In this document: piece after piece, positions 1 to 64,000 of the stretch
How the letters are laid out: the number at the start of each line of letters is the position of its first letter
Numbering within the stretch: the first letter of the stretch is position 1
Origin: Rhizobiales bacterium GAS188
Lineage (GTDB): Bacteria > Pseudomonadota > Alphaproteobacteria > Rhizobiales > Beijerinckiaceae
Reading direction: 5' to 3'
Length of the DNA stretch: 64,000 bases
Assembly (NCBI GenBank): GCA_900104855.1
Contig: FNSS01000002.1
Location: 248,001 to 312,000, forward strand
Translations under genes and position numbers: made by a program
Notes under the pieces: generated by a model
What the model was told of the DNA's origin: nothing
The model's input: the letters and a program-made list of their open reading frames with translations, nothing else
The model's database searches: none

Positions 1-235
1 CGCATCCCATTGCGCCGCAGTTGGAGAGCAGGCGGTTGATCTCCTCGTCGGAGCGCTCGGGAGTGCGGCCGTGCGGGAGAAGAGGATCAGCCTTCCGACC
101 GAACTTATCATTCGAGCCACCACCGCCGCACCGGCGCAGCATAGTCGACTGAGTGCCGCGTCGATGCGGCTGCGTCCGGTAGAAATCGGCAACGAGACCG
201 AAGCAGTCGGCATTGCCGCGGCATCCACGGAGTGA
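1..235 (+). CDS. LacI-family transcriptional regulator, C-terminal end (partial)
   Basis: This is the last part of a reading frame that enters from outside the window and stops at 233-235. The readable tail contains the stretch RISLPTELIIRATTAAP, which matches the usual C-terminal end of LacI/GalR sugar-responsive repressors (in that family the segment RxxLPxELVVRxST closes the effector-binding domain). The DNA-binding half is not in the window. The stop lies just before the start of the NagB-like gene, so the regulator is probably co-transcribed with the downstream sugar genes and may control them. The assignment rests on this short tail alone. Confidence 0.7.
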   Translation, partial: ASHCAAVGEQAVDLLVGALGSAAVREKRISLPTELIIRATTAAPAQHSRLSAASMRLRPVEIGNETEAVGIAAASTE

Positions 236-237
236 CG

Positions 238-1002
238 ATGATCCAGATTCGCATCGAGCAGAGCAAGGATGCATTGGGCAAAGCCGCGGCGGCTCTCGGT
301 GCTCAGAAGATTCGGGCGGCCATCGAGGATCGGGGGGCCGCCAACATCGTGATCGCGACGGGCGCGAGCCAATTCGAGATGCTCGCGGCGCTCGTCAGTC
401 TCGACGCGGTGGACTGGGCGCGTGTTACGGCCTTTCACCTCGACGAGTACATTGCGATGGCGGAGACGCATCCGGCGAGTTTCAGGCGCTACCTAAGGGA
501 GCGCTTCACGTCGAAGCTGCCAAGGCTCGGCGCCTTCCACTTCATTCGTGGTGACAGTCCCGACCTTGCGTCGGAGCTTCGGCGCATGAATGCACTTATC
601 GAGCGACACCCGATCGACGTCGCCTTCGCAGGCATCGGCGAGAACGCCCATCTTGCCTTCAACGACCCTCCGGCGGATTTCGAGGCTAAGGCGGCGTTCC
701 GCGTCGTCGAGCTCGAGGAGCGTTGCCGCCGTCAGCAGTTCGACGAAGGATGGTTCCCAACACTCGACGATGTGCCGCACCAAGCCATCTCCATGACAAT
801 ACCGCAGATTATGAGGAGCCATCTGGTCGTGCTCTCGGTTCCCGATCGCCGCAAGGCCGCGGCAGTGCGCGCCACGTTGGAAGGGCCAATCACGCCGATG
901 GTGCCCGCCTCCATCCTTCGCCGTCACCCGGCCTGTCACCTGTTTCTCGACCTTGAATCCGCTGCCCTCATCGCGCAGCCAGTCAGGGCGATCGACGACT
1001 GA
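238..1002 (+). CDS. Glucosamine-6-phosphate deaminase / 6-phosphogluconolactonase-like protein
   Basis: This is a member of the NagB/SugarP isomerase fold, about 254 aa, the normal size for glucosamine-6-phosphate deaminase. Family landmarks are the segment FHLDEY, the signature GIGENAHLAFNDPP and the late motif GPITPMVPAS. NagB converts glucosamine-6-phosphate to fructose-6-phosphate plus ammonia in the cytoplasm; whether this copy uses that substrate or a related sugar phosphate is inferred. A GTG at 232 is in frame, but the ATG at 238 has GGAG five bases upstream and is preferred. The start is next to the stop of the LacI-type regulator, and a solute-binding protein and an SDR follow, which suggests a small carbohydrate-use operon. 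Confidence 0.85.
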   Translation: MIQIRIEQSKDALGKAAAALGAQKIRAAIEDRGAANIVIATGASQFEMLAALVSLDAVDWARVTAFHLDEYIAMAETHPASFRRYLRERFTSKLPRLGAFHFIRGDSPDLASELRRMNALIERHPIDVAFAGIGENAHLAFNDPPADFEAKAAFRVVELEERCRRQQFDEGWFPTLDDVPHQAISMTIPQIMRSHLVVLSVPDRRKAAAVRATLEGPITPMVPASILRRHPACHLFLDLESAALIAQPVRAIDD

Positions 1003-1047
1003 CCGACCGATCATGAGGCATCACGCCTCCAATAGCAGAGGGAAATC

Positions 1048-2235
1048 ATGAGAACTCGACGCAAGGCCCGCATCCGCCTTTTGGCTGCCGCAACAGTTGT
1101 GCTCGCCATGCCGACCCTCGGCACAGCGCAAGAATTCTCCAAGCCGAAGACGCCCCTTGTCATCAGCGTCATCGATGTCGCCGGCGACCTGCAGCTCAGT
1201 CAGCGCGCTCTGGAGAAGTTTCGCGAAACTCATCCCGAGCTTGTCGCGAAATTCGTCTACACCCAGGCCACTGCGCCCGAACTGGCTGGCAAGCTGAAGG
1301 CGCAACAGGATGCTGGGCGCGTCGACATCGATTTCGTGCTGACCGGCAACGATGCGCTGGCCGCGGGCATGGAGCAGGGTTTGTGGACTGAGATCTTGCC
1401 AAAATACGCGGCCGCGTTGCCAGACCTCGAACAGCTCTATCTCTCGGGGGCCTACGCGATGCAGAAGATGGCACGCGGGCAGGCCTTCGTAGACGATTGG
1501 TACCCTTCTGGGCCGCTGCTGGAATACGCCCCGGATCGGGTCAAGGATGTGCCGGACACGGCCGACAAGCTGCTCGCCTGGTGCAAGGCCCATCCGGGCA
1601 AGTTCATGTACGCGCGCCCGGCAAATTCAGGTCCCGGCCGCACCTTCGTGATGGGTCTGCCCTATCTGCTCGGCGACAAGGATCCTATGGATCCGACCAA
1701 TGGCTGGGAAAAGACCTGGGCTTATCTGAAGGAGCTCGACGGCTGCATCGACTACTATCCGTCAGGCACCGGCGCAACCATGAAGGAGCTCGGTGAGGGC
1801 TCGCGCGATATCATCGCCACCACCACGGGCTGGGACGTCAACCCGCGCTATCTCGGCATCGTCCCCGAGGAGTATAAGGTCGGCACGCTGAAGGGGTTCC
1901 ATTGGGTCGGCGACGCCAATTATGTGGCGATCCCGAAGGGCGTCTCCCAGGAAAAGCTGGGTGTCCTACTGGAGTTGATCGCCTTCATTCTGAAGCCAGA
2001 GGCGCAGGCCTTCATGTTTGATCACGGCTACATGTATCCCGGCCCGGCCATCAAGAATGTACCGATCGAGATGGCGCCGGCGGAGAGCCAGGAGACCTTC
2101 AAGCGATTCGGCCGACCGGAATATGCATCCCTGATCGCGAACAATCCGGTCGAGCCACCGCTCGACGCGAAGCCGCTGGTGGCAATGTTCAACAAATGGG
2201 ACCGCGAGATCGGCGGTGCGAAGCTCAAGAAGTAG
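1048..2235 (+). CDS. ABC transporter extracellular solute-binding protein
   Basis: This 395-aa protein starts with a typical signal peptide: basic RTRRKAR, then a hydrophobic LLAAATVVLAM segment and a cleavage region around GTAQEF. It is therefore expected in the periplasm. The rest reads like a family 1 solute-binding protein, with KLKAQQDAGRVDIDFVLTGNDAL near the N-terminus and C-terminal IAFILKPEAQAFMFDHGY. A GAGGGA ribosome site precedes the ATG. It lies 45 bp after the NagB-like gene and before the SDR, so a sugar or amino-sugar ligand is likely. No permease or ATPase gene is adjacent here, so the transporter must be completed elsewhere. Confidence 0.85.
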   Translation: MRTRRKARIRLLAAATVVLAMPTLGTAQEFSKPKTPLVISVIDVAGDLQLSQRALEKFRETHPELVAKFVYTQATAPELAGKLKAQQDAGRVDIDFVLTGNDALAAGMEQGLWTEILPKYAAALPDLEQLYLSGAYAMQKMARGQAFVDDWYPSGPLLEYAPDRVKDVPDTADKLLAWCKAHPGKFMYARPANSGPGRTFVMGLPYLLGDKDPMDPTNGWEKTWAYLKELDGCIDYYPSGTGATMKELGEGSRDIIATTTGWDVNPRYLGIVPEEYKVGTLKGFHWVGDANYVAIPKGVSQEKLGVLLELIAFILKPEAQAFMFDHGYMYPGPAIKNVPIEMAPAESQETFKRFGRPEYASLIANNPVEPPLDAKPLVAMFNKWDREIGGAKLKK

Positions 2236-2456
2236 GACGAGCAAGGCGCCCGCCGCCAGGGCGCGCCGGCGCCTGCCGGCTCTCGGATCATCGCGCACGT
2301 CATAGGGCTTGTGGCGCGTGCTGATACCCCTAGCGCGACGGGCGCCAGAACCTAAAGCGCTATCGTTGCCGCGAATCGGACATTGAGGCTCGGCGCAGCA
2401 AGGGTTCTTGGCGGGAACGTGGGCGTAAAGCCCGAGAAGCATCAAGGGGTCGCATC

Positions 2457-3353
2457 ATGACGATGAAGCGCATCGTATTCACAGGCGGGACCGGCAAGGC
2501 CGGCCGCCACGTCGTGCCGCACCTTGTCGGCAAAGGCTATGACGTGCTCAATGTCGACCTGAGAGCGCTCGATCTACCGGGCGTCAACACGCTGATCGCC
2601 GACGTCACCGATAGCGGCCAGGTCTTCAATTCGCTGACCAGCCATTTCGGCGCGCAGGGCCTCAAGGCCGGAGAGCCGCCACGGCCGCCGGATGCCGTCG
2701 TCCACTTCGCCGCTGTCCCACGGATTCTCATCAATCCCGACAACGAGACGTTCCGCGTCAATGTGATCAGCACCTACAACGTCATTGAAGCGGCTGTGAA
2801 GCTCGGGGTGCGCAAGATCATCATCGCCTCCAGCGAGACGACCTACGGAGTCTGCTTCGCCGAGGGCGACAAGGACTTCCACAGCTTGCCGCTGGAGGAA
2901 GACTATGACGTCGACCCGATGGACAGCTACGGCTTGTCCAAGGTCGTCAACGAGAAGACCGCCCGCGCCTTCGCGATGCGATACGGCGCCGACATCTATG
3001 CGCTGCGGATCGCGAATGTCATCGAACCGCATGAATACGAGCGGTTTGCAGCCTTCATCGCCGATCCCATGTCGCGCAAGCGGAACGCCTGGAGCTATAT
3101 CGATGCGCGCGACCTCGGCGAGATCGTGCATCTTTGCCTGCAGAAGGATGGCCTCGGCTTCCAAGTCTTCAACGCCGTCAACGATACGATCACGGCGACC
3201 ATTCCGACGCGGGAATTCCTTGGCCGCTACTGCCCTGGCATACCGATCAAGCGCGAGCTCGGCGAGTTCGAGGCGCCTCTATCGAACCGGAAGGCACGCG
3301 AAGTCCTCGGCTTCAAGGAACAGCATCACTGGAGGAAATACCTCCTGCCTTGA
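2457..3353 (+). CDS. Extended SDR, NAD-dependent epimerase/dehydratase family
   Basis: This 298-aa protein has a Rossmann NAD(P)-binding motif at the start (TGGTGKAGRH), the conserved DVTDS pocket, the active-site serine region (IASSETTYG) and the catalytic YxxxK as YGLSKVV, in the order expected for extended short-chain dehydrogenases such as UDP-glucose 4-epimerase or uronate dehydrogenase. The exact substrate cannot be read. An AAGGGG ribosome site precedes ATG 2457. It lies 222 bp after the solute-binding protein in the same orientation and plausibly acts on the imported sugar. Confidence 0.85.
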   Translation: MTMKRIVFTGGTGKAGRHVVPHLVGKGYDVLNVDLRALDLPGVNTLIADVTDSGQVFNSLTSHFGAQGLKAGEPPRPPDAVVHFAAVPRILINPDNETFRVNVISTYNVIEAAVKLGVRKIIIASSETTYGVCFAEGDKDFHSLPLEEDYDVDPMDSYGLSKVVNEKTARAFAMRYGADIYALRIANVIEPHEYERFAAFIADPMSRKRNAWSYIDARDLGEIVHLCLQKDGLGFQVFNAVNDTITATIPTREFLGRYCPGIPIKRELGEFEAPLSNRKAREVLGFKEQHHWRKYLLP

Positions 3354-3469
3354 CCTCGGTTGGGGATTGGTGATCTTGCCCTATCATGCACCGTGCCGTC
3401 ATTCCCGCCTGCTCCGCGCCCCGCATCTCGATTGCGGCCTCGGCCAGGATACCGCCGTCCTTGAATGCA

Positions 3470-4255
3470 TCAATGCTGCGCCGCCCAGACCGCACCGCTG
3501 ATGATCCCGTCATTGCCTTGCGCGGTATCGCCGGCCGCTGAGCCAGTATCGGCGTTGAGTAGGAACTCCGCAACCAGCCCCTCCGGGGGCGCTGAGTCCG
3601 CAGAATACAGCGCGGCCACATCGCTCGCGCCCAGCGCCCTGTTCCATATCCGCACGCGCGAGATACCCCCCTTGAAGAAGCTCTTGCCATCCCTGGTGCC
3701 GAGCCGCAGAGGCGATGTTCCTGCCGTCGGATCGACTTCCAGCTGGAGATTGCCGTTGGGCGGCGGCTGGTAGTGGATGGGGCACGGCCCCTCCGAGGGT
3801 CCCCGATAGGTATCGCACCGCCGGTAGCGGCCGTCCCGGTAGATGTAACAGCGAGTCGCATCTGCGACGCCCGCGACGTGGTTCCAGTGTCCTTTGTGCA
3901 GCACGTCCTGGAAATAGCTGCCCACGCCTTCTCCACCTGCAGGATTGAACGCATAGTAGCTGATCCTGTTCGGTCGCGGTGGCGTCTCCGTCGTGTGATC
4001 GCGATTGTACATGCGGAAGACCCATTCCTGTTGACCAGTGTCGCCCGCGCCCTCGCCCTTGCCCAGCCAGTGCACATAGCCCGATCCTTCTCAGTGTGGA
4101 AAATTGAGGCTATCTGGCCTGATCCACGCCGCGACGGTGAGTTCACCCGACGTGGCGATGCTGTAGTCGCCGAGGCTCGGGATCTCGACATAGTTGTCGA
4201 TCCCGTTGAACCTGAGATAGACATCACCTGTCCGAGGCGCTGAATTCTGAGCCAT
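3470..4255 (-). pseudogene. LamG/concanavalin-like domain protein interrupted by an in-frame TGA
   Basis: The start at 4255 has a good GGAGG ribosome site and begins MAQNSAPRTGDVYLRFNG. After 54 codons, ending DSLNFPH, a TGA occurs at 4091-4093. The same frame then continues without shift as EGSGYVHWLGKGEGAGD and runs to 3470. Both parts read as one LamG-like jellyroll: FNGIDNYVEIPS at the start, AAWIRPD, GHWNHVAGV in the middle, and SRVRIWNRALGASDVAALY near the end. LamG folds often bind sugars or act in adhesion. One base change explains the break, so a recent pseudogene, a sequencing error or read-through are all possible. No signal peptide is visible. Confidence 0.75.
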
Positions 4256-4869
4256 GCGAACCCTCCGCAAAACCGATCCATACACTACCGAGCCGATGAC
4301 CCATCGAATCGCACGATGCGCACGCCCACATGCGGTATCTTCACCGGCCTGCTGCGCATAAGGGCTCTGAGGCCACGCGACAGCCACGACGCCGACAAGC
4401 GTGATCAATTCGTCAATCTCCTCCTCCAGGCTGAGGACCGCAACTTTGCGCCATGAGATGCATAGCATATGGCGCGCCGGACGTTGTGTGTGTCGGATCA
4501 CTCTCGGAATGGCCACGAGGCCATTCTTGCTCCTCCGCCCCCACCCCAACGGCCGGAAAGCGGACCTTCCGCAGGCGTTGCTCAATTACCGAAGGTCTCG
4601 CTGGGCTGATGCCATTGTTGCGGCCTACTCGCGCGATGGCCACCAGATGCCCCACCAGGGCCGCCCAGCGCATATCGCCTTCCCGTGGGCGGCGAATGCC
4701 TTTTCGATGCCGCTGAGGCGGTTCTCGATGTTCCATCAGGAAACGCCCGCAGTGGCGCTTCGGGGTTGCCAAGAACGCCCTGGTCGGGTCAGATTTGGGA
4801 CAGGATCGGCTATCTGGGGAATGCCGTTCCCCGGCCATTCGCCACGTAGCCAGACTCGCGAATGCGGCG
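4256..4869. other. Gap without a supported gene
   Basis: About 600 bases between two minus-strand genes. Several long open frames exist on both strands, but none has recognisable family motifs, a good ribosome site or amino-acid usage unlike a frame shadow. I see no repeat or hairpin of note. Confidence 0.4.
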
Positions 4870-5370
4870 TCATCCTGGAATGTAGCGGCGCGCCCAGGAT
4901 GCGAAGCTTTGCGCGAGCGCGCCTGTCCGACGCTGCTCCGCGCCAGGGACATACCAAGCCCCACCCGCGGAAGTCGGCGACACGGTGAGGATTTTCTGCG
5001 TCGCCAGTACCTGCCCATTAGGCCCGAACAGCGTGACGACCCCGTCGAGGTAGTCGTTGGTCGACGACAAAGTCTGCCCGCCGCCATCATCGTTGAGGGA
5101 AAGGCTGCGCACGAGGGCGACGAGCCTCTCGCCGGGGCGAAGACGTCCGGCATATTCGGCCTGAAGCGCCTGGGTGAGATCGCCGCGGACGATCTCCGCA
5201 TAGCCGCCGAGGCCCTGCTCGCGAAGCGGCGTGACATCGACATAGATGCTGCCGGCGCGGGCGATTAGACGAGCCTCGGCCGCGCCAGTCGCCGCCCAGG
5301 CGGCCGCGCCGAGCGCGATACCAACGATGAGCAGGCGGGCCATCGCGCCGAGAGCAAAAGGCTTTGTCAT
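4870..5370 (-). CDS. Hypothetical exported protein
   Basis: A 166-aa protein starting at ATG 5370 behind a strong GAGGAG ribosome site. The N-terminus MTKPFALGAMARLLIVG plus a hydrophobic alanine-rich run ending ATGAAEA is a classical signal peptide, so the product should be periplasmic or surface-exposed. The mature part has alternating hydrophobic strands (IYVDVTPLREQGL, LVALVRSLSLND, GVVTLFGPNGQVLATQ) and ends WARRYIPG. I do not recognise a named family. Its overall character resembles other small exported proteins of unknown role in Hyphomicrobiales. Confidence 0.7.
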   Translation of the reverse strand: MTKPFALGAMARLLIVGIALGAAAWAATGAAEARLIARAGSIYVDVTPLREQGLGGYAEIVRGDLTQALQAEYAGRLRPGERLVALVRSLSLNDDGGGQTLSSTNDYLDGVVTLFGPNGQVLATQKILTVSPTSAGGAWYVPGAEQRRTGALAQSFASWARRYIPG

Positions 5371-5951
5371 GGCGTCATCTCCTCGTCGTCGCCCAGTCGA
5401 GCACGATCTTGATCCGTCCGCGCAGCCTCGGCCTAGGACGCTCAGACGAGTCATTGCTATGTTCCGTATCTGAGCATGGCGTTGGTGTAGTTATTGGGAG
5501 GCGTGTGAACACCTCTTCTCTGAAGATGGGCCGTTTAAGCCCCATCCTTCAACTATATGTAAGTATGTCCTGCATGCCTGAAGGATTCGCAGTAGCTACT
5601 CTTCGAGAAGGCAAGATGCTTTTTGAAAACTGCTTGATTGCGGATCGCGACGCTCACTTCCGCTAATTGGCACAGTCTCGCTGTGCTCTCGCCCCGCCAG
5701 CGAGCTAAACTGGCAAGTGGCGCGGAAGACACGGAGCACGCCCTCACCGAAACTCAACGCCGTGAATCTGCCGTCACAGTCGATGTCGGGCGTTCCTTCT
5801 GTGGCGCTGCCGGCGCCGTGAGGGGGCGGATGGCAGTCGCGGCACCTTCGGCAACAGGTCTTCGTTCAACCCGTCCTTCGCATGAGTGGCATGCAAGCGG
5901 GGTGCGACAACGCCCCGCCTGAAGCACCATGTACCGACTCGGTATCACACG
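5371..5951. other. Gap without a supported gene
   Basis: Roughly 580 bases upstream of the exported protein. Composition is less GC-rich around 5480-5650 than in the neighbouring genes, which fits promoter or non-coding DNA. I see no convincing coding frame. Confidence 0.35.
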
Positions 5952-5969
5952 ATGACAGACGAGGCCGAT

Positions 5970-6074
5970 ATGACAACCCAACGCCAAGATTCCAAATGGG
6001 ATTGGCCGTCGCCCAGGCCCTTCGCCCGCCTGCCCTGGTGGCGGCGATTCCTTAGAACAGCCGGGCGAGGCTAA
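5970..6074 (+). CDS. Very small basic protein with a WDWP motif
   Basis: A possible 34-aa protein starting at ATG 5970, which has GAGG six bases upstream; an in-frame ATG at 5952 is an alternative. It contains KWDWPSPRPFARLPWWRRFL. The next small gene (6095) also begins with WDWP after a few residues, so the two may be related. The role is unknown and the call depends on this shared motif. Confidence 0.35.
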   Translation: MTTQRQDSKWDWPSPRPFARLPWWRRFLRTAGRG

Positions 6075-6094
6075 CCTCTTAATGTGGTAACGCC

Positions 6095-6316
6095 ATGACA
6101 GCACGGCACGAATGGGATTGGCCACCGGAGCGGACCCGCATCGCCGAGCTCAGCTTCCGATTTCCGGCTCGACGCAAGAGCGGGAGGGGCCGCTTCGCTG
6201 ACGGATTCTTCCGGGTGGTAAAGACATGCCTCAAGGTGGCCGCCGGCATCATCCTGGTTAGCGTCATGGCTGGCGCCATCTGGATCATGGTGACCGCCAT
6301 CAAGGCTTGGACATAG
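6095..6316 (+). CDS. Small single-pass membrane protein
   Basis: A 73-aa protein with a basic, arginine-rich N-terminal half that begins MTARHEWDWPPERTR, followed by one strong hydrophobic segment (AAGIILVSVMAGAIWIMV) near the C-terminus. The expected location is the inner membrane with the basic half in the cytoplasm. No strong ribosome site is visible, and the family is not recognised. It follows the WDWP protein at 5970 by 20 bases and shares its WDWP start. Confidence 0.45.
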   Translation: MTARHEWDWPPERTRIAELSFRFPARRKSGRGRFADGFFRVVKTCLKVAAGIILVSVMAGAIWIMVTAIKAWT

Positions 6317-6346
6317 GCGGCGGGAGGGAGTCGAGCGGGGTGCCGG

Positions 6347-6928
6347 TCAAGGTTTCTCCACAGCCACGGCTTTGTCGTTAAGCAGCTTGAGGCCGAGTCC
6401 CTTGCGATCTCTGAGGCTTGCGGTCCTCAGCCCCGGCATCATTCGAAGAAGCGTCCTGAGCTTGGGTTGAAGCCTGAGGGGAGCTTCACTGACCCTTTTG
6501 ATTGTCAGTGCCAGAATCCAGGCGTCGTAAATTTGAGCCTCGATCGGCACATCTTGTGCTATCGCGCAGAAATCCCGACAGACAAGTTGCAGCGCCACAG
6601 CAACCATCTCTTCCTTAAGTTCCATGGCGTCGGCGGCCTTGCGGTCTGCGTGCTTAAGAAACCCTGCCGCGCCAGAGAGGTCGCTTACCAGCTCCTTGGT
6701 TGAAATCCCTCGGCTGGAGGCAAGTGCTGAGTGGACCGTCTCAATCTTGGCCTTTTCGCCGATGGTCGCCACGACCTCCCTTGCCGCGTTCGCCAAAGTA
6801 AAGACGGGGACAAGGTGGGCGCCTTCAAAGTAAAGACGCACTGCTGTCTTGATGTGAGCCTCGGCGGCTTCGAGCTTTGTAACAACGATTTTTGATGCTG
6901 CAAAAGCCGGGTGAGGATTGTCACTCAT
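6347..6928 (-). CDS. Hypothetical helical protein coupled to an XRE regulator
   Basis: A 193-aa protein that looks almost wholly alpha-helical, with the pattern ASKIVVTKLEAAEAHIKTAV followed by YFEGAHLVPVFTLANAA and a later basic helix region (LRLQPKLRTLLRMMPGL). I do not recognise a functional domain. Its ATG overlaps the TGA of the upstream XRE reading frame as ATGA, a classic arrangement for translational coupling, so it was probably made together with that regulator. This pairing suggests an accessory regulatory or toxin-antitoxin-like unit, but nothing in the sequence proves that. Confidence 0.7.
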   Translation of the reverse strand: MSDNPHPAFAASKIVVTKLEAAEAHIKTAVRLYFEGAHLVPVFTLANAAREVVATIGEKAKIETVHSALASSRGISTKELVSDLSGAAGFLKHADRKAADAMELKEEMVAVALQLVCRDFCAIAQDVPIEAQIYDAWILALTIKRVSEAPLRLQPKLRTLLRMMPGLRTASLRDRKGLGLKLLNDKAVAVEKP

Positions 6929-7177
6929 CTTTGCCCCTTCCGCAGCCTCACTCCCGGCCCGCCGCCATTCTCGGCGATGAACTCGACTCCGGCGGCCTCA
7001 AGCACGCCGCATGGCATCAAGGTTAGCTCGCTGAGGGATGCTCGCGCCATTTTCAAAATCGGTGACAATGCTGCTCGTCAAGATCGCCGCTCTTGCGAGG
7101 TCGAGCTGTGACATTTCGATAAGGCGGCGTGCGGCGCGACATTGGGCGGCCGTGATCGCCTGTTGGTTGCCCTTCAA
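6925..7177 (-). pseudogene. XRE-family helix-turn-helix regulator, frameshifted
   Basis: The minus strand reads AITAAQCRAARRLIEMSQLD, then LARAAILTSSIVTDFENGAS and IPQRANLDAMRR, then shifts frame and continues as VLEAAGVEFIAENGGG and PGVRLRKGQR. This is the short alphaproteobacterial XRE type of about 75-80 aa. The break lies near 7003-7010, where a CG dinucleotide seems to have been lost, giving an early TGA. The true stop would overlap the ATG of the 6928 gene. The start is uncertain; a TTG at 7175-7177 is one choice. Without the frame correction only the DNA-binding part would be made. Confidence 0.65.
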
Positions 7178-7213
7178 ATGCCCATTCGCCTTCTGGTGCT
7201 CGACAAGGAGAAA

Positions 7214-7262
7214 GCGGACCCCGCCGGGGCGAATCGTGATCCCGGCGGGGTCTGAGCCACAG
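7214..7262. repeat. Palindromic intergenic repeat, copy 1
   Basis: A perfect 12-bp inverted repeat, GACCCCGCCGGG at 7217-7228 and CCCGGCGGGGTC at 7241-7252, followed by the tail TCTGAGCCAC. Related dyads with the same GCGGACCCCGC start and GGGGTC-tail occur at 7628, 7746, 49076 and 54212 in this window. Confidence 0.6.
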
Positions 7263-7439
7263 CGAGGGCGAGGGTTGTTGCCATTGCCGTGGCCAGCGTG
7301 ACACTACCATGCGTCGCCCGGAAGCCCTAGGCGCCCTGTGGACAGCCATTCCGGGCGGCGGCTACCACCATAGCCGGGACGCCGCTCCAGGCCCTTGGCA
7401 GCCTTCGCCGTGAGCCCCGGAACCGCCGCAAAGCAAGGG

Positions 7440-7576
7440 CCGGGCGGCCCCATTTCATCGCGCTGCTCGGCGGCTTCGGCGGCGGCCCGTTCCACGGGAC
7501 AGGCTACTACGGCGGCGGAGGTCTCGGCCCCGTCCTGGTGATCGAGCTCATTCTCGTGGTGACAGGGCGCCTGTAG
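7440..7576 (+). pseudogene. Remnant of a small glycine-rich membrane protein
   Basis: One frame ends with FGGGPFHGTGYYGGGGLGPV and LVIELILVVTGRL before the TAG at 7574. This glycine-rich lead followed by a short hydrophobic tail resembles small membrane proteins of the DUF3309 type. No start codon can be found in frame and the upstream part does not look coding, so this is most likely a remnant. Confidence 0.3.
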
Positions 7577-7627
7577 CAGCGCGTTGGTCGAGCCGAGCCG
7601 TGGTCAAATGAAAGCTGTGGAGAAATG

Positions 7628-7671
7628 GCGGACCCCGCGCGAGAGCGGTCCCGGCGGGGTCCCGGCCACGG
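7628..7671. repeat. Palindromic intergenic repeat, copy 2
   Basis: It begins GCGGACCCCGCGCGAGAGCG and closes with GGCGGGGTCC and GGCCACGG. Same class as the dyad at 7214, with a longer loop. Confidence 0.55.
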
Positions 7672-7745
7672 GCGGGGGCTCTGGGAGCGCGACCGTGGCC
7701 AACTCTTCAATACCATGAGCGTCACGCGAAGCCTTCGACAACATG

Positions 7746-7795
7746 GCGAACCCCGCGCGGGGGGCATGATTTTTCCCTGCGGGTTCTAACCACGG
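7746..7795. repeat. Palindromic intergenic repeat, copy 3
   Basis: GCGAACCCCGC on one arm and GCGGGTTCTAACCACGG on the other. The arms carry compensating changes relative to copies 1 and 2 (GAACCC with GGGTTC), so the dyad has kept its pairing. Confidence 0.5.
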
Positions 7796-7851
7796 CAGAT
7801 GCTTGGGCTTTCCGGGGAGGCGAATCAGCCCCACCTCACAACTTTTCACTC

Positions 7852-7880
7852 AGCCCCCCTCGAAAAAGCGGGGCTTTTTT
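7852..7880 (+). terminator. Rho-independent terminator
   Basis: AGCCCC at 7852-7857 pairs with GGGGCT at 7870-7875 and is followed by a run of six T. It points rightward and would end transcription coming from the 7.2-7.6 kb region. Confidence 0.6.
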
Positions 7881-7930
7881 GTTTGGCAGGGTCTATGCCA
7901 GCTAGGCGGGATCGCGGGGGTGTATAGGCA

Positions 7931-8137
7931 TCAGCCAGCCAGAATTTGCTTGATGCGCTTGACAATGGCAGCTTCCTTCTCTTCCGCAGCCAACAATCGG
8001 GTCAAGGCATCCCCTTCAAGCATGTGGCCGGGATGGGCCGCCCGTAATGCAGCGATGATGGCCTGATGCGCTTCGGGTAGCTCCGCATAAAGTCGCTCAA
8101 GTTCCGCGCCTAGCTCTGGGGGTATCAATCCGGGCAT
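7931..8137 (-). CDS. Small hypothetical helical protein
   Basis: A 68-aa protein starting at 8137 (MPGLIPPELGAELERLY) with heptad-like leucines and a C-terminal basic helix (EAAIVKRIKQILAG). It looks soluble and fully helical. No family is recognised; the upstream ribosome site is weak. Confidence 0.45.
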   Translation of the reverse strand: MPGLIPPELGAELERLYAELPEAHQAIIAALRAAHPGHMLEGDALTRLLAAEEKEAAIVKRIKQILAG

Positions 8138-8308
8138 GCCTAGAATATGGCATGGCCGACGGGCACCTTCCACCGTCAAGGGGTGGCAAATTTCAAACGG
8201 CGTTCGCGCCCCCCTCAATCGATTAGGCCGATTGTGAAGGCGACAACAGCGACCAGGGCGAACCAGGTCCGGCAAGGGTGTTGGCCTTGTGGTGCCGACG
8301 CTGCTGAC

Positions 8309-8608
8309 CTAGCCTGGATCGGCGATCGTCCATGATATCAAGGGAGGGGCGAATGGGAAGTCCGCGACGTCCAGAACATCGCCGACGTCCTGGTCGATCC
8401 TGAAGGCGCGTTGGAGCGGCGGAATCATTGGGAGAAGACCAGCCACTCGCTCCTTGTCGGCGCCATCCTGCATTAGCCGCTGTAGCCATTCTCCAGGTGT
8501 CAAATGCCCCGCTCCTGAGGACGCGGAGCGCTTGAGCGCCAGTCGGATCGAGTTTGCGGTAGGGACAGGGGTCGATCTACGACGAGCAGAGATTCTTGTG
8601 CACTGCAC
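8309..8608 (-). CDS. Possible small hypothetical protein
   Basis: A GTG-started frame of 99 aa containing the plausible helical part HLTPGEWLQRLMQDGADKER and a hydrophobic-acidic C-terminal part (DVGDVLDVADFPFAPP). Codon usage looks coding in the middle but the N-terminus is arginine- and serine-rich and less convincing. No family recognised. Confidence 0.3.
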   Translation of the reverse strand: MQCTRISARRRSTPVPTANSIRLALKRSASSGAGHLTPGEWLQRLMQDGADKERVAGLLPMIPPLQRAFRIDQDVGDVLDVADFPFAPPLISWTIADPG

Positions 8609-8724
8609 AAAAAGTCTCTTGAATTTATTGTGCAGTGCACCTAAATAGGGTCATCGGCGCGAGTTGGGTAGATGGCGCCGAACAATCTCAATCAATCCCA
8701 CTAGGGGGGCACGGAAAGGATCTA

Positions 8725-9072
8725 ATGATGTTTGCGCAATATGAAGACTTCCAGAAATTCGGTAAGCAGGGCTTTGACGCTGCCCTCAAGAATTTCGGCA
8801 CGCTGTCGAAGGGCTTCGAGGCGATTGCCGTCGAGATTGCCGATTTCTCGAAGAAGCAGTTCGAGGCCAACTCCGCAGCGTTCGAGAAGCTCGTCGGCGT
8901 CAAGACTCTCGACAAGGCCGTCGAGGTCCAGGCTGCATTCGCGAAGCAGTCCTTCGAGGGCTTCGTCGCCCATTCGACCAAAGTCGGTCAGCTCGTCAGC
9001 AACCTTACGAAGGAAGCTGTGAAGCCGGTCGAGACCGCTATCGCGCAGGTGACCGCGAAGGCCAGCAAGTAA
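8725..9072 (+). CDS. Phasin family protein
   Basis: A 115-aa protein beginning MMFAQYEDFQKFGKQGFDAA, with the phasin pattern EAIAVEIADFSKKQFEANSA followed by FEKLVGVKTLDKAVEVQ. Phasins coat polyhydroxyalkanoate granules and regulate their number and size; the protein is amphipathic, helical and cytoplasmic. The ATG at 8725 (or 8728) follows a GGAAAGGA ribosome site. The gene stands alone and ends in a strong terminator. A close paralogue lies at 40423 on the other strand, with a truncated third copy at 41228. Confidence 0.9.
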   Translation: MMFAQYEDFQKFGKQGFDAALKNFGTLSKGFEAIAVEIADFSKKQFEANSAAFEKLVGVKTLDKAVEVQAAFAKQSFEGFVAHSTKVGQLVSNLTKEAVKPVETAIAQVTAKASK

Positions 9073-9101
9073 AGTCGTCTCCTCTCGACGACGAGATAAA
9101 G

Positions 9102-9128
9102 AGCCCGACCTCGTGTCGGGCTTTTTTG
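9102..9128 (+). terminator. Rho-independent terminator of the phasin gene
   Basis: AGCCCGAC at 9102-9109 and GTCGGGCT at 9115-9122 form an 8-bp stem with a five-base loop, followed by TTTTTT. It sits 30 bases after the phasin stop. Confidence 0.85.
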
Positions 9129-9591
9129 TTGTGGGACTCGAGCGCGCGGCCTGTATTTTGTGTCAATCAACCCATTAATTCCGGGTTGTTGTCAAGTTCC
9201 CTCGCGGTGCCAACGCTGGGGTCATGGTCCATTCCGAGTTCGCCAAGTGCCGCATGATGATGTCCGGGTCGGACGCCTCAACGTGTGCAGCGGGGTGCGG
9301 ACGAGTGCACCGTCCCGGCGGGACATCGCTGGCCCAGCGAGGGCCGGATTTCACGATCCCAGTAGGCCTGTTCAGTGATCTTGTTATCGGTGGACAACGA
9401 GACGCTGCTTCGACTACCCGATTTCGTGGCTCTGGTGTGGAGGCGAGGAGCTGGACGTAATTTGGCGCTGCGGCAACAACCTCATTCCGGTTTCGGACCC
9501 GACACGCACGATGTCGGATTGGATGCAGCGCACATTGACTCGCCTCGCTGACGGCATACGCTAGCCCACCTGCCCGGGGAGGGACGCTGAT
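9129..9591. other. Gap without a supported gene
   Basis: About 460 bases before the aminotransferase. A minus-strand frame at 9290-9400 contains DNKITEQAYWDRE, which hints at a decayed gene, but nothing can be followed through. The promoter of the aminotransferase-hyuAB operon should lie here. Confidence 0.35.
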
Positions 9592-10989
9592 ATGATGCTT
9601 CAGGTCGCTAAGAGCAATTATCGCAACGAAGCCGTATTGCTTGGTTTTAGCGATTTGAAGCGACTGAAGAGCGAGCGGCCGCTGGTATTCGACCGCGGCA
9701 AGGGGATTTTCGTTTTCGACGAAAGCGGCAAGGACTATATCGAGGCGGTTTCGTGCTTCTATTGCGCGGCCCTCGGTTTCAGCGACGAGCAGCTGGTCGA
9801 GGCGGCGATACGACAGCTCAAATCGCTTCCGATGTATCCATCTGCCATTCACCGCACGGTGCCGGCGGTGATGGAACTGACCGAGCGGCTCGCGGCGATT
9901 GCGCCGGTCAAGAACCCGCGCATCTATTTCGCAACTACTGGCTCGGAAGCCAACGATTATCTCATCAAGTTCATGTGGTACGGCAACGGCTTTGCCGGCG
10001 AACCGCAGCGTCGCAAGATGATCTCGAGAAGGGCGAGCTATCACGGCAGCACCATTGCCACCGCCGCGCTCGGCGGCGGCAGCGAGCTGCACGAGAGTTT
10101 TGGCATTCCAATGGGGCTTTCGGTGCAGGTCAGTCATCCGAGCTGGCCGAATGCGGCGCTGCCAGGAGAAGACGAAGAGGCGTTCACAAATCGCCTGGCC
10201 GCGGAGCTCGAGCAGACGATCCTAGACGCCGGGCCGGAGACGATCGGCGCGATGATCGCCGAGCCAGTGTCGGTATCCTCCGGCATGTTTCCGCCGCCGG
10301 CGAGCTACTTCGCCAAGATTACGCCGGTCTTGCACAAATACGGCATTCAGCTCTTCGTCGACGAGGTGGTGACGGGGTTTGGCCGTTCGGGCCGGATGTG
10401 GGCCAGCGAGGCAATGGAGCTGGAGGCCGATTGCGTCACCTGCGCCAAGGGCATTTCCGGTGCTTACATGCCGATCGCCGGAATCATCATGGGCGAGGAA
10501 TTCAGCCGACGTCTCGACTTGGGGAATGATGCCAAAGGTTGGTTTGCGCATGGCGGCACGCACCATGCCCACGCGGTGTCCGCCGCCGTCGCCGTCGAGG
10601 TTCTGAATGTCTTCGAGCGCCGCGACATTCTCGGGCATGTCCAACGCATGATCCCGCTTTGGAACCGGATGCTCGACGGCTTCCTCGATCATCCACTCGT
10701 CGCGGCCAACCGCAAATTCGGGTTGATGGGGGCGCTTGAAGTGACCGTGCCTGGGGAACCGCGCGCGGGCACGGCGACCAGCCTCAAGGTTGGGGGGTTG
10801 AGCCAATCGATTTACGAGGCGGGGCTCGAGGCCGGCATAATCGTGCGCCCTCTTGCCGGCTGTTTCGTAATGGCGCCGCCCTTGATCATCACGCAGAGCG
10901 AAATCGAGGAGCTCGGACGCAGACTGAGGAGCGCTCTCGATCGGGTTCTTGCCGGCCTGTTGCCGGGCGCCCGTGGTGCGATCGGCTAG
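9592..10989 (+). CDS. Class III (omega-type) PLP-dependent aminotransferase
   Basis: A 465-aa protein of class III aminotransferase size and layout: phosphate-binding ATTGSEANDYLIKF, the SYHGSTIATAA segment, the DEVVTGFGRSG motif carrying the aspartate that contacts PLP nitrogen, and CAKGISGAYMPIAG with the lysine that should form the Schiff base. These enzymes move amino groups between omega-amines or beta-amino acids and keto acids in the cytoplasm. A GGGGAGGG ribosome site precedes ATG 9592. It is the first gene of an operon with hyuA and hyuB, 21 bases ahead of hyuA, so its substrate is probably linked to a cyclic amide or hydantoin-like compound. Confidence 0.9.
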   Translation: MMLQVAKSNYRNEAVLLGFSDLKRLKSERPLVFDRGKGIFVFDESGKDYIEAVSCFYCAALGFSDEQLVEAAIRQLKSLPMYPSAIHRTVPAVMELTERLAAIAPVKNPRIYFATTGSEANDYLIKFMWYGNGFAGEPQRRKMISRRASYHGSTIATAALGGGSELHESFGIPMGLSVQVSHPSWPNAALPGEDEEAFTNRLAAELEQTILDAGPETIGAMIAEPVSVSSGMFPPPASYFAKITPVLHKYGIQLFVDEVVTGFGRSGRMWASEAMELEADCVTCAKGISGAYMPIAGIIMGEEFSRRLDLGNDAKGWFAHGGTHHAHAVSAAVAVEVLNVFERRDILGHVQRMIPLWNRMLDGFLDHPLVAANRKFGLMGALEVTVPGEPRAGTATSLKVGGLSQSIYEAGLEAGIIVRPLAGCFVMAPPLIITQSEIEELGRRLRSALDRVLAGLLPGARGAIG

Positions 10990-11010
10990 CGCGGCGCATC
11001 GTCCGCCAAG

Positions 11011-13050
11011 ATGACTGGCATGCGCAACGTGCTCGGTGTCGATGTCGGTGGCACATTCACTGATTTCGTCGCCTACGATCCGAAAACGAGGAAGGTTGCG
11101 GTCTGGAAGGAGTTGTCGACGCCGGCTGATCCGGTCACCGGCATTATCGCCGGGCTCGCGCGCCACGACAGTCGCGATGCGATCGCCAATCTGCGCATCG
11201 GCACGACGGTCGCCACAAACGCTATTTTGGAGCGCAAGGGCGCCGTTGTCGCTTATGTGACGACCAAAGGCTTCCGCGACGTGCCCTTCATTCAGCGCGG
11301 CAACCGCAAGGCTCACTACGACATGAGCTGGGTGAAACCGAAGCCGTTGGTCAAGCGCCGGCACTGCTTTGAACTCAACGAACGCATCGGCGCCTATGGA
11401 CAGGTGGTGACCTCGCTCGACGAGGCGGAGGTGCGGCGCCTTGCGATGGAGATTGCGGCGATCCCGGAGATTGAAGCCGTCGCCGTGTGTCTCCTGTTTT
11501 CGTATCTCAATGCGGCGCACGAGTTGCGGGTCAGGGACATTCTGGCAGAGGAGCTTCCCGACAAGGCATTGTCGATTTCCTACGGCGTGTTGCCGAAGTG
11601 GAAGGAATACGAACGCGCCTCGACCACCATCGCGGATGCCTATCTCAAGCCGGTAGTGAGCCGGCAGCTGAAGGCGATGCGCGGACGGTTGAACGAGGCG
11701 GGGCTGAGGGCACCGGCGGTCATCATCAAGTCAAATGGCGGCGAGATGACGCTCGAGGCGGCTTCCGAGGCACCCGTCCAGATGCTGCTCTCGGGGCCCA
11801 CGGGCGGCGTGATAGCCAGCCGCTTCGTTGCCGAACATCTCGGTATCGATCATCTCGTGACCATCGACATGGGCGGCACCTCGACTGACGTTTCGACCGT
11901 GATCGGGCGAAAGGAGAGCTTTACCACCGCCTTCGAAATCGAATGGGGAGTGCCGATCCAGGTGCCGATGATCGACATCCGCACCATTGGCGCTGGCGGC
12001 GGGTCGATCGCCTGGATCGATAAGGGCGGCATGCTGCAGGTGGGCCCGCACAGCGCTGGCGCCACACCTGGGCCGGCCGGTTACAGCCGCGGCGGCAGCG
12101 AGGCGACGGTGACGGACGCCAATCTGGTGCTCGGCCGTATCAACCCCGAAAATTTCCTCGGCGGGCGCATGAAGCTTGATGTGACGGCAGCGCGCACCGC
12201 CGTCGCCAAGATCGCCGCCTCGCTTGGCCAGTCCATCGAGGACACAGCACTGGCCATCGCCCGGATCGTCGACAACAACATGGTCGGTGCGCTGCGCTCG
12301 GTGCTGATCGAGCGCGGTCTCGATCCCAGGGATTTCACCCTCTGCGCCTTCGGCGGCGCGACGCCGCTGCACGCGAGCGCGCTGATCCGCGAGATGGGAA
12401 TTCCGCGCGCCATCGTGCCAATCCACCCTGCCCAGTTCTCGGCCTACGGATTCATCATGACCAACCCGCGGGTCGACCGGCAGCGCACGACACAGCTCAT
12501 ATCCACGCGCTTTGATGCCGAACGCGCCAACCGGATCATGGATGAACTGGAAGGTGAAAGCCTCGCCGAACTCAGGGCGCAAGGTTACGAGCAGGATATC
12601 GAGGTCCATCGCGCGCTCGAGATGCGCTATCTCGGACAGAATTACGAACTCGAATTGCCGCTGACCAACGAACGTTTCTCGGCGGCGACGACAGCAGAGC
12701 TGTGGACTTTGTTCCATGAAACCCACAACTCCCGATTCGGCTTTGCCACGCGGGGCGAGATCATCGAAATCGTCAACTTCACGGTGACGGCCTTGGCGCG
12801 AACGGCGAAGCCGGAACTCACCGAAATTTGCAGCGGTGAGGGCGCATCGGAGCCCAAGGAATTGCGCTCCGTCTGGTTCATTGGCGGCCCGCAAACGATT
12901 CCTGTCTTCGAGCGCGCGGATCTACGCGCCGGCCAGACGGTGCGGGGACCCGCGCTCATCGAGGAGGAGGCTTCGGTCACCGTGCTTGAGGCCGGACACC
13001 GGCTCAGAATACATCACCATGGACACCTGCTGATCGATGCCACGGGGTAG
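11011..13050 (+). CDS. hyuA: Hydantoinase/oxoprolinase family protein, subunit A
   Basis: A 679-aa protein of the HyuA family. The N-terminus NVLGVDVGGTFTDFVAYD and the later DMGGTSTDVS are the two phosphate-binding motifs of the ASKHA (actin/hexokinase-like) fold. The middle segment RTIGAGGGSIAW and the late FGGATPLHA are also typical. HyuA with HyuB performs ATP-dependent opening of cyclic amides such as 5-oxoproline or N-methylhydantoin; related pairs are acetone or acetophenone carboxylases. The substrate here cannot be fixed. The gene follows the aminotransferase and precedes hyuB by five bases. Confidence 0.9.
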   Translation: MTGMRNVLGVDVGGTFTDFVAYDPKTRKVAVWKELSTPADPVTGIIAGLARHDSRDAIANLRIGTTVATNAILERKGAVVAYVTTKGFRDVPFIQRGNRKAHYDMSWVKPKPLVKRRHCFELNERIGAYGQVVTSLDEAEVRRLAMEIAAIPEIEAVAVCLLFSYLNAAHELRVRDILAEELPDKALSISYGVLPKWKEYERASTTIADAYLKPVVSRQLKAMRGRLNEAGLRAPAVIIKSNGGEMTLEAASEAPVQMLLSGPTGGVIASRFVAEHLGIDHLVTIDMGGTSTDVSTVIGRKESFTTAFEIEWGVPIQVPMIDIRTIGAGGGSIAWIDKGGMLQVGPHSAGATPGPAGYSRGGSEATVTDANLVLGRINPENFLGGRMKLDVTAARTAVAKIAASLGQSIEDTALAIARIVDNNMVGALRSVLIERGLDPRDFTLCAFGGATPLHASALIREMGIPRAIVPIHPAQFSAYGFIMTNPRVDRQRTTQLISTRFDAERANRIMDELEGESLAELRAQGYEQDIEVHRALEMRYLGQNYELELPLTNERFSAATTAELWTLFHETHNSRFGFATRGEIIEIVNFTVTALARTAKPELTEICSGEGASEPKELRSVWFIGGPQTIPVFERADLRAGQTVRGPALIEEEASVTVLEAGHRLRIHHHGHLLIDATG

Positions 13051-13055
13051 ACCTC

Positions 13056-15011
13056 ATGCGCTTCTCGGACAATGGATTTTACATCGAAAAGTATCTGAAA
13101 TGCGCCAATTGCGGCATGCTGGTTTATGGGCAGGGGATTGAGAAGGAACTTGCAGGCAAAGCTCATCTCTACTGTTCGGACTGGTGCGTGGAGTGGGCGC
13201 GGCTGCGCGCCGCTCATGATGGCTATTTCCGTCTGCCCATTGTTCAGCCGAAATTACGCGTCGAGGCGACGCAACGGCCAAAGGGGCCGCGCGGATCGCC
13301 GCCCGACATGGTGATGATGAAGATCCTCGATTCGACCATGGTGTCGATTTGCCGCGAGATGGGCATCCTGCTGATGAAGACGTCCTACTCGACGATCTTC
13401 AATGAGGGCCTCGATTTCACCTGTGCGCTGGCGGACGCGAAGGGCGACATGATCGCCTGCGCCGAATTCTGTCCGACGATGATCGGTGGTATGCCGCTGC
13501 TCATCAAGACATGCGCCCAGGAAATTCCCTTCGAAACGCTCGCAGAAGGCGACATTATCCTCCACAACGATCCCTACCGCGGCGGGCTGCATTGTCCGGA
13601 ACACACGTTCTTCAAACCCTTCTTTGTTGACGGTGAGCTTATCGGCTTTGCGGTCTGTATCGGCCATATCGCCGAAATCGGCGGCATGGTGCCCGGCGCC
13701 TTCTGCGGCGAGGCGACGGAAATCTTCCACGAAGGTCTGAGGATTCCGCCGGTCAAGATTCAGAAGGCCGGGCGCGACGTTGAAGAAGTCTGGAAACTGC
13801 TCCTCGCCAATTGCCGCACACCGCGACAGAACTACGGCGATCTGCGTGCCATGATCGGCAGTGTCAATCTGGGCGTCAGCCGCATTACAGAGATCGTGAA
13901 CAAATACGGCAAGGTGGTCTTCGGTCAGACCTGCGAAGATCTGATGGACTACGCGGAGCGCCGGATGCGCGCCGAACTCGCCGCCTTTACCGACGGCAAA
14001 TACGGCTTCTCAGATGTCCTCGAGGACGATGGGATCGAACGCAAACCCTATACGGTCGCCATCGATATGTATGTGCAGGGCGACGAGATTGTCGCCGACT
14101 ATGACCGCAGCTCGCCACAGGCCAAAGGGCCAATCAACGCAACGCTCGGCGTTGCCATAGGCGCCGTCTACAACGGCCTATTGCACATCACGGATCCGTC
14201 TATCCCGAAGAACTCTGGTGCCTTCCGGCCAATCCGCGTGGTCTCGCCGCCCGGCCGCGTCACCAATGTCGATTATCCGGGCCCGCTAGTCGCCGGTAAC
14301 ACGGAGACGCATCCGCGTCTCGCCAACATTACGATCGGTGCCATGGGCGCCTGCGTCCCCGAGCGGGTCATGGCGTCGGAAAGCTGCACGGGGACCAATT
14401 TCGTGTTCGGCGGCAATCATCCGGACTATGATGAATACTTCGCCTGTTACGACATCATGTCCGGCGGCTGGGGTGGGCGCTATGGACACGACGGCAACGA
14501 TTGCGTGATCGCGATCAACGGCAACTGTCGCTTCAATCCGACGGAGGTGTTTGAGACGCGGTTTCCATTCCGCGTGGAAGATTGCGAAATGGTGCAGGAT
14601 TCGGGCGGCGCTGGTCGCTGGCGGGGCGGTCTTGGCTACAGGCGAACATTGTTGGCCACAGCCGTCCCTATCACCGGCAGTCAGTGCAGCGACCGCCACG
14701 AGGTCAAGCCCTGGCCGATTTTCGGCGGCGAGCCTGGCGGCAACGGTGGCACGCTCATTCGCAAGGCGGGTTCAACCGAATGGAAGACGGTTCGCGAGCT
14801 TTACGGCAAGATCTCGTCGAGCAAATACGCCAACATCACCATCGAACTTGGCGACCGGATCATGCTGACCACGCCAGGCGGTGGCGGTTATGGCGATCCT
14901 GCAGCGCGCGATCCTGGCGCCGTCGCCGAGGACGTGAGGGAGGGCTACATCTCCCGCGCCGCCGCGATGAGATGTTACGGATACCGGGACGACCAGACTA
15001 AAGGGACTTGA
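13056..15011 (+). CDS. hyuB: Hydantoinase/oxoprolinase family protein, subunit B, with N-terminal four-cysteine module
   Basis: Residues from about 85 to the end match HyuB, with GLDFTCALADAKGDMIACAE, ILHNDPYRGGLHCPEHTFF and the glycine-rich GGAGRWRGGLGYRRT. HyuB pairs with HyuA in ATP-driven hydrolysis or carboxylation. Before this domain is an extra segment of about 60 aa with Cys16-x2-Cys19 and Cys40-x3-Cys44, which looks like a zinc-ribbon or treble-clef module. Total length is 651 aa. The ATG at 13056 is five bases after the hyuA stop, so translation is probably coupled. The extra module could be a fused small subunit, as some carboxylases of this superfamily have a zinc-binding gamma subunit; this is inference. 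Confidence 0.9.
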   Translation: MRFSDNGFYIEKYLKCANCGMLVYGQGIEKELAGKAHLYCSDWCVEWARLRAAHDGYFRLPIVQPKLRVEATQRPKGPRGSPPDMVMMKILDSTMVSICREMGILLMKTSYSTIFNEGLDFTCALADAKGDMIACAEFCPTMIGGMPLLIKTCAQEIPFETLAEGDIILHNDPYRGGLHCPEHTFFKPFFVDGELIGFAVCIGHIAEIGGMVPGAFCGEATEIFHEGLRIPPVKIQKAGRDVEEVWKLLLANCRTPRQNYGDLRAMIGSVNLGVSRITEIVNKYGKVVFGQTCEDLMDYAERRMRAELAAFTDGKYGFSDVLEDDGIERKPYTVAIDMYVQGDEIVADYDRSSPQAKGPINATLGVAIGAVYNGLLHITDPSIPKNSGAFRPIRVVSPPGRVTNVDYPGPLVAGNTETHPRLANITIGAMGACVPERVMASESCTGTNFVFGGNHPDYDEYFACYDIMSGGWGGRYGHDGNDCVIAINGNCRFNPTEVFETRFPFRVEDCEMVQDSGGAGRWRGGLGYRRTLLATAVPITGSQCSDRHEVKPWPIFGGEPGGNGGTLIRKAGSTEWKTVRELYGKISSSKYANITIELGDRIMLTTPGGGGYGDPAARDPGAVAEDVREGYISRAAAMRCYGYRDDQTKGT

Positions 15012-15205
15012 TCCAGCCGACACGAATTTCGTTGGGCTGCCGCTAACACCGGGCGCGGATAGAGGTCCGCCACCAGGGTGTCCCTACCGTATGAATGCTG
15101 ATCAAAGTGACCCCCATCGGCTCGCGTGTGACCCTGCCAAGCCATTGTTTCAGCTGGCAGCGAGCCAGGCCTGGAGCTCGCGCCATTGCCGCCAGCGGGC
15201 CCGGC

Positions 15206-15607
15206 TCAGTCTTTCCCTAGGCGCGCGCGGACGATCTGCGCAAGCCGATCGGCGTTGATCGCGCCAGCGGGCGCTGGCTTGCCAGGTCTCACCGTTATGA
15301 TCCTGATGACGAGGCCTTCGCCCGGCGTGGCGATGTTGCTGGCGACGGTCGGCTCCGCCGTCGAGAACCCCACGGCGGGGCTGAGCACGATGAAGTGAGT
15401 TCCGCGCGCGAGCGTTGTCTGGGCGGCCTGAAGCAGCACGAAGTCTTGTGCGACAGCGGCTGAAGGAAAATCAGGACCTCGGACGAAGATGCGCCAGGTA
15501 TCCCGGCGGATCTGGCGCGTCTCAGCGCCGCCCGACAGGACCGGCGGCTGATAGGGCGCGATGCAGGACGCGAGCGCGAGCGTCAGGGCGAGCGTGAGCA
15601 TGCGCAT
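15206..15607 (-). CDS. Small lipoprotein, CC0125/CC1285-like
   Basis: A 133-aa protein starting MRMLTLALTLALASC. The lipobox LASC places a lipidated cysteine at position 15, so the mature protein is anchored to a membrane. The mature part reads DTWRIFVRGPDFPSAAVAQD followed by FVLLQAAQTTLARG, a pattern that resembles the CC0125/CC1285 lipoprotein family of alphaproteobacteria, whose function is unknown. It stands alone, convergent with hyuB. Confidence 0.7.
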   Translation of the reverse strand: MRMLTLALTLALASCIAPYQPPVLSGGAETRQIRRDTWRIFVRGPDFPSAAVAQDFVLLQAAQTTLARGTHFIVLSPAVGFSTAEPTVASNIATPGEGLVIRIITVRPGKPAPAGAINADRLAQIVRARLGKD

Positions 15608-15730
15608 CTATCCGAGCCTCCAAGAGGAGCGGTCGCGATGGGTATCGATTGTCGCTCGCCCTTGTAGGCTTAGGTTATACGCGACCCAGGGGCACAGGAT
15701 CGCGCGCGCGCCGAATATGCCGCTATGGCG

Positions 15731-16078
15731 TTACCACTGCATTAGAGCTGCTTTTATGTCGGCGGTCGAGCGGCTGATCCCGTGGTCGAAGGCTGGGATA
15801 GGGGTGACGGAAGTATCGGGAATGAGCTGCGAGATTTCATCGTCAAGCTCTTGCAGCACGTCGATCAACCTGGGGTGGTCATCGCCGCTCTCGGAGTCAC
15901 CACTCCCCGCGGTCTCCCAACCTAAATTCGACTTGCGCTTTGACAGCCGCGACCTTTCGAGCGCGATCTGGGCATTTTCTAGGTTTGTGTAGGTGCCGTC
16001 GAGGATGCCGTTCACCAGCGTCGCCGCTGCGATGCTATGCACCGGCTCTCGATCGTCTGGCTTTTTGGGATCGGACAT
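15731..16078 (-). CDS. Hypothetical small acidic protein
   Basis: A 115-aa soluble protein starting at ATG 16078 (MSDPKKPDDREPVHSI). It has the helical segment ENAQIALERSRLSKRKS in the middle, then a serine/glycine/aspartate-rich linker and an acidic helix (LIDVLQELDDEISQLI). No signal peptide or membrane segment and no recognised family. Confidence 0.5.
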   Translation of the reverse strand: MSDPKKPDDREPVHSIAAATLVNGILDGTYTNLENAQIALERSRLSKRKSNLGWETAGSGDSESGDDHPRLIDVLQELDDEISQLIPDTSVTPIPAFDHGISRSTADIKAALMQW

Positions 16079-16221
16079 GACAGCCCTCCCTTGCCTCAAA
16101 GGCGGGAGCGCACAAGCGTCTCTCAGTCACCGACGCCTCGGACAGCGCCGCTGCCGGTGATGCTCTCACCCTAGGCCGATCGGCTGGAATGGCAAGCGAT
16201 GATTTCAAGCGCATCGGGCCA

Positions 16222-16262
16222 ACGAAAAGCCCCACGCTCATTTCGGGGGCGGGGCTTCGCGC
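16222..16262 (-). terminator. Possible rho-independent terminator
   Basis: On the minus strand AAGCCCC and GGGGCTT form a stem with a 17-base loop followed by a short TTTT run. It lies about 210 bases after the DUF4399 gene and could be its terminator. Confidence 0.4.
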
Positions 16263-16474
16263 TGGGAGGCAGCGGCCGCTCAGGTGATCAGATATTTGTC
16301 GCGCCTTTGCCAGTCGCTGCAGCAGTATCTTCTGCAACCGACAAATTGTCGCTCGCAGGCGGCCGTCAGCTCGAAAACGACCAGTTCGTGGTGTGCCGAT
16401 GTAGTAAGGGCGGCGACGCACGTTCCAGTGTAAAGCTGAGTATGGAGCGGTTGGTCCTGCCGGACGTCCTCGCG

Positions 16475-16903
16475 TTATTCTACTTTTATAGTGATCCGGT
16501 CGGACAGGACTGGCGGCTCGTGCGGTACGTGCGTCCAGTCGCCAAGCACGAGCTGCAGCGTGTAGGTCCCGGCAGGTAGGTTCAGGACGGCTTCGGTTTG
16601 CCCCTTGCCGTAATGCAGGTGATTTTCATCCATCGGGATGGGCTGCTTGAGCTCGTCGTCCTCGAGTTTGGCATTGATGAGCAGGTGATGGTGGCCGGTG
16701 TTAGGTTGATTCTCTACGCCGGCCGGCGCAATGCCCATGCCCGATAGGCCGAAACGCACGACGAACGGGCTCTTGACGGTGTCGCCGTCCTTCAAGCCGA
16801 TCAAATAGACTACGGCGCCAGGCGCCGACGGGGTCGCCTGCGCTAGACCGAGAGTGCAGAGCATGGCGGTCACAAGGCAATAAATGCGTATCACGCTCGA
16901 CAT
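16475..16903 (-). CDS. DUF4399 exported protein
   Basis: A 142-aa protein with a signal peptide (hydrophobic YCLVTAMLCTLGLAQA). The mature region has VYLIGLKDGDTVKSPFVVRF, then NTGHHHLLIN, a histidine-rich strand, then PIPMDENHLHYGKGQTEAVL and LPAGTYTLQLVLGDW. This order matches the DUF4399 family, a small periplasmic beta-sandwich of unknown role. The histidine-rich GHHH motif could bind metal, which is inference. Monocistronic. Confidence 0.8.
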   Translation of the reverse strand: MSSVIRIYCLVTAMLCTLGLAQATPSAPGAVVYLIGLKDGDTVKSPFVVRFGLSGMGIAPAGVENQPNTGHHHLLINAKLEDDELKQPIPMDENHLHYGKGQTEAVLNLPAGTYTLQLVLGDWTHVPHEPPVLSDRITIKVE

Positions 16904-17606
16904 GGGCGCTCCTTTGGCGTCCGCCTTTCCCGGGGCGGCGGGCCAGCACTTGGCGCAACGTCGGATATAGCATAGCGCGGTCAGGCAAGTGGCTCAACGA
17001 ATCCATTTTTTAGTCTTCGCACATATCTAATTTCCGACCTTTGTTCTGCTCGTTGAAACTACAACCTTGCGGGGGCTGCCCCTGCTTCGGACGTTCAAGC
17101 GAGTTGTACGAGTGGCACCTCTGGGTCAGTTCGCTTCATAGGGCTCTCCGCGACGAACGACCGGAATGGGTCGGTTACGGTCGTTCGAAGCCCGTGATCG
17201 AGTGGCGGCACCTGGCGCGACCAAATCATTGGAATTCCGCAGACGTTGGCGTAACGGAAACGCTGGCGTGCTTTCGCCGGGTTTGGAGGCCGCCGTCAAC
17301 AATTTCCCGTGCCCGGGCCAATCCTAATCGACCCATCATCCCTCCTGCGAATGGAGCGCGGGGCCTTTCTTTTTGCGAACTGAGACTGCTTATTTGCATA
17401 CGAGGTCCCGAACGAGTGGAGCAAGTCTCGTTCCGTTTGAAGCCACCTCGTGGACTGACTATGTTGAAGGCGACGCGGCGAGCGATCGCGTGAAGCTCTT
17501 GATTGGTGACCCCAGGGCGGCGAGCGCCGCCGCCGATCCGGAGATAGCGGCCGAAGTAACGAGCGGCCCGCGTCGCCTTCCCTAAATAGGAAAACGGGTA
17601 GAAGCG
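16904..17606. other. Gap without a supported gene
   Basis: About 700 bases of apparently non-coding or decayed DNA. Frames on both strands lack motifs. No strong hairpin or repeat was noticed apart from short GC-rich palindromes. Confidence 0.35.
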
Positions 17607-17741
17607 ATGAGAACTCTTAGGTCACTCTCGGGCTTTGCGGCTTTCACCCTGTTTGCAGCGCCACTCGCTGCTGTCGGTCTTTGTGTCGCGGTCGGCCTTC
17701 TCGGTTTATGCGGCCCAATAAGGCCGCGTTTGAGTTTGTGA
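17607..17741 (+). CDS. Possible very small hydrophobic protein
   Basis: A 44-aa frame beginning MRTLRSLSGFAAFTLFAAPL, followed by a second hydrophobic run rich in valine, leucine and cysteine. It could be a small membrane peptide or the signal of a decayed gene. The ribosome site is weak. Confidence 0.3.
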   Translation: MRTLRSLSGFAAFTLFAAPLAAVGLCVAVGLLGLCGPIRPRLSL

Positions 17742-18403
17742 CGCACTCTCGCAAGAGCCGCTAAGCAGGCCGAAAACTGGACGCACTGAAGACGCGGCCA
17801 AGGCGAGCTGACTCCCTCGACTGCCTTCGGAGGTCGCCGCGGGCCTTTCTTGCGACCGCCTGTCTTTCTGCGAGCGCCATCTTGCCCCGATCGACCCTCT
17901 GGGCTTGAAGCGCGGCTGTTCTCCCGCTGCGGCCTCGACTTGAGCCATCGCTACCTCGCCACTGCGGAGGCGCGGCGCTTCCTGCCTGCGAATCGCGCCT
18001 ACCTTGATGACGGCGAGCGCTGCACCGCGCGGCCGGACGGCACCACCTCGCTCATGGCAATGCAGGGCAACGCGGCTGACGTCCCCAACGCCGAGCCGGG
18101 TGGTATCTTCGTACCGGGAAAATGCGCGAGACAGCGCGCAGGGCAACTCGAAATCGCCTTCGACGATGCCGGCGAGCAGCAGCTCACGGCAAGCGACCTG
18201 CCCCGAGATCCGTGCGCCGGGCGCCGAAACGCCTCAAGCTTGCCAAGTACGCCAGTCCGGAGCAAATTGGCATTGGAGGCCGCGCACATCTGGGGAATGT
18301 CGGCCGGTTCGCTGAGAGCTTCGTTTCGCCACATCGCTGTAACTTGGCCACTTTGTGGATTCGGCCGCGGTAGCGAGTCGCGATTTAATCGGGAGCACAG
18401 GCC
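17742..18403. other. Upstream region of the ABC importer operon, no clear gene
   Basis: About 660 bases before the solute-binding protein. A minus-strand frame at about 18150-17850 has coding-like composition (FELPCALSRAFSRYEDTTRL) and may be a decayed regulator, but no family motif can be named. The operon promoter should be in the last 100 bases. Confidence 0.3.
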
Positions 18404-19690
18404 ATGTTCGCGTGGAAGAAAGCAGCCGCAGTACTGCTGACGACGGGACTGGCTTTGGCGGCATCGCCGCACGCCCACGCCGAGGATGTGACGCTCAATG
18501 TCTGGAGCCATGAGGCGGACGAGGACGCCAAGGTCGCGTTCCGCGAGCTCGCGGCGAAGAACCTCGAAGCGGCCCATCCGGGCGTCCATGTCAAGATCAC
18601 CTGGTACGAGAAGAACCCGTTGCTCGCCGCATTGAAGACGGCGCTACCGGCGGGCCAGGGCCCGGACGTCCTCTATGTCGAGCCGGACTGGACCGAATAT
18701 GTCGAGGCCGGCTATCTCGCACCGCTCGACGACCTCATCAATTGGAACAATATCGAGCCTTGGGCTCGCGCCGTGTGGACTCACAACGGCAAAACCTACG
18801 GCGTGCCGCAGGAGGCCTATACCAACGAGATCTATTACAACAAGGACATGCTGAAGAAGCTCGGGATCGAGCTGCCGCCGAACGCCCAGCTCACGCAATC
18901 GCAATTCCTCGATCTCGTCAAGCAGGCGAAGGCCGCCGGCATCACCCCGATCGCCCAGGGCGTCGGCGACCGTCCCTTCCCCGGCGCCTACATCCTCGGC
19001 GAAGCCTTGCTGCGCAAGCTCGGGAAGGACGATTATCGCCAGATGTGGACAGGCAAACTCTCCTTCGAGGATCCCCGCATCGTCGACGTCTTCAAATGGA
19101 CCAAGGAACTTGTCGATGCCGGCGCCTATCCGAAGAACTTCATGACGCTGAAGCTCGGCGAGTCGCATTATTATTTCTATTCGAAGCCCGGCGCCCTGAT
19201 GCTGCCGATGGGAAGCTGGTACACAGGGCGCGCCTTCGTGCCGGAGGACAAGGGAGGCCAGTCCAAGGACTTCCCGCTGGGGGTCATGCAGTTTCCGGCC
19301 ATGGACGGCGGGGCCTGCAACCAATGCAAGACCTCAGCTGTAGGCGCGAGCTTCGCCATCAATGCCGCGAGCAAGCACAAGGACGTGGCGGCACAGCTCA
19401 TCGACGCCATGTCGACGCCCGAGATGGGCAAGCGCTGGATCGAGACCATCTATCTTCAGACCGGCATCAAAGCCGACGTGAAGTCGTTCAGCGGACCCTA
19501 TGCGGCCTATTTCACCGAGCTGATGGAGCGCCAGAAAGGGGCCGATTATTTCATCGGCGGTCCGCGCGACCTGACGCAGGGCCAGTGCAAGGACAGCTTC
19601 GCGCAGGTGATGAACAGCGCCTTCCCCGGCGGGCTGCTGCCGGTCGATCAGGCGATCAAGATGATGAACGCGGCATGCTTCAAGGGCTAG
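18404..19690 (+). CDS. ABC sugar transporter solute-binding protein
   Basis: A 428-aa family 1 periplasmic binding protein. The signal peptide (MFAWKKAAAVLLTTG, then alanine-rich to AHAEDV) is clear. The mature part has VTLNVWSHEADEDAKVAFRE, the ligand-domain signature GPDVLYVEPDWTEYVEAGYL, YGVPQEAYTNEIYYNKDML and C-terminal SFAINAASKHKDVAAQLIDA, all as in maltose- or glycerol-phosphate-type binding proteins. A GGGAGC ribosome site precedes the ATG. Two permeases, an ATPase, an amidohydrolase and an oxidoreductase follow in the same direction, so this is the receptor of a complete importer for a sugar-like compound. Confidence 0.92.
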   Translation: MFAWKKAAAVLLTTGLALAASPHAHAEDVTLNVWSHEADEDAKVAFRELAAKNLEAAHPGVHVKITWYEKNPLLAALKTALPAGQGPDVLYVEPDWTEYVEAGYLAPLDDLINWNNIEPWARAVWTHNGKTYGVPQEAYTNEIYYNKDMLKKLGIELPPNAQLTQSQFLDLVKQAKAAGITPIAQGVGDRPFPGAYILGEALLRKLGKDDYRQMWTGKLSFEDPRIVDVFKWTKELVDAGAYPKNFMTLKLGESHYYFYSKPGALMLPMGSWYTGRAFVPEDKGGQSKDFPLGVMQFPAMDGGACNQCKTSAVGASFAINAASKHKDVAAQLIDAMSTPEMGKRWIETIYLQTGIKADVKSFSGPYAAYFTELMERQKGADYFIGGPRDLTQGQCKDSFAQVMNSAFPGGLLPVDQAIKMMNAACFKG

Positions 19691-19746
19691 GCGAGGCGTT
19701 CTTCCTCTTCCCGCTCGAGAGACCTTTGCAAAATTGGGTGTCCTCG

Positions 19747-19778
19747 CCGGCGAGCCGCCATAGCGGTCGGCTCGCCGG
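19747..19778 (+). promoter_or_regulatory. Strong intergenic hairpin between binding protein and permease
   Basis: CCGGCGAGCCG at 19747-19757 and CGGCTCGCCGG at 19768-19778 form a perfect 11-bp stem with a 10-base loop and no T run. Hairpins at this place in binding-protein operons commonly stabilise the upstream message or dampen read-through, giving more binding protein than permease. Confidence 0.55.
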
Positions 19779-19994
19779 TTGCGCACTCCCGTCAGCGTTG
19801 GCGGCGAGGGAAGGGGATCCATCTCTCTTGAACGTGATCCTGGATTCCCTTGCCGCGCTTTCGCGGAGTTTATCCTTGGGCGCGACGGAGGCGCATCCTG
19901 AGGGCTTCAGCTCGCCAGGAATGATATGGAGGCCATTCCGCAAAGGTCTGAGCTGCGGGAGAAGGGGAGCGCGCGGAGCCATCAAGGCTCGCAC

Positions 19995-20945
19995 ATGATG
20001 ATCGCGAAGCAGTTCCGGCGGCTTTTCAGGCGGGCAGGACCAGGTTCGGCGGTCGATGCGCGTCGCGCCTCGCCTGCAACGCTCGCCCTTTTCCTTGGCC
20101 CAGCGCTTCTGCTCTACTTGGCCTTCACGATCTACCCGGTGCTGCGGACTTTCTGGAACAGCGTCCACACGATCAAGCCGCACAATGTCCAGGAATTCGT
20201 CGGCCTCGCCAATTTCCACGACCTTCTCGCCAATGATTGGGTGTTCTGGAAGGCGGTTGGCAACACGGCGATCTTCGCTATTGTCGCGACCATCGCCGAC
20301 GTGCTCGGCGGGCTGCTGCTGGCGCTGTGCCTGTTCTCCGGCGCTCCCCTGGCGAAGCTGCTGCGCGTCGTGTGGTTCACGCCGGTCCTGATGTCATATG
20401 TGGTGGTCGGCGTCATCTGGGTGTGGATCTACGACTATGATTGGGGGCTCGCCAACCTCATCCTGCGCACGCTCGGCCTCGGCGCCTATGAGCAATCCTG
20501 GCTCGGCGATCCGGGCACGGCCTTATGGTCAGTGATGGTAACACATATCTGGAAATGGCTCGGCTTCAACATGATCATCTTCCTCGCCGCGCTCCACGCG
20601 CTGCCGAAAGATGTGCTGGGCGCCGCCGAATTGGACAATTGCGGCTGGGTCGCGAAGCTCGTCCACATCATCATCCCGATGCTTCGACCGACGATCGTCA
20701 ACCTGCTGGTGCTGTCCTTCGTTGGCAAGATGATGATCTTCGATCTCGTCTGGATCATGACCGGCGGGGGCCCGCTCTGGTCGACCGAGACGGTCTCGAC
20801 CTATGTATACAAGCGCGCCTTCGACTGGAACACTTTCGATCTCGGCTACCCGTCGGCCATCGCGGTGCTCTGGTTCCTCATCATCCTCATCTTCGTCTTC
20901 GCCATGACCCAGCTCTTGCGTCAGCGCGACCGGCTCGAGTTCTGA
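19995..20945 (+). CDS. ABC sugar transporter permease (MalF/UgpA type)
   Basis: An inner-membrane permease of about 316 aa with six hydrophobic segments, starting with LALFLGPALLLYLAFTIYPV. The cytoplasmic EAA-like loop is present (DVLGAAELDNCGWVAKLVHI followed by IIPMLRPT), which docks with the ATPase. The ATG at 19995 (MMIAKQFRR) is preferred because a basic cytoplasmic N-terminus follows and AAGG lies upstream; an in-frame start at 19926 would add 23 residues. The next permease begins four bases after its stop. It forms the translocation channel with the 20950 product. Confidence 0.88.
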   Translation: MMIAKQFRRLFRRAGPGSAVDARRASPATLALFLGPALLLYLAFTIYPVLRTFWNSVHTIKPHNVQEFVGLANFHDLLANDWVFWKAVGNTAIFAIVATIADVLGGLLLALCLFSGAPLAKLLRVVWFTPVLMSYVVVGVIWVWIYDYDWGLANLILRTLGLGAYEQSWLGDPGTALWSVMVTHIWKWLGFNMIIFLAALHALPKDVLGAAELDNCGWVAKLVHIIIPMLRPTIVNLLVLSFVGKMMIFDLVWIMTGGGPLWSTETVSTYVYKRAFDWNTFDLGYPSAIAVLWFLIILIFVFAMTQLLRQRDRLEF

Positions 20946-20949
20946 GGCC

Positions 20950-21792
20950 ATGAGCACGACGGCGCGCCTGTGGCTCGCCCATTTGCGGCGTTCGCCGCTC
21001 ATCATCTTCGTGCTCCTGTACACCGTCGTCTCGGGCGGGCCGTTCCTATGGGTCGCGGTGATGTCGCTGCGCACCACGCCGGAGATCTTCGCCAGCCCCT
21101 ACGCGCTGCCAGGCCGCCCGCATTTCGAGAAGTTCGTCGACGCCTGGACGAAATCGAATTACGGCACCTATTTCTGGAACAGCACCATCGTGGTCGTCAC
21201 CGCGGTCGCGCTGCTCACGATCATCGGGGCGATGGTCGCCCATTGCCTCGCCCGCTATCGCTTCCGCGGCAACCGGCTGGTGCGCTTCGTCATCCTGTCG
21301 GGCATGATCCTGCCGCCCCAGCTCCTCATCCTCTCGCTCTTCCAGATCCTGCTCGAATACCGGCTCTACAACACGCTGACCGGGCTCATCGTCGTCTATG
21401 TCGCCGGCCATCTGGCGATGACCGTCTATATCCTCGAGGGCTTCTTCGCACAGATTCCTCAAGACCTGTTCGACGCGGCGCGCATGGACGGCTACTCCGA
21501 TCTCGAGATCTTCTGGAGGATCACCCTGCCGATCGGCATGCCGGCGCTGTTCACCACCGTAACGCTCAACTTCATCATCCTGTGGAACGAGTTCCTCTAT
21601 GCGGTGGTGCTGCTCACCGAGGATGAAAAGCGCACCTTGCCGCTGGGCATCATGCATTTCATGGGCAGCCACCAGCTCGATATCGGCATGGTCGCGACCG
21701 GTCTGATGATCGCCATCGGCCCGATCATCCTCATCTACGCCTTCTTCTCGGAGACCATGATCAAGGGCATGACCGCGGGGGCGGTCCGCTGA
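20950..21792 (+). CDS. ABC sugar transporter permease (MalG/UgpE type)
   Basis: A 280-aa inner-membrane protein with six predicted membrane segments, among them LIIFVLLYTVVSGGPFLWVA and FVILSGMILPPQLLILSLF. The EAA loop is well kept: DLFDAARMDGYSDLEIFWRI followed by TLPIGMPAL. It has the size of the second permease in carbohydrate importers of this class. Its stop overlaps the ATG of the ATPase gene, so the two are translationally coupled. Confidence 0.9.
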   Translation: MSTTARLWLAHLRRSPLIIFVLLYTVVSGGPFLWVAVMSLRTTPEIFASPYALPGRPHFEKFVDAWTKSNYGTYFWNSTIVVVTAVALLTIIGAMVAHCLARYRFRGNRLVRFVILSGMILPPQLLILSLFQILLEYRLYNTLTGLIVVYVAGHLAMTVYILEGFFAQIPQDLFDAARMDGYSDLEIFWRITLPIGMPALFTTVTLNFIILWNEFLYAVVLLTEDEKRTLPLGIMHFMGSHQLDIGMVATGLMIAIGPIILIYAFFSETMIKGMTAGAVR

Positions 21793-22916
21793 TGGGGGAA
21801 GTAGCGATCAGCGGCCTCAGCAAGCGCTATGAGGGGACGACCGACCTTGCCGTGAAGGAGGTCACGCTCACCGTCGCCGATGGCGAGTTCATGGTCCTCC
21901 TCGGCCCGTCGGGATGCGGCAAATCCTCCGTGCTGCGCATGATCGCCGGCCTCGAGCCGATCACCTCGGGCACGGTCGCCATCGATGGCAAGGTCATGAA
22001 CCAGGTTCCGGCCAAGGAGCGCGACATCGCCATGGTGTTCCAGTCCTACGCGCTGTATCCGCATATGAACGTGTTCGACAATCTCGCCTTCGGCCTGCGC
22101 CGCCGCGGGGTGCCGCGCCAGGAGATCGAGCGGCGCGTGCAGGGCGTCGCGGCGAAGCTCGGGCTCGCGCCCTATCTCAGGCGCAAGCCGCATGCGCTCT
22201 CCGGCGGCCAAAGGCAGCGCGTGGCGCTCGGCCGCGCCATCGTGCGCGAGCCGAAGGTGTTCCTCTTCGACGAACCCTTGTCGAACCTTGACGCGGCCTT
22301 GCGTGTCACAACGCGCAACGAGCTGATCCGCCAGCAGCGCGAGATCGGCGTCACCGCGATCTACGTCACGCACGACCAGATCGAGGCGATGACGATGGGC
22401 CACCGCATCTGCATCATGGACAAGGGCGAGGTGGTGCAGATTGGCCGCCCGCTCGAAGTCTACCGCCGTCCAGCCAACACCTTCGTTGCGAGGTTTCTCG
22501 GCAATCCCCCCATGAACCTCCTGCCGGTGGCGATCGATACCGGCGGGGAGGGAGCTCGGCTGCGCTTCGGCGGCACCTCCTTGCCGGCCAGAGCCTGGCC
22601 GGTCGAACGGCTCAGCGCGCTCAGCGGCAAGGCCCTGCTCGGCTTTCGCCCCGAGGACCTCTATGAGGCCTCGCCGCGCCCGGGCGACGACCGCCTGGTG
22701 CCGATCGCCCAGGCGAGCGTGGCCGCGGTCGAGCCGCTCGGCGCCGAGACGCTGCTCGTCTTGACGCTCGAGGGCATGGCGGACGAAATCATTGCGCGCG
22801 GCGGGCGCGAGACCAGGCTGCGCCCGGGAGACGCCGCGACCCTGTTGCTCGATACGACGGCGATGCATCTCTTCGACACGACGACGACGCGGGCGATTGT
22901 CCGCCTCCATCCTTGA
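21792..22916 (+). CDS. ABC transporter ATP-binding protein (MalK/UgpC type)
   Basis: A 374-aa ATPase with Walker A GPSGCGKSS near residue 38-46, the Q-loop MVFQSYALYPHMNV, the signature LSGGQRQRVALGRA, Walker B VFLFDEPLSNLD and the switch histidine in YVTHDQ. The C-terminal third (from about residue 240) is the TOBE regulatory domain with GFRPEDLY. It powers the importer encoded upstream. Cytoplasmic, attached to the two permeases. The following gene starts a few bases past its stop. Confidence 0.95.
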   Translation: MGEVAISGLSKRYEGTTDLAVKEVTLTVADGEFMVLLGPSGCGKSSVLRMIAGLEPITSGTVAIDGKVMNQVPAKERDIAMVFQSYALYPHMNVFDNLAFGLRRRGVPRQEIERRVQGVAAKLGLAPYLRRKPHALSGGQRQRVALGRAIVREPKVFLFDEPLSNLDAALRVTTRNELIRQQREIGVTAIYVTHDQIEAMTMGHRICIMDKGEVVQIGRPLEVYRRPANTFVARFLGNPPMNLLPVAIDTGGEGARLRFGGTSLPARAWPVERLSALSGKALLGFRPEDLYEASPRPGDDRLVPIAQASVAAVEPLGAETLLVLTLEGMADEIIARGGRETRLRPGDAATLLLDTTAMHLFDTTTTRAIVRLHP

Positions 22917-22927
22917 GCGGAGCCGCC

Positions 22928-23755
22928 ATGGGCGAGAACCGTATCATCGACACGCATGCGCATATCATCGATCCTGCGCGTTATCCCTTTCCCGAGGGGC
23001 CGGGCTACAAGCCTTTGCCGCACGAGATCGGTACGAGCGCGGCCTATTGCGGCGTGCTCGACGCCCATGGGGTCGCCCATGCTTTGCTGGTGCAGCCGAG
23101 CGGCTATGGCTACGACAACGGCGCCGCACTCGATGCGATGGCCCGCCATCCGGGTCGCTTCAAGACGATCGCCGTGGTCGACCCGGAAGCGCCCGATGGC
23201 GAGCTGGCGAGGCTTGGTGGGCTTGGCATCGTGGGTGTCCGCTTCAATCTGCAAAGCCATCGCCGTGACGCGCTCGACGGACCCGGAGCAGCACGGTTCC
23301 TGGCGCGCCTCGAGGAGCTCGGCTGGTTCGCGCAAGTCTTCGCCGACGATGCGCAATGGCAGAGCGCAGCGCCTCTGCTGCGTAGCAGCGGTGTGAAGGT
23401 GCTCGTCGACCATTTCGGCGTGCGCGATCCCGCGGCAGGCCTCTCGCAGCCGGGTTTTGCGGCGGTGCTGGCGCTTGGGCGCGAGGGCAACTCAGCAGTC
23501 AAGCTCTCGGCGCCGTTCCGCATCTCGCGACGCCCTCACGACTTCGCCGACCTCGATCCCTTCGCCGATGCGTTGATCGCAGCTTTCGGGATCGAGAACT
23601 GCATCTGGGGTTCCGATTGGCCCTTCATCGACTGCCCGCAAGGCTTCAGCTACGCCAAGGCCTTGCGCGCGGTCGAGCGCTGGCTCCCTGATCCGCAGAA
23701 GCGCGCGACCGTCTTGGGGTCGAACCCGGCTCGCCTCTTCGGCTTTGGAGCCTAG
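22928..23755 (+). CDS. Amidohydrolase family 2 (PDC lactonase-like) metal-dependent hydrolase
   Basis: A TIM-barrel hydrolase of 275 aa. The metal motif IIDTHAHIID is at the N-terminus, a second histidine region is VLVDHFGVRDP, and the C-terminal catalytic aspartate is in CIWGSDWPFIDCP. These match amidohydrolase-related enzymes such as 2-pyrone-4,6-dicarboxylate lactonase or sugar lactonases. The ATG at 22928 is preferred because GGAG lies six bases before it; a start at 22913 overlapping the ATPase is also in frame. Placed in a sugar importer operon next to a Gfo/Idh dehydrogenase, it may open a lactone formed from the imported sugar. Confidence 0.85.
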   Translation: MGENRIIDTHAHIIDPARYPFPEGPGYKPLPHEIGTSAAYCGVLDAHGVAHALLVQPSGYGYDNGAALDAMARHPGRFKTIAVVDPEAPDGELARLGGLGIVGVRFNLQSHRRDALDGPGAARFLARLEELGWFAQVFADDAQWQSAAPLLRSSGVKVLVDHFGVRDPAAGLSQPGFAAVLALGREGNSAVKLSAPFRISRRPHDFADLDPFADALIAAFGIENCIWGSDWPFIDCPQGFSYAKALRAVERWLPDPQKRATVLGSNPARLFGFGA

Positions 23756-23759
23756 CCCC

Positions 23760-24776
23760 ATGGTGCAGGCAAGACGCATCCCTCCGATCAAGGTGGCGCT
23801 GGCGGGCGCCGGAATGATCAGCTGGTACCATCTTACTGCCTGGCGAAAACTCGGGGAACGCGTCGCGCTCGTCGCCGTCTGCGATCCCGATGTCGGCCAT
23901 GCGCGCCGCCGCGCCGAGGAATTCGGTATCGCCAGGGTCCATGCGGACCGCGACGCGATGCTCGAAAGCGAGAGGATCGATGCTCTTGACGTCGCTTCGC
24001 CGCGCGAAACCCATGCTTCGTGGGTCGAAGCGGCGGCTGAGCGCGGCATCGACGTCCTGTGCCAGAAGCCGCTGACCCCGACCTTGGCAGAAGCACAGGA
24101 GCTCATGCGCCGCGTCGACGCCAAGACCCGTCTCATGGTGCACGAGAACTGGCGCTTCCGGCCCTGGTATCGCGAGCTGAGGGGCTGGATCGCTGCGGGC
24201 GCGCTCGGCGACATCATCCTCGCGCGCATGGCGATGGTCAGTTCGGGCTTCCTGCCCGACCCCACCGGTCGCCGCCCATCCTTCGTGCGCCAGCCCTTTA
24301 TGCAGCACGAGAGGCGCCTGATGATCTCGGAGGTGCTGATCCACCATCTCGACGTGATGCGCTTCCTGTTCGGCGAATTGCGTGTCATCGCCGCCCGCGC
24401 TGCCCGGACGCTGCCGGAGGTCTTAGGTGAGACGGTGGCGTCGATCTTTCTCGAGACGGCGTCGGGCGCGCCGGTTGAGGTTGCCGGCACCATGGCGGCC
24501 GCCGGCTATCCGCCGCGCGTACCAGATCGGATCGAGGTCGTGGGCGCCAAGGCCAGCGCGATCTTCGAGGGCAATGTGTTGCGCCTCTTGGGGCCGAGCC
24601 CCCGGGAAATCACCTATGACAGTGATCAGGGCTATCAGGCGAGCTTTGACGGCGCGATCGCCCATTTCGTCGAATGCCTCGAGAGCGGGTCGCCATTCGA
24701 GACGGCGCCGACAGATAATCTCGAAACTTTGCGCCTCGTCGAGCACGCTTACTGGGCGGCGGGGCTCGAGCGCTGA
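23760..24776 (+). CDS. Gfo/Idh/MocA family oxidoreductase
   Basis: A 338-aa NAD(P)-dependent dehydrogenase. The N-terminal Rossmann motif is VALAGAGMISWYH, the family signature with the conserved lysine is DVLCQKPLTPTLAEAQEL, and the catalytic-domain histidines lie in LMISEVLIHHLDVMRF. Members oxidise sugars, inositols or their derivatives. The ATG at 23760 follows GGAG at the end of the amidohydrolase gene, with only four bases between the upstream stop and this start. It is the last gene of the importer operon and likely carries out the first oxidation of the imported compound. Confidence 0.88.
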   Translation: MVQARRIPPIKVALAGAGMISWYHLTAWRKLGERVALVAVCDPDVGHARRRAEEFGIARVHADRDAMLESERIDALDVASPRETHASWVEAAAERGIDVLCQKPLTPTLAEAQELMRRVDAKTRLMVHENWRFRPWYRELRGWIAAGALGDIILARMAMVSSGFLPDPTGRRPSFVRQPFMQHERRLMISEVLIHHLDVMRFLFGELRVIAARAARTLPEVLGETVASIFLETASGAPVEVAGTMAAAGYPPRVPDRIEVVGAKASAIFEGNVLRLLGPSPREITYDSDQGYQASFDGAIAHFVECLESGSPFETAPTDNLETLRLVEHAYWAAGLER

Positions 24777-24832
24777 CAAGGGTTCGTCATAGCCGGGCTT
24801 GTGCAGGCCATGCCACGACGATATCGCCGGCT

Positions 24833-25984
24833 CTAGTCAGCCTCGATATATCGCCGCGGGATGCTCGGCCTGACCGCCATGGCGAGATCGGCCATCCGCG
24901 CGTGTTTTTGATGGGCCACCACCTCGTCGGAAGTGATGCAGTCCCCTCCCTGCTCGCCGACGATCACCACCTCGTCGCCGAGCTCGGCTTGCGGCAGCTC
25001 CGAAAGATCTATTCGCGTATGCTCGAGCGATGGGCTGCCGATCAGCCTCGCACGTCGGCCGCGGATCAGCACCTCGCCGCAATGAAGCTGCGCCATGCCA
25101 TCGGCCGAGCCGATCGGCATGACGCCGATGCGCATTCCGGCACGCACCGGGAACGGTGCCTGCGCCAGGAAATCGCGCCGGTCGAGCGCACGCACATGGA
25201 TGAGGCGGCTTGTGAGCTTCCTGAAAGCCCGCCGCTTCGTCGGCCACGGCACGTCTCCCTCGGCACGGAAGGGCCCGAAGAACATCTGCCCCGGATCGAC
25301 CGCGTTGAGCGCCACGCGCCTCGACAGGGAAAGGACCTTGCTGGAGGCGATCATGCGGATCGGGATCGATATCCCCCGCTCCGCCAGGCGCCCGCACATC
25401 GCCTCGAACCGGCCGAATTGCCAGTCGAGATAGTCGAGGGACGGTGGCGACGGCACGTTAGGATGGGCGTTGACGATATGAACCTCGAGCTTGGGCAGAC
25501 GCGCGATGGCCGCGATTGCCTCGGCCGCCTCTTCCGCCGGAAAGCCCAGCCGTTCCTGTCCGATATCGACCTTAACGGCGACCCTCAGAGCGCGCGTGGC
25601 GTACCGGGAATAGATCTCGGCGGATTCGAGGTCAATCAAGGTCGGCACGAAACCGAAAACCTCGGCGTCGCTCACGGCTTGCGGCGTAGCGAGCGCGCCG
25701 GGATAGACGAGGATAGGCGCCTCGATCCCGCTCCGCCGCAGCTCGATGGCGTTCGCGGGATCCACCATCGAGAGAGCGTCGCCACCTGCCGCCAGGATCG
25801 TGCGCGCCACTTGCACAAGGCCGAAGCCGTAGGCGTTGCATTTCAGCGCCGCGAAGATGGTGACCCCCTCCCCCACATGGCCTCGGATACGCCGCGTCAA
25901 TTGCGCGATCGCGCCGAGATCGATATCGAAACGGTTGGGGCGGGCGTGAATTTCGAAATTACTCGGCACGGGGAGAGCTGTCAT
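24833..25984 (-). CDS. Alanine racemase-fold PLP protein with an atypical active site
   Basis: A 384-aa protein of alanine racemase length. The PLP lysine is visible as Lys48 in FAALKCNAYGFGL, and the C-terminal beta-domain has VMPIGSADGMAQL, which aligns with the usual IPIGYADGY. However, the catalytic tyrosine that normally sits in a SYGxxY motif about 20 residues before that point is absent: the region reads RDFLAQAPFPVRAGMRI. The conserved YAD tyrosine is also serine. It could be a racemase for another amino acid or a PLP protein with a different reaction. It converges on the importer operon and is monocistronic. Confidence 0.8.
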   Translation of the reverse strand: MTALPVPSNFEIHARPNRFDIDLGAIAQLTRRIRGHVGEGVTIFAALKCNAYGFGLVQVARTILAAGGDALSMVDPANAIELRRSGIEAPILVYPGALATPQAVSDAEVFGFVPTLIDLESAEIYSRYATRALRVAVKVDIGQERLGFPAEEAAEAIAAIARLPKLEVHIVNAHPNVPSPPSLDYLDWQFGRFEAMCGRLAERGISIPIRMIASSKVLSLSRRVALNAVDPGQMFFGPFRAEGDVPWPTKRRAFRKLTSRLIHVRALDRRDFLAQAPFPVRAGMRIGVMPIGSADGMAQLHCGEVLIRGRRARLIGSPSLEHTRIDLSELPQAELGDEVVIVGEQGGDCITSDEVVAHQKHARMADLAMAVRPSIPRRYIEAD

Positions 25985-26042
25985 CGTGTCATTGTGAGGC
26001 GAACAGACCGGGCAGGCAACACGCGGCGCAACTTTCCACACG

Positions 26043-26198
26043 CTGTTCTACGTGGCGTTCCGGGGCATCCTCGGTGCGGGGCGCACGGTAGCGAATGGGA
26101 TTGATCGCCGCGCCAAAGATATCGTGCCTGACCTCGGCGATTATTTGAATGCCGGGGTCGCCAAGATCATCAAGTCCGATAAGACCGACGCCTCATGA
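26043..26198 (+). pseudogene. Phage-like gene remnant upstream of a terminase relic
   Basis: A frame reading VAFRGILGAGRTVANG, then DIVPDLGDYLNAGVAKIIKS and ending KTDAS, whose TGA overlaps the ATG of the terminase relic. Start is missing. The tight overlap is typical of phage structural operons. Function not recognised. Confidence 0.4.
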
Positions 26199-26365
26199 AC
26201 ATCATCGAGGCCCTGGACGACCAGCATCTCATCGGCAGCGCGATCAGCACGCCCGAAACGTGGTCGGCGTAGCGCTCGACGCTCAGAGCGCTGTTCGGCC
26301 TGGGCCTGTCGGCCGACGAGGCGACGCGTGCGCAGCGGGCAACCCGCCTGCCTCGGGCAGCGTAG
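26195..26365 (+). pseudogene. Phage terminase large subunit, N-terminal remnant
   Basis: It begins MNIIEALDDQHLIGSAISTP and continues ETWSA, then a TAG at 26270, then RSTLRALFGLGLSADEATRA in the same frame. This is the start of many phage terminase large subunits (LDDPxLxG ... TWxAWRxFLxALFGL), where the TAG replaces the tryptophan codon TGG. Only about 55 codons remain; the ATPase and nuclease parts are gone. It marks a former prophage or gene-transfer-agent-like segment. Confidence 0.55.
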
Positions 26366-26457
26366 CTGGGCGAGGGTCGCCAATGGGTCGGAGAGCGGGC
26401 ATTAGCCGGTCATGTGATTCAGTTTTTTCCTAGAGGCCGCAATCGCCTCGACCAGCG

Positions 26458-26649
26458 TTGCGTCATCGCCCGGCGTCCGTCGCGCTGCACAAGGATCTGG
26501 CGCCGCTCATCGGGCGGCCAATCAAGGTCGACATCATCCGGGAGCATTGGCACCAAGTCCGCCTGGTCGCCTCCTTAAGGGCCGGCACCGTTGCCCCGTC
26601 CGTCATGCTGAAGAAGCTGGCGAGTGACCGCCTGTTGCTGCGTGAGTAA
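26458..26649 (+). pseudogene. Tn3-family transposase remnant
   Basis: A 63-aa piece with LHKDLAPLIGRPIKVDIIRE, HWHQVRLVASLRAGTVAPS and VMLKKLA. This is the internal transposase stretch that in Tn3-type TnpA reads LIGGRIN...IxxHWDxxLRLxxSIxxGTVxxSxMLxKL. It ends at a stop after DRLLLRE where the intact protein would continue with YPRQNxLA. It shows that a Tn3-family element was present in this genome. Confidence 0.65.
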
Positions 26650-26795
26650 ACACGGAGGGCAAGTGTCGGGGAGATTCGTTGCTCGGCTCTTAATCGGCAG
26701 CCGAGATTTAATAGCATTTCGGCGAGGCGCGCCCTTTAGCTTAATTCGCGAGGCGTTTGTGCTGCGCCCTAGGTCGCTCTCAATCGATCAGGTCT

Positions 26796-26969
26796 GCCTT
26801 CCTGACAACCGAGCCCAACGACGAGGTCGCGCCGATCCGCTCAAAGGCGATGCCGGTGATCCTGACGACGCAGGCCGACGAGGCGCTCGAGCTGCAGCGC
26901 CCTTTGCCTGAGGCGAGCGCGAGCGGAATTCGGCATTTGCCGCTGTTGCGAAACAGGCCTACAACTTGA
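26796..26969 (+). pseudogene. SRAP (YedK/HMCES-like) protein, C-terminal remnant
   Basis: The frame reads FLTTEPNDEVAPIRSKAMPV followed by ILTTQADEALELQRPLPE. This is the C-terminal part of SOS-response-associated peptidase family proteins (TTEPNxxVxPIHxKAMPVIL ... ALxLQRPLP), with about ten residues deleted between ILTT and ADEAL. The catalytic N-terminal cysteine region is missing. A relic only. Confidence 0.6.
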
Positions 26970-27028
26970 GCGCGGTCCGAGAGAAATCGTGCATAGCTTA
27001 TTCCTCGAGTCGACGAAGGCGCTCCAAC

Positions 27029-28840
27029 ATGGCGAGGCCAGAAGCCGCTCCTGCGGGAGAGCTGTTCCATTTCGTGATGATCAAGCCGTCCCATTACGAT
27101 GATGACGGCTATCCAATCCAATGGGTCCGGTCGGCCATACCATCGAACACGCTTGCCTGTCTCAACGGCCTCACCGAAGACGCGCGCCAGCGCGAAGTGC
27201 TCGGATCCAATGTCGATCTGCGCCTGCACACCTTTGACGAAACCAATCGGCGGGTGCGACCTGACAAGATCATCCGCACGATCCGCAGGGAAGGTGGCAA
27301 GGCGCTCATTGGCCTCGTCGGGGTGCAGTCGAACCAGTTCCCGCGCGCTGTGGATCTCGCTAGGCCGTTCCTGGCTGCCCAGCTGCCCGTCGTGATTGGT
27401 GGCTTCCATGTTTCCGGCTGTCTCGCCATGCTACCCGATATGCCCCAGGAGTTGCGCGACGCCCAGGCCCTCGGCATCTCCTTCTTCGCGGGCGAAGCAG
27501 AGGATGGTCGCCTCGGCGAGGTGCTGCGCGATGCCCGTGCGGACAAATTGAAGCCACTCTACAACTATCTCAACGATGCGCCGGCGCTCGAAGGTGAGCC
27601 CGCGCCCATTTTGCCGCGCAAGCACGTGCTGCGCACCTCCGGTTCGCTCTCGAGCATCGATCTCGGACGCGGCTGCCCGTATCAATGCTCCTTCTGCACC
27701 ATCATCAATGTGCAGGGACGCAAGAGCCGCTACCGCACGCCAGACGATGTCGAAAAGACGATCCGTGATAACCATGCGCAAGGCATCAAGCGCTTCTTCA
27801 TCACCGACGACAATTTTGCCCGCAACCGCAATTGGGAGGTGCTGTTCGACCGGATCATTGAGATCCGCGAGCGCGAGGGCTGGAATCTTGGTTTCACCAT
27901 TCAGGTCGACACGCTGTGCCATAAGATCCCGAACTTCATCGAGAAGGCGCAGAAGGCAGGGGTGCGCCGCGTATTCATTGGACTTGAGAATATCAATCCC
28001 GACAATTTGATCACCGCCAAGAAACGTCAAAACAAGATCACCGAATACCGCGAGATGCTGCAGAAATGGCGCGATCACGGGGCTATCACCTATGCGGGTT
28101 ATATTCTGGGCTTCCCGGCCGATACCAAGGAATCCATCCTACGCGACATGGAGATCATCAAACGCGAGCTACCGCTCGACCTCGTTGAATTCTTCATGCT
28201 GACGCCACTACCGGGGTCCGAAGATCATAAGCTCCTATTGCAGAAGGGCGTGTGGATGGATGGGGATCTCAACAAATACGATCTTGATCATCGCGTGTGC
28301 CACCACGGCAAAATGTCGGACAAAGAGTGGGAGGAGGCCTACCGCGCCGCCTGGGACGCATTTTACACGCCCGAGCATGTGCGAACCGTCCTCAAACGCA
28401 GTGCCGCAAGCAAGATCGGGCGGCCGAAGACGACGCTCTCGACCATCATGTGGTTTCGTCTCATGACACTCTACGAGGATGTGCATCCGCTCGAAGGCGG
28501 CGGGCTGCGCCTGAAGTTCCGGCGCGATCGCCGCCATGGCATGCCGATCGAAAGCCCCTTAGTCTTCTATCCGCGCTATTTCGGCGAAACGCTCGTCAAG
28601 GCTTGGCGCTATTGGCGCTATTACCGCCAATGCATGGGCACCCTCAAGGAGGTGCTCGCCGCCCCCGACCGCTATAGCTACACGGATCTCGCCATCGAGA
28701 AGCCCGATATGCAGGAATTCGAGCGCCTCGGCCTTTATCACGAGACGCGTGGGGGCGAGGAGGCAGTGCAGCGGAAGCGGCGCGACGACGCCAACCGCGC
28801 TCGCGATCCGCGGCCCGCGGCTGTCATGGCCGGGCAGTAG
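27029..28840 (+). CDS. B12-binding-domain radical SAM protein
   Basis: A 603-aa protein. Residues about 10-170 look like a cobalamin-binding-type Rossmann segment with IIRTIRREGGKALIGLVGVQ and VVIGGFHVSG. The radical SAM cluster motif is Cys216-x3-Cys220-x2-Cys223 in RGCPYQCSFCTI, followed by the TIM-barrel strands FFITDDNFARN, FTIQVDTL and RRVFIGLENIN. The C-terminal 150 residues carry a basic, tyrosine-rich region (RYWRYYRQCMG). These enzymes use S-adenosylmethionine radicals and often perform methylations or rearrangements on hydrophobic substrates. ATG 27029 has GAAGG upstream. It stands alone between relics and the primase module. Confidence 0.88.
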   Translation: MARPEAAPAGELFHFVMIKPSHYDDDGYPIQWVRSAIPSNTLACLNGLTEDARQREVLGSNVDLRLHTFDETNRRVRPDKIIRTIRREGGKALIGLVGVQSNQFPRAVDLARPFLAAQLPVVIGGFHVSGCLAMLPDMPQELRDAQALGISFFAGEAEDGRLGEVLRDARADKLKPLYNYLNDAPALEGEPAPILPRKHVLRTSGSLSSIDLGRGCPYQCSFCTIINVQGRKSRYRTPDDVEKTIRDNHAQGIKRFFITDDNFARNRNWEVLFDRIIEIREREGWNLGFTIQVDTLCHKIPNFIEKAQKAGVRRVFIGLENINPDNLITAKKRQNKITEYREMLQKWRDHGAITYAGYILGFPADTKESILRDMEIIKRELPLDLVEFFMLTPLPGSEDHKLLLQKGVWMDGDLNKYDLDHRVCHHGKMSDKEWEEAYRAAWDAFYTPEHVRTVLKRSAASKIGRPKTTLSTIMWFRLMTLYEDVHPLEGGGLRLKFRRDRRHGMPIESPLVFYPRYFGETLVKAWRYWRYYRQCMGTLKEVLAAPDRYSYTDLAIEKPDMQEFERLGLYHETRGGEEAVQRKRRDDANRARDPRPAAVMAGQ

Positions 28841-29158
28841 GCGGGGCTTTCAGTGCTGGACGGATGCCGCGGCGACCAAAAGAGGCGCTTCCATGATATG
28901 CGTCTTGTTCGCGTCGTGACCGCCGGCGGTACGGGAACCGACCTTCCGGCTGGAACGTGCAGGTCACGCTTTCGTTCTCGCCGGCTGAACCGGTGCCGGC
29001 GCCGACAACACCAATCTTCAAAAATACTGACGCCCTGAGGGACTGCTTTGGGTCGATTGCGGTCATTCGGAAGCCACGTGGGCGGCGAGCGGAATCCAGC
29101 TCCAAAGAGAGTCGGCGACCCCACAATCTCGAATTCGAATGCCGACACAGACTGCAGA
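28841..29158. other. Gap without a supported gene
   Basis: About 320 bases. The segment around 29040-29070 carries a short sequence that I have the impression recurs in alphaproteobacterial intergenic DNA. No gene or terminator was seen; this is probably the left edge of the primase module. Confidence 0.3.
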
Positions 29159-30394
29159 TCAGGCGCTGAAGCGCTCTGCGTCCTCCGGCACGAGCTGAGC
29201 CCGCAAATGCGCCGACAGCCCGGCAGCGCCTCGGTCGCGCAGATCGGCGTTGAGGTCGTCATGCATCGGCACGAGCACATGCGCCTCGACTCCCGCCGCG
29301 GCCGCGCGCTCTCGCAATCGCTCCGCCGCACGGCGACCGTCCCTGTCGTTGTCGCGAGCGATATAGAGGCGGCGCAGCGCCGGAGGCAACGCCAGGGCGG
29401 AGAGGTGATTGGCCGAAAGGGCGGCCACCACTGGCAGCTTGGGCATGACGCTGCGCAGCGACAACATGGTCTCGATGCCCTCGCCCGCTGCCATGACGTC
29501 GCTCGCCACGCCGATCCGGACGCCGTGCCCGAGGAGATGGCCCATCGCACGCCGCGGCGGGTCGAGAGGCGCCTTGTCGGAGCCATCGCGGCAGAGCCAG
29601 GTGCGGTGCGCGCCGGTGATCTCGCCGGCGAGATCCGTGACCTTGGCGATCAGCGCCGGCCAGGTCTGGCTCGGGGCGCCGGCATCCGTCCAATAGTAGC
29701 AGCGCGGGTGGAACCGCAGCGCGCCGCATCCGTGCAGAGCCACGATGCCGCGGTTGCGTAGATACACTTCGGCGATCGTGCCGGCGATCGGGCGCGACGC
29801 GGCGATCAGACGCCGTGCGGATTCTGGCGACGCGGCCGACGCCGGGGCCGTGCGTTCGAGACTTGCCGGCGCGGGTTCGGGGCGAGGCAGGCGGAGAAAG
29901 GAACGCGCCTCGTCAAGCGTCTGACGCAGACTGGCATGACCGAAGAAGTGGTCGGCAGCCGCGCGATAGCTCTGCACGGTCGCATCGGAGAGACCGCGCT
30001 CCTCGCGCAACCATCGTGCGAAGGCCTGGACCTCAGCGTCGTGCGGGTGGCGGCCGTCATCGCGTTCGTCGAGCCAGCCCAGGAAGGCGAGCCATCGAAC
30101 ACCGTGGTTGACGAAGCGGTCACGCGTCTTGGGCGACGCGGTCTGATCGCACCGGCATCCATTCGGCTGCGCCCACAGCGCCGCAGCAGCCTCTATCTGC
30201 AACCGGCTCACCCAGTCGCCATCTCTAAGGTCCAGAAGGCGCACCAAGCTCAGCTCATCGTTGGCGCACTTGCGCAAGGTCGATCGTCTCGCGCCGGTCG
30301 CCTTGAGATGGAGGAGGTATCGTTCCCGCTGCTCCACGAGCGGCGCTGCGCGATACCTCTCGGCGGTGTGGGTGAAGAAGATGTCGTCGAGCAT
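29159..30394 (-). CDS. Chimeric protein: tyrosine-recombinase N-terminal part fused to a Toprim primase C-terminal part
   Basis: A 411-aa open frame made of two unrelated halves. Residues 1 to about 152 resemble the DNA-binding front of a site-specific integrase (LLHLKATGARRSTLRK, then WLREERGLSDATVQSYRAAA), without any catalytic domain. From about residue 153 the protein switches to HASLRQTLDEARSFLRLPRP and continues with the DUF7146/Toprim_3 body: ARRLIAASRPIAGTIAEVYL, EGIETMLSLRS, and LYIARDNDRDGRRAAE with the acidic Toprim residues. The neighbouring intact primase shows what the lost N-terminus should look like. The junction is near 29940. It may be a non-functional recombination product or a new fusion; the frame is intact. 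Confidence 0.75.
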   Translation of the reverse strand: MLDDIFFTHTAERYRAAPLVEQRERYLLHLKATGARRSTLRKCANDELSLVRLLDLRDGDWVSRLQIEAAAALWAQPNGCRCDQTASPKTRDRFVNHGVRWLAFLGWLDERDDGRHPHDAEVQAFARWLREERGLSDATVQSYRAAADHFFGHASLRQTLDEARSFLRLPRPEPAPASLERTAPASAASPESARRLIAASRPIAGTIAEVYLRNRGIVALHGCGALRFHPRCYYWTDAGAPSQTWPALIAKVTDLAGEITGAHRTWLCRDGSDKAPLDPPRRAMGHLLGHGVRIGVASDVMAAGEGIETMLSLRSVMPKLPVVAALSANHLSALALPPALRRLYIARDNDRDGRRAAERLRERAAAAGVEAHVLVPMHDDLNADLRDRGAAGLSAHLRAQLVPEDAERFSA

Positions 30395-30450
30395 ATTGGC
30401 CTCCGTGTTGTTGGAGGCTTGAGCTTCCCGACGGAGCGGGCCGGCGGAAG

Positions 30451-31491
30451 CTATGTTGATCGCACGCGAGGCCTATCGTCCGGCGCGAGCTGGGCGCACA
30501 GCCCGTTCCTCAGCACCTCGGCGCCGAGTCGGCGCAGGTCCTCGTTGAAGTCGTCCAGCGCCGGCACGAGCGTCAGCGCCTCGACGCCGGCGGCACGCGC
30601 GCGGTCGGCCAGGGTCTCCACCGCACGGTGTCCTGCGGGATCGTCGTCTCGCGCGAGGTAGAGCCGTCGTAAACCGGCGGGCAGTTCGAGCGCGGCGAGG
30701 TGGTTGGCCGAGAGCGCGGCCGCCGCCGGCATCGAGGGCATGACCTGCCGAAGCGAGAGGATTGTTTCCAGCCCTTCTCCTGCGATCATGACGTCGACCG
30801 CACGGCCGAACCGGACGGCGTTGCCAAGCAGCAGGCCCATGGCGCGGCGGGGCGTCGAGACCGGCGCTTTGCAGGCCGACGCGGGTTCAAGCCAGGTGCG
30901 GTGCGCACCGGTCATCGCGCCATCGAGCGCCGTGACCGCCGCGATCAGCGCGGGCCAGGCATCCCGAGCCCGATCGCGAGGGTCGTCATCGTCGCCGCGA
31001 TACCAGCAACGCGGATGGAAGCGGAGAGCCTCACAGCCCCTCAGATCGTTGATCCCGCGGGCGTGAAGGTACGCCTCGGCCAAGGTGCCGGCGAGCGGCT
31101 TGGCCACGGCCCAGAGCCTGCGCGCCGCTTCGGGCGAGCCCTGCGGGGCAGGCGGTCTTGGCGTGGCCGTCGGTTCGGCGCGGGGCAGCGAGAGGAAGCG
31201 TCGCGCCTCCTCGGCGACCTCGCGGAACTCACCCAGCCCGCAGCTCTCGCGGATCACGTCGAGCAGGTCGCCGTGCTCGGCCGAGGCGGCATCAGTCCAG
31301 CGCCCGGCGGCCCCGGGACCGGAGTCCGGTCCGCTCAGCCGCACGAACATCGACCGGCCGGGCGTGTTCCGCACGTCGCCCACCGTCCAGTAGCGACCCT
31401 GGCGTCGACCCTTCGACAGGTAATGGCGGCAGACCGCCTCGGCGTCGCGCGCGAGGCGCCGCGCCAGCTCCGAAGCGTCGCGGGGCATCAC
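30451..31491 (-). CDS. DUF7146/Toprim domain primase-like protein
   Basis: A 346-aa protein of the Toprim type common next to ParB-like and Strawberry-notch helicase genes on Hyphomicrobiales plasmids and integrative elements. The N-terminal domain has CRHYLSKGRRQGRYWTVGDV and NTPGRSMFVRLSG, the middle HGDLLDVI, and the C-terminal Toprim has IAGEGLETILSLRQVMP and LRRLYLARDDDPAGHRAVE, with the acidic residues needed for metal binding. It may act in primer synthesis or another DNA-processing step of a mobile replicon. Its start is about 15 bases from the repeat that truncates the upstream primase copy. Confidence 0.8.
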   Translation of the reverse strand: MMPRDASELARRLARDAEAVCRHYLSKGRRQGRYWTVGDVRNTPGRSMFVRLSGPDSGPGAAGRWTDAASAEHGDLLDVIRESCGLGEFREVAEEARRFLSLPRAEPTATPRPPAPQGSPEAARRLWAVAKPLAGTLAEAYLHARGINDLRGCEALRFHPRCWYRGDDDDPRDRARDAWPALIAAVTALDGAMTGAHRTWLEPASACKAPVSTPRRAMGLLLGNAVRFGRAVDVMIAGEGLETILSLRQVMPSMPAAAALSANHLAALELPAGLRRLYLARDDDPAGHRAVETLADRARAAGVEALTLVPALDDFNEDLRRLGAEVLRNGLCAQLAPDDRPRVRST

Positions 31492-31787
31492 GCGACCCTC
31501 CCCGATGGGCTGAGGTTATGTTGCGCAGAAGCCGCCGATCGCTCGCAACACCGCCGCCCGGTGCAGGGCCGCAACATAACTCGCGGCGCAACATAATCGG
31601 TCCATTTGCCGGCTGCGCCCTTGCCACTGTCCGGCCCGTGCAGCCGGACAAACAAGCTGCGGCCTGGCGTGTTCGCAACGTCGCCGGCGAGCCAGTAGCG
31701 GCCCTCGCGGCGGCCGTTGGAGAGATAATGTCGGCACACGGCCTCGGCATGACGCGCGAGGCGGTGGGCGAGCTCGGCGGCTTGAGA
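31488..31787 (-). pseudogene. Toprim primase, N-terminal fragment cut at a repeat
   Basis: It starts MSSQAAELAHRLARHAEAVC and follows the intact neighbour closely: RHYLSNGRREGRYWLAGDVA, NTPGRSLFVRLHGPDSG and KGAAGKWTD. Immediately after KWTD the sequence enters ATTATGTTGCGC repeats and the frame runs on as unrelated YVAPRVMLRP to a stop at 31488. About 65 residues of genuine primase remain. The missing C-terminal part is very probably the one now fused to an integrase piece at 29159-29940. The start is taken as the methionine before SSQAAEL. Confidence 0.65.
31515..31597. repeat. Clustered inverted repeats GTTATGTTGC / GCAACATAAC at the primase break
   Basis: GTTATGTTGCGC at 31515-31526 faces GCAACATAAC at 31571-31580 (10-bp perfect inverted repeat) and GCGCAACATAAT at 31586-31597 (11-bp perfect match to the first copy). 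The last copy abuts the primase coding sequence exactly where it becomes unrelated. This looks like the end or recombination site of an inserted element. A similar AACATAA/TTATGTT dyad occurs at 54560. Confidence 0.6.
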
Positions 31788-31803
31788 CGACATGGTGTCA
31801 GCC

Positions 31804-34800
31804 TCACGCTGCCGCTTTGTCGGCGATGCGGACAATGGGATACCGCTCCAACACCCCTGCCAGGATCGCTGGCCCTTGCGTGCCCGTCGGCACAAACAGG
31901 CGCAGCTTCCATGAGATGATTTCCGCGATCAGGCCGATCGCCTTCAAGCGCTCCACCATGCCGTCGGTGAAACCCGAGAGCTCGACCCGGAATTCGCCCA
32001 TGATCTTGGACCGGCGAAGCTCCAGGCCATCCTCGAGCCGCACCAAGGTACGGCCGTCGAGCAGCGCCGTCCAGGCATCCGCCGGTGCGATCGTGTGGCC
32101 CTCGGACGCCGCGGCCTGAGCCACAAAGGCCGGTGACACGAGACGCCCGATGACCCGCTCGCCGTCGTCCGTCTGAAGGCGATAGACGCGCATCGAGTCG
32201 GCTGGAAGCTTTCTCCAGATCGGCAGCAACAGCCCTGTGACGATGTGCAAGTCGCTCTCGGTAAATTCCGGCACCTGCGCCATCTCGGCGTTCCAAGCGC
32301 GTGCGAACGTCTCGGCGTCGGCTTCGCGCCAATGGGTGCGCTCTAGCGCCTCGACTCCAATTGCGGGCTTCTCCATCGGCCGCAGCAGCCGCACGCGACG
32401 CTCGACCCGGCCATCGTCGAGCAGCGAGCTCGAGGTCGGGACCTGGACGGCGGCGCGTCCGGATTGGGTGTTCACCATGAGTTTCGCGTGGCGGTCGTGC
32501 GCACGCGCAAGTGCGTCCGCGAGGGTCAGCGGCTGGTTGCGGTCGCGCCGGCGGATCGTGAACAGTTGAGTCTGCGCCCCGGTCTGCGAATGCGAATAGA
32601 GCGTGCGGCGATGGGTGACGGCCAGGCTCTCGGCCGTGACCGTCTCGAGGCCGAGATCATAGATGCCGGAGGCGATCGCGCCCTCGATATTGGTGCGCAG
32701 CAGGTCTTCGAACACGCCAAACAGCGTGTTCTGCAGACCGATGGTGAGCGCCAGCAGACGGTTGAGAAAGGTCGTGATCGCCGGCAGCTCCTCCCGGAGC
32801 GAGCCGTCGCCATCGGTGAGCTGCAAGCCGGTCGCATCCTCGAAGGCGCCGAGCGAGCAACCCTCGACCTTGCCGGTGTAGATGAGCACATAGAGCTGGC
32901 GCAGCGCAGCCCGGCCATAAACGGATTCGAGATTGTCGTCGGAGCGAAACAGGCCCTGGCCGCCGGTCTGGCGCTGGTCCTTGGTGATGGCGCCGAGCGT
33001 GTCGAGGCGGCGCGCGATGGTGGAGAGAAAGCGCTTCTCGGCCTTCACGTCGGTGGCGATCGGCCGGAAGAGGGGCGGCTGCGCCTGGTTGGTGCGGTTC
33101 GAGCGGCCAAGCCCCTGGACGGCCGCATCGGCCTTCCAGCCGGCCTCGAGCAGATAGTGGACCCTTAGGCGTCGGTTCTTCGCGCCGAGATCGGCATGGT
33201 AGCTGCGCCCCGTGCCGCCAGCGTCGGAGAAGACGAGGATGCGCTTCTCATCATCCATGAAGGCTTGCGTCTCGGCGAGATTGGCGGAGCCAGCGCGATT
33301 CTCGACGCACAGGCGGTCGCCTTTGCGTACGATGCGCCGTGACCGGCCCGTGACCTCGGCGACGAGATCCGTCCCGAACCGCTGCACGATCTGATCGAGC
33401 GCGCCCGGGACGGGAGCGAGCGACGCCAGATGCTCGATCATGCGATCACGCCGGTCCATGGCCTCGCGGCACTGGACCTGATGGCCATCGGCGTCGAGCA
33501 CCGGTCGGGAGAAGAGATTTCCCGCATCGTCGGTGTAGGGCTCGTAGAGCTGTGTCGGAAACGAATGCGCGAGGTAGTCGAGTACGTACTCGCGCGGAGT
33601 GATATCAACCTGGACGTCGCCCCACTCCTCGGTCGGAACCTCGGCAAGCCTGCGCTCCATCAGCGCCTCGCCGGTCGAGACGATCTGGATGACGCAGGCC
33701 CAGCCGGCTGCGAGATCGCGCTCGACCGCGGCGATCAGTGCCGGCGTCTTCATCGCCGTGATCAGATGGTTGAAGAAGCGCTGCTTGGCACTCTCGAAGG
33801 CCGAGCGCGCTGCAGACTTGGCCTGGCCGTTCAGCGTGCGGTTCTCACCCGTGATGTTGGTGGCCTCGAGCGCCTCATTGAGGTTGTTGTGGATGATCTG
33901 GAAGGCGCCCGCATAGGCGTCATAGATGCGGATCTGCTCGGCAGTGAGCTGGTGCTCGACGAGCTCGTACTCGATCCCCTCATAGGAGAGCGAGCGGGCA
34001 GCATACAGGCCGAGCGCCTTGAGATCGCGCGCCAGCACCTCCATGGCGGCGACACCGCCCGCCTCGATCGCCTCCACGAACTCCGAGCGTGTCGCGAAGG
34101 GAAAGTCGGCGCCACCCCAGAGACCGAGCCGCTGGGCATAGGCGAGATTGTGGACCGAGGTTGCCCCCGTGGCGGAGACATAGAGGGTGCGGGCATCCGG
34201 CAGGGCGTGCTGCAGGCGCAAGCCCGCCCTGCCCTGCTGCGAAGGCGCCTGGTCGCCGCGCTCGCCCTTGGTGCCAACGGCATTGGCGAGCGCATGGCTC
34301 TCGTCGAAGACCACCACACCGTCGAAGTCCGAGCCCAGCCAGTCGACGATCTGACGGACCCGCGAAACCTTCTCGCCGCGCTCATCGGACCGAAGGGTCG
34401 CGTAGGTGGTGAACAGGATGCCTTCGTCCAGGCGGATCGGCGCGCCCTGGCGGAACCGCGACAACGGCGTGATCAGCAGCCGCTCCTGGCCAAGCGCCGC
34501 CCAGTCGCGCTGGGCATCCTCGATGAGCTTGTCGGATTTGGACACCCACACCGCACGGCGGCGGCCTTTGAGCCAATTGTCGAGGAGGATGCCGGCAACC
34601 TGACGGCCCTTGCCGGCGCCGGTGCCATCTCCCAGAAACCAGCCTCGACGGAAGCGGATAGCGTTCTCAGCCTCGTCCGGCGCGGCCGAGACCACATCGA
34701 AGGTCTCGTCCACCGTCCATGATCCCGCGAGGTGTCCGCAATGCGCCTCGCCCGCATAGATCACGCTCTCGAGCTGGGCGTCGGACAGGAGCCCATCCTT

Positions 34801-36150
34801 GATAGCGGCGTGCGGCAGATGCGGCCGGTACGAGGGTTTGGGCGGGGCGACCGAGGCCATTGCAGCCGACTGCACAAGGCGGGTGGGATGCGCCCGGGCG
34901 CCGGAAATGCGGATCGACTGGAGGCTATAGCCTTCATAAAGCGCCTCGGTGATGCGACCGCCCTCGGCTGGTTTCCAGTCGATGGTCTCGTAGGCGAGCT
35001 CGACACCGGCGTGATCAGTGCCCGGGACGGGAGAGGGGCGAGCGGGAGCGGTGCCGCGCACCAGGCGAGTGCGGGTCACTCGGGCACTGATGGGCGCGGC
35101 AGCGCGAGACGCCGGCACCGTCACGGTGGGTCGCGGCGGCACGCATTGCCCCACCCACGCCAATAGCGTGGCGGGATCGGTCGCGGCCCCTGGCGAAGCC
35201 GGGAAGACTTTCGGATTCTCGGCAGGCACGCGATCGATGACGGTGAGGCGCGTATCGACATTTGTCCCATGGCGCGCATAGGCCCGCCCGTCGATGGGAG
35301 CCGTGAACACGACGCGGCCGCGCTCCTGAAGCCGGACGAAGGCGTCGCGCCAGGTCGGATTATCGGGAGAGAGGTTGGCGCCCGTGATGGCGACCAGACG
35401 TCCCCCCTCCCCCAACCGGGCGAGCGCCGAGGTGATGTGTCGAAGCGCCGCGTCCGTGACCCGGCCCTCGACATGCGCCGCGACCGAGAAGGGGGGATTC
35501 ATCAGCACCACGGACGGACGCACAGCGGCGTCGAGGTGGTCGTGAATATGAGCGGCGTCGTGCCGCGTGACAGGAGCATCGGGAAACAAGCGGCTGAGCA
35601 GGTCCACGCGGGTTGCTGCGAGTTCGTTGAGGACGAGGGAAGCGCCGGCGAGCTCTGCGAAGATGGCGAGCAGCCCCGTGCCGGCGGATGGCTCGAGCAC
35701 CAGGTCGGCCGGCGTGATCGCTGCGGCGACGCTGGCCGCGAAGGAAAGCCCGATCGGCGTCGAGAATTGCTGCAGCGCCTGGCTCTCTTCGGAACGCTTC
35801 GTATGCGTCGGCAGGAGTGCCGCGACCTTGGCGAGCATGGCGAGCTGCGCGGCAGGCGATCCGGCACGCGCCGACATGGCCGGACCGAACTTGCGCAGGA
35901 ACAGGACCTGCGCCGCCTCGCAGGCGTCATAGGCTGTCTTCCAGTTCCAGGCGCCCTCGGCGTCGGAGCCGCCGCAGGCTTGCGACATGGCGGCGCGAAG
36001 TCGAGACGCGTCGATCTCACGTCCGCGTTCGAGATCGGGGAGCAGCAGACCGGCCGCGTTAATGAGCTGGGCACCGGCGTCTCGCGGGAGCGTGGCAGGC
36101 GCGGCAACGGGCTCGGCCGCAACGGCCGAAAAGGCGGGGAGGAAATTCAT
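31804..36150 (-). CDS. Methyltransferase / Strawberry-notch-type helicase
   Basis: A very large 1448-aa protein. Residues about 125-320 are a class I DNA methyltransferase-like domain with the SAM-binding EPSAGTG (153-159) and the adenine-type NPPF (218-221). From about residue 450 a superfamily 2 helicase follows: Walker A around Lys514 (GDGTGAGKGRQ), then KSDKLIEDAQRDWAALG and the DESH box at 616-619. The later part has SDAGGTGRSYHADLGAKNRR, QGLGRSNRTNQAQPPLF and KRFLSTIARRLDTLG, all typical of Strawberry-notch family proteins. It is a hallmark of plasmid and ICE backbones in this order, next to ParB. Likely role: DNA modification or restart within a mobile replicon (inference). Confidence 0.88.
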   Translation of the reverse strand: MNFLPAFSAVAAEPVAAPATLPRDAGAQLINAAGLLLPDLERGREIDASRLRAAMSQACGGSDAEGAWNWKTAYDACEAAQVLFLRKFGPAMSARAGSPAAQLAMLAKVAALLPTHTKRSEESQALQQFSTPIGLSFAASVAAAITPADLVLEPSAGTGLLAIFAELAGASLVLNELAATRVDLLSRLFPDAPVTRHDAAHIHDHLDAAVRPSVVLMNPPFSVAAHVEGRVTDAALRHITSALARLGEGGRLVAITGANLSPDNPTWRDAFVRLQERGRVVFTAPIDGRAYARHGTNVDTRLTVIDRVPAENPKVFPASPGAATDPATLLAWVGQCVPPRPTVTVPASRAAAPISARVTRTRLVRGTAPARPSPVPGTDHAGVELAYETIDWKPAEGGRITEALYEGYSLQSIRISGARAHPTRLVQSAAMASVAPPKPSYRPHLPHAAIKDGLLSDAQLESVIYAGEAHCGHLAGSWTVDETFDVVSAAPDEAENAIRFRRGWFLGDGTGAGKGRQVAGILLDNWLKGRRRAVWVSKSDKLIEDAQRDWAALGQERLLITPLSRFRQGAPIRLDEGILFTTYATLRSDERGEKVSRVRQIVDWLGSDFDGVVVFDESHALANAVGTKGERGDQAPSQQGRAGLRLQHALPDARTLYVSATGATSVHNLAYAQRLGLWGGADFPFATRSEFVEAIEAGGVAAMEVLARDLKALGLYAARSLSYEGIEYELVEHQLTAEQIRIYDAYAGAFQIIHNNLNEALEATNITGENRTLNGQAKSAARSAFESAKQRFFNHLITAMKTPALIAAVERDLAAGWACVIQIVSTGEALMERRLAEVPTEEWGDVQVDITPREYVLDYLAHSFPTQLYEPYTDDAGNLFSRPVLDADGHQVQCREAMDRRDRMIEHLASLAPVPGALDQIVQRFGTDLVAEVTGRSRRIVRKGDRLCVENRAGSANLAETQAFMDDEKRILVFSDAGGTGRSYHADLGAKNRRLRVHYLLEAGWKADAAVQGLGRSNRTNQAQPPLFRPIATDVKAEKRFLSTIARRLDTLGAITKDQRQTGGQGLFRSDDNLESVYGRAALRQLYVLIYTGKVEGCSLGAFEDATGLQLTDGDGSLREELPAITTFLNRLLALTIGLQNTLFGVFEDLLRTNIEGAIASGIYDLGLETVTAESLAVTHRRTLYSHSQTGAQTQLFTIRRRDRNQPLTLADALARAHDRHAKLMVNTQSGRAAVQVPTSSSLLDDGRVERRVRLLRPMEKPAIGVEALERTHWREADAETFARAWNAEMAQVPEFTESDLHIVTGLLLPIWRKLPADSMRVYRLQTDDGERVIGRLVSPAFVAQAAASEGHTIAPADAWTALLDGRTLVRLEDGLELRRSKIMGEFRVELSGFTDGMVERLKAIGLIAEIISWKLRLFVPTGTQGPAILAGVLERYPIVRIADKAAA

Positions 36151-36306
36151 GGGAGGGATCTCGGAGAGCAGGAACGGGCCGAACCGGCTGGGCGCTCTCT
36201 CTCGACCCCTTCCGGCTCAAACCCGGCCCTGCCCTCCTCTCGCTCTCAGCACTCCGCCGCAAGGAACACCCACCCTGGATGCGGATTGGCGGAGCCAGGA
36301 GTGTCG

Positions 36307-36507
36307 TCAGGCTTGCGTCCCCTGCCCTTCGATCGGCGGCAGCTTGCCGTAGGTCGCTGCGGCGGTAAGGGCTTTGGCGGCGATGTCCCCTGCCCGCTCG
36401 AGGAGATCGGCGGGTGATGCGAGGGCCGAATGGCCGGTTGTGACGAGGTCCAGGATCTCGATCAACGCATCGGCGAGGATAGAGAGTTGGGTATCGGTAT
36501 CGGTCAT
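36307..36507 (-). CDS. Small helical protein of the ParB-helicase module
   Basis: A 66-aa acidic, helical protein (MTDTDTQLSILADALIEILD, then DLLERAGDIAAKALTAAATY). It lies between the large helicase gene and the 234-aa protein, same strand. No family name is known to me; its position suggests a fixed part of the module. Confidence 0.55.
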   Translation of the reverse strand: MTDTDTQLSILADALIEILDLVTTGHSALASPADLLERAGDIAAKALTAAATYGKLPPIEGQGTQA

Positions 36508-36654
36508 GTGCGATCTCGCTGTGTGAGACGGCACGCGCCGTCCTGAGATTGCCGGTGACGTTTGGTCTCCCTGCAGGATAGGTGCAAACAGGACCAGGCG
36601 GAAACCGCCCACGCCGGTTGCGCGATTGGCTCGGGGGGAGATCTCCAGGAAATC

Positions 36655-36677
36655 AAAAAGCCCGGCGTAGGCCGGCA
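36655..36677 (-). terminator. Weak rho-independent terminator
   Basis: On the minus strand CCGGC-CTAC-GCCGG forms a short stem followed closely by TTTTT, about 30 bases after the stop of the 36704 gene. Confidence 0.45.
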
Positions 36678-36703
36678 TGAGGGGTGGTGGGGAGGAAGGG
36701 GCG

Positions 36704-37408
36704 TCATGACGCTGGGTCAGGCATCACGCGGTATTCGATTGCTCGGCCGTCGACGAAGGTCGGGACCAGGCTGCGGGCACGCTCGCAAGCGCCCTCGGCC
36801 TCGGCGCGATCCGGAAAGCGGAGAGCCCCCGCTAGCGAGAGGGAGGAGGAAGTTCCCCAATCCGCGTCCCAGCCGCAGAGATAGTCGTGCTCGCCATGGC
36901 GGTTGATCACACGGGCGATGACGAACCCGGCAGGCCTCGCGTCGCTAACCTCCGGATCGCGTGCGCCGGCGACAACGGAGCCGATCGGCTCGACCCGGGC
37001 ATCGGCATGCCGGTTGTTCTTGAGCCAGGCCTCGGCAGCCGCCTGATCATCGACGAGGTGCAGGAGCTCGAGGGTCTCGCCATATGGCCGCACGATGCGC
37101 CAGGCGCCAGGTCGCGGCACCTCGACGATGTCGAAGCGCAGCGCACTGCCGACGTCGTGCGTGCGATGTACGCTGACGAGGATGACGCCGCCGCTGGTGA
37201 AATCGCCCTCGTGCAAGGTGATGGTGGCGGGTCTGGCATAGGCGCCGCGGATGGAGGGCGGCGTCTTGCGGATGAGCCGGCCGGCGCCGTTCATCCGCTT
37301 CCACGCCGCAAGCTTCCTGGCGAAGCGCGCCGGCGGCCGCGGGGTGTCGTCGGAGAACTTGATGAGCGCGCCGAGCGGCGCGGTCTCGTAGATCGCTTTA
37401 GCGGACAT
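36704..37408 (-). CDS. Hypothetical protein of the ParB-helicase module
   Basis: A 234-aa soluble protein starting MSAKAIYETAPLGALIKFSD. It contains FARKLAAWKRMNGAGRLIRK, a central strand region GVILVSVHRTHDVGSALRF and a C-terminal YLCGWDADWGTSSSLSLAGA followed by a helix rich in Glu and Ala. No catalytic motif is visible. Its place between a large ParB and a Strawberry-notch helicase is the same arrangement seen on mobile elements of related bacteria as I recall them. Function unknown. Confidence 0.65.
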   Translation of the reverse strand: MSAKAIYETAPLGALIKFSDDTPRPPARFARKLAAWKRMNGAGRLIRKTPPSIRGAYARPATITLHEGDFTSGGVILVSVHRTHDVGSALRFDIVEVPRPGAWRIVRPYGETLELLHLVDDQAAAEAWLKNNRHADARVEPIGSVVAGARDPEVSDARPAGFVIARVINRHGEHDYLCGWDADWGTSSSLSLAGALRFPDRAEAEGACERARSLVPTFVDGRAIEYRVMPDPAS

Positions 37409-37430
37409 GATGATGCTCCAGAAACGACGA

Positions 37431-37452
37431 AGCCCGGCGCTGGGGCCGGGCT
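37431..37452. terminator. GC-rich hairpin between two module genes
   Basis: AGCCCGGC and GCCGGGCT form an 8-bp perfect stem with a six-base loop between the ParB gene and the 36704 gene. There is no clear T run, so it may be a processing or attenuation hairpin and not a true terminator. Confidence 0.35.
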
Positions 37453-37513
37453 CGTCTGGTTCAAATTGCGTGGATGCGCGACGGGGCGGCCGAACCCGCC
37501 TCGCTGGCGCGGA

Positions 37514-39574
37514 TCATTCGGTCGCGAAGGCCTGGTGCACGGGCTGTTCCGGATCAGCCTCATCGGCGAGGAACGCTGGCAGCGCCTGCGTGTCCGGTCC
37601 GTTTCCGGAAGCGGCGATGTCGAGCGCGGGCGTGCGCAGCGGTTCGGGCAGCCAGCCGCTGCCGGCAAGCAGCCGCTCGGCCTCCTTGGCCATGTCGGTC
37701 TTCTTCAGATGGTCGATGAGCTGAGTGGAGGCCTCGCCCTTCGCCTCTCGCACGGCCTCGAGGATCCGAGCCTTCGGAACCCGGCCGAGGTAATTGTCCA
37801 CGGTCGGAGCCCAGCCGGCGGCGGCCATGTCGAGATCCACTGCCCGGGCAAGACGATCGCCATGCTCGAACGCGCCAGGGCGGCGGTTCCATGGCTCCTT
37901 CACGACATTGACGGTGACCGAGGCGCAATGAGCGAACAGCGCCGTGCGGGTATCGCCATCAAAGGCGATCAGGGCGTCCCACAGATCGCCGGGCTCGTCG
38001 GGCAGCTGCCGTGCCCAGGCGTCATGGCGCGCCTCGATCGCCTTGGCGGATGGTGTATCGTTCAGGCTGGGCGCCTGCGTGCCGAAGCCCGAGCTCTTGG
38101 CCGTGATCTCGAGGCAGGTATCGGAAGCGTAGTGGTGGAAGGCGCCGAGGCAGAGCGCGTGCAGCACCGCGACAAAGGCCATGTCAGGCGCGTTCGCAAG
38201 CGCGTCTCGTAGCGCAAGTGTGCGCTGCGCGGTGAGCTCGGTCACCAGGCGCTCGGATAGCGGGCGGACGCCGTCATCCTCGTCCGGGGTCTCGGTCTCG
38301 GAAGTGGCGACCCCGCCAATGGTGATCACGGCGCGCCCGGCCTCGCCGTCGGGATACGAAGCCGCGGCTTCACCTCCTTCAGGCGCGGCCGAGACGGGCG
38401 CCTCATCCTCGGGCCGCACATATCCGCGCGCGATGCGCAGACGGCCATCGCTGTCGATGCTGACGAAGACGCCGGCGGCGGCGATCTCGGCCGGATCGTA
38501 GATCACGGGCCGCTCCTCGAAGGCCGCGATCGCGGTCTCGATCTCGGAAAGCCGGCGATCGACCTCCTCGGGCATGTCGGCGTCGGCGTATTCCTCCTCG
38601 AGCCGGTCATATTCTTCTCTCAGTGCCTCGCTGGCGGCCCGCTCTTCATCCGTCATCTCGACCGTTTCGCCCGTGAGGCGGCGCAGCCCGGCCGTGTGGC
38701 CGTATGGGAACTCGGGTGAGGCTGCGATCCACTTCCAGCCTTCGCCGCGAAGGTTTTCGGCCTCGGCCTGCAGCTTCTGCGTCACCAGCCGATCGAGCAA
38801 CGCCGGATCCTGCAGCCACCCGCCACGGTCCTGTTGGAACAGATCGCGCAGCACGGTGCCGCCTGCGGCCTGATAGGCTTCGATACCCACGAAGCACGCC
38901 CGCTTGTCGTCGGCCTCGACCGCGCCTTCGGTCAGCTGGCGCCGAATCTGGTATGGCTCCTTGCTGTAGGATCGGGAGAGCGCTTCCCAGACCTGCTCCT
39001 GACGCGCCTGGTCGTTGGTGACCGTGAACGCCATGAGCTGCTCGAGCGTCATGCCATCCCTGGCGTAGACGTCGAGGAGCTTATCCGAAACGGCCGCGAG
39101 CTTCAGGCGCTGCTTGACGACAAGCGGACTCACGAAGAAGCGGGCCGCGATCTCCTCCTCGCTGAGACCCTTCTCGCGCAAGGTCTGGAAGCCGCGGAAC
39201 TGATCGAGGGGATGCAGGGCTTCGCGCTGGGAGTTCTCGGCCAAGGAGTCCTCCTCGGCAAGCCCGGCGGTCCTCACCACACACGGGACGGGCTGCGTCT
39301 TCGCCATGCGCTTCTGCTTGACCAGGAGCTCGAGCGCGCGAAACCGGCGGCCGCCGGCCGGCACCTCGAACATCCCGGTTTCCTCCCCCTCGGCGTCGAG
39401 CACGGGGCGGACATTCAGGCTCTGCAGGAGCGTGCGCCGGGCGATATCCCCAGCGAGCTCCTCGATGGAGATTCCGGTTTTCAGCCGGCGCACATTGGAC
39501 TGGCTGAGCACCAGTTTGTCGAATGGGATGTCGCGGGAGGAGCTGAGCGCAATCTTCTGGAGGGCCTTCGCCAT
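37514..39574 (-). CDS. Large ParB/RepB-like nuclease-domain protein
   Basis: A 686-aa protein. The N-terminal 210 residues are ParB-like: IPFDKLVLSQSNVRRLKTGI, the GGRRFRALELL box, ENSQREALHPLDQFRGFQTL and a helix-turn-helix (EEEIAARFFVSPLVVKQRLK). Residues about 210-450 are acidic and helical, with a glutamate-rich stretch (EEYDRLEEEYADADMPEEVD). The C-terminal third has DLWDALIAFDGDTRTALFAH and a basic tail. This is far longer than a chromosomal ParB (about 290 aa) and matches the oversized ParB-type proteins of mobile elements, usually without a ParA partner. It heads the minus-strand module. Confidence 0.85.
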   Translation of the reverse strand: MAKALQKIALSSSRDIPFDKLVLSQSNVRRLKTGISIEELAGDIARRTLLQSLNVRPVLDAEGEETGMFEVPAGGRRFRALELLVKQKRMAKTQPVPCVVRTAGLAEEDSLAENSQREALHPLDQFRGFQTLREKGLSEEEIAARFFVSPLVVKQRLKLAAVSDKLLDVYARDGMTLEQLMAFTVTNDQARQEQVWEALSRSYSKEPYQIRRQLTEGAVEADDKRACFVGIEAYQAAGGTVLRDLFQQDRGGWLQDPALLDRLVTQKLQAEAENLRGEGWKWIAASPEFPYGHTAGLRRLTGETVEMTDEERAASEALREEYDRLEEEYADADMPEEVDRRLSEIETAIAAFEERPVIYDPAEIAAAGVFVSIDSDGRLRIARGYVRPEDEAPVSAAPEGGEAAASYPDGEAGRAVITIGGVATSETETPDEDDGVRPLSERLVTELTAQRTLALRDALANAPDMAFVAVLHALCLGAFHHYASDTCLEITAKSSGFGTQAPSLNDTPSAKAIEARHDAWARQLPDEPGDLWDALIAFDGDTRTALFAHCASVTVNVVKEPWNRRPGAFEHGDRLARAVDLDMAAAGWAPTVDNYLGRVPKARILEAVREAKGEASTQLIDHLKKTDMAKEAERLLAGSGWLPEPLRTPALDIAASGNGPDTQALPAFLADEADPEQPVHQAFATE

Positions 39575-39940
39575 GGTCGTATCTCCGCGACGGGCCGGCC
39601 GGGAGCCTTTCTCTCGACCTTCAAACCCGTCACGAAACCCCTCGCCTCCCTCTGACTCTTTTGGCTGACCGGCAGGGAGAAAGGGTCGAGGGGGCTTTGC
39701 CGCCCGCCCCCTGCCCTCTCGGCCGAGACGGGCGTCGACATGTCACCGATCGTGCCCGGCCGCGGCCTTCCCCAGCATGAATCCGGTCCAGAGTCACGCT
39801 TCTTCGACATGCGCGAAGCATACAACGCCTTCTGGACACGCTCGCTCTGGACCGACGAGACCGTCATGAAGTCCTTCATGGCCCGCACCGCACGATCATG
39901 CCGAAACTGCTCGATGCCTCCCTGAGGAAAGCGCTTCCGC
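39575..39940. other. Upstream region of the ParB-helicase module
   Basis: About 365 bases without a supported gene. A CTTTCTCTCGACC motif here resembles a CTCTCTCTCGACC motif upstream of the helicase gene (near 36200), so these could be shared regulatory sequences of the module. Confidence 0.35.
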
Positions 39941-40186
39941 TCAGCCTACCGCTTCGCGATTCTCCATGAGAAGCTGGCAATGCGAGAATTCCATGTTGAT
40001 CCGCGCGCCAAGCCCGACTTCGACGAGATCGCGAGCGGCAACAATTGGGGAAAGCCCGGTCGCATTGGCGATACGTTTGGCCTCGGCACCGACGTCAAGA
40101 ATACGGCCCTTGGAGAATGCTGAAGAAACCGCTCCCTGGATGGCATCGGCATAGAGCCTGGGGCGCAGTCTATGATAAAGCCGCAT
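39941..40186 (-). CDS. Small hypothetical protein
   Basis: An 81-aa protein starting MRLYHRLRPRLYADAIQGAV after a strong AGAGGAAAG ribosome site. It is helical with a basic start and an acidic-hydrophobic middle (ANATGLSPIVAARDLVEVGL). No family recognised. It lies between the module's leftmost start and the phasin genes on the same strand. Confidence 0.55.
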   Translation of the reverse strand: MRLYHRLRPRLYADAIQGAVSSAFSKGRILDVGAEAKRIANATGLSPIVAARDLVEVGLGARINMEFSHCQLLMENREAVG

Positions 40187-40375
40187 AATCTTTCCTCTTG
40201 CTCTTGCCGCCGTCCACAACACCTTCAACACCCAGCGTCACCTCTCATCCTGCAAAGCGCTTCGCCTCCTCAGAGGCGAAGCATTGAAACCTGGATAGCG
40301 GCCACAGCGGCATGAGCGAGAACTGTCCTGGCGTGTCTGTGCGAGTCGACTAAGGTTCCCGTCGTCTCAAACTGA

Positions 40376-40400
40376 AAGAGCCCGGCAAGGGCCGGCCTAT
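40376..40400 (-). terminator. Possible terminator of the second phasin gene
   Basis: On the minus strand CCGGC-CCTT-GCCGG is followed by GCTCTTTC about 25 bases after the phasin stop. The stem is good but the T run is short. Confidence 0.4.
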
Positions 40401-40422
40401 GACGTCTGTTGCCTCCAAGAGC

Positions 40423-40776
40423 TCACTTCGAGCTCGTGGAGGCAATTGGGGTCACTTGGGTGATGACGGTCTGAACCGGCTTCATCGTCTCCTTGGCGAG
40501 GTTGCTGACAATCTGCCCGACCTTCGTCGAATGGGCCACAAAGCCCTCGAAAATTTGCTTCGCATAATCAGCCTGAACCTCGACCGCCTTTTCGAAGGTC
40601 CTCACTCCGACAAGCTTCTCGAAGGCGGCGGAACCCGCTTCAAACTGCCCCTTTGAGAAATCCACAAGTTCGCCGGCGATCGCCTGGAATCCCTTCGACG
40701 CCATGCCGAAATTCTTGAGCGCGGCGTCCATGCCCTGCTGACCGCAGTTCTGAAAGTCTTCATACTGCACAAACAT
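40423..40776 (-). CDS. Phasin family protein
   Basis: A 117-aa paralogue of the 8725 phasin: MFVQYEDFQNCGQQGMDAAL, KNFGMASKGFQAIAGELVDF, then the shared core FEKLVGVRTFEKAVEVQ and GFVAHSTKVGQIVSNLAKE. It should bind polyhydroxyalkanoate granules. Its ATG lies only 17 bases from the left inverted repeat of the 450-bp mini-element, so the element has replaced the native upstream DNA and may supply the promoter. Confidence 0.88.
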   Translation of the reverse strand: MFVQYEDFQNCGQQGMDAALKNFGMASKGFQAIAGELVDFSKGQFEAGSAAFEKLVGVRTFEKAVEVQADYAKQIFEGFVAHSTKVGQIVSNLAKETMKPVQTVITQVTPIASTSSK

Positions 40777-40805
40777 CGTTCATTCCTCTTCGAGGGTTTG
40801 TCACA

Positions 40806-40901
40806 TTGAGCAAGTAAGGGTCATTTTCAGGCGTACAAACCGCTCGACGCGCTCGAGGTAGGACCGGAGCAGATCCGGCGCGACGGCGTCGGTCATTTCC
40901 A
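40806..40901 (-). pseudogene. DUF2312/GapR-like protein, N-terminal fragment inside the mini-element
   Basis: The frame starts at an ATGA overlap with the preceding gene and reads MTDAVAPDLLRSYLERVERF, which matches the start of GapR/DUF2312 nucleoid proteins (SYIERIERLEEEKK). It then changes to VRLKMTLTCSM and stops inside the left inverted repeat. The genuine part is about 20 residues, so the gene was cut when the element end was formed. Confidence 0.5.
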
Positions 40902-41049
40902 GCCATCCGATTTGAAAGGCCAATCGCCATCCGCATGCTCGTAGGGATCGCGATCGATCGGCGCCGGCAGCAGGAAGGCCCAGAGCAGCCATGCCACCGT
41001 GGCGACGACGATTGCCGCGATCAGGAGCGCATCACCATCCATGACCGCG
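40900..41049 (-). CDS. Tiny membrane protein carried by the mini-element
   Basis: A 49-aa frame starting MDGDALLIAAIVVATVAWLL, one membrane segment, then a short acidic, proline- and tryptophan-containing tail (DRDPYEHADGDWPFKSDGWK). Both ends overlap neighbouring frames (start inside the upstream gene, stop overlapping ATGA of the GapR-like fragment), as in compact phage-type gene clusters. Function unknown. Confidence 0.45.
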
Positions 41050-41183
41050 CCCTCGCTTTCCTGCGATGGTCCTGGATGACCATGCCCATGAGCCAGACGA
41101 TCCCGCTGGCGCAGAACCAGAGATACGCGATCACTGGATGCGCCGGATCGGCCTCGACGAGCCTAAGCCGTTGGTATCGCATA
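41022..41183 (-). CDS. Tiny membrane-associated protein carried by the mini-element
   Basis: A 53-aa frame starting MRYQRLRLVEADPAHPVIAY, then a hydrophobic LWFCASGIVWLMGMVI and a basic tail. It is the first gene of the three inside the element and overlaps the next. No family recognised. Confidence 0.45.
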
Positions 41184-41227
41184 ATTCAGGCCCGCTCCAG
41201 GACGACAGTAAACCCAAGTATAATCTG

Positions 41228-41353
41228 TCAATGTGACAAACCCACTTCGACGGCAATCGCCTCGAAGCCCTTGGACAACGGGCCGAGGTTTTTGAGGGCG
41301 GCGTCGAAGCCCTGCTTACCGAATTTCTGGACGTCTTCGTACTGCGCAATCAC
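41228..41353 (-). pseudogene. Phasin, N-terminal fragment cut by the mini-element
   Basis: A GTG start with AAAGGA seven bases upstream, followed by VIAQYEDVQKFGKQGFDAAL and KNLGPLSKGFEAIAVEV, nearly identical to the start of the 8725 phasin. At that point the inverted repeat begins and the frame ends GLSH. About 37 of roughly 115 residues remain. The regulatory region of this gene is still in place, so it could now drive transcription into the element and the 40423 phasin. Confidence 0.8.
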
Positions 41354-42028
41354 AGTAATTCCTTTGGATGCCCGATCCGGGAAGGATGAAGATTGTTTGC
41401 CCCATACGCAACTTGCCCGCCATGATCATTAGGTGCAGTAGTGAAGCAGGTCTGTCCGTTACCAGACTCTCGTGCGAGATATTGCATATCAGCGAGCGGC
41501 GAACTGTTTGACGGCTCACCGGCTAGACACGGCCGTTCAGAGCGAGGCTTTGGGCCCGATCGGCGGCGCAATGATAGCCGCGATGAGGATCGATCGTCCG
41601 GACGCAAGGCTCACGTGACGGCAGCAATATTTAATCGGACCAGTCGGCAGCTGCTGTTTCGACCGAGATCAACGGAATATCCGGTTTCGACGTCGGTGAT
41701 GGTGAGGTAAGGCAAGCTCCGTCGAAACGGCACGGAACTCGCCTTCCAATTGCTACTACAGCAATTTTATCGGCGCGCTTGGACGTGCCTGTGGCGCCAC
41801 AGTCTGCCCCAACGATTTCGCGCCCCTAAGCTCCGTCACGGGCTTGTCACATCCAGCCGCTTGCCGGATGGCGATGACAGACACCGGCAGCGAACATTCT
41901 CGGCTCGTCGCCTTCGCGCCCCTTTTCGTCGACACGAAAAATTGATGACCGCCCGATATCGATCAGCGCGACGGCGAGGCCGAACCGGGTGCATCAACCA
42001 CGAATTGGATCACCCGCCGAAAGCGCCG
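41354..42028. other. Gap without a supported gene
   Basis: About 670 bases between the phasin fragment and the beta-propeller gene. Open frames are short or unconvincing. The first 60 bases must contain the old phasin promoter. Confidence 0.35.
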
Positions 42029-43534
42029 CTATGGCTTGAAAGCGTAGATCCGACCATCGCCCGCGACAAACAGCCGATCGTCGCTGGCGAGGATGGTGAC
42101 GAAGTGGCGAAGTCCCTGCATCGACTCGGCCGGCCCGCCGCCGATGAAGACGGGAGCGCCGGTGTCCGCGCGGAAGCCATGCAGCCGATCGTCGCCCTCG
42201 GCGCCGACCATCCAGATAATCGGGTTGGAGTTGTCGTCGTCAGTGGTGACGATCGGAGCCCCGCGCCCGCGGATGTCGCCGCACCAGGCCGTCGAGATCT
42301 TGGGCGCGGGATGCGCCTCGATCTTGAGCACAGTGAGGCCAGCGGTCGTGACCCGGTTGGGACAGCTGGCGCCGGAGCCTTCGAACGCGACCAGGGAGCC
42401 GTTCTGCGTCGGGAGGACCGCGGGCGCCGTGATGATGGCGTTGCGCGCCACGCGCTCGACAGCGCGGGCGCCGCCGATGCCGCCCAGGCTCGTGCGATCG
42501 AGCAGGTACGCCTTGCCGTCCTTGCCGAGCGCCAGGAGCAGCGCCGTCTTTCCGCCGGGGTCGGACACATCGAGCGGCAGCGCGTTGACGCCGCCGAGAT
42601 CGAGGTCGCTGTCATCGAGGGCCTTCCAGTCGGTCGGCGCAAAGAAGTCGCGCGGATCCGTCGAGGGCTTGAGATCGAGGCCCAAGCGGATAATCGCCTC
42701 GCCATCCGCCCACTCGCGAGCGCCCTTGGTATTGCCGGTAGCGACGAACAGGGACCGCCCATCATAGCTGATGCCCCCGGGTGCCCAGATACCACCGCCG
42801 GCGGCTCGCGTGCTCCAGGCGTCGACAGACCGGGGATCGTTGAGATCGATGCCGACGACCCAGCCGTGGTATTGTCCGCAATCGCCGTAATGTCCACCAT
42901 AGGGAATGAAGAGCTTGTTCTCCGCGATCAGCAAGGCGCCGCGCTGGTTTTGCAGACGCGGCGCAAAGGTCATGCCGCGCGCGCGGAGCGCTTCGGCGAC
43001 GTTCACGGGAAAGCCGGGGAGCACAGAGCCGTCGCTCACGGACAAGCCGAAGACGAGATGCTGCGCGCCGGATCCATCCTCGGCCTCGACCATGGCGTCG
43101 AGATAGAGCGTGTCCTTGATGCCGTCGATCACCGGCGTTCCTGTGATGCCGAGCGGGGCGATATTGCCGCAAGGCAAGGCGGAGCGGGGCACGGGACGGC
43201 CCAAGGATGTCTTCCACGCGACCTTCCCATCGTGGGCGTCGAGGCCGTAGACCACATCGTCTTCCGTCGCCACGATGACCAGCTTTCGGCCGGTCTGGCG
43301 ATCGTGCCAGAAGAGCGGTTGTGCATAGATGTGCCCTTCAATCCGGGCGTCGAAATCGGGATCGAGGTGCATCCCGCCCGCGCGTTGCCACGTGAGGCGC
43401 GGCATCACGTAGAGGCCGCTACGGGCTCCGTCGTGGTGATAGGTCAGGATCGACTGGGCACGACCAGCCGCGCAGAGCAGCAGCATCGCACCGATCCCTG
43501 CGGCGAGCCGGAGGGTGCGGCGTAGGTGTCGCAT
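42029..43534 (-). CDS. Exported PQQ-like beta-propeller protein
   Basis: A 501-aa protein with a signal peptide (MRHLRRTLRLAAGIGAMLLL, cleavage around AAGRAQ). The mature protein has repeated strand-turn units typical of PQQ-type beta-propellers: VATEDDVVYGLDAHDGKVAW, LIAENKLFIPYGGHYGDCGQ, RSLFVATGNTKGAREWADGE, LLALGKDGKAYLLDR and, at the end, DDRLFVAGDGRIYAFKP. Without the metal and quinone ligands being identifiable it may be an enzyme or a structural propeller. Periplasmic. ATG 43534 is preferred; the open frame further upstream belongs to a DNA ligase relic. Confidence 0.8.
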   Translation of the reverse strand: MRHLRRTLRLAAGIGAMLLLCAAGRAQSILTYHHDGARSGLYVMPRLTWQRAGGMHLDPDFDARIEGHIYAQPLFWHDRQTGRKLVIVATEDDVVYGLDAHDGKVAWKTSLGRPVPRSALPCGNIAPLGITGTPVIDGIKDTLYLDAMVEAEDGSGAQHLVFGLSVSDGSVLPGFPVNVAEALRARGMTFAPRLQNQRGALLIAENKLFIPYGGHYGDCGQYHGWVVGIDLNDPRSVDAWSTRAAGGGIWAPGGISYDGRSLFVATGNTKGAREWADGEAIIRLGLDLKPSTDPRDFFAPTDWKALDDSDLDLGGVNALPLDVSDPGGKTALLLALGKDGKAYLLDRTSLGGIGGARAVERVARNAIITAPAVLPTQNGSLVAFEGSGASCPNRVTTAGLTVLKIEAHPAPKISTAWCGDIRGRGAPIVTTDDDNSNPIIWMVGAEGDDRLHGFRADTGAPVFIGGGPAESMQGLRHFVTILASDDRLFVAGDGRIYAFKP

Positions 43535-43666
43535 GACCGTCTCTCTCTTCTTCCAGGGGCATTGCATACAACCCGGCTTTTGCACAAAGAGCCAGAACTC
43601 TGCGCAAAAAGGGTACGCGGCGCAGAACGGCCGGAACGGGTCGACGCCGTCCGCTCGACCGCGCGT

Positions 43667-44105
43667 GCATTTCGTCTTGCGCCAGCCATCGGTCCGACGA
43701 CCGGAACGACAGGGCGAGGAGCGCCGCTTCGAGACAATACCTTCCAGGCCCATGTCGCAGGCGGCGCGCAGCACCAGCGGGCCGTCGCCGCCGATCTCCT
43801 CGGAGAACTAGACCCATGGCCCCGGTTTGCGGAGGAGGCCGGCGAGGATGGCGCGCCGGTCCTCAAGCGCGCTGCTGCGCAGGTCCTCCCCGCCGAGATG
43901 CATGGTGTCGAATGCTATCAGCAAGGCATGCGGTGCGGAGCGTCTGGTGAGCGCGGCGTGTAGGGCAAAGAAATCCGAGATGCCGTCCTCGCCGGTCATG
44001 ATCGCTTCCCCGTCGATCACGGCGCAGCGTAGCCGCAGCGCCGCGAGCGCGGCCGCGATGTTCGGAACGCGCAGGGCCGCCCGAGCGATCTCAACCAGTG
44101 TGCAA
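43667..44105 (-). pseudogene. ATP-dependent DNA ligase (LigD-type) remnant
   Basis: The minus strand reads LVEIARAALRVPNIAAALAA, then CAVIDGEAIMTGEDGISDFF, LIAFDTMHLGGEDLRSSALE and DRRAILAGLLRKPGPWV, then a TAG, then in the same frame FSEEIGGDGPLVLRAACDMG and LEGIVSKRRSSPCRSGR. These are the nucleotidyl-transferase motifs of LigD-like ligases (motif IV is EGIVSKR). The N-terminal catalytic lysine region and the C-terminal OB domain are missing. A nonsense codon plus loss of both ends makes it non-functional. Confidence 0.75.
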
Positions 44106-44161
44106 AGCGCATGGTCGATATCGCCGCACGGAGACGAACGACCACCTGCCGCGAGCGCTAT

Positions 44162-44390
44162 CTACTGGCAGACGCGGACTAGCGCACGGACGTGGCGATA
44201 GCCGTTCCACACCCATTCCCGCTGCAGGTAGCAATAACCCTCATCGTCATAGTAGGGATAGTCATAGCTGTCGTAATAGGGGTAGGTCCCCGCATAGGCG
44301 AAGCCCGCGCCGGCCCCCAGCACCCCTAGCCCAAAGAAGGGGAAACCTCGGTGAAAGCGAGCTGGCAGGAACTCCGGTGACCCCGGCGCC
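44162..44390 (-). pseudogene. Tyrosine/glycine-rich exported protein remnant
   Basis: The frame ends FHRGFPFFGLGVLGAGAGFA, then a tyrosine/aspartate-rich block (YPYYDSYDYPYYDDEGYCYL) and QREWVWNGYRHVRALVRVCQ. The C-terminal cysteine-tryptophan-valine pattern is common in small exported proteins of Hyphomicrobiales. No start codon or signal peptide can be found upstream, so the N-terminus is lost or in another frame. Confidence 0.45.
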
Positions 44391-44562
44391 GATCCGGGCC
44401 GGGACCTTGTGCCGATCCACAGGCCAGGGATATTCTGCGGGCTCTCTGATGGATTTCCGAGACTCGCGCTCTGCGGAAACCACGTTTAGAAGTTTGTGCT
44501 GACGCAGTGTCTTTACGCGAAGCGGCGCTCGTTCGTCCGCCATTGCCACGAATCGATCAACT

Positions 44563-45402
44563 ATGCAGAACCTCACGCCCGAAGGGCTTCGTATCGTGAC
44601 CGATGTCGCAAAGCGCCATGGCGTCAGCCCTGACGCGGCGCTCAGCTTGCTTGGCGCGCTTGTTCAAGGAAATGGGCGCCAGGCGCAATTCAATCATCCC
44701 GATCTCGGGGGTATGGGACAATGGTCGCAGGGCGGAATGATCATGGTTGGCGACATGTTCAATCAAGGCCTGAAGCATCGGCTCGATACGCTCTGCAACG
44801 AGCTTGCTGGCCTCGTGCATAGCCAACCGTCAGTCAGCGCTGACGCCGAGCGTTTTCAGTCGCAAAGCCAGAGCGGCGGCGGTGGGGTCAGTTTGTTCGT
44901 AGCGGGAGCTGGTTCGTCCGGCCAATGGTGGCCTGCGGAACTGGGCAGTCCCGCCTCCACCGGCACCCAGAATGACCTGCGATACGCCTTTTTTCCAGGC
45001 CCGCGTCGGCTTGCGATCCAACAGGGCGGCCGGGTCCGCCTGTATGACGCCGGCGAGCATAGGCTCTCGGGCTTCTCTCAACAGCAGGGCGGCGATCAGT
45101 CGCTGACCTTTACCAGCCAATTCGGCCTCGTGCGCGTTGCCGACTTGCCTTTGGTCCTGCCACAGGGTGATCCGCCTCAGAATCCCTCGCGATCCGTCTC
45201 CGCGACGCCGCCGCAAATGCCAGGATCCGTACCGCCTGCAGCGGTTGTCGCCGCGCCGTCAGCCGCTGCGACGCCTGCCGCGCCGTTCGCGACGGACGAC
45301 ATCTTGAAGACGATCGAAGGTCTCGCAGAGCTGCGACAGAAAAACATTCTCACGGAGGAGGAATTCGCAGCGAAAAAGACGGAGCTTTTGAGCCGCCTTT
45401 AA
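44563..45402 (+). CDS. SHOCT-domain protein
   Basis: A 279-aa protein. The N-terminal 100 residues are helical (EGLRIVTDVAKRHGVSPDAA and LSLLGALVQGNGRQAQFNHP), residues about 105-215 have strands and glycine/glutamine-rich turns, a proline/alanine-rich linker follows, and the last 40 residues form a SHOCT domain: DILKTIEGLAELRQKNILTE followed by EEFAAKKTELLSRL. SHOCT is a short C-terminal oligomerisation-type module. No signal peptide. Role unknown. Confidence 0.75.
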   Translation: MQNLTPEGLRIVTDVAKRHGVSPDAALSLLGALVQGNGRQAQFNHPDLGGMGQWSQGGMIMVGDMFNQGLKHRLDTLCNELAGLVHSQPSVSADAERFQSQSQSGGGGVSLFVAGAGSSGQWWPAELGSPASTGTQNDLRYAFFPGPRRLAIQQGGRVRLYDAGEHRLSGFSQQQGGDQSLTFTSQFGLVRVADLPLVLPQGDPPQNPSRSVSATPPQMPGSVPPAAVVAAPSAAATPAAPFATDDILKTIEGLAELRQKNILTEEEFAAKKTELLSRL

Positions 45403-45562
45403 GGGGTTGAAATCTGTTCGTCACGCATTGCGCGCCGCATGTAGCCTTCGACCGATTAGTTTCGGCCCAGCCCGCGGTCTTTACCTGTGGAGGCGCCTAT
45501 CACGCGCGCAACTCCTGGACGGCAGTTGGTGCCGACTCGCGGTTGCTGGCTTCGCGCGTTGC

Positions 45563-45757
45563 TCATTTGTCGATCTGCCAGCGTGTGACGAGCCTTTGCA
45601 AGACTCTTTGAGCGTCCGCGAGGGCCTCGCGCTTTGTCACGTAGGAGATTGGCGAGTGCTCACGAAGTTTACCGTTTTCGTGAATGCTCCAGCGAAAACA
45701 GTCAACGATATCGATGTTTTGCTCGACAGCGATCGTGAAAGGGTGGTCTTCGGCCAT
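45563..45757 (-). CDS. Small conserved protein, paralogue of the 51808 gene
   Basis: A 64-aa protein MAEDHPFTIAVEQNIDIVDC, then FRWSIHENGKLREHSPISYV, TKREALADAQRVLQRLVTRW and QIDK. It matches the 51808 product along its whole length (FTI, WSI-ENG, HS-S, T-REA-ADA, QRL-T-WQI-K). Even the 40 bases before the start codons are similar, so a segmental duplication is likely. Function unknown; the size and shape suggest a compact alpha/beta protein. Confidence 0.65.
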   Translation of the reverse strand: MAEDHPFTIAVEQNIDIVDCFRWSIHENGKLREHSPISYVTKREALADAQRVLQRLVTRWQIDK

Positions 45758-46295
45758 GCTGCTAATATGCTGCCAGCCGCGCTAGGCGCTAGGCACAAAA
45801 TCGGCCTGCCTTATTCAAACTGGGACGTGTGGCTGTATTCCGAGCTACCGCTTTCAAGGCGCTGCCTCCCTCGTCCATGAGCCTTTCACCTTTGAACAAG
45901 CCTAACGGCGGCGCCCTCGCGCGCGTCCTCTGCACGAGGCGTCCGCAACGCGTCGACTCAAGCCCTTCGTCGGTGGCCAGATTCGAATGTCACCACAGGG
46001 CGGGAGGCGAGAGCGCCGGCGCCCAAAGGCGCGCGGCTGAAGAGACCGACGGCAGCGTGCTTACCGCAATTGCGAGCGCGGCGCTGACCGACGATGATGA
46101 CGAGCCGCTTGCCGCGAGTGACCGCTGCGTAGTGGAGTGTGGGAATAAGCGCCGGTCGTTGACCCCTTCTCAGTTCAAAATTTCAATTGGTTGTCGTGCC
46201 GATCGGTGACGAGACCCCACGTCGATTTACAGTCAAGCGTCGCAGCTGAGAACAGGGCCGTATTGCTGCGGCCCTGTCCTGGTGTTGTCAGGCGA
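45758..46295. other. Gap without a supported gene
   Basis: About 540 bases between the small conserved gene and groEL. Open frames look like shadows or decayed sequence. The groEL transcript terminates here (GGCCCTG-rich sequence near 46255-46275 can form a short stem). Confidence 0.35.
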
Positions 46296-47930
<1,635 letters not shown>

Positions 47931-47968
47931 GGCCTTGAACTCCAATGGTTCTTGTGAGGGCGTTTGCT

Positions 47969-48283
47969 TCAGGCCGCCTTCTTGCGAGAAGCCGACACCT
48001 CGAGCACGCCCATGATGTCGCTCTCCTTCATGATGAGGAGATCCTCGCCGTCGATCTTCACCTCGGTGCCGGACCACTTGCCGAACAGAATGCGATCGCC
48101 GGCCTTGACGTCGAGCGGAACGAGCTTGCCGCTCTCGTCGCGGGCTCCAGGCCCGACCGCGATGATCTCGCCCTCTTGTGGCTTCTCCTTGACGGTATCG
48201 GGAATGATGATGCCACCCTTCGTCTTGTCCTCGCCCTCGAGACGGCGGATCACGACGCGGTCGTGCAGCGGACGGAATTTCAT
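47969..48283 (-). CDS. groS: Co-chaperonin GroES
   Basis: A 104-aa protein with [20 protein letters not shown], the mobile loop [20 protein letters not shown] and the roof/base [20 protein letters not shown] plus [20 protein letters not shown]. It caps GroEL. First gene of the groESL operon; the CIRCE operator lies about 93 bases upstream. Confidence 0.98.
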
Positions 48284-48375
48284 GGGTGCTCGATTCCGGT
48301 CAATCGCCGCGGACGGCTCAAGGCGAAATGCCCGGCGGCCCCACTAGGTTTGACCTGACATGTACATGGCCATCG

Positions 48376-48402
48376 CTGGCACTCGTTACAAGGGAGTGCT
48401 AA
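48376..48402 (-). promoter_or_regulatory. CIRCE operator (HrcA binding site)
   Basis: GGCACTC at 48378-48384, nine bases, then GAGTGCTAA at 48394-48402. This is the CIRCE consensus TTAGCACTC-N9-GAGTGCTAA with two changes in the outer left arm. HrcA bound here represses groESL and is released on heat shock. Confidence 0.9.
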
Positions 48403-48488
48403 GTCGTATTTCGACCTGATAGAACAATTTAATTTGCGCCCTGCGTCGATCGCAATGCGCTACAGGGAGGTCGGTCCAGCCATGGAAG

Positions 48489-48758
48489 CTAGTTGATTGT
48501 ATATTCCTTTTCGAGCAGACGCAGCTCGCAAGGTTTTATTAACTTGGAATGCGCAACGCGCACGGAATGCAAGGGACCGTCGAGCCTGGCGACCCAAAAG
48601 GCAAGAAAATCGTGGAGCACCGGGAAGCGGGGTGCGACATCATAGTCTTGCCAAATATAGCTTTGCAGGAAGGACGGATAGTCAGGTAAGCGGTAAAGTA
48701 TCTCTGCCGTCGTCAAGCCGTAGCCGGCAAGTTGCCGGGTGAAATCCTTCGAAACCAT
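48489..48758 (-). CDS. usg: Usg family protein
   Basis: An 89-aa protein with MVSKDFTRQLAGYGLTTAEI, LYRLPDYPSFLQSYIWQDYD and PLHSVRVAHSKLIKPCELRL. This matches Usg proteins of Hyphomicrobiales, short cytoplasmic proteins named from their location near a tryptophan biosynthesis gene; their function is not settled. Monocistronic, same strand as groESL. Confidence 0.85.
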   Translation of the reverse strand: MVSKDFTRQLAGYGLTTAEILYRLPDYPSFLQSYIWQDYDVAPRFPVLHDFLAFWVARLDGPLHSVRVAHSKLIKPCELRLLEKEYTIN

Positions 48759-49502
48759 TTCGTCCTCCCTGCGGGAGAGAAAAAAGGCGGCCCCAGAGAG
48801 ATGGATCGGGGCGCCCTGAGTTTAGCGGGACCGCTCCGCCGCATCAAGGAGGCGGTCTTCCGCCGACCTGCCTGATCTGATGGCCCTGCGGACGTCGTGG
48901 TGACGATATCGGCGGCGCTCGCCGCGATCTGATCGTCGATCTGGAAATGACGGACCCCGCGGGAGTGGGCTGGGGGGCAACCTTGGCCCACGGCTATCTC
49001 ACCCTAGCAGGGTCGCGCGCCTTCAGCAGTGGCATTCCGAGGTAGCTCGAGGGCGCTCTAATGTTCTCTGAGACAGCGGACCCCGCGCGAGAGCGGGGCG
49101 AACGTGAACCCGGCAGGGTCTGAGCCACGGCCGATATGGTGAAGGGTTTCGGACGCTGGCCTCTGGCACAGGCGCTGCGTCACGCGCGGTTGAGGCCGGC
49201 GTTTGAAAGCCTCCCAAGGAGGAAACCGCGTGATGGAAGCGCCGACGTGGCGAGCGCGGTCTATGGGGATTTGAGGATCGTGGGCTGTCGGTGTCGCGCG
49301 CTCGAAAGGAAGATCGAGCGCACTCTTGTCGGATTGGAGGGTCGAAGGGCGCGTCTCTTGCCGCTGGAGGGATCAGGTTCGGGGCGCCGAGGGCGCTTGG
49401 ATGGGGAACGCAGAGCATTATCGAGCAAAGCGCGTCGACGCTGGCGAGCGGCCAGCGGTGAGAACGGGCGGCGTTGCGACGCGGCGGGCGACTCGATCTC
49501 GA
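48759..49502. other. Gap with palindromic repeats next to the IS91-type element
   Basis: About 740 bases. Two copies of the dispersed palindrome class fall here (a divergent one at 48950-49002 and a good one at 49076-49130). No coding frame is supported. The left end of the IS91-type insertion should lie near 49500. Confidence 0.4.
49076..49130. repeat. Palindromic intergenic repeat, copy 4
   Basis: It begins GCGGACCCCGCGCGAGAGCG and ends GGCAGGGTCTGAGCCACGG. The tail TCTGAGCCAC is identical to copy 1 at 7251-7260, 42 kb away. Confidence 0.6.
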
Positions 49503-50711
49503 TCATGATGTGTCGATCCTGATCTGGCTGTGCGAAGCGGGGCGCTGAGCGCCTGCGCGTTCGAAGGTCTCGATGATGATCATGCGGCCACCGCAGCATG
49601 GGCATGGACGCGAAGGGGTGGGCGGATCGGCGTCGCCGGGGTCATTGACGCCGCCGTCTTGACGGGCCTGCGCGGCAACCGCGAGCAACCGGCGCGCGAG
49701 GGCAATATTGTGCGCGCGGACGCCGCTGGCGAATAGGCCGCAATGGCGAATGCGGTGGAAGCCGCTCGGCAGGACGTGAATGAGAAAGCGGCGGATGAAC
49801 TCTGGGACGGCGAGCCTCATCGTCTTGTGGCGATCACGCCCCTTGATCCGATAGTCTTTCCATTTGAACGCAACGGCGCCCTCTTGGAGCGCGGTCAGCC
49901 GGGCGTTGGATATGGCGACGCGATGTGTGTAGCGGGAGAGATAAGCCAGCACGGCCTCGGGTCCGCCAAAGGGTCGCTTGGCGTAGACAACCCATTCCAC
50001 CGTGCGCAACGGCGCCAGAAAGGCCGTGAATGCAGCGCGCGCCGAAAGGTCGGCGTGGGCGCCAAAAAACTGCAGGCGGCCGGCGTCGAACGCGGCCATG
50101 AGCTTTTCGAGGAAGAGACGACGGAACAGCCGAGAAAGAACCCGCACCGGCAGAAAGAAGCCGGGCCGGCAGGCGACCCACCGCAGACCATCCAGCGAGA
50201 GGCCGCCCCCCGGCGCGATCATGTGAATGTGCGGATGATGCGTGAGCGCCGATCCCCAGGTGTGGAGAACGGATACGGCGCCGACGCGCGCGCCCAAGTG
50301 TTTTGGATCGGCCGCGATCGTGATCAGCGTTTCGGACGACACCTTGAACAGAATGTCATAGACCGTCGCCTTGTTCTGATAGGCGATGTCGGCGACGGCG
50401 GCCGGCAGCGTGAACACGAGGTGATAATAGGCAACGGGCAAGAGTTCGACTTCGCGCTCGGCGAGCCACGTTCTGGCCGCCGCGCCCTGACACTTCGGAC
50501 AATGACGGTTACGACACGAGTTGTAAGCGATGATCGTGTGAGCGCAATCCTCGCAACGCGCGACATGACCGCCGAGCGCCGCCGTGCGGCAGTTCTCGAT
50601 CGCCGCCATCACTTTCAATTGGCCAAGACTCACATGGCCGGCGTTGGCCTCACGCCAAGCCTGGCCGTGGGCGCGGAAGATATCCGCGACCTCCAGGACG
50701 GGACGCGGCAC
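49503..50711 (-). CDS. IS91-family transposase (HUH Y2 type)
   Basis: A 402-aa rolling-circle-type transposase. A zinc-binding N-terminus carries CARC-like pairs (Cys53, Cys56, Cys66, Cys71, Cys74; CRNRHCPKC). The HUH motif is His159-Pro-His161-Ile-His163. The catalytic tyrosines lie in YLSRYTHRVAIS (Tyr257 and Tyr261). A C-terminal CPCCGG supplies another zinc site. It nicks one strand and moves the element by a rolling-circle-like mechanism. It lies 12 bases after a tyrosine recombinase gene on the same strand, an arrangement known for some IS91 relatives. The frame is intact, so the element may be active. Confidence 0.93.
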   Translation of the reverse strand: MPRPVLEVADIFRAHGQAWREANAGHVSLGQLKVMAAIENCRTAALGGHVARCEDCAHTIIAYNSCRNRHCPKCQGAAARTWLAEREVELLPVAYYHLVFTLPAAVADIAYQNKATVYDILFKVSSETLITIAADPKHLGARVGAVSVLHTWGSALTHHPHIHMIAPGGGLSLDGLRWVACRPGFFLPVRVLSRLFRRLFLEKLMAAFDAGRLQFFGAHADLSARAAFTAFLAPLRTVEWVVYAKRPFGGPEAVLAYLSRYTHRVAISNARLTALQEGAVAFKWKDYRIKGRDRHKTMRLAVPEFIRRFLIHVLPSGFHRIRHCGLFASGVRAHNIALARRLLAVAAQARQDGGVNDPGDADPPTPSRPCPCCGGRMIIIETFERAGAQRPASHSQIRIDTS

Positions 50712-50723
50712 GGGAAGCGGGCG

Positions 50724-51611
50724 TCATGCGGGCGCTTCGTGCTTGGTCGGGTTCTTGGCTAAGTTCAAGCTGAGCCGCTCCAGGGGGCTCGTTACGTCGC
50801 GGATCGTGTTGACGGCGACACGCGTATAGAGCGCGGTCGTATCGAGCTTGGCGTGTCCGAGCAGAACCTGGATCACCCTGATATCGACATTCTGTTCGAG
50901 CAAATGCGTGGCGAAGCTATGCCGCAGCGTGTGGGGCGACACGCGCTTGGCGATTCCCGCCGTCTGCGCCGCAGCGAAAACGGCGCGACGGAGCTGCCGG
51001 GCGGACATTGGGTTGACCGGATCGAGCCCAGGGAACAGCCAAGCCCGTGGGCGCGCCACATGCCACCAGTCGCGCAGTAACTCAAGCAGTTGCGGCGAGA
51101 GCATGACATAGCGATCCTTGTCGCCCTTGCCTTGCTCAACGCGGAGCGTCATGCGCTTGCTGTCGATATCGGACACCTTCAACGCGACGACCTCGGACAC
51201 GCGCAAACCGGCCCCATAAGCCACGCTGAGCGCCGCCTTGTATTTGACGCCGGGGGCGGCCTCCAGAAGTCGCGCCACTTCCTCGGGGCTCAACACGATC
51301 GGCGCCCTGCGCGGTTCGCGCACCAACGTCAGACGCCGGACCAGATCGTCCCGTTCGAGCGTCACCTTGAAAAAGAACCGGAGCGCGACGATCGCGGCAT
51401 TGATGCTCCCCGGGCTCACATGGGTCTTCGTCATGTGCAATTGAAACAGACGAAGATCCTCGCTGGTGGCGGCATCGGGCGAGCGGCCGAGGAAAGCTGC
51501 GAAGTTTTTGACGTAACGGATGTAGTCCTTCTGGACCTTCTCCGCGAAATGACGAGCCGTCATGTCTTCGATCATGCGCTGGCGCAATGGGCTGATGGCC
51601 TTGTCGGTCAT
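50724..51611 (-). CDS. Tyrosine recombinase associated with the IS91-type element
   Basis: A 295-aa XerD-like integrase with an N-terminal SAM-like DNA-binding domain (HFAEKVQKDYIRYVKNFAAF) and a complete catalytic set: Arg137 (GAGLRVSEVVAL), His227 and Arg230 (SPHTLRHSFATH), His253 (LLGHAKLDTTA) and Tyr262 (LYTRV). It probably resolves or helps transpose the element. It is the upstream gene of the pair. The right end hairpin follows about 10 bases before its start. Confidence 0.93.
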   Translation of the reverse strand: MTDKAISPLRQRMIEDMTARHFAEKVQKDYIRYVKNFAAFLGRSPDAATSEDLRLFQLHMTKTHVSPGSINAAIVALRFFFKVTLERDDLVRRLTLVREPRRAPIVLSPEEVARLLEAAPGVKYKAALSVAYGAGLRVSEVVALKVSDIDSKRMTLRVEQGKGDKDRYVMLSPQLLELLRDWWHVARPRAWLFPGLDPVNPMSARQLRRAVFAAAQTAGIAKRVSPHTLRHSFATHLLEQNVDIRVIQVLLGHAKLDTTALYTRVAVNTIRDVTSPLERLSLNLAKNPTKHEAPA

Positions 51612-51620
51612 GGCGATAGC

Positions 51621-51666
51621 TCCTGTCTCACACGAGGTTTAAAAACCCCATGATCTTGAGACAGGA
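51621..51666. repeat. Right-end hairpin of the IS91-type element
   Basis: TCCTGTCTCA at 51621-51630 and TGAGACAGGA at 51657-51666 are a 10-bp perfect inverted repeat. The loop holds a second small palindrome (GGTTT..AAACC). Subterminal hairpins mark the origin or terminus in IS91-type elements, so this probably is one end. Confidence 0.55.
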
Positions 51667-51807
51667 CGGGAGAGCCCGTTATGCCGACATCCAATGAGCC
51701 TCGCCCGCGCTCCCGGCGGGGAAACCTTACCGCGCGAGCGGTTTAGTCCTTGGGGGCCATGCAGAAGCCCTAGCCGCCCTACCTAGCGCCTTGGCGTGGC
51801 CGGCAGC

Positions 51808-52005
51808 ATGGCCGAAAAGCCCCCCTTCACGATCAGTATCGAGTTGCACGTTGAAGAGCGTGTGCGCCGCTACGGCTGGAGCATTTGCGAAAATGGGATA
51901 CCGCGCGGTCATTCGAAAGAATCTTTCTCGACAATGCGCGAAGCTCAGGCCGATGCGGATAAGGTCATGCAAAGGCTCATCACCAACTGGCAGATAGGCA
52001 AATGA
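51808..52005 (+). CDS. Small conserved protein, paralogue of the 45563 gene
   Basis: A 65-aa protein MAEKPPFTISIELHVEERVR, RYGWSICENGIPRGHSKESF, STMREAQADADKVMQRLITN and WQIGK. It is the partner of the 45563 gene. The ATG at 51808 aligns with the start of that gene; a GTG at 51796 is in frame but not needed. It ends in a strong terminator. Confidence 0.65.
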   Translation: MAEKPPFTISIELHVEERVRRYGWSICENGIPRGHSKESFSTMREAQADADKVMQRLITNWQIGK

Positions 52006-52006
52006 C

Positions 52007-52038
52007 AGCCCCGTCTCGAAAGAGCGCGGGGCTTTCTG
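52007..52038 (+). terminator. Rho-independent terminator
   Basis: AGCCCCG at 52007-52013 pairs with CGGGGCT at 52027-52033 and is followed by TTCTGTT, directly after the stop of the 51808 gene. Confidence 0.7.
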
Positions 52039-52062
52039 TTGAGCAAGCTCTATACTGCCGGC

Positions 52063-52179
52063 ATGTCGGATCAACCTTCACCGGGGCGGCGCGGTCGGCC
52101 CGGCTGGCGCGACTTCGCGATTGTCCTATGCCTCGCCGTGATCGGCGTCGCGTTGGGGCTGATCTTCAGGTGGTGGTGA
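52063..52179 (+). CDS. Very small membrane protein
   Basis: A 38-aa frame, MSDQPSPGRRGRPGWRDFAI then a hydrophobic VLCLAVIGVALGLIF and a tryptophan pair at the end. One membrane span with a basic cytoplasmic lead. No family recognised. Confidence 0.4.
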   Translation: MSDQPSPGRRGRPGWRDFAIVLCLAVIGVALGLIFRWW

Positions 52180-52300
52180 GAGCGCAAGCCTTAAGCCCGC
52201 GGTAAGCATGGCTGGCGCTTATATAGGCGAGCGCGAAATTGGTTGCTGCGTTCGTGCCCCCCTCAGGTCCGTCTCCCACGCCTGCGCTGAGCGAAGGCCG

Positions 52301-52432
52301 CTAGTCGCGCGGATCGTCAGGGCGACGGTCTATGGCCTTCGCCTTCATATAGGCCGCGAATAGCGCTACAGCTGCCACGAGGAAGACTGCGCCGACTAAT
52401 AGCCATGCGTCCCAGGCTTCTTGCGAAATCAT
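52301..52432 (-). CDS. Very small membrane protein
   Basis: A 43-aa frame MISQEAWDAWLLVGAVFLVA, hydrophobic to FAAYMKAKAIDRR, then an acidic-basic tail. One membrane span. A GGGAATT sequence precedes the ATG. It follows the cut membrane gene fragment at 52464. Confidence 0.45.
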   Translation of the reverse strand: MISQEAWDAWLLVGAVFLVAAVALFAAYMKAKAIDRRPDDPRD

Positions 52433-52463
52433 GGGCAATTCCCGTCACGGGAGCAGCCCAAGC

Positions 52464-52578
52464 TTAATGCACCAACTGCGCAGCCGGGCAAGCCAGAGCT
52501 TCGCCATGCGCTTCGTCATCTGACCATAGCTGCCCGACTAGCGTCGCGACCGCCGCGATAGCCAGGAAGACCGCAGGC
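52464..52578 (-). pseudogene. Membrane protein fragment cut by the second mini-element
   Basis: The minus strand reads PAVFLAIAAVATLVGQLWSD then DEAHGEALACPAAQLVH and a stop. The frame emerges directly from the left inverted repeat at 52579, so the start of the gene was removed by the insertion. A single membrane span remains. Confidence 0.45.
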
Positions 52579-52675
52579 GGGTAGTGGGTCAGTCTGAAAT
52601 TTCGAGCGCTTGACCGACCGGCCTCACCGCCGCCATCTCATTCCTATATGCTTGTCGTGAAGCAGGGAGGACGCG

Positions 52676-52876
52676 ATGTTCGGTATTGAATGGCTCAAGA
52701 AAGGTTCTCCCGTCGAAAAGGAAACATCCGTTTTGGCGAGTGAAGCCGAGGTGATCGTGAGCGCCAAAAGTCGGTCACTCGACGTGGGGAAGCGCCATCC
52801 AGGGCAAGAACCAGATAGTTTCCGTTTGATGGATGAGACCGGAAAAGTTATCGGCGTGTTTTCGGCCCGGATTTGA
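52676..52876 (+). CDS. Small protein carried by the second mini-element
   Basis: A 66-aa protein MFGIEWLKKGSPVEKETSVL, ASEAEVIVSAKSRSLDVGKR and HPGQEPDSFRLMDETGKVIG. A strong GGGAGGA ribosome site precedes the ATG. The middle looks like a short strand-helix domain with an acidic C-terminal part. No family is recognised. It is the only complete gene of the element, so it is the prime candidate for a selected cargo. Confidence 0.6.
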   Translation: MFGIEWLKKGSPVEKETSVLASEAEVIVSAKSRSLDVGKRHPGQEPDSFRLMDETGKVIGVFSARI

Positions 52877-52900
52877 CAAAATGCCACCACACCTAAAGGC

Positions 52901-53071
52901 GTGAAACGCCCCCGAGACACCAATCAGCTCGCCAAGCTGGTGACGGATATCCTTACCGGCCAAGCCGAGGACCGCGAGCCGACGCCGGAAGAGCGCGGGG
53001 TTGATCCTGCCGCGTCCGCTATGGGCCGCAAGGGCGGCCCCGCGCGCGGCGAGCATGACGCCCGAAGATAA
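52901..53071 (+). pseudogene. Small basic protein with its C-terminus replaced by the element end
   Basis: A GTG-started 56-aa frame, MKRPRDTNQLAKLVTDILTG with EDREPTPEERGVDPAASAMG and RKGGPARGEHDARR. The first 45 residues match a small family that reads KRPRDxNQLAKLIxDIATGE ... EPTPEExGxDPAAxxLGRxGG and normally ends in a lysine/alanine-rich, histone-like tail (GGKARAxxLSPxxRxxIAKKAA). Here the tail is missing and the stop overlaps the inverted repeat, so the element end truncated it. Confidence 0.5.
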
Positions 53072-53126
53072 TTTCAGACTGACCCACTACCCTCAGCCGC
53101 GCGCCAAGGGCTCGCCGTCAGTGCTC

Positions 53127-53357
53127 TCACCTTCCGCCCTTCCTCAACTTCGGCGCTGGTTTGGCCGCAAGTTCTTCCGCCTCTCTCGCTTCGCGCAGAG
53201 CCCGCAGCTTGGCAGTTTTCGCCTGGTCCGACGCCAGGCGCTTCGCCTCTTCGGCAAAGACATCGTTCTTGCGCTTTTCTTCGGCCTGCGCCTTCGCGAA
53301 CGATTTGTTCGCCTGCTCCTCGCGGGCCACTTGGGTAGTTGATTTCACGTCGCTCAT
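53127..53357 (-). CDS. Small charged helical protein coupled to an XRE remnant
   Basis: A 76-aa protein MSDVKSTTQVAREEQANKSF, AKAQAEEKRKNDVFAEEAKR, LASDQAKTAKLRALREAREA and a basic end. It is a single long, highly charged helix, probably a coiled coil. Its ATG overlaps the TGA of an XRE regulator tail as ATGA, repeating the arrangement at 6925-6928. GAGG sits immediately upstream. Confidence 0.6.
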   Translation of the reverse strand: MSDVKSTTQVAREEQANKSFAKAQAEEKRKNDVFAEEAKRLASDQAKTAKLRALREAREAEELAAKPAPKLRKGGR

Positions 53358-53435
53358 TTCCTCAACCTCAGCCTCACGCCCGGCCCCTCGCCGTTCTCCT
53401 CGACGAAGATCAGGCTTTCCAAAATCGCTTCGAAC
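53354..53435 (-). pseudogene. XRE regulator, C-terminal remnant
   Basis: The frame FEAILESLIFVEENGEGPGV followed by RLRLRK and TGA is the typical tail of short XRE regulators (LEAAGVxFVEENGxGPGVRLRK), here behind an in-frame TAG. The helix-turn-helix part is lost. Confidence 0.5.
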
Positions 53436-53628
53436 TAGGCGGCATTTGTTGAGGCGGCGCCGGAACCCATAGCACATGACAGGCCGGCCTACGGGCGTGG
53501 GCAATGGACTTAGGCACTGGGGATGCCGGCACCCCTAAAAAGACGGTGGCCGCCTCGAGTTCGGAGTCGGCAGATATCGTCTTCCGATCGCGTGCATCGC
53601 TGGGGTTCCATACGACATAGTTGCGCAC
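53410..53628 (-). CDS. Small hypothetical protein
   Basis: A GTG-started frame of 72 aa, MRNYVVWNPSDARDRKTISA then DSELEAATVFLGVPASPVPK. A good AAGGAG lies seven bases before the start. The C-terminal third is less convincing and overlaps the XRE remnant in another frame, so the gene may have lost its original end. Function unknown. Confidence 0.4.
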   Translation of the reverse strand: MRNYVVWNPSDARDRKTISADSELEAATVFLGVPASPVPKSIAHARRPACHVLWVPAPPQQMPPSSKRFWKA

Positions 53629-53629
53629 G

Positions 53630-53720
53630 CTATTTCTCCTTCAAATACCCCTTCGCCTTGAGGTGCTCGACGAGGAGCTTCTCGACATAAAACGCGAGCG
53701 GCCTACCGGAAGGTTGATGC
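53630..53720 (-). pseudogene. C-terminal remnant of a small helical protein
   Basis: The frame RPLAFYVEKLLVEHLKAKGY followed by LKEK and a TAG at 53630-53632 looks like a genuine helical C-terminus. No start can be followed upstream. It ends just before the ribosome site of the 53628 gene. Confidence 0.35.
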
Positions 53721-54367
53721 CGGCCCCGATAGCTGCGGGCGCTCTAGCGCTATTGCAGACCAAAAAGCCATCCTTGTGGTCGCCGACAAGCTCCTCATGC
53801 GAATGATGGCGCTTCCCGCTCGCACGCAAGCCGGCCGGGCCGCCGAGGTTCGGGCATTCCTTCGCCACGTCGGGAGCTGGCGCGGTCCCCGGGGACGACC
53901 TCAATTCGCCAGAGCGCACAACACGTCATCTTCTTGGCGAATTTGCCGGCCTGCGCGAGGCCGAGCTCGCTGCGATCTAACATTCGACGGAAACGACGGC
54001 CCCGCACGGCGCGCAGACGTCGGCGACGCCCTGGCTACAAGGAGTGCGGCGTCGGGATGTCGCCAGCCCTTACATAAGCACGGCGGCTCAACCATTCCAC
54101 GGTGGGTCCCTCGCCGGCCCCCCTTGCCGGAAACCGACGGCCCCCTGGCCACGGACGGGGCCATTGAGAGCACGCCCGGGGCCGGCATGACGGTAGCACG
54201 TTTTGAGAAAAGGCGGGCCCCGCCAGCAACCCTTTGGGAGCGGCCGACGGGGTCCTAGGCCACGACCTGATATGGGGGGCAAGTCGGCTGCGGCTGCCCC
54301 CCAGACCCTTGCCCCGGCATGTCACATCAAGCAAGTAGAGGCCGCTCCAGCCACATGGCGCAAAGGG
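53721..54367. other. Gap with palindromic repeats
   Basis: About 650 bases without a supported gene. It holds divergent members of the dispersed palindrome class near 53995 and 54105 and a clear one at 54212. Confidence 0.4.
54212..54265. repeat. Palindromic intergenic repeat, copy 5
   Basis: GCGGGCCCCGCC on the left arm, GACGGGGTCCTAGGCCACG on the right. Same class as the copies at 7214 and 49076, with a longer, more divergent loop. Confidence 0.5.
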
Positions 54368-54436
54368 TTAAGTTATTGGAATCACTGGTTCGACTTCCGT
54401 TGGCGAACGAGTAATAGCAAGTAAAAACAGGTTCCC

Positions 54437-54559
54437 GTGACAATGCCTCACCGCGGGTTGGGAGACGTTCAGCTCCGCCCTGGTCTGCCTGATCCCGCCG
54501 CAGCGGAGCACAGCTTCGAACACCGTCAAAAGACGCAATGGAGGGAGCGCGCGCTTCAC
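54437..54559 (-). pseudogene. LysR-type regulator, N-terminal fragment
   Basis: A GTG start, then KRALPPLRLLTVFEAVLRCG and GIRQTRAELNVSQPAV, the helix-turn-helix of LysR/GcvA-type regulators (the usual continuation SxALxxLE is lost). After SQPAV the frame continues as unrelated sequence. About 40 codons survive. It diverges from the demethylase genes at 54895, the normal place for their regulator. Confidence 0.6.
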
Positions 54560-54581
54560 AACATAACCGGAAGCTTATGTT
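54560..54581. promoter_or_regulatory. Palindromic operator AACATAA-N8-TTATGTT
   Basis: A perfect 7-bp dyad with an 8-base spacer directly upstream of the LysR fragment start. LysR regulators bind interrupted dyads of the ATA-N-TAT kind in exactly this position, so it probably is the old autoregulatory site. The half-site also occurs three times at 31515-31597. Confidence 0.5.
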
Positions 54582-54894
54582 ACTTTCGCATTAAGTAGGC
54601 TTCTCCCGGACCGCACGCAAGCCTTAAGCTCCTCCACTGTGCGATGATCGGCCGGTGCACTCTCCAGACGTGGAACGGTCGCTCAGTTGTGCACGAGAAA
54701 TAGCTGTGCGGCGCCGGCGGCCGCTTGGGAACACCTCAGCATGGCACCTCGGTGAAGAACTCGGCATCTGCAAATCAGCTGGCGCACCACTCGATCGCGC
54801 GTCCATGGCATCGCAACTTGCGTCCGCGCGCGATCGGTCTAGGGGCGCGCGGATTCCAGCCGAGCCATAAACGAGTGCGACGGAGAAGACCTGA

Positions 54895-57318
54895 ATGAAA
54901 CCACATGCAAGGGTCGTAATCGTAGGCGGTGGCATCATGGGGGTGGGTCTGCTGTATCACCTCGCCCTGGAAGGCTGGACGGACTTGGTGCTGGTCGAAA
55001 AGGGAGAGCTGACCTCCGGTTCGACATGGCATGCGGCTGGACAGTGCCCGCATTTCAATTCGTCGCTCAACATGACGAAGGTCCATGTCTACGGCACCCA
55101 GCTCTACCCGAAGCTCGAAGAGCTGACCGGGCAAGCCGTTTCCTGGCACGGTTGCGGCGGCTTGCGGCTCGCCACTACCGACGAAGAGGTGAGCTGGCTG
55201 AGGCACGTCTATGGCATCTCGCGCCTCGCCGGCTATGAATGCGAGATCATCGGCCCCTCCGAGATCCGGCAATATCACCCCTTCCTCAACCCCTTCGGCG
55301 TGAAGGCTGCTTTCCGCACGGTTCATGACGGGCATGTCGCACCAGCCGACGTCACCAACGCCATGGCGGCGGGAGCTCGCAGACTCGGCGCCGAGATCCA
55401 GCGCCGGACCCGCGTCACGGACGCCAGGCGCCTACCGACAGGCGAATGGCGCGTCGTCACCGAGCATGGCGATATCACCGCCGAGCATCTGGTGAACTCG
55501 GCCGGCTCCTATGCGGGCGTGGTCGGCTCATGGACCGGACATGATGTGCCGATCGCCAATATGCTGCACCATTACGTGATCACGGAACCGGTCAAGGAAT
55601 TGATCGGCTTTGGCCGGGAACTGCCCGTGGTGCGCGATCCCTATTCGAACGCCTATCTGCGCGAGGAGATGAACGGCATCCTGATCGGTCCCTACGAGAC
55701 GGCAACCGCACATCTCTGCTGGGATGGGCGACCTCCCTCCTGGGACTTCGAGAGCGAACTCGTCACGCCCGAGCTCGACCGGCTCCTCCCGTGGCTGGAG
55801 AAGGCCGAAGAACGCCTGCCGCTATTCGGCTCGTCGGGCCTCAAATCGGTGATCTCGGGCGCGATCACGCATACGCCGGACGGCGTCTACCTCTCCGGGC
55901 CCGCCGCGGGGCCGAGGAATTACTGGATGCATTGCGGGGCATCGATCGGCATCTGCCAGGGCGCCGGCGCCGGGAAATATCTGGCGCAATGGATGGTGCA
56001 TGGTCAGGCCGAAATCAACATGCGCGAGTTCGACCCCCGAAGGTTCGGGAACTGGGCCACGAAGGACTACACGCAGGCTGTCGCGGTCGCCGACTATCAA
56101 CACATGTATTACTGCTACAAGCCGAGCGAACAGCACGAGGCGGGGCGCAATCTGCGATTGTCGTCCGTGCATGAGCGGCTCAGAGCCGAAGGCGCGCAAT
56201 TCAGCCAGGTGTTCGGCTGGGAGCGGGCGCGGTGGTATGACCGGTCGGGCGAAGGCGAACGCTTCTCGTTCAAGCGTTCGAACGCTTGGCACGCGGTCAG
56301 AGCGGAGGCCCTGGCGGTGCGCGAGCGCGCCGGCCTGATGGATCTCTCGAGCTTCTCCAAATTCGAGATCAGCGGGCCGGACGCTAATGCCTTCCTCGAG
56401 CGGATCTGCGCCAACACGATTGCTGCCCATGACGGCGGCATCGCGCTCGGCCATCTGTTGAATGCCAACGGCTTGATCGAGAGCGAGATGACGATTACCC
56501 GGCTCGGGCCCGAGAGGTTCTATCTATTGTCGGCCGCGGCCGCCGAGCTGCACGATTTCGATCAGCTCGCCTGGCGCCGGCGCGACGGGGAGCGTGTCCT
56601 GATCACGAATGTCACCGATGCCTTCGGCACGCTCGTGCTCGCGGGCCCGCGGGCGCGCGACGTGCTGTCCGGCTGCACGGATGTCGATCTCTCGAACTCA
56701 TCGTTCCGCTGGCTGACCGGAAAGGAAACGGTGGTCGCCGGGGTCCCGGGCGTGCGGCTCCTGAGGATCACCTATGTGGGCGAGCTCGGCTGGGAACTTC
56801 ATTGCCCGATGGCGGAGATGCCGAAGGTGTTCGATGCGCTGATGGAAGCGGGCCGTCCGCATGGCATGGCGTTGTTCGGCACTTATGCCATGAACAGCCT
56901 GCGCATGGAGAAGGCCTATCGCGGTTGGGGGGCCGAGCTGACGACCGAAATCGATATGTTCGAGGCGTCGATGGAGCGCTTCATCCGGCTCGGCAAATCC
57001 GACTTCATCGGCAGATCCGCGAGCCTCGCGCTCAAGCAACGCGGGCCTCGCATGAAGCTCGTCTACCTCGTTGTCGACGCCGGAGATGCTGATTGCATGG
57101 GGAACGAGCCCGTTTATCATGGCGACCGGCTCACCGGCGTCACGACGAGCGGCGCTTATGGCCATGCGACGAACCGATCCTTGGCCTTCGCCTATATCGA
57201 CCCGCGACTGACCGATCCCGGCACGGCTCTCGAGATCATGGTGCTGGGCGAGCGGCGCAGGGCGACCGTGCTCGCGGACGCCGCCTGGGACGCGGCCAAC
57301 GAGCGCTTGCGCGGATAA
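54895..57318 (+). CDS. FAD-dependent oxidoreductase/GcvT fusion, dimethylglycine/sarcosine dehydrogenase-like (first copy)
   Basis: An 807-aa two-domain enzyme. Residues about 5-400 are a DAO-type flavoprotein: VVIVGGGIMGVGLLYHL binds FAD, and the histidine in LTSGSTWHAAG is the residue that carries FAD covalently in dimethylglycine dehydrogenase. Residues about 420-800 are a GcvT-like tetrahydrofolate domain (RAGLMDLSSFSKFEISGPDA, ITYVGELGWELHCPMAEMPK, YRGWGAEL). Such enzymes remove a methyl group and pass it to folate as methylene-THF. It is followed after 24 bases by a second copy and then by a Rieske enzyme, so successive N-demethylations are likely. The substrate is inferred. Confidence 0.9.
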   Translation: MKPHARVVIVGGGIMGVGLLYHLALEGWTDLVLVEKGELTSGSTWHAAGQCPHFNSSLNMTKVHVYGTQLYPKLEELTGQAVSWHGCGGLRLATTDEEVSWLRHVYGISRLAGYECEIIGPSEIRQYHPFLNPFGVKAAFRTVHDGHVAPADVTNAMAAGARRLGAEIQRRTRVTDARRLPTGEWRVVTEHGDITAEHLVNSAGSYAGVVGSWTGHDVPIANMLHHYVITEPVKELIGFGRELPVVRDPYSNAYLREEMNGILIGPYETATAHLCWDGRPPSWDFESELVTPELDRLLPWLEKAEERLPLFGSSGLKSVISGAITHTPDGVYLSGPAAGPRNYWMHCGASIGICQGAGAGKYLAQWMVHGQAEINMREFDPRRFGNWATKDYTQAVAVADYQHMYYCYKPSEQHEAGRNLRLSSVHERLRAEGAQFSQVFGWERARWYDRSGEGERFSFKRSNAWHAVRAEALAVRERAGLMDLSSFSKFEISGPDANAFLERICANTIAAHDGGIALGHLLNANGLIESEMTITRLGPERFYLLSAAAAELHDFDQLAWRRRDGERVLITNVTDAFGTLVLAGPRARDVLSGCTDVDLSNSSFRWLTGKETVVAGVPGVRLLRITYVGELGWELHCPMAEMPKVFDALMEAGRPHGMALFGTYAMNSLRMEKAYRGWGAELTTEIDMFEASMERFIRLGKSDFIGRSASLALKQRGPRMKLVYLVVDAGDADCMGNEPVYHGDRLTGVTTSGAYGHATNRSLAFAYIDPRLTDPGTALEIMVLGERRRATVLADAAWDAANERLRG

Positions 57319-57342
57319 TCAATCTCAGCGGATCGGACGCAC

Positions 57343-59787
57343 ATGGCCAAAGCCATCCCCACCCATTCGCGTGTCGTCATCATCGGCGGCGGGATCGTCG
57401 GCGCTTCGATCGCCTATCACCTCGCCAAGCTCGGCTGGAGCGACATTCTCCTTATCGAGCGCAAGCGCCTGACCAGCGGCACGACTTGGCACGCGGCCGG
57501 CCTGGTGGGTCAGTTGCGCGCCACCGCAAACCTGACGAGGCTCGCGCAATACACCACCAACCTCTATGCGACGCTCGAGGCCGAGACCGGGCAGGCGACC
57601 GGCTTCGTGCGGCGCGGCAGCCTGTCGATCGCGACGTCGCAGGCGCGGCTCGAGGAGCTGCTGCGCGGCGCCTCCATGGCCCGGACCTTCGGCCTCGATG
57701 TGCATCGCGTCGGCCCGGCGGAGATCAAGCGATACTGGCCGTTGCTCAATGTCGACGATGTGGTCGGCGGCGTGCATCTGCCAGGCGACGGACAGACGAA
57801 CCCGATCGACACGACCATGGCCTTGATCAAGGGCGCCACAATGCGCGGCGTCAAGGTGATCGAGGGTGTCGAGGTGACCGCGATCCTCACGCGGAACGGC
57901 CGGGCGACAGGCGTCTCGACCAGCGAGGGCGAGCTGCAGGCGGACCATGTGGTCATCGCATCGGGCATGTGGTCGCGGCGGCTCGGCCTCACGGCCGGCG
58001 TCGACATTCCGCTGCAGGCCTGCGAGCATTTCTACATCGTCACCGAGCCCTTCCCGGAGCTCACACCGGATCTGCCGGTGCTGCGCGACCCGGACAACTG
58101 CGCCTATTACAAGGAGGATGCCGGCAAACTCCTCCTCGGCGCCTTCGAGCCGAATGCCAAGCCATGGGCGGTCGACGGCATCCCACCCGGTTTCGAGTTC
58201 GGCGAGCTGCCGGACGATGTCGAGCATTTCGCGCCGGTCCTCGAAGCCGCGATGCGCCGCTTGCCGGCTCTCGAACGGGTCGGTATCCGCAAATTCTTCA
58301 ACGGCCCGGAAAGCTTCACGCCCGATGTCCGCTACCTGCTCGGCGAGACGCCCGAGCTGCGCAATCTGTTCGTGGCGACTGGATTCAATTCGATCGGCAT
58401 CCAGTCGGCCGGTGGCGCCGGCAAGGCGCTCGCCGAATGGATCGTCGAGGGCCATGCGCCCATGGATCTCGCCGATGTCGATATTCGCCGCATGCAGCCG
58501 TTCCAGGTGAACAGGCGCTATCTCAAGGAGCGCGTATCGGAGTCGCTCGGCCTGCTCTACGCCATGCACTGGCCTCATCGCCAATATGAGACGGCGCGCG
58601 GCGTCCGCACCTCTCCTCTGCATGAGCGGCTCGGCGCGCGTGGCGCCTGTTTCGGCGAGGCGGCCGGCTGGGAGCGCGCCAACTGGTTCGCGCCGGAGGG
58701 CGTCGAGCCGAGATATGAGTACAGCTACGGTCGGCAGAACTGGTTCGCACACTCAGCCGCCGAACACCTCGCGGTGCGCCAGGCGGTCGGGCTGTTCGAC
58801 ATGACCTCATTCGGCAAATTCCGCGTCGAGGGCCGCGATGCGGAGGCGGTGCTGCAGCGCATCTGCGCCAATGATGTCGCGGTGGCGCCGGGCCGGATCG
58901 TCTACACCCAATGGCTGAACGAGCGCGCCGGGATCGAAGCGGACCTCACCGTCACGCGCCTCTCGGAGACGGTCTATCAAATCGTCACCGCTGGCGCCGC
59001 GGCGCGCCGGGACCTTGCCTGGCTGAAGCGGCACATCCCCTCGGACGCGCATGCGATCGCGACCGACATCACCTCGGCCGAAGCCGTGCTCTGCGTCATG
59101 GGCCCGAACAGCCGCGCTTTGCTTCAGGCCGTATCGGGAGCGGATCTCTCCGATGCGGTCCATCCCTTCGCGACGGCGCGGGAGATCGAGATCGGCTATG
59201 CCCGCCTGCGCGCGGCTCGCGTCACTTATGTCGGAGAGCTCGGCTGGGAGCTTTATGTTCCGACCGAATTCGCGCGCGGCGTGTTCGACGCGCTTGCGGA
59301 AGCCGGGCCGGCCTTCGGGTTGCGGCTTGCCGGGCTGCACGCGCTTGATTCCTGCCGGATCGAAAAGGCCTATCGGCATTGGGGACATGACATCGGCGAT
59401 GAAGATACGCCGCTGCAGGCCGGCTTGATGTTCGCGGTCAAGCTCGACAAGGGCGATTTCATCGGCCGCGAGGCCCTGCTGCGGCAGCGTGAGGCGGGAC
59501 CGAGGCGCCGGCTCGTCCAATTCCTGCTCGCTGATCCCGAGCCGCTGCTCTATCATGACGAACCGATCTGGCATGGCGGGCGGATGGTCGGCCGTACGAC
59601 ATCGGGCGCCTATGGGCATCATCTGGGCGGGGCCGTGGCGCTCGGCTATGTGCGCGAGGATGAGGCGCCGGTCCTCGAGCGCGTCGTGGCCGGCGGCTTC
59701 GAAATCGAGATCGCGGGGCGGCGCCTCACGGCGCAGGCGAGCCTGACCCCGCTCTACGACCCGAAGAACATCCGCGTGCGTGCCTGA
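57343..59787 (+). CDS. FAD-dependent oxidoreductase/GcvT fusion, dimethylglycine/sarcosine dehydrogenase-like (second copy)
   Basis: An 814-aa homologue of the preceding gene, with the same order: VVIIGGGIVGASIAYHLAKL for FAD, the covalent-flavin histidine in LTSGTTWHAAGLVGQLRA, and a C-terminal GcvT domain (AVGLFDMTSFGKFRVEGRDA, YVGELGWELYVPTEFARGVF, EKAYRHWGHDI). The presence of YRHWGHDIGDEDTPL, as in typical dimethylglycine dehydrogenases, suggests this copy is closer to the canonical enzyme than the first. The two copies differ enough to act on different substrates, for example dimethylglycine and sarcosine. Cytoplasmic. Confidence 0.92.
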   Translation: MAKAIPTHSRVVIIGGGIVGASIAYHLAKLGWSDILLIERKRLTSGTTWHAAGLVGQLRATANLTRLAQYTTNLYATLEAETGQATGFVRRGSLSIATSQARLEELLRGASMARTFGLDVHRVGPAEIKRYWPLLNVDDVVGGVHLPGDGQTNPIDTTMALIKGATMRGVKVIEGVEVTAILTRNGRATGVSTSEGELQADHVVIASGMWSRRLGLTAGVDIPLQACEHFYIVTEPFPELTPDLPVLRDPDNCAYYKEDAGKLLLGAFEPNAKPWAVDGIPPGFEFGELPDDVEHFAPVLEAAMRRLPALERVGIRKFFNGPESFTPDVRYLLGETPELRNLFVATGFNSIGIQSAGGAGKALAEWIVEGHAPMDLADVDIRRMQPFQVNRRYLKERVSESLGLLYAMHWPHRQYETARGVRTSPLHERLGARGACFGEAAGWERANWFAPEGVEPRYEYSYGRQNWFAHSAAEHLAVRQAVGLFDMTSFGKFRVEGRDAEAVLQRICANDVAVAPGRIVYTQWLNERAGIEADLTVTRLSETVYQIVTAGAAARRDLAWLKRHIPSDAHAIATDITSAEAVLCVMGPNSRALLQAVSGADLSDAVHPFATAREIEIGYARLRAARVTYVGELGWELYVPTEFARGVFDALAEAGPAFGLRLAGLHALDSCRIEKAYRHWGHDIGDEDTPLQAGLMFAVKLDKGDFIGREALLRQREAGPRRRLVQFLLADPEPLLYHDEPIWHGGRMVGRTTSGAYGHHLGGAVALGYVREDEAPVLERVVAGGFEIEIAGRRLTAQASLTPLYDPKNIRVRA

Positions 59788-59822
59788 AGCGAGCGCGGCC
59801 AGAGCATCCCGGAGGAGCCGCC

Positions 59823-61046
59823 ATGACGATCCACGCCATCGCAACCGCCGAGACGAACGCCGCCCGGATCGCCGATATCGTGCGCCGCCAGCCGAAAGCG
59901 CACTCCTTGGACCAGGCGCTCTACAACAGCCCCGAGGCCTTCGCGCATGACATGGAGCGCCTCTTCTTGCGGCACTGGATCCTCGCCGGACACGCGTCGA
60001 GCGCTCAAAATCCCGGGGATTGGGTTCTCTGTGAAATCGCCGATGAAAGCATCATCATCTTGCGCGGCAAGGACATGCGGCTCAGGGCCTTCGTCAATGT
60101 CTGCCGGCACCGCGGATCGCGGATCTGCAAGGGCTCGTCGGGCCACGCCTCGGTCCTGGTCTGCCCCTATCACGCCTGGAGCTACAATCTCGACGGGACC
60201 TTGCGCGCCGCCCGCTACATGCCGGCCGAATTCGACAAGTCGAAATTCGGCCTGCGAAAAGTGCATCTCGAGGTCATCGAAGGGCTCGTCTTCATCTCGC
60301 TCGCCGAAACGCCATTGTCGCTGGACAAGGCGCGCGCCGGCATCTCGGCCGCCTACGGCCCCTATGGCTTCAGCAGCGCCAAGGTTGCGCATCGGGAAAC
60401 CTATCATATGGAGGCGAACTGGAAGCTCGCGGTCGAGAACTATCTCGAATGCTACCATTGCACCCCGTCGCATCCGGAATATTCCAGGCTCCACGCGCTG
60501 GAGCAGCCGCTCGACAGGATCGAGGGTCTGAACGCTGCGATGGAGTCGCGCACCTGCGCGCTCGGCGTCAGCGTGGCCTCGATCGACCACCGGGTCGGTT
60601 CGTCAACCGGCGAGGCCTCGATCTTCACCTTCCGCTACGCACTTTATGACGGGATCAAGACCGGCGGACCGGACGGCAGGCCGGTGGCGCCGCTGATGGG
60701 CGCCTTCACCGACTATGATGGCGGGGTCACCTCGACCCATTTCGCGCCCTCGAGCTTCTTCATCGCCTATCCCGACCACGGAGTCCTCTACCGTTTCATG
60801 CCGCTGACGCCGTCGACCTGCGCCCTCGAGCTCGTGTGGCTCGTCAAGGGCGACGCGCAAGAAGGCGTCGATTACGACCTCGACAAACTCACCTGGCTCT
60901 GGCGGGTGACGACGCAGGCCGACAAACGGATCACTGAAGACAACCAAAAGGGCGTGAACTCCCGCTTCTATGAGCCGGGCCCCTACGCTCCGGTCGAGCC
61001 GAACGTCATCCGCTGGATCGAATGGTACCTTGGAGAAGTGGCCTGA
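59823..61046 (+). CDS. Rieske non-heme iron oxygenase, alpha subunit (glycine betaine monooxygenase-like)
   Basis: A 407-aa ring-hydroxylating-oxygenase-type alpha subunit. The Rieske 2Fe-2S cluster ligands are Cys94 and His96 (VCRHRG) and Cys114 and His117 (VCPYHAW). The mononuclear iron site is in NYLECYHCTPSHPEY with His212 and His217, plus the bridging Glu209. Size and neighbours fit the GbcA type, which oxidatively removes a methyl from glycine betaine as formaldehyde, or the related stachydrine demethylase. A reductase partner is not in the window. It follows the two demethylases by 36 bases in the same operon. Confidence 0.88.
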   Translation: MTIHAIATAETNAARIADIVRRQPKAHSLDQALYNSPEAFAHDMERLFLRHWILAGHASSAQNPGDWVLCEIADESIIILRGKDMRLRAFVNVCRHRGSRICKGSSGHASVLVCPYHAWSYNLDGTLRAARYMPAEFDKSKFGLRKVHLEVIEGLVFISLAETPLSLDKARAGISAAYGPYGFSSAKVAHRETYHMEANWKLAVENYLECYHCTPSHPEYSRLHALEQPLDRIEGLNAAMESRTCALGVSVASIDHRVGSSTGEASIFTFRYALYDGIKTGGPDGRPVAPLMGAFTDYDGGVTSTHFAPSSFFIAYPDHGVLYRFMPLTPSTCALELVWLVKGDAQEGVDYDLDKLTWLWRVTTQADKRITEDNQKGVNSRFYEPGPYAPVEPNVIRWIEWYLGEVA

Positions 61047-61246
61047 CGCAGGGGCTTTGTCATCGAGAACCTTAATCGGCTCGCAGAAGCTCAACCGGGT
61101 AGTTCTCGCTCATGCCGACGCACGTTGCTGCTGGTTCTCGAGCGTGCGGTCGGCAAAGCGTCCCTGCCGGTGGGCGTAGAACGTCTGTGCCGGTGGATGG
61201 CGCGCTTCGCCCTTGTTCAGCCCGGCTTGGCACGGGCGGTGCCGCT

Positions 61247-61570
61247 ATGAGCTCTCAAGCCAGCCCAGGCGCGCTCGATTCACCCGACCTCGCCGAGCGC
61301 GAAGTCGAGGCGGTGGGCGCGTCGCGAACCATCAGCATCACCGAGGAGCCGCAGGCGCTGATCCCCTACGCGCAGCACAAAGGGTCCTTTGACGTATTGT
61401 TCGCGGCTTCGGGCAACCAGGCGGCGCTGCGTGGCGCACTCGATGTGGTGCGTGTGGGCGGGGTCATCGTCCAGCTCGGGCTCGGTGGCGACATGACCTT
61501 GCCGGTCAACGTCATCGTCGCCAAGGAGCTCCAGCTGCGCGGCAGCTTCCGGTTCGACGAGGAATCGTGA
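61247..61570 (+). pseudogene. L-idonate 5-dehydrogenase-like zinc-type dehydrogenase, internal fragment
   Basis: It reads VEAVGASRTISITEEPQALI, HKGSFDVLFAASGNQAALRG, ALDVVRVGGVIVQLGLGGDM and TLPVNVIVAKELQLRGSFRF, then DEES and a stop. These are the NAD-binding half of L-idonate 5-dehydrogenase-type medium-chain dehydrogenases, where the protein would continue for about 80 residues. The zinc-binding N-terminal half is missing. The break at 61566 coincides with the break of the opposite PqaA-like gene. Confidence 0.65.
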
Positions 61571-62919
61571 ATTTGAACGGGTCGCCGCTTGGGCCCGGAA
61601 AGGTCATCTCCACAAAATAGGCGACCCAGCCCTGCGATGGCGCGGCCATCCGGCCGACATAAAGGCCATCGCCCTCGTCCTTTATAACCGAGCTCGTAAA
61701 TGCCGGCCCGATCGTCTGCAGACGAAAATCGCGCGTCGTCCCGTTTGCCGCTTGCCACAGCATGACCTCTGTCGGCTTCATCGACGTTTTCACCCGGATC
61801 GAGCCGTCGTCTTCGAAGTGCCAGGTGAACTCGGGTCGCGTTGCCCCGCTGACGATCGATTCGTAGAACGCAAGCGCGCTCTCTGCGGCGTCGGTGCCCT
61901 TGTCCTTGAGCGAATGGTCGGTGTTCGGCAGGTAACGGAGGTACTTCTCCCCCATAAGCCCGTCGAAGTAAAATCGGGAGGAGTCCGGCAGGAAGAATTG
62001 GTCTCCGGTCGAATTGACGATGAATTTCGGCATCGTCAGGCGATCGCGATAGGAGTACGGGTCCTCGATTCGCATGAGCGCTTGGAACTGCGGCGTGCCT
62101 GCCCAGTCCATGATCCCCATATCCTCGTACTCCCGCACCGCCGGCGCCCAATTGCCATAGGCCTGGTAGTGATGGTCGAAGGACGGCTCGATATTCAGAA
62201 GGTCGATGACCACCGGCACAACCCCGACCACGCGACTGTCGACCGCTGCAGTGGTCCACGCTGTCCAGCCTCGCTTGGAGGCGCCGCCGACCACGAAACG
62301 ATCGACGGCAATGCTGCGGCCTTGTCCGGTGCTGCAGAAGGCCGTGATCGTGTCCATGGCCCGAACCGCGCTCTTCGTCATGGGGAGACGCAGCGGCCAG
62401 GTGTCGTCGCCGGTCCTCAGATATTTGTCCCAGCTATAGGCGGTGATCGCGTCCTCGGAGCGCTGCCGCGTCTCTCCTGCAAATGTCAGGGGCTGGTTTG
62501 GCACCATGCGCAGCTCGCTCACCACCGAGCCGGTGGTCACGGCGAGCAAACTAGCGAGCGGATTGATGCGCGCCGGGGGTTTGCTGTTGTTCGAGCCCCC
62601 CGCTGATCACGAGGATGCCTATCCGCGTCTTGACCAGCAGCGGCACGACGATGGTGAGCCAGTGCTTCCAAATCGGCCGGTCTACCTCCGCTGCCCCGCG
62701 CCATTGCTGCGAGGTCATCTCCAGCACGTAGCCCGTGTATCCGTCACCAGGGATCGTGTTGATCAAACCATAGCGGTAGCTTGGATCGGGCGAGGCGACG
62801 TAACGGTCGAGCGCTGTACTCCCCTCGGCGAGGCTCGGGGATGTCACGAGCGTCGCCAATCCCGCCCCGAACAAGGCGATGCCGAGCGCAAGCGCACGCC
62901 ACTTCGAGCTGGTGGTCAT
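61512..62919 (-). pseudogene. PhoPQ-activated protein PqaA-like hydrolase, frameshifted and 3'-truncated
   Basis: The gene starts at 62919 with a signal peptide (MTTSSKWRALALGIALFGAG) and reads TALDRYVASPDPSYRYGLIN, then QWRGAAEVDRPIWKHWLTIV up to VISGG. Here a run of six G (six C on the plus strand, 62596-62601) shifts the frame; with one G less it continues GSNNSKPPARINPLASLLAV and on through VVGGASKRGWTAWTTAAVD, with the nucleophile-like GASKRG, and PNTDHSLKDKGTDAAESALA. PqaA-type proteins are exported alpha/beta hydrolases. The C-terminal end after DPFKFT is replaced by unrelated sequence. Confidence 0.75.
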
Positions 62920-62964
62920 CGCGGCTCGCTCATCCGCCGCAGCGCAGTCGCGGCCGCCACCCGA

Positions 62965-63321
62965 TCAGCAGGTCACGTGAAAAAGCCCGATCTTCTTCGC
63001 ATGCGAGCTGTTGAACGCATGAATCGCCTTGGGGGTTGGTTGCAACAGGACCTTGCAGCCCTTTTTTTCGAAATACGTCTCAGCTTCCGGCGAAAGATGC
63101 ACATTGCCCACGTGGCCCGAGCCGAGAATTAGCTCCTCGCATCCCTTCTCAAAGACGAACTTCGCTTCGTCCTTCGAGAGGATATGCGAGGTGCCGTAGT
63201 ATTTTTTCGATAGCTTCTTCTTCCGCTTCGCCACTTCGCCGGAGAGGCGAATGATCACGTCGTGCTCATAGGTCTTTCCGTCAATCGTGATGGTACCGAA
63301 TGTGGTGCGTTCGATCTCCAT
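62965..63321 (-). CDS. Mth938-like domain protein
   Basis: A 118-aa protein starting MEIERTTFGTITIDGKTYEH. It contains the family core FVFEKGCEELILGSGHVGNV, with the GSGHxG turn, then KKGCKVLLQPTPKAIHAFNS. Mth938-like (DUF498) proteins are small alpha/beta proteins related to mitochondrial NDUFAF3 and of uncertain bacterial role. The upstream open sequence to 63495 is not conserved-looking, and ATG 63321 fits the family start. Cytoplasmic. Confidence 0.8.
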   Translation of the reverse strand: MEIERTTFGTITIDGKTYEHDVIIRLSGEVAKRKKKLSKKYYGTSHILSKDEAKFVFEKGCEELILGSGHVGNVHLSPEAETYFEKKGCKVLLQPTPKAIHAFNSSHAKKIGLFHVTC

Positions 63322-63612
63322 GGCCTGACCCTTCTTCCCGATCTCGGCACGAGGCTCTGGCTCCGCCTCGGCAGACGAGCCCCGCATCAGTGCGACCCGG
63401 ATGCCGTGCTCAAGCCGGAGTCCGTTCAATTTGCGCGCAGTGACTGAGCTTGGAATAAAATCGAGGCGCCCATGCGGCATAGACCGTGATTGCACGCGCA
63501 GCTGCTTCAGGTGTCCCTAAGAGGACGCTGCCGCACACGGGACAAAAGTGTCGCATCGCCTTGAGTCGGCTGCCTCCCGTCCCCCGGTCACACCGTCCTC
63601 AGGGGTCGTCAG

Positions 63613-64000
63613 CTACCCGCCATGATCCTCATCAGCGATTTCCGCTCGCTGGGAGAATTTTCGCGCGTGACTGATCTCTTCGGCCCCGACGACAAGCGTA
63701 TCCTCCACCGACCACTCGATGGTGACGGCTTCCAATAAGGCGGGGGTCTTGATGCCGAAGCGATGCTGCTGCTTCAGCGTGATCGCGGCGCCGAACTCGG
63801 TCTCGACGACGTAGCGGTGCATCTCGCCGACGAAGGTCACTTCGCGGACGATGGCCGGCAGGACATTCACGGCGGTCGTCCGCGACGCCGCGCCGCTCTC
63901 CGCGAAGAGCAGCTTTTCCGGGCGAACCGTCAGGACAACCGGTGCGCCGGCGTCGAAGCCGGCATGCCCGATTGCTCGCACCTTCGCAGCGCCGAGGCTG
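63613..64000 (-). CDS. ABC transporter ATP-binding protein, C-terminal TOBE domain (partial)
   Basis: The end of a reading frame that enters from the right edge. The readable part has VVLTVRPEKLLFAESGAASR, PAIVREVTFVGEMHRYVVET and LKQQHRFGIKTPALLEAVTI followed by EWSVEDTLVV. This is the TOBE_2 regulatory domain of PotA/CysA-type ATPases, in particular spermidine/putrescine or iron(III)-type importers (RPEKLxL). The nucleotide-binding motifs are outside the window. Confidence 0.75.
   Translation of the reverse strand, partial: SLGAAKVRAIGHAGFDAGAPVVLTVRPEKLLFAESGAASRTTAVNVLPAIVREVTFVGEMHRYVVETEFGAAITLKQQHRFGIKTPALLEAVTIEWSVEDTLVVGAEEISHARKFSQRAEIADEDHGG

Follow-up and report, generated by a model that had tools for sequence, protein, structure and literature searches.

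Results

A short element bounded by inverted repeats

In the 64,000-nucleotide stretch of DNA analyzed here (the window), two arms of 23 nt, at 52579-52601 and 53070-53092, are 100% complementary to each other (23/23 nt) across a spacing of 468 nt, as the first-pass annotation had described. The element proper is placed at 52580-53091 because other copies of the end start with GGTAGTG, which leaves a repeat of 22 nt: the left terminal inverted repeat (GGTAGTGGGTCAGTCTGAAATT; 52580-52601, plus strand) matches the end of the transposon group described below, and the right one (53070-53091, minus strand) pairs with it. On sequence grounds, the outermost G/C pair of the arms is a coincidence of the flanks that lies outside the element; once it is removed, the size given earlier, 514 bp, shrinks to 512 bp, and the reading as a real mini-element stands. 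ORF and protein checks found no transposase inside the 512 bp, in agreement with that annotation, and no second copy of the unit was found in the home genome.

The left repeat is followed by a leader (52602-52675, plus strand) that is conserved in sequence comparison and has, immediately ahead of the first gene, a TATATGCTT-N6-AAGC-like motif. Counted with its repeat, the left end shares 90% identity with that at C3:82462 over 88 nt and 80% identity with that at C1:5126536 over 85 nt, and these two ends precede different small ORFs. At 52640-52675 of the window and in the related left ends, a conserved TGCTT-N6-AAGCA-like palindrome stands before the first gene as a possible operator. Five RNA folds of a 5' hairpin before this gene had at best a slight advantage over shuffled sequences (z -0.66 to -2.04), a simple scan of 52500-53200 matched no sigma-70-type promoter, and no Rfam RNA was found in 51500-54200.

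The first gene, an intact passenger of 66 aa (52676-52876, plus strand), has GGGAGGA directly before its ATG, which bears out the earlier description of a complete gene with a strong ribosome site. Its protein has no Pfam match at E 1 and no NCBIfam match at E 0.1. A single homolog was found in one other genome of 199 searched (G192:C397; 37/63 identical, 59% over 63 aa), and no end was recognizable beside it with up to three mismatches allowed. The dN/dS ratio between the two genes is 0.11, but dS is saturated at 3.3, so that the evidence for selection on the 66-aa gene is weak. The predicted structure of the protein (mean pLDDT 59, pTM 0.26) is unusable.

The second gene is a broken copy of what we call the KR gene, an accessory gene of the parent transposon, and its remnant occupies 52880-53071 (plus strand), with an ORF that runs from a GTG at 52901 to 53071 and has no Pfam match at E 1 and none in NCBIfam at E 0.1. 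The ATG of this copy is out of frame with the body, a second frame disturbance lies near the end, and the C terminus is missing at the right repeat, where intact homologs finish with a conserved C-terminal GGxxRAxxLTPExRxEIAxKAAxxRW-like stretch. KR genes were matched 23 times in 199 genomes, the window's own copy included, and 20 of these matches point inward from a position no more than about 700 nt inside an end; in the three exceptions, the gene reads toward the end (L210), has a right-end-like repeat only (L199), or has no repeat (C1:7279526, L216). The frame that enters the right repeat is also informative: in L186, an element of another genome, the transposase tail finishes there as ISN and a stop codon, and the equivalent frame in the window gives ISD and a stop codon. 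Because KR matches sit inside ends, the C terminus stops at the repeat, and the right repeat keeps the transposase-tail frame, we regard the second gene as a leftover of the parent. The loss of its C terminus at the repeat, noted at first pass, therefore holds, and its description as independent cargo does not, since it is the remnant of a gene found in nearly every intact parent.

Insertion site

The flanks of the element, CGCAGGCG at 52572-52579 and CTCAGCCG at 53092-53099, are read from the comparison of the two copies and from the empty-site alignment as a decayed 8-bp target duplication; they agree at 6/8 positions, a level that random local 8-mer pairs reach in 0.6% of cases (chance 0.006). 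When the element and one 8-bp copy were removed and the flanks joined, the result gave an ungapped 82-nt match in the same genome, around C2:9287-9368. The score of this empty-site alignment, tested for duplication lengths of 0-14, peaks at 38 for a length of 8, with the small margin that 37 is reached at 7 and 36 at 10, and it falls to 30 at 0. Single flanks score 22 and 21, and 500 random pieces score at most 15. The matched site is a paralog, not an allele. The ungapped 82-nt match and the 6/8 flanks support an insertion that is old and whose duplication has decayed.

The insertion hit a small membrane-type frame on the minus strand, whose C-terminal part (52464-52579) runs into the left repeat, as noted earlier for a membrane gene cut there, and whose N-terminal part lies at 53092-53130, with a possible GTG start at 53130. 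With the flanks rejoined, a membrane-type protein of 48 aa can be read without interruption. A homolog search with this joined protein in 149 genomes, the home genome included, gave mostly chance-level matches; the match that was used, from the same genome, has an E value of 0.0017. Coding genes running unbroken across the ends in relatives had been named as evidence against an element; what the paralogous empty site shows is a frame that the element interrupts. A plasmid collection, possibly minus the window's own or very near records, contained no relative of 52400-53300 that could serve as an empty site.

The transposon group that shares the ends

A search for the end in other genomes, proposed at first pass, showed that it recurs at other loci: the pattern GGTAGTGKSYCNGTYTGAA occurs in 44 of 199 genomes of the same family, and the reversed-pattern control in one. 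In the 9.09-Mb home genome, GGGTAGTGGGTCAGTCTGAA is found at 7 sites with at most three mismatches, and the reversed control at 2. At least 118 stretches with the end, from several phyla, came from a scan of named genomes, and paired ends enclose 0.07 to 4.4 kb. Forty-two end pairs, counting that of the window, have no more than one mismatch in each end. Of these, 28 are flanked by an exact 8-bp target duplication, and the others score 7/8 (3 pairs), 6/8 (3), or at most 4/8 (8); at the other lengths between 5 and 11, a single exact match appeared, at 7. IS1-family elements duplicate 8-9 bp of their target.

Autonomous transposons with the same ends, the existence of which had been raised as a check, do occur, as full elements with a transposase of their own, about 290 aa in length. 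Two such transposases were tested, and both match Pfam DDE_Tnp_IS1 (PF03400) with 28.4 and 34.7 bits (cut-off 24.1), and score 50.8 and 55.7 against the NCBIfam IS1 model NF033558, below its cut-off of 100. The parents may belong to a longer, single-ORF IS1 subgroup, ISMhu11, a name that was not found in the literature searched. The group's GGTAGTG end fits the GGnnnTG that PMC6807381 gives as common to the IS1 family. Among the matches listed, Mycobacterium genomes contribute an end, L072, and a full element, L143, which has a KR gene, a transposase, and an exact duplication.

The KR gene accompanies the transposase in 22 of 23 end pairs with a full transposase, on the same strand and toward the opposite end. 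Four of the ten seeds of the KR profile came from these 23 elements, and the independent count is accordingly 18/19. In the 118 named loci, which were selected by the end, 27 of the 31 KR matches listed share the strand of an end and follow it at a distance of at most 900 nt, and two of the remaining four are P63C proteins. When loci were selected by the transposase instead, 22/27 had a KR gene on the same strand, no more than 4 kb upstream; these 27 come from 44 transposase matches in 297 genomes of the same order, the window's family included, after exclusion of 2 in genomes already used and 15 partial ones. The misses L308, L309, L326, and L328 have just 0.5-1.9 kb of upstream sequence, and L314, with an exact duplication, is a genuine miss. 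With the best candidate end pair taken, 16 of the 27 loci have an exact 8-bp duplication.

All 21 members of the KR alignment are matched by PHROGs phrog_2384, a family of unknown function, and no match was found in Pfam at 0.01 or among solved structures. A model of the protein consists of three helices (mean pLDDT 74.8), and because its pTM is only 0.32, we make no claim about the fold. Proteins with a P63C domain in L133 (3634-4707), L143, and L190 start with a stretch that resembles the C-terminal end of KR, and it is there that the KR profile matches them.

Cargo of the full-length parents

Matches to toxin-antitoxin or defense-type proteins were found in 12/23 full elements, a count from a scan of selected rather than all proteins that stands without a background rate. 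The PADLOC model PD-Lambda-2_B, whose partner genes were left out of the scan, matches in L091, L135, L176, L179, and L183, and each of these five elements combines its PD-Lambda-2_B-like gene with exact 8-bp duplications. HEC-04 in L081 and L178 and SoFic in L189 are further PADLOC matches. Pfam SocA_Panacea in L193 and L194, PIN_10 with DUF433 in L161, and DUF4258 with a subthreshold HTH partner in L128 complete the 12. Outside this count are P63C in L133, L143, and L190, SDH-protease in L184 (above the cut-off) and L185 (below it), and, in L188, an AAA/STAND protein. No defense match came from the proteins tested of L062, L087 (Pfam only), L109 (PADLOC only), and L187, the last of which has an acetyltransferase. 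The scan covered the elements named here and did not extend to L151, a shortened element.

Mini-elements elsewhere

The design of the 512-bp unit is, as judged from the predicted gene order, not unique, and L186, in genome G081, is built alike: it measures 409 bp, has the exact duplication CACTGACG, and contains, in order, an end, a leader, a different 64-aa gene, a KR remnant, a transposase tail, and the other end. In L199 (G192), a KR remnant is fused to a transposase tail and followed by a right end with 3 mismatches, and no left end was seen at that locus. An acidobacterial 569-bp pair (L067), with flanks that agree at 4/8, encloses a KR-like stretch that breaks off at a comparable point.

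Among 47 pairs at fetched loci with a duplication of at least 7/8, the transposase is full in 23, partial in 2, and undetected in 22. Seventeen of these 22 are only 66-285 bp long, too short for much cargo, which makes cargo-bearing units of the size found here a minority, as the first-pass annotation had expected. Of the five longer ones, two of which were looked at for cargo, L186 is the only one in which a left-end gene has been demonstrated. The other of these two, the 419-bp L166 (L166:452-870), has an exact duplication, no detectable transposase, and a long open frame that spans most of the element.

Probable relics in the home genome

The group's transposase gave 0 matches in the home genome (G000), with a single query and then with a five-sequence profile that was positive in 5/5 control genomes, with one or two matches each. 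Because no transposase of its type was found, the element is probably immobile today. In seven home-genome regions with ends (L014-L020), the best ungapped partner ends have at least 5 mismatches. The end at C1:7312248 has a near-match partner with a one-base gap about 1.5 kb away, the only recognizable partner among the copies examined, a set that left out the end at C1:5900384. Given the missing transposase and the single visible partner, the home genome seems, from these matches, to hold relics of the transposon.

Several of these relics retain intact small genes, and in one family, found after the ends at C1:5900384, C1:4649524, and C1:5670186, dN/dS between copies is 0.15-0.58. A neighboring passenger gene in the window (51796-52005, plus strand), from another copy of the transposon group, is of the same family as the gene after the C1:5900384 end; its 96%-identical copy lies at C1:5900455, 71 nt from the start of that perfect end, and in the window no transposon end precedes it. 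Upstream, at 49503-51754, an IS91-type Y2 transposase gene adjoins a tyrosine-recombinase gene, and the 115-bp stretch 51640-51754 has seven further copies in the genome at 99-100% identity. This IS91-type stretch may have removed the end that formerly preceded the gene at 51796. On the other side of the element, 53351-53703 is 93% identical to C1:4827136-4827488, a duplicate in a region of pieces that recur in the genome.

Discussion

The 512-bp unit is very probably a non-autonomous derivative of an IS1-type DDE transposon, produced by internal deletion and similar to a mobile insertion cassette (MIC). What sequence comparison recovers in it is both ends of the group, the left end of the parent followed by a small first gene, the broken KR gene, the right end, and an insertion into a membrane-type frame with a probable, decayed 8-bp duplication. 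The recurring ends, the full-length parents, and the paralogous empty site all support the earlier view that this is a mini-element with genuine terminal repeats that encloses small genes and no transposase. A deletion in a full transposon would have taken out everything up to the right repeat, namely the remainder of the KR gene, whatever other cargo there was, and the transposase; the unit would have been moved in trans by a sister transposase that has since been lost, or cut down after insertion, and the 66-aa gene would be read from a promoter in the left end. The order of deletion and insertion, like any role of KR, we infer.

The second of these two histories, in which a full transposon inserted, its middle was lost later in place, and the short unit never moved, has a probability that we put just short of even. 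It fits a single copy and a decayed duplication, with the finding that only one other examined end in the home genome has an inverted partner, as expected of decaying transposons, and with the lack of any transposase match in this genome. The 22 of 47 fetched pairs that keep a duplication of at least 7/8 without a detectable transposase speak against it, suggesting that short units may well move; deletion in place is nevertheless still compatible with the data because both histories leave a duplication.

The conservation of the left end up to the start codon, together with the difference between the genes behind it in different copies, might suggest instead a gene cassette, that is, a promoter-bearing left end that acts as a slot for taking up varied small genes. 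Consistent with such a slot, among 26 ends with a KR gene and no transposase within 700 nt, a count that omits ends followed by fewer than 400 nt, the KR gene starts within 100 nt of the end in 8, whereas in the other 18 it starts at 173-360 nt, far enough in for a first gene to fit. In addition, when the first ORF was chosen mechanically, the 42 ORFs fell into 29 similarity clusters, of which 26 had a single member, a diversity that is overstated because this choice includes wrong frames. The largest of these clusters (8 members) is, however, the KR gene itself, no mechanism of capture was seen, and the broken KR gene, along with the transposase tails in L186 and L199, points to deletion from a full transposon, so that we consider uptake into a cassette unlikely. 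An inverted repeat that arose by chance on either side of two ordinary small genes, to which the lack of an exact duplication at the window site would lend itself, was rejected as having a negligible probability in view of the recurrent ends, the exact target duplications at other copies, and the empty-site match.

The internal-deletion derivative and its parents can be compared with several known systems. The parents resemble the IS1 family in their DDE_Tnp_IS1 match, GGnnnTG ends, and 8-bp duplications, and differ from it in that the two transposases tested score below the NCBIfam IS1 cut-off. According to PMC3129680, which also describes transporter ISs, MITEs and MICs are IS-related elements without a transposase of their own that can be activated by the cognate transposase of a related IS. 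The 512-bp unit likewise has no transposase, and its inner gene makes it MIC-like, but its content is the parent's left end and an accessory gene that is broken, and the search of the genome for a cognate transposase gave no match. In bearing toxin-antitoxin or defense-type genes (12/23), the parents are comparable to the Tn3-family elements with toxin-antitoxin pairs (PMC7157771) and the Tn7-like elements with cargo (PMC8649781); they differ from both in having another transposase and a function-unknown KR gene near the opposite end. No paper that recognizably describes the transposon group or the KR gene was found in the literature searched, which lies mostly outside subscription journals.

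A broader proposal, on balance doubtful, is that the parents form an undescribed, defense-carrying IS1-type group that is spread over several phyla and built on a fixed frame, with the small KR gene near one end and the transposase near the other. Between these two would lie exchangeable toxin-antitoxin or anti-phage genes, and in many copies an exchangeable small gene would directly follow the conserved left end. KR would then be an integral factor of transposition or its regulation, and mini-elements would leave first genes behind as orphans. A mini-element such as this is one route by which a short orphan gene comes to stand alone behind a conserved leader. It also brings to light a group of transposons whose transposase is almost always accompanied by an accessory gene of unknown function and whose cargo is often of the toxin-antitoxin or phage-defense type, and thereby makes testable both the part of the KR protein in transposition and the extent to which defense systems are spread by small IS-type elements.
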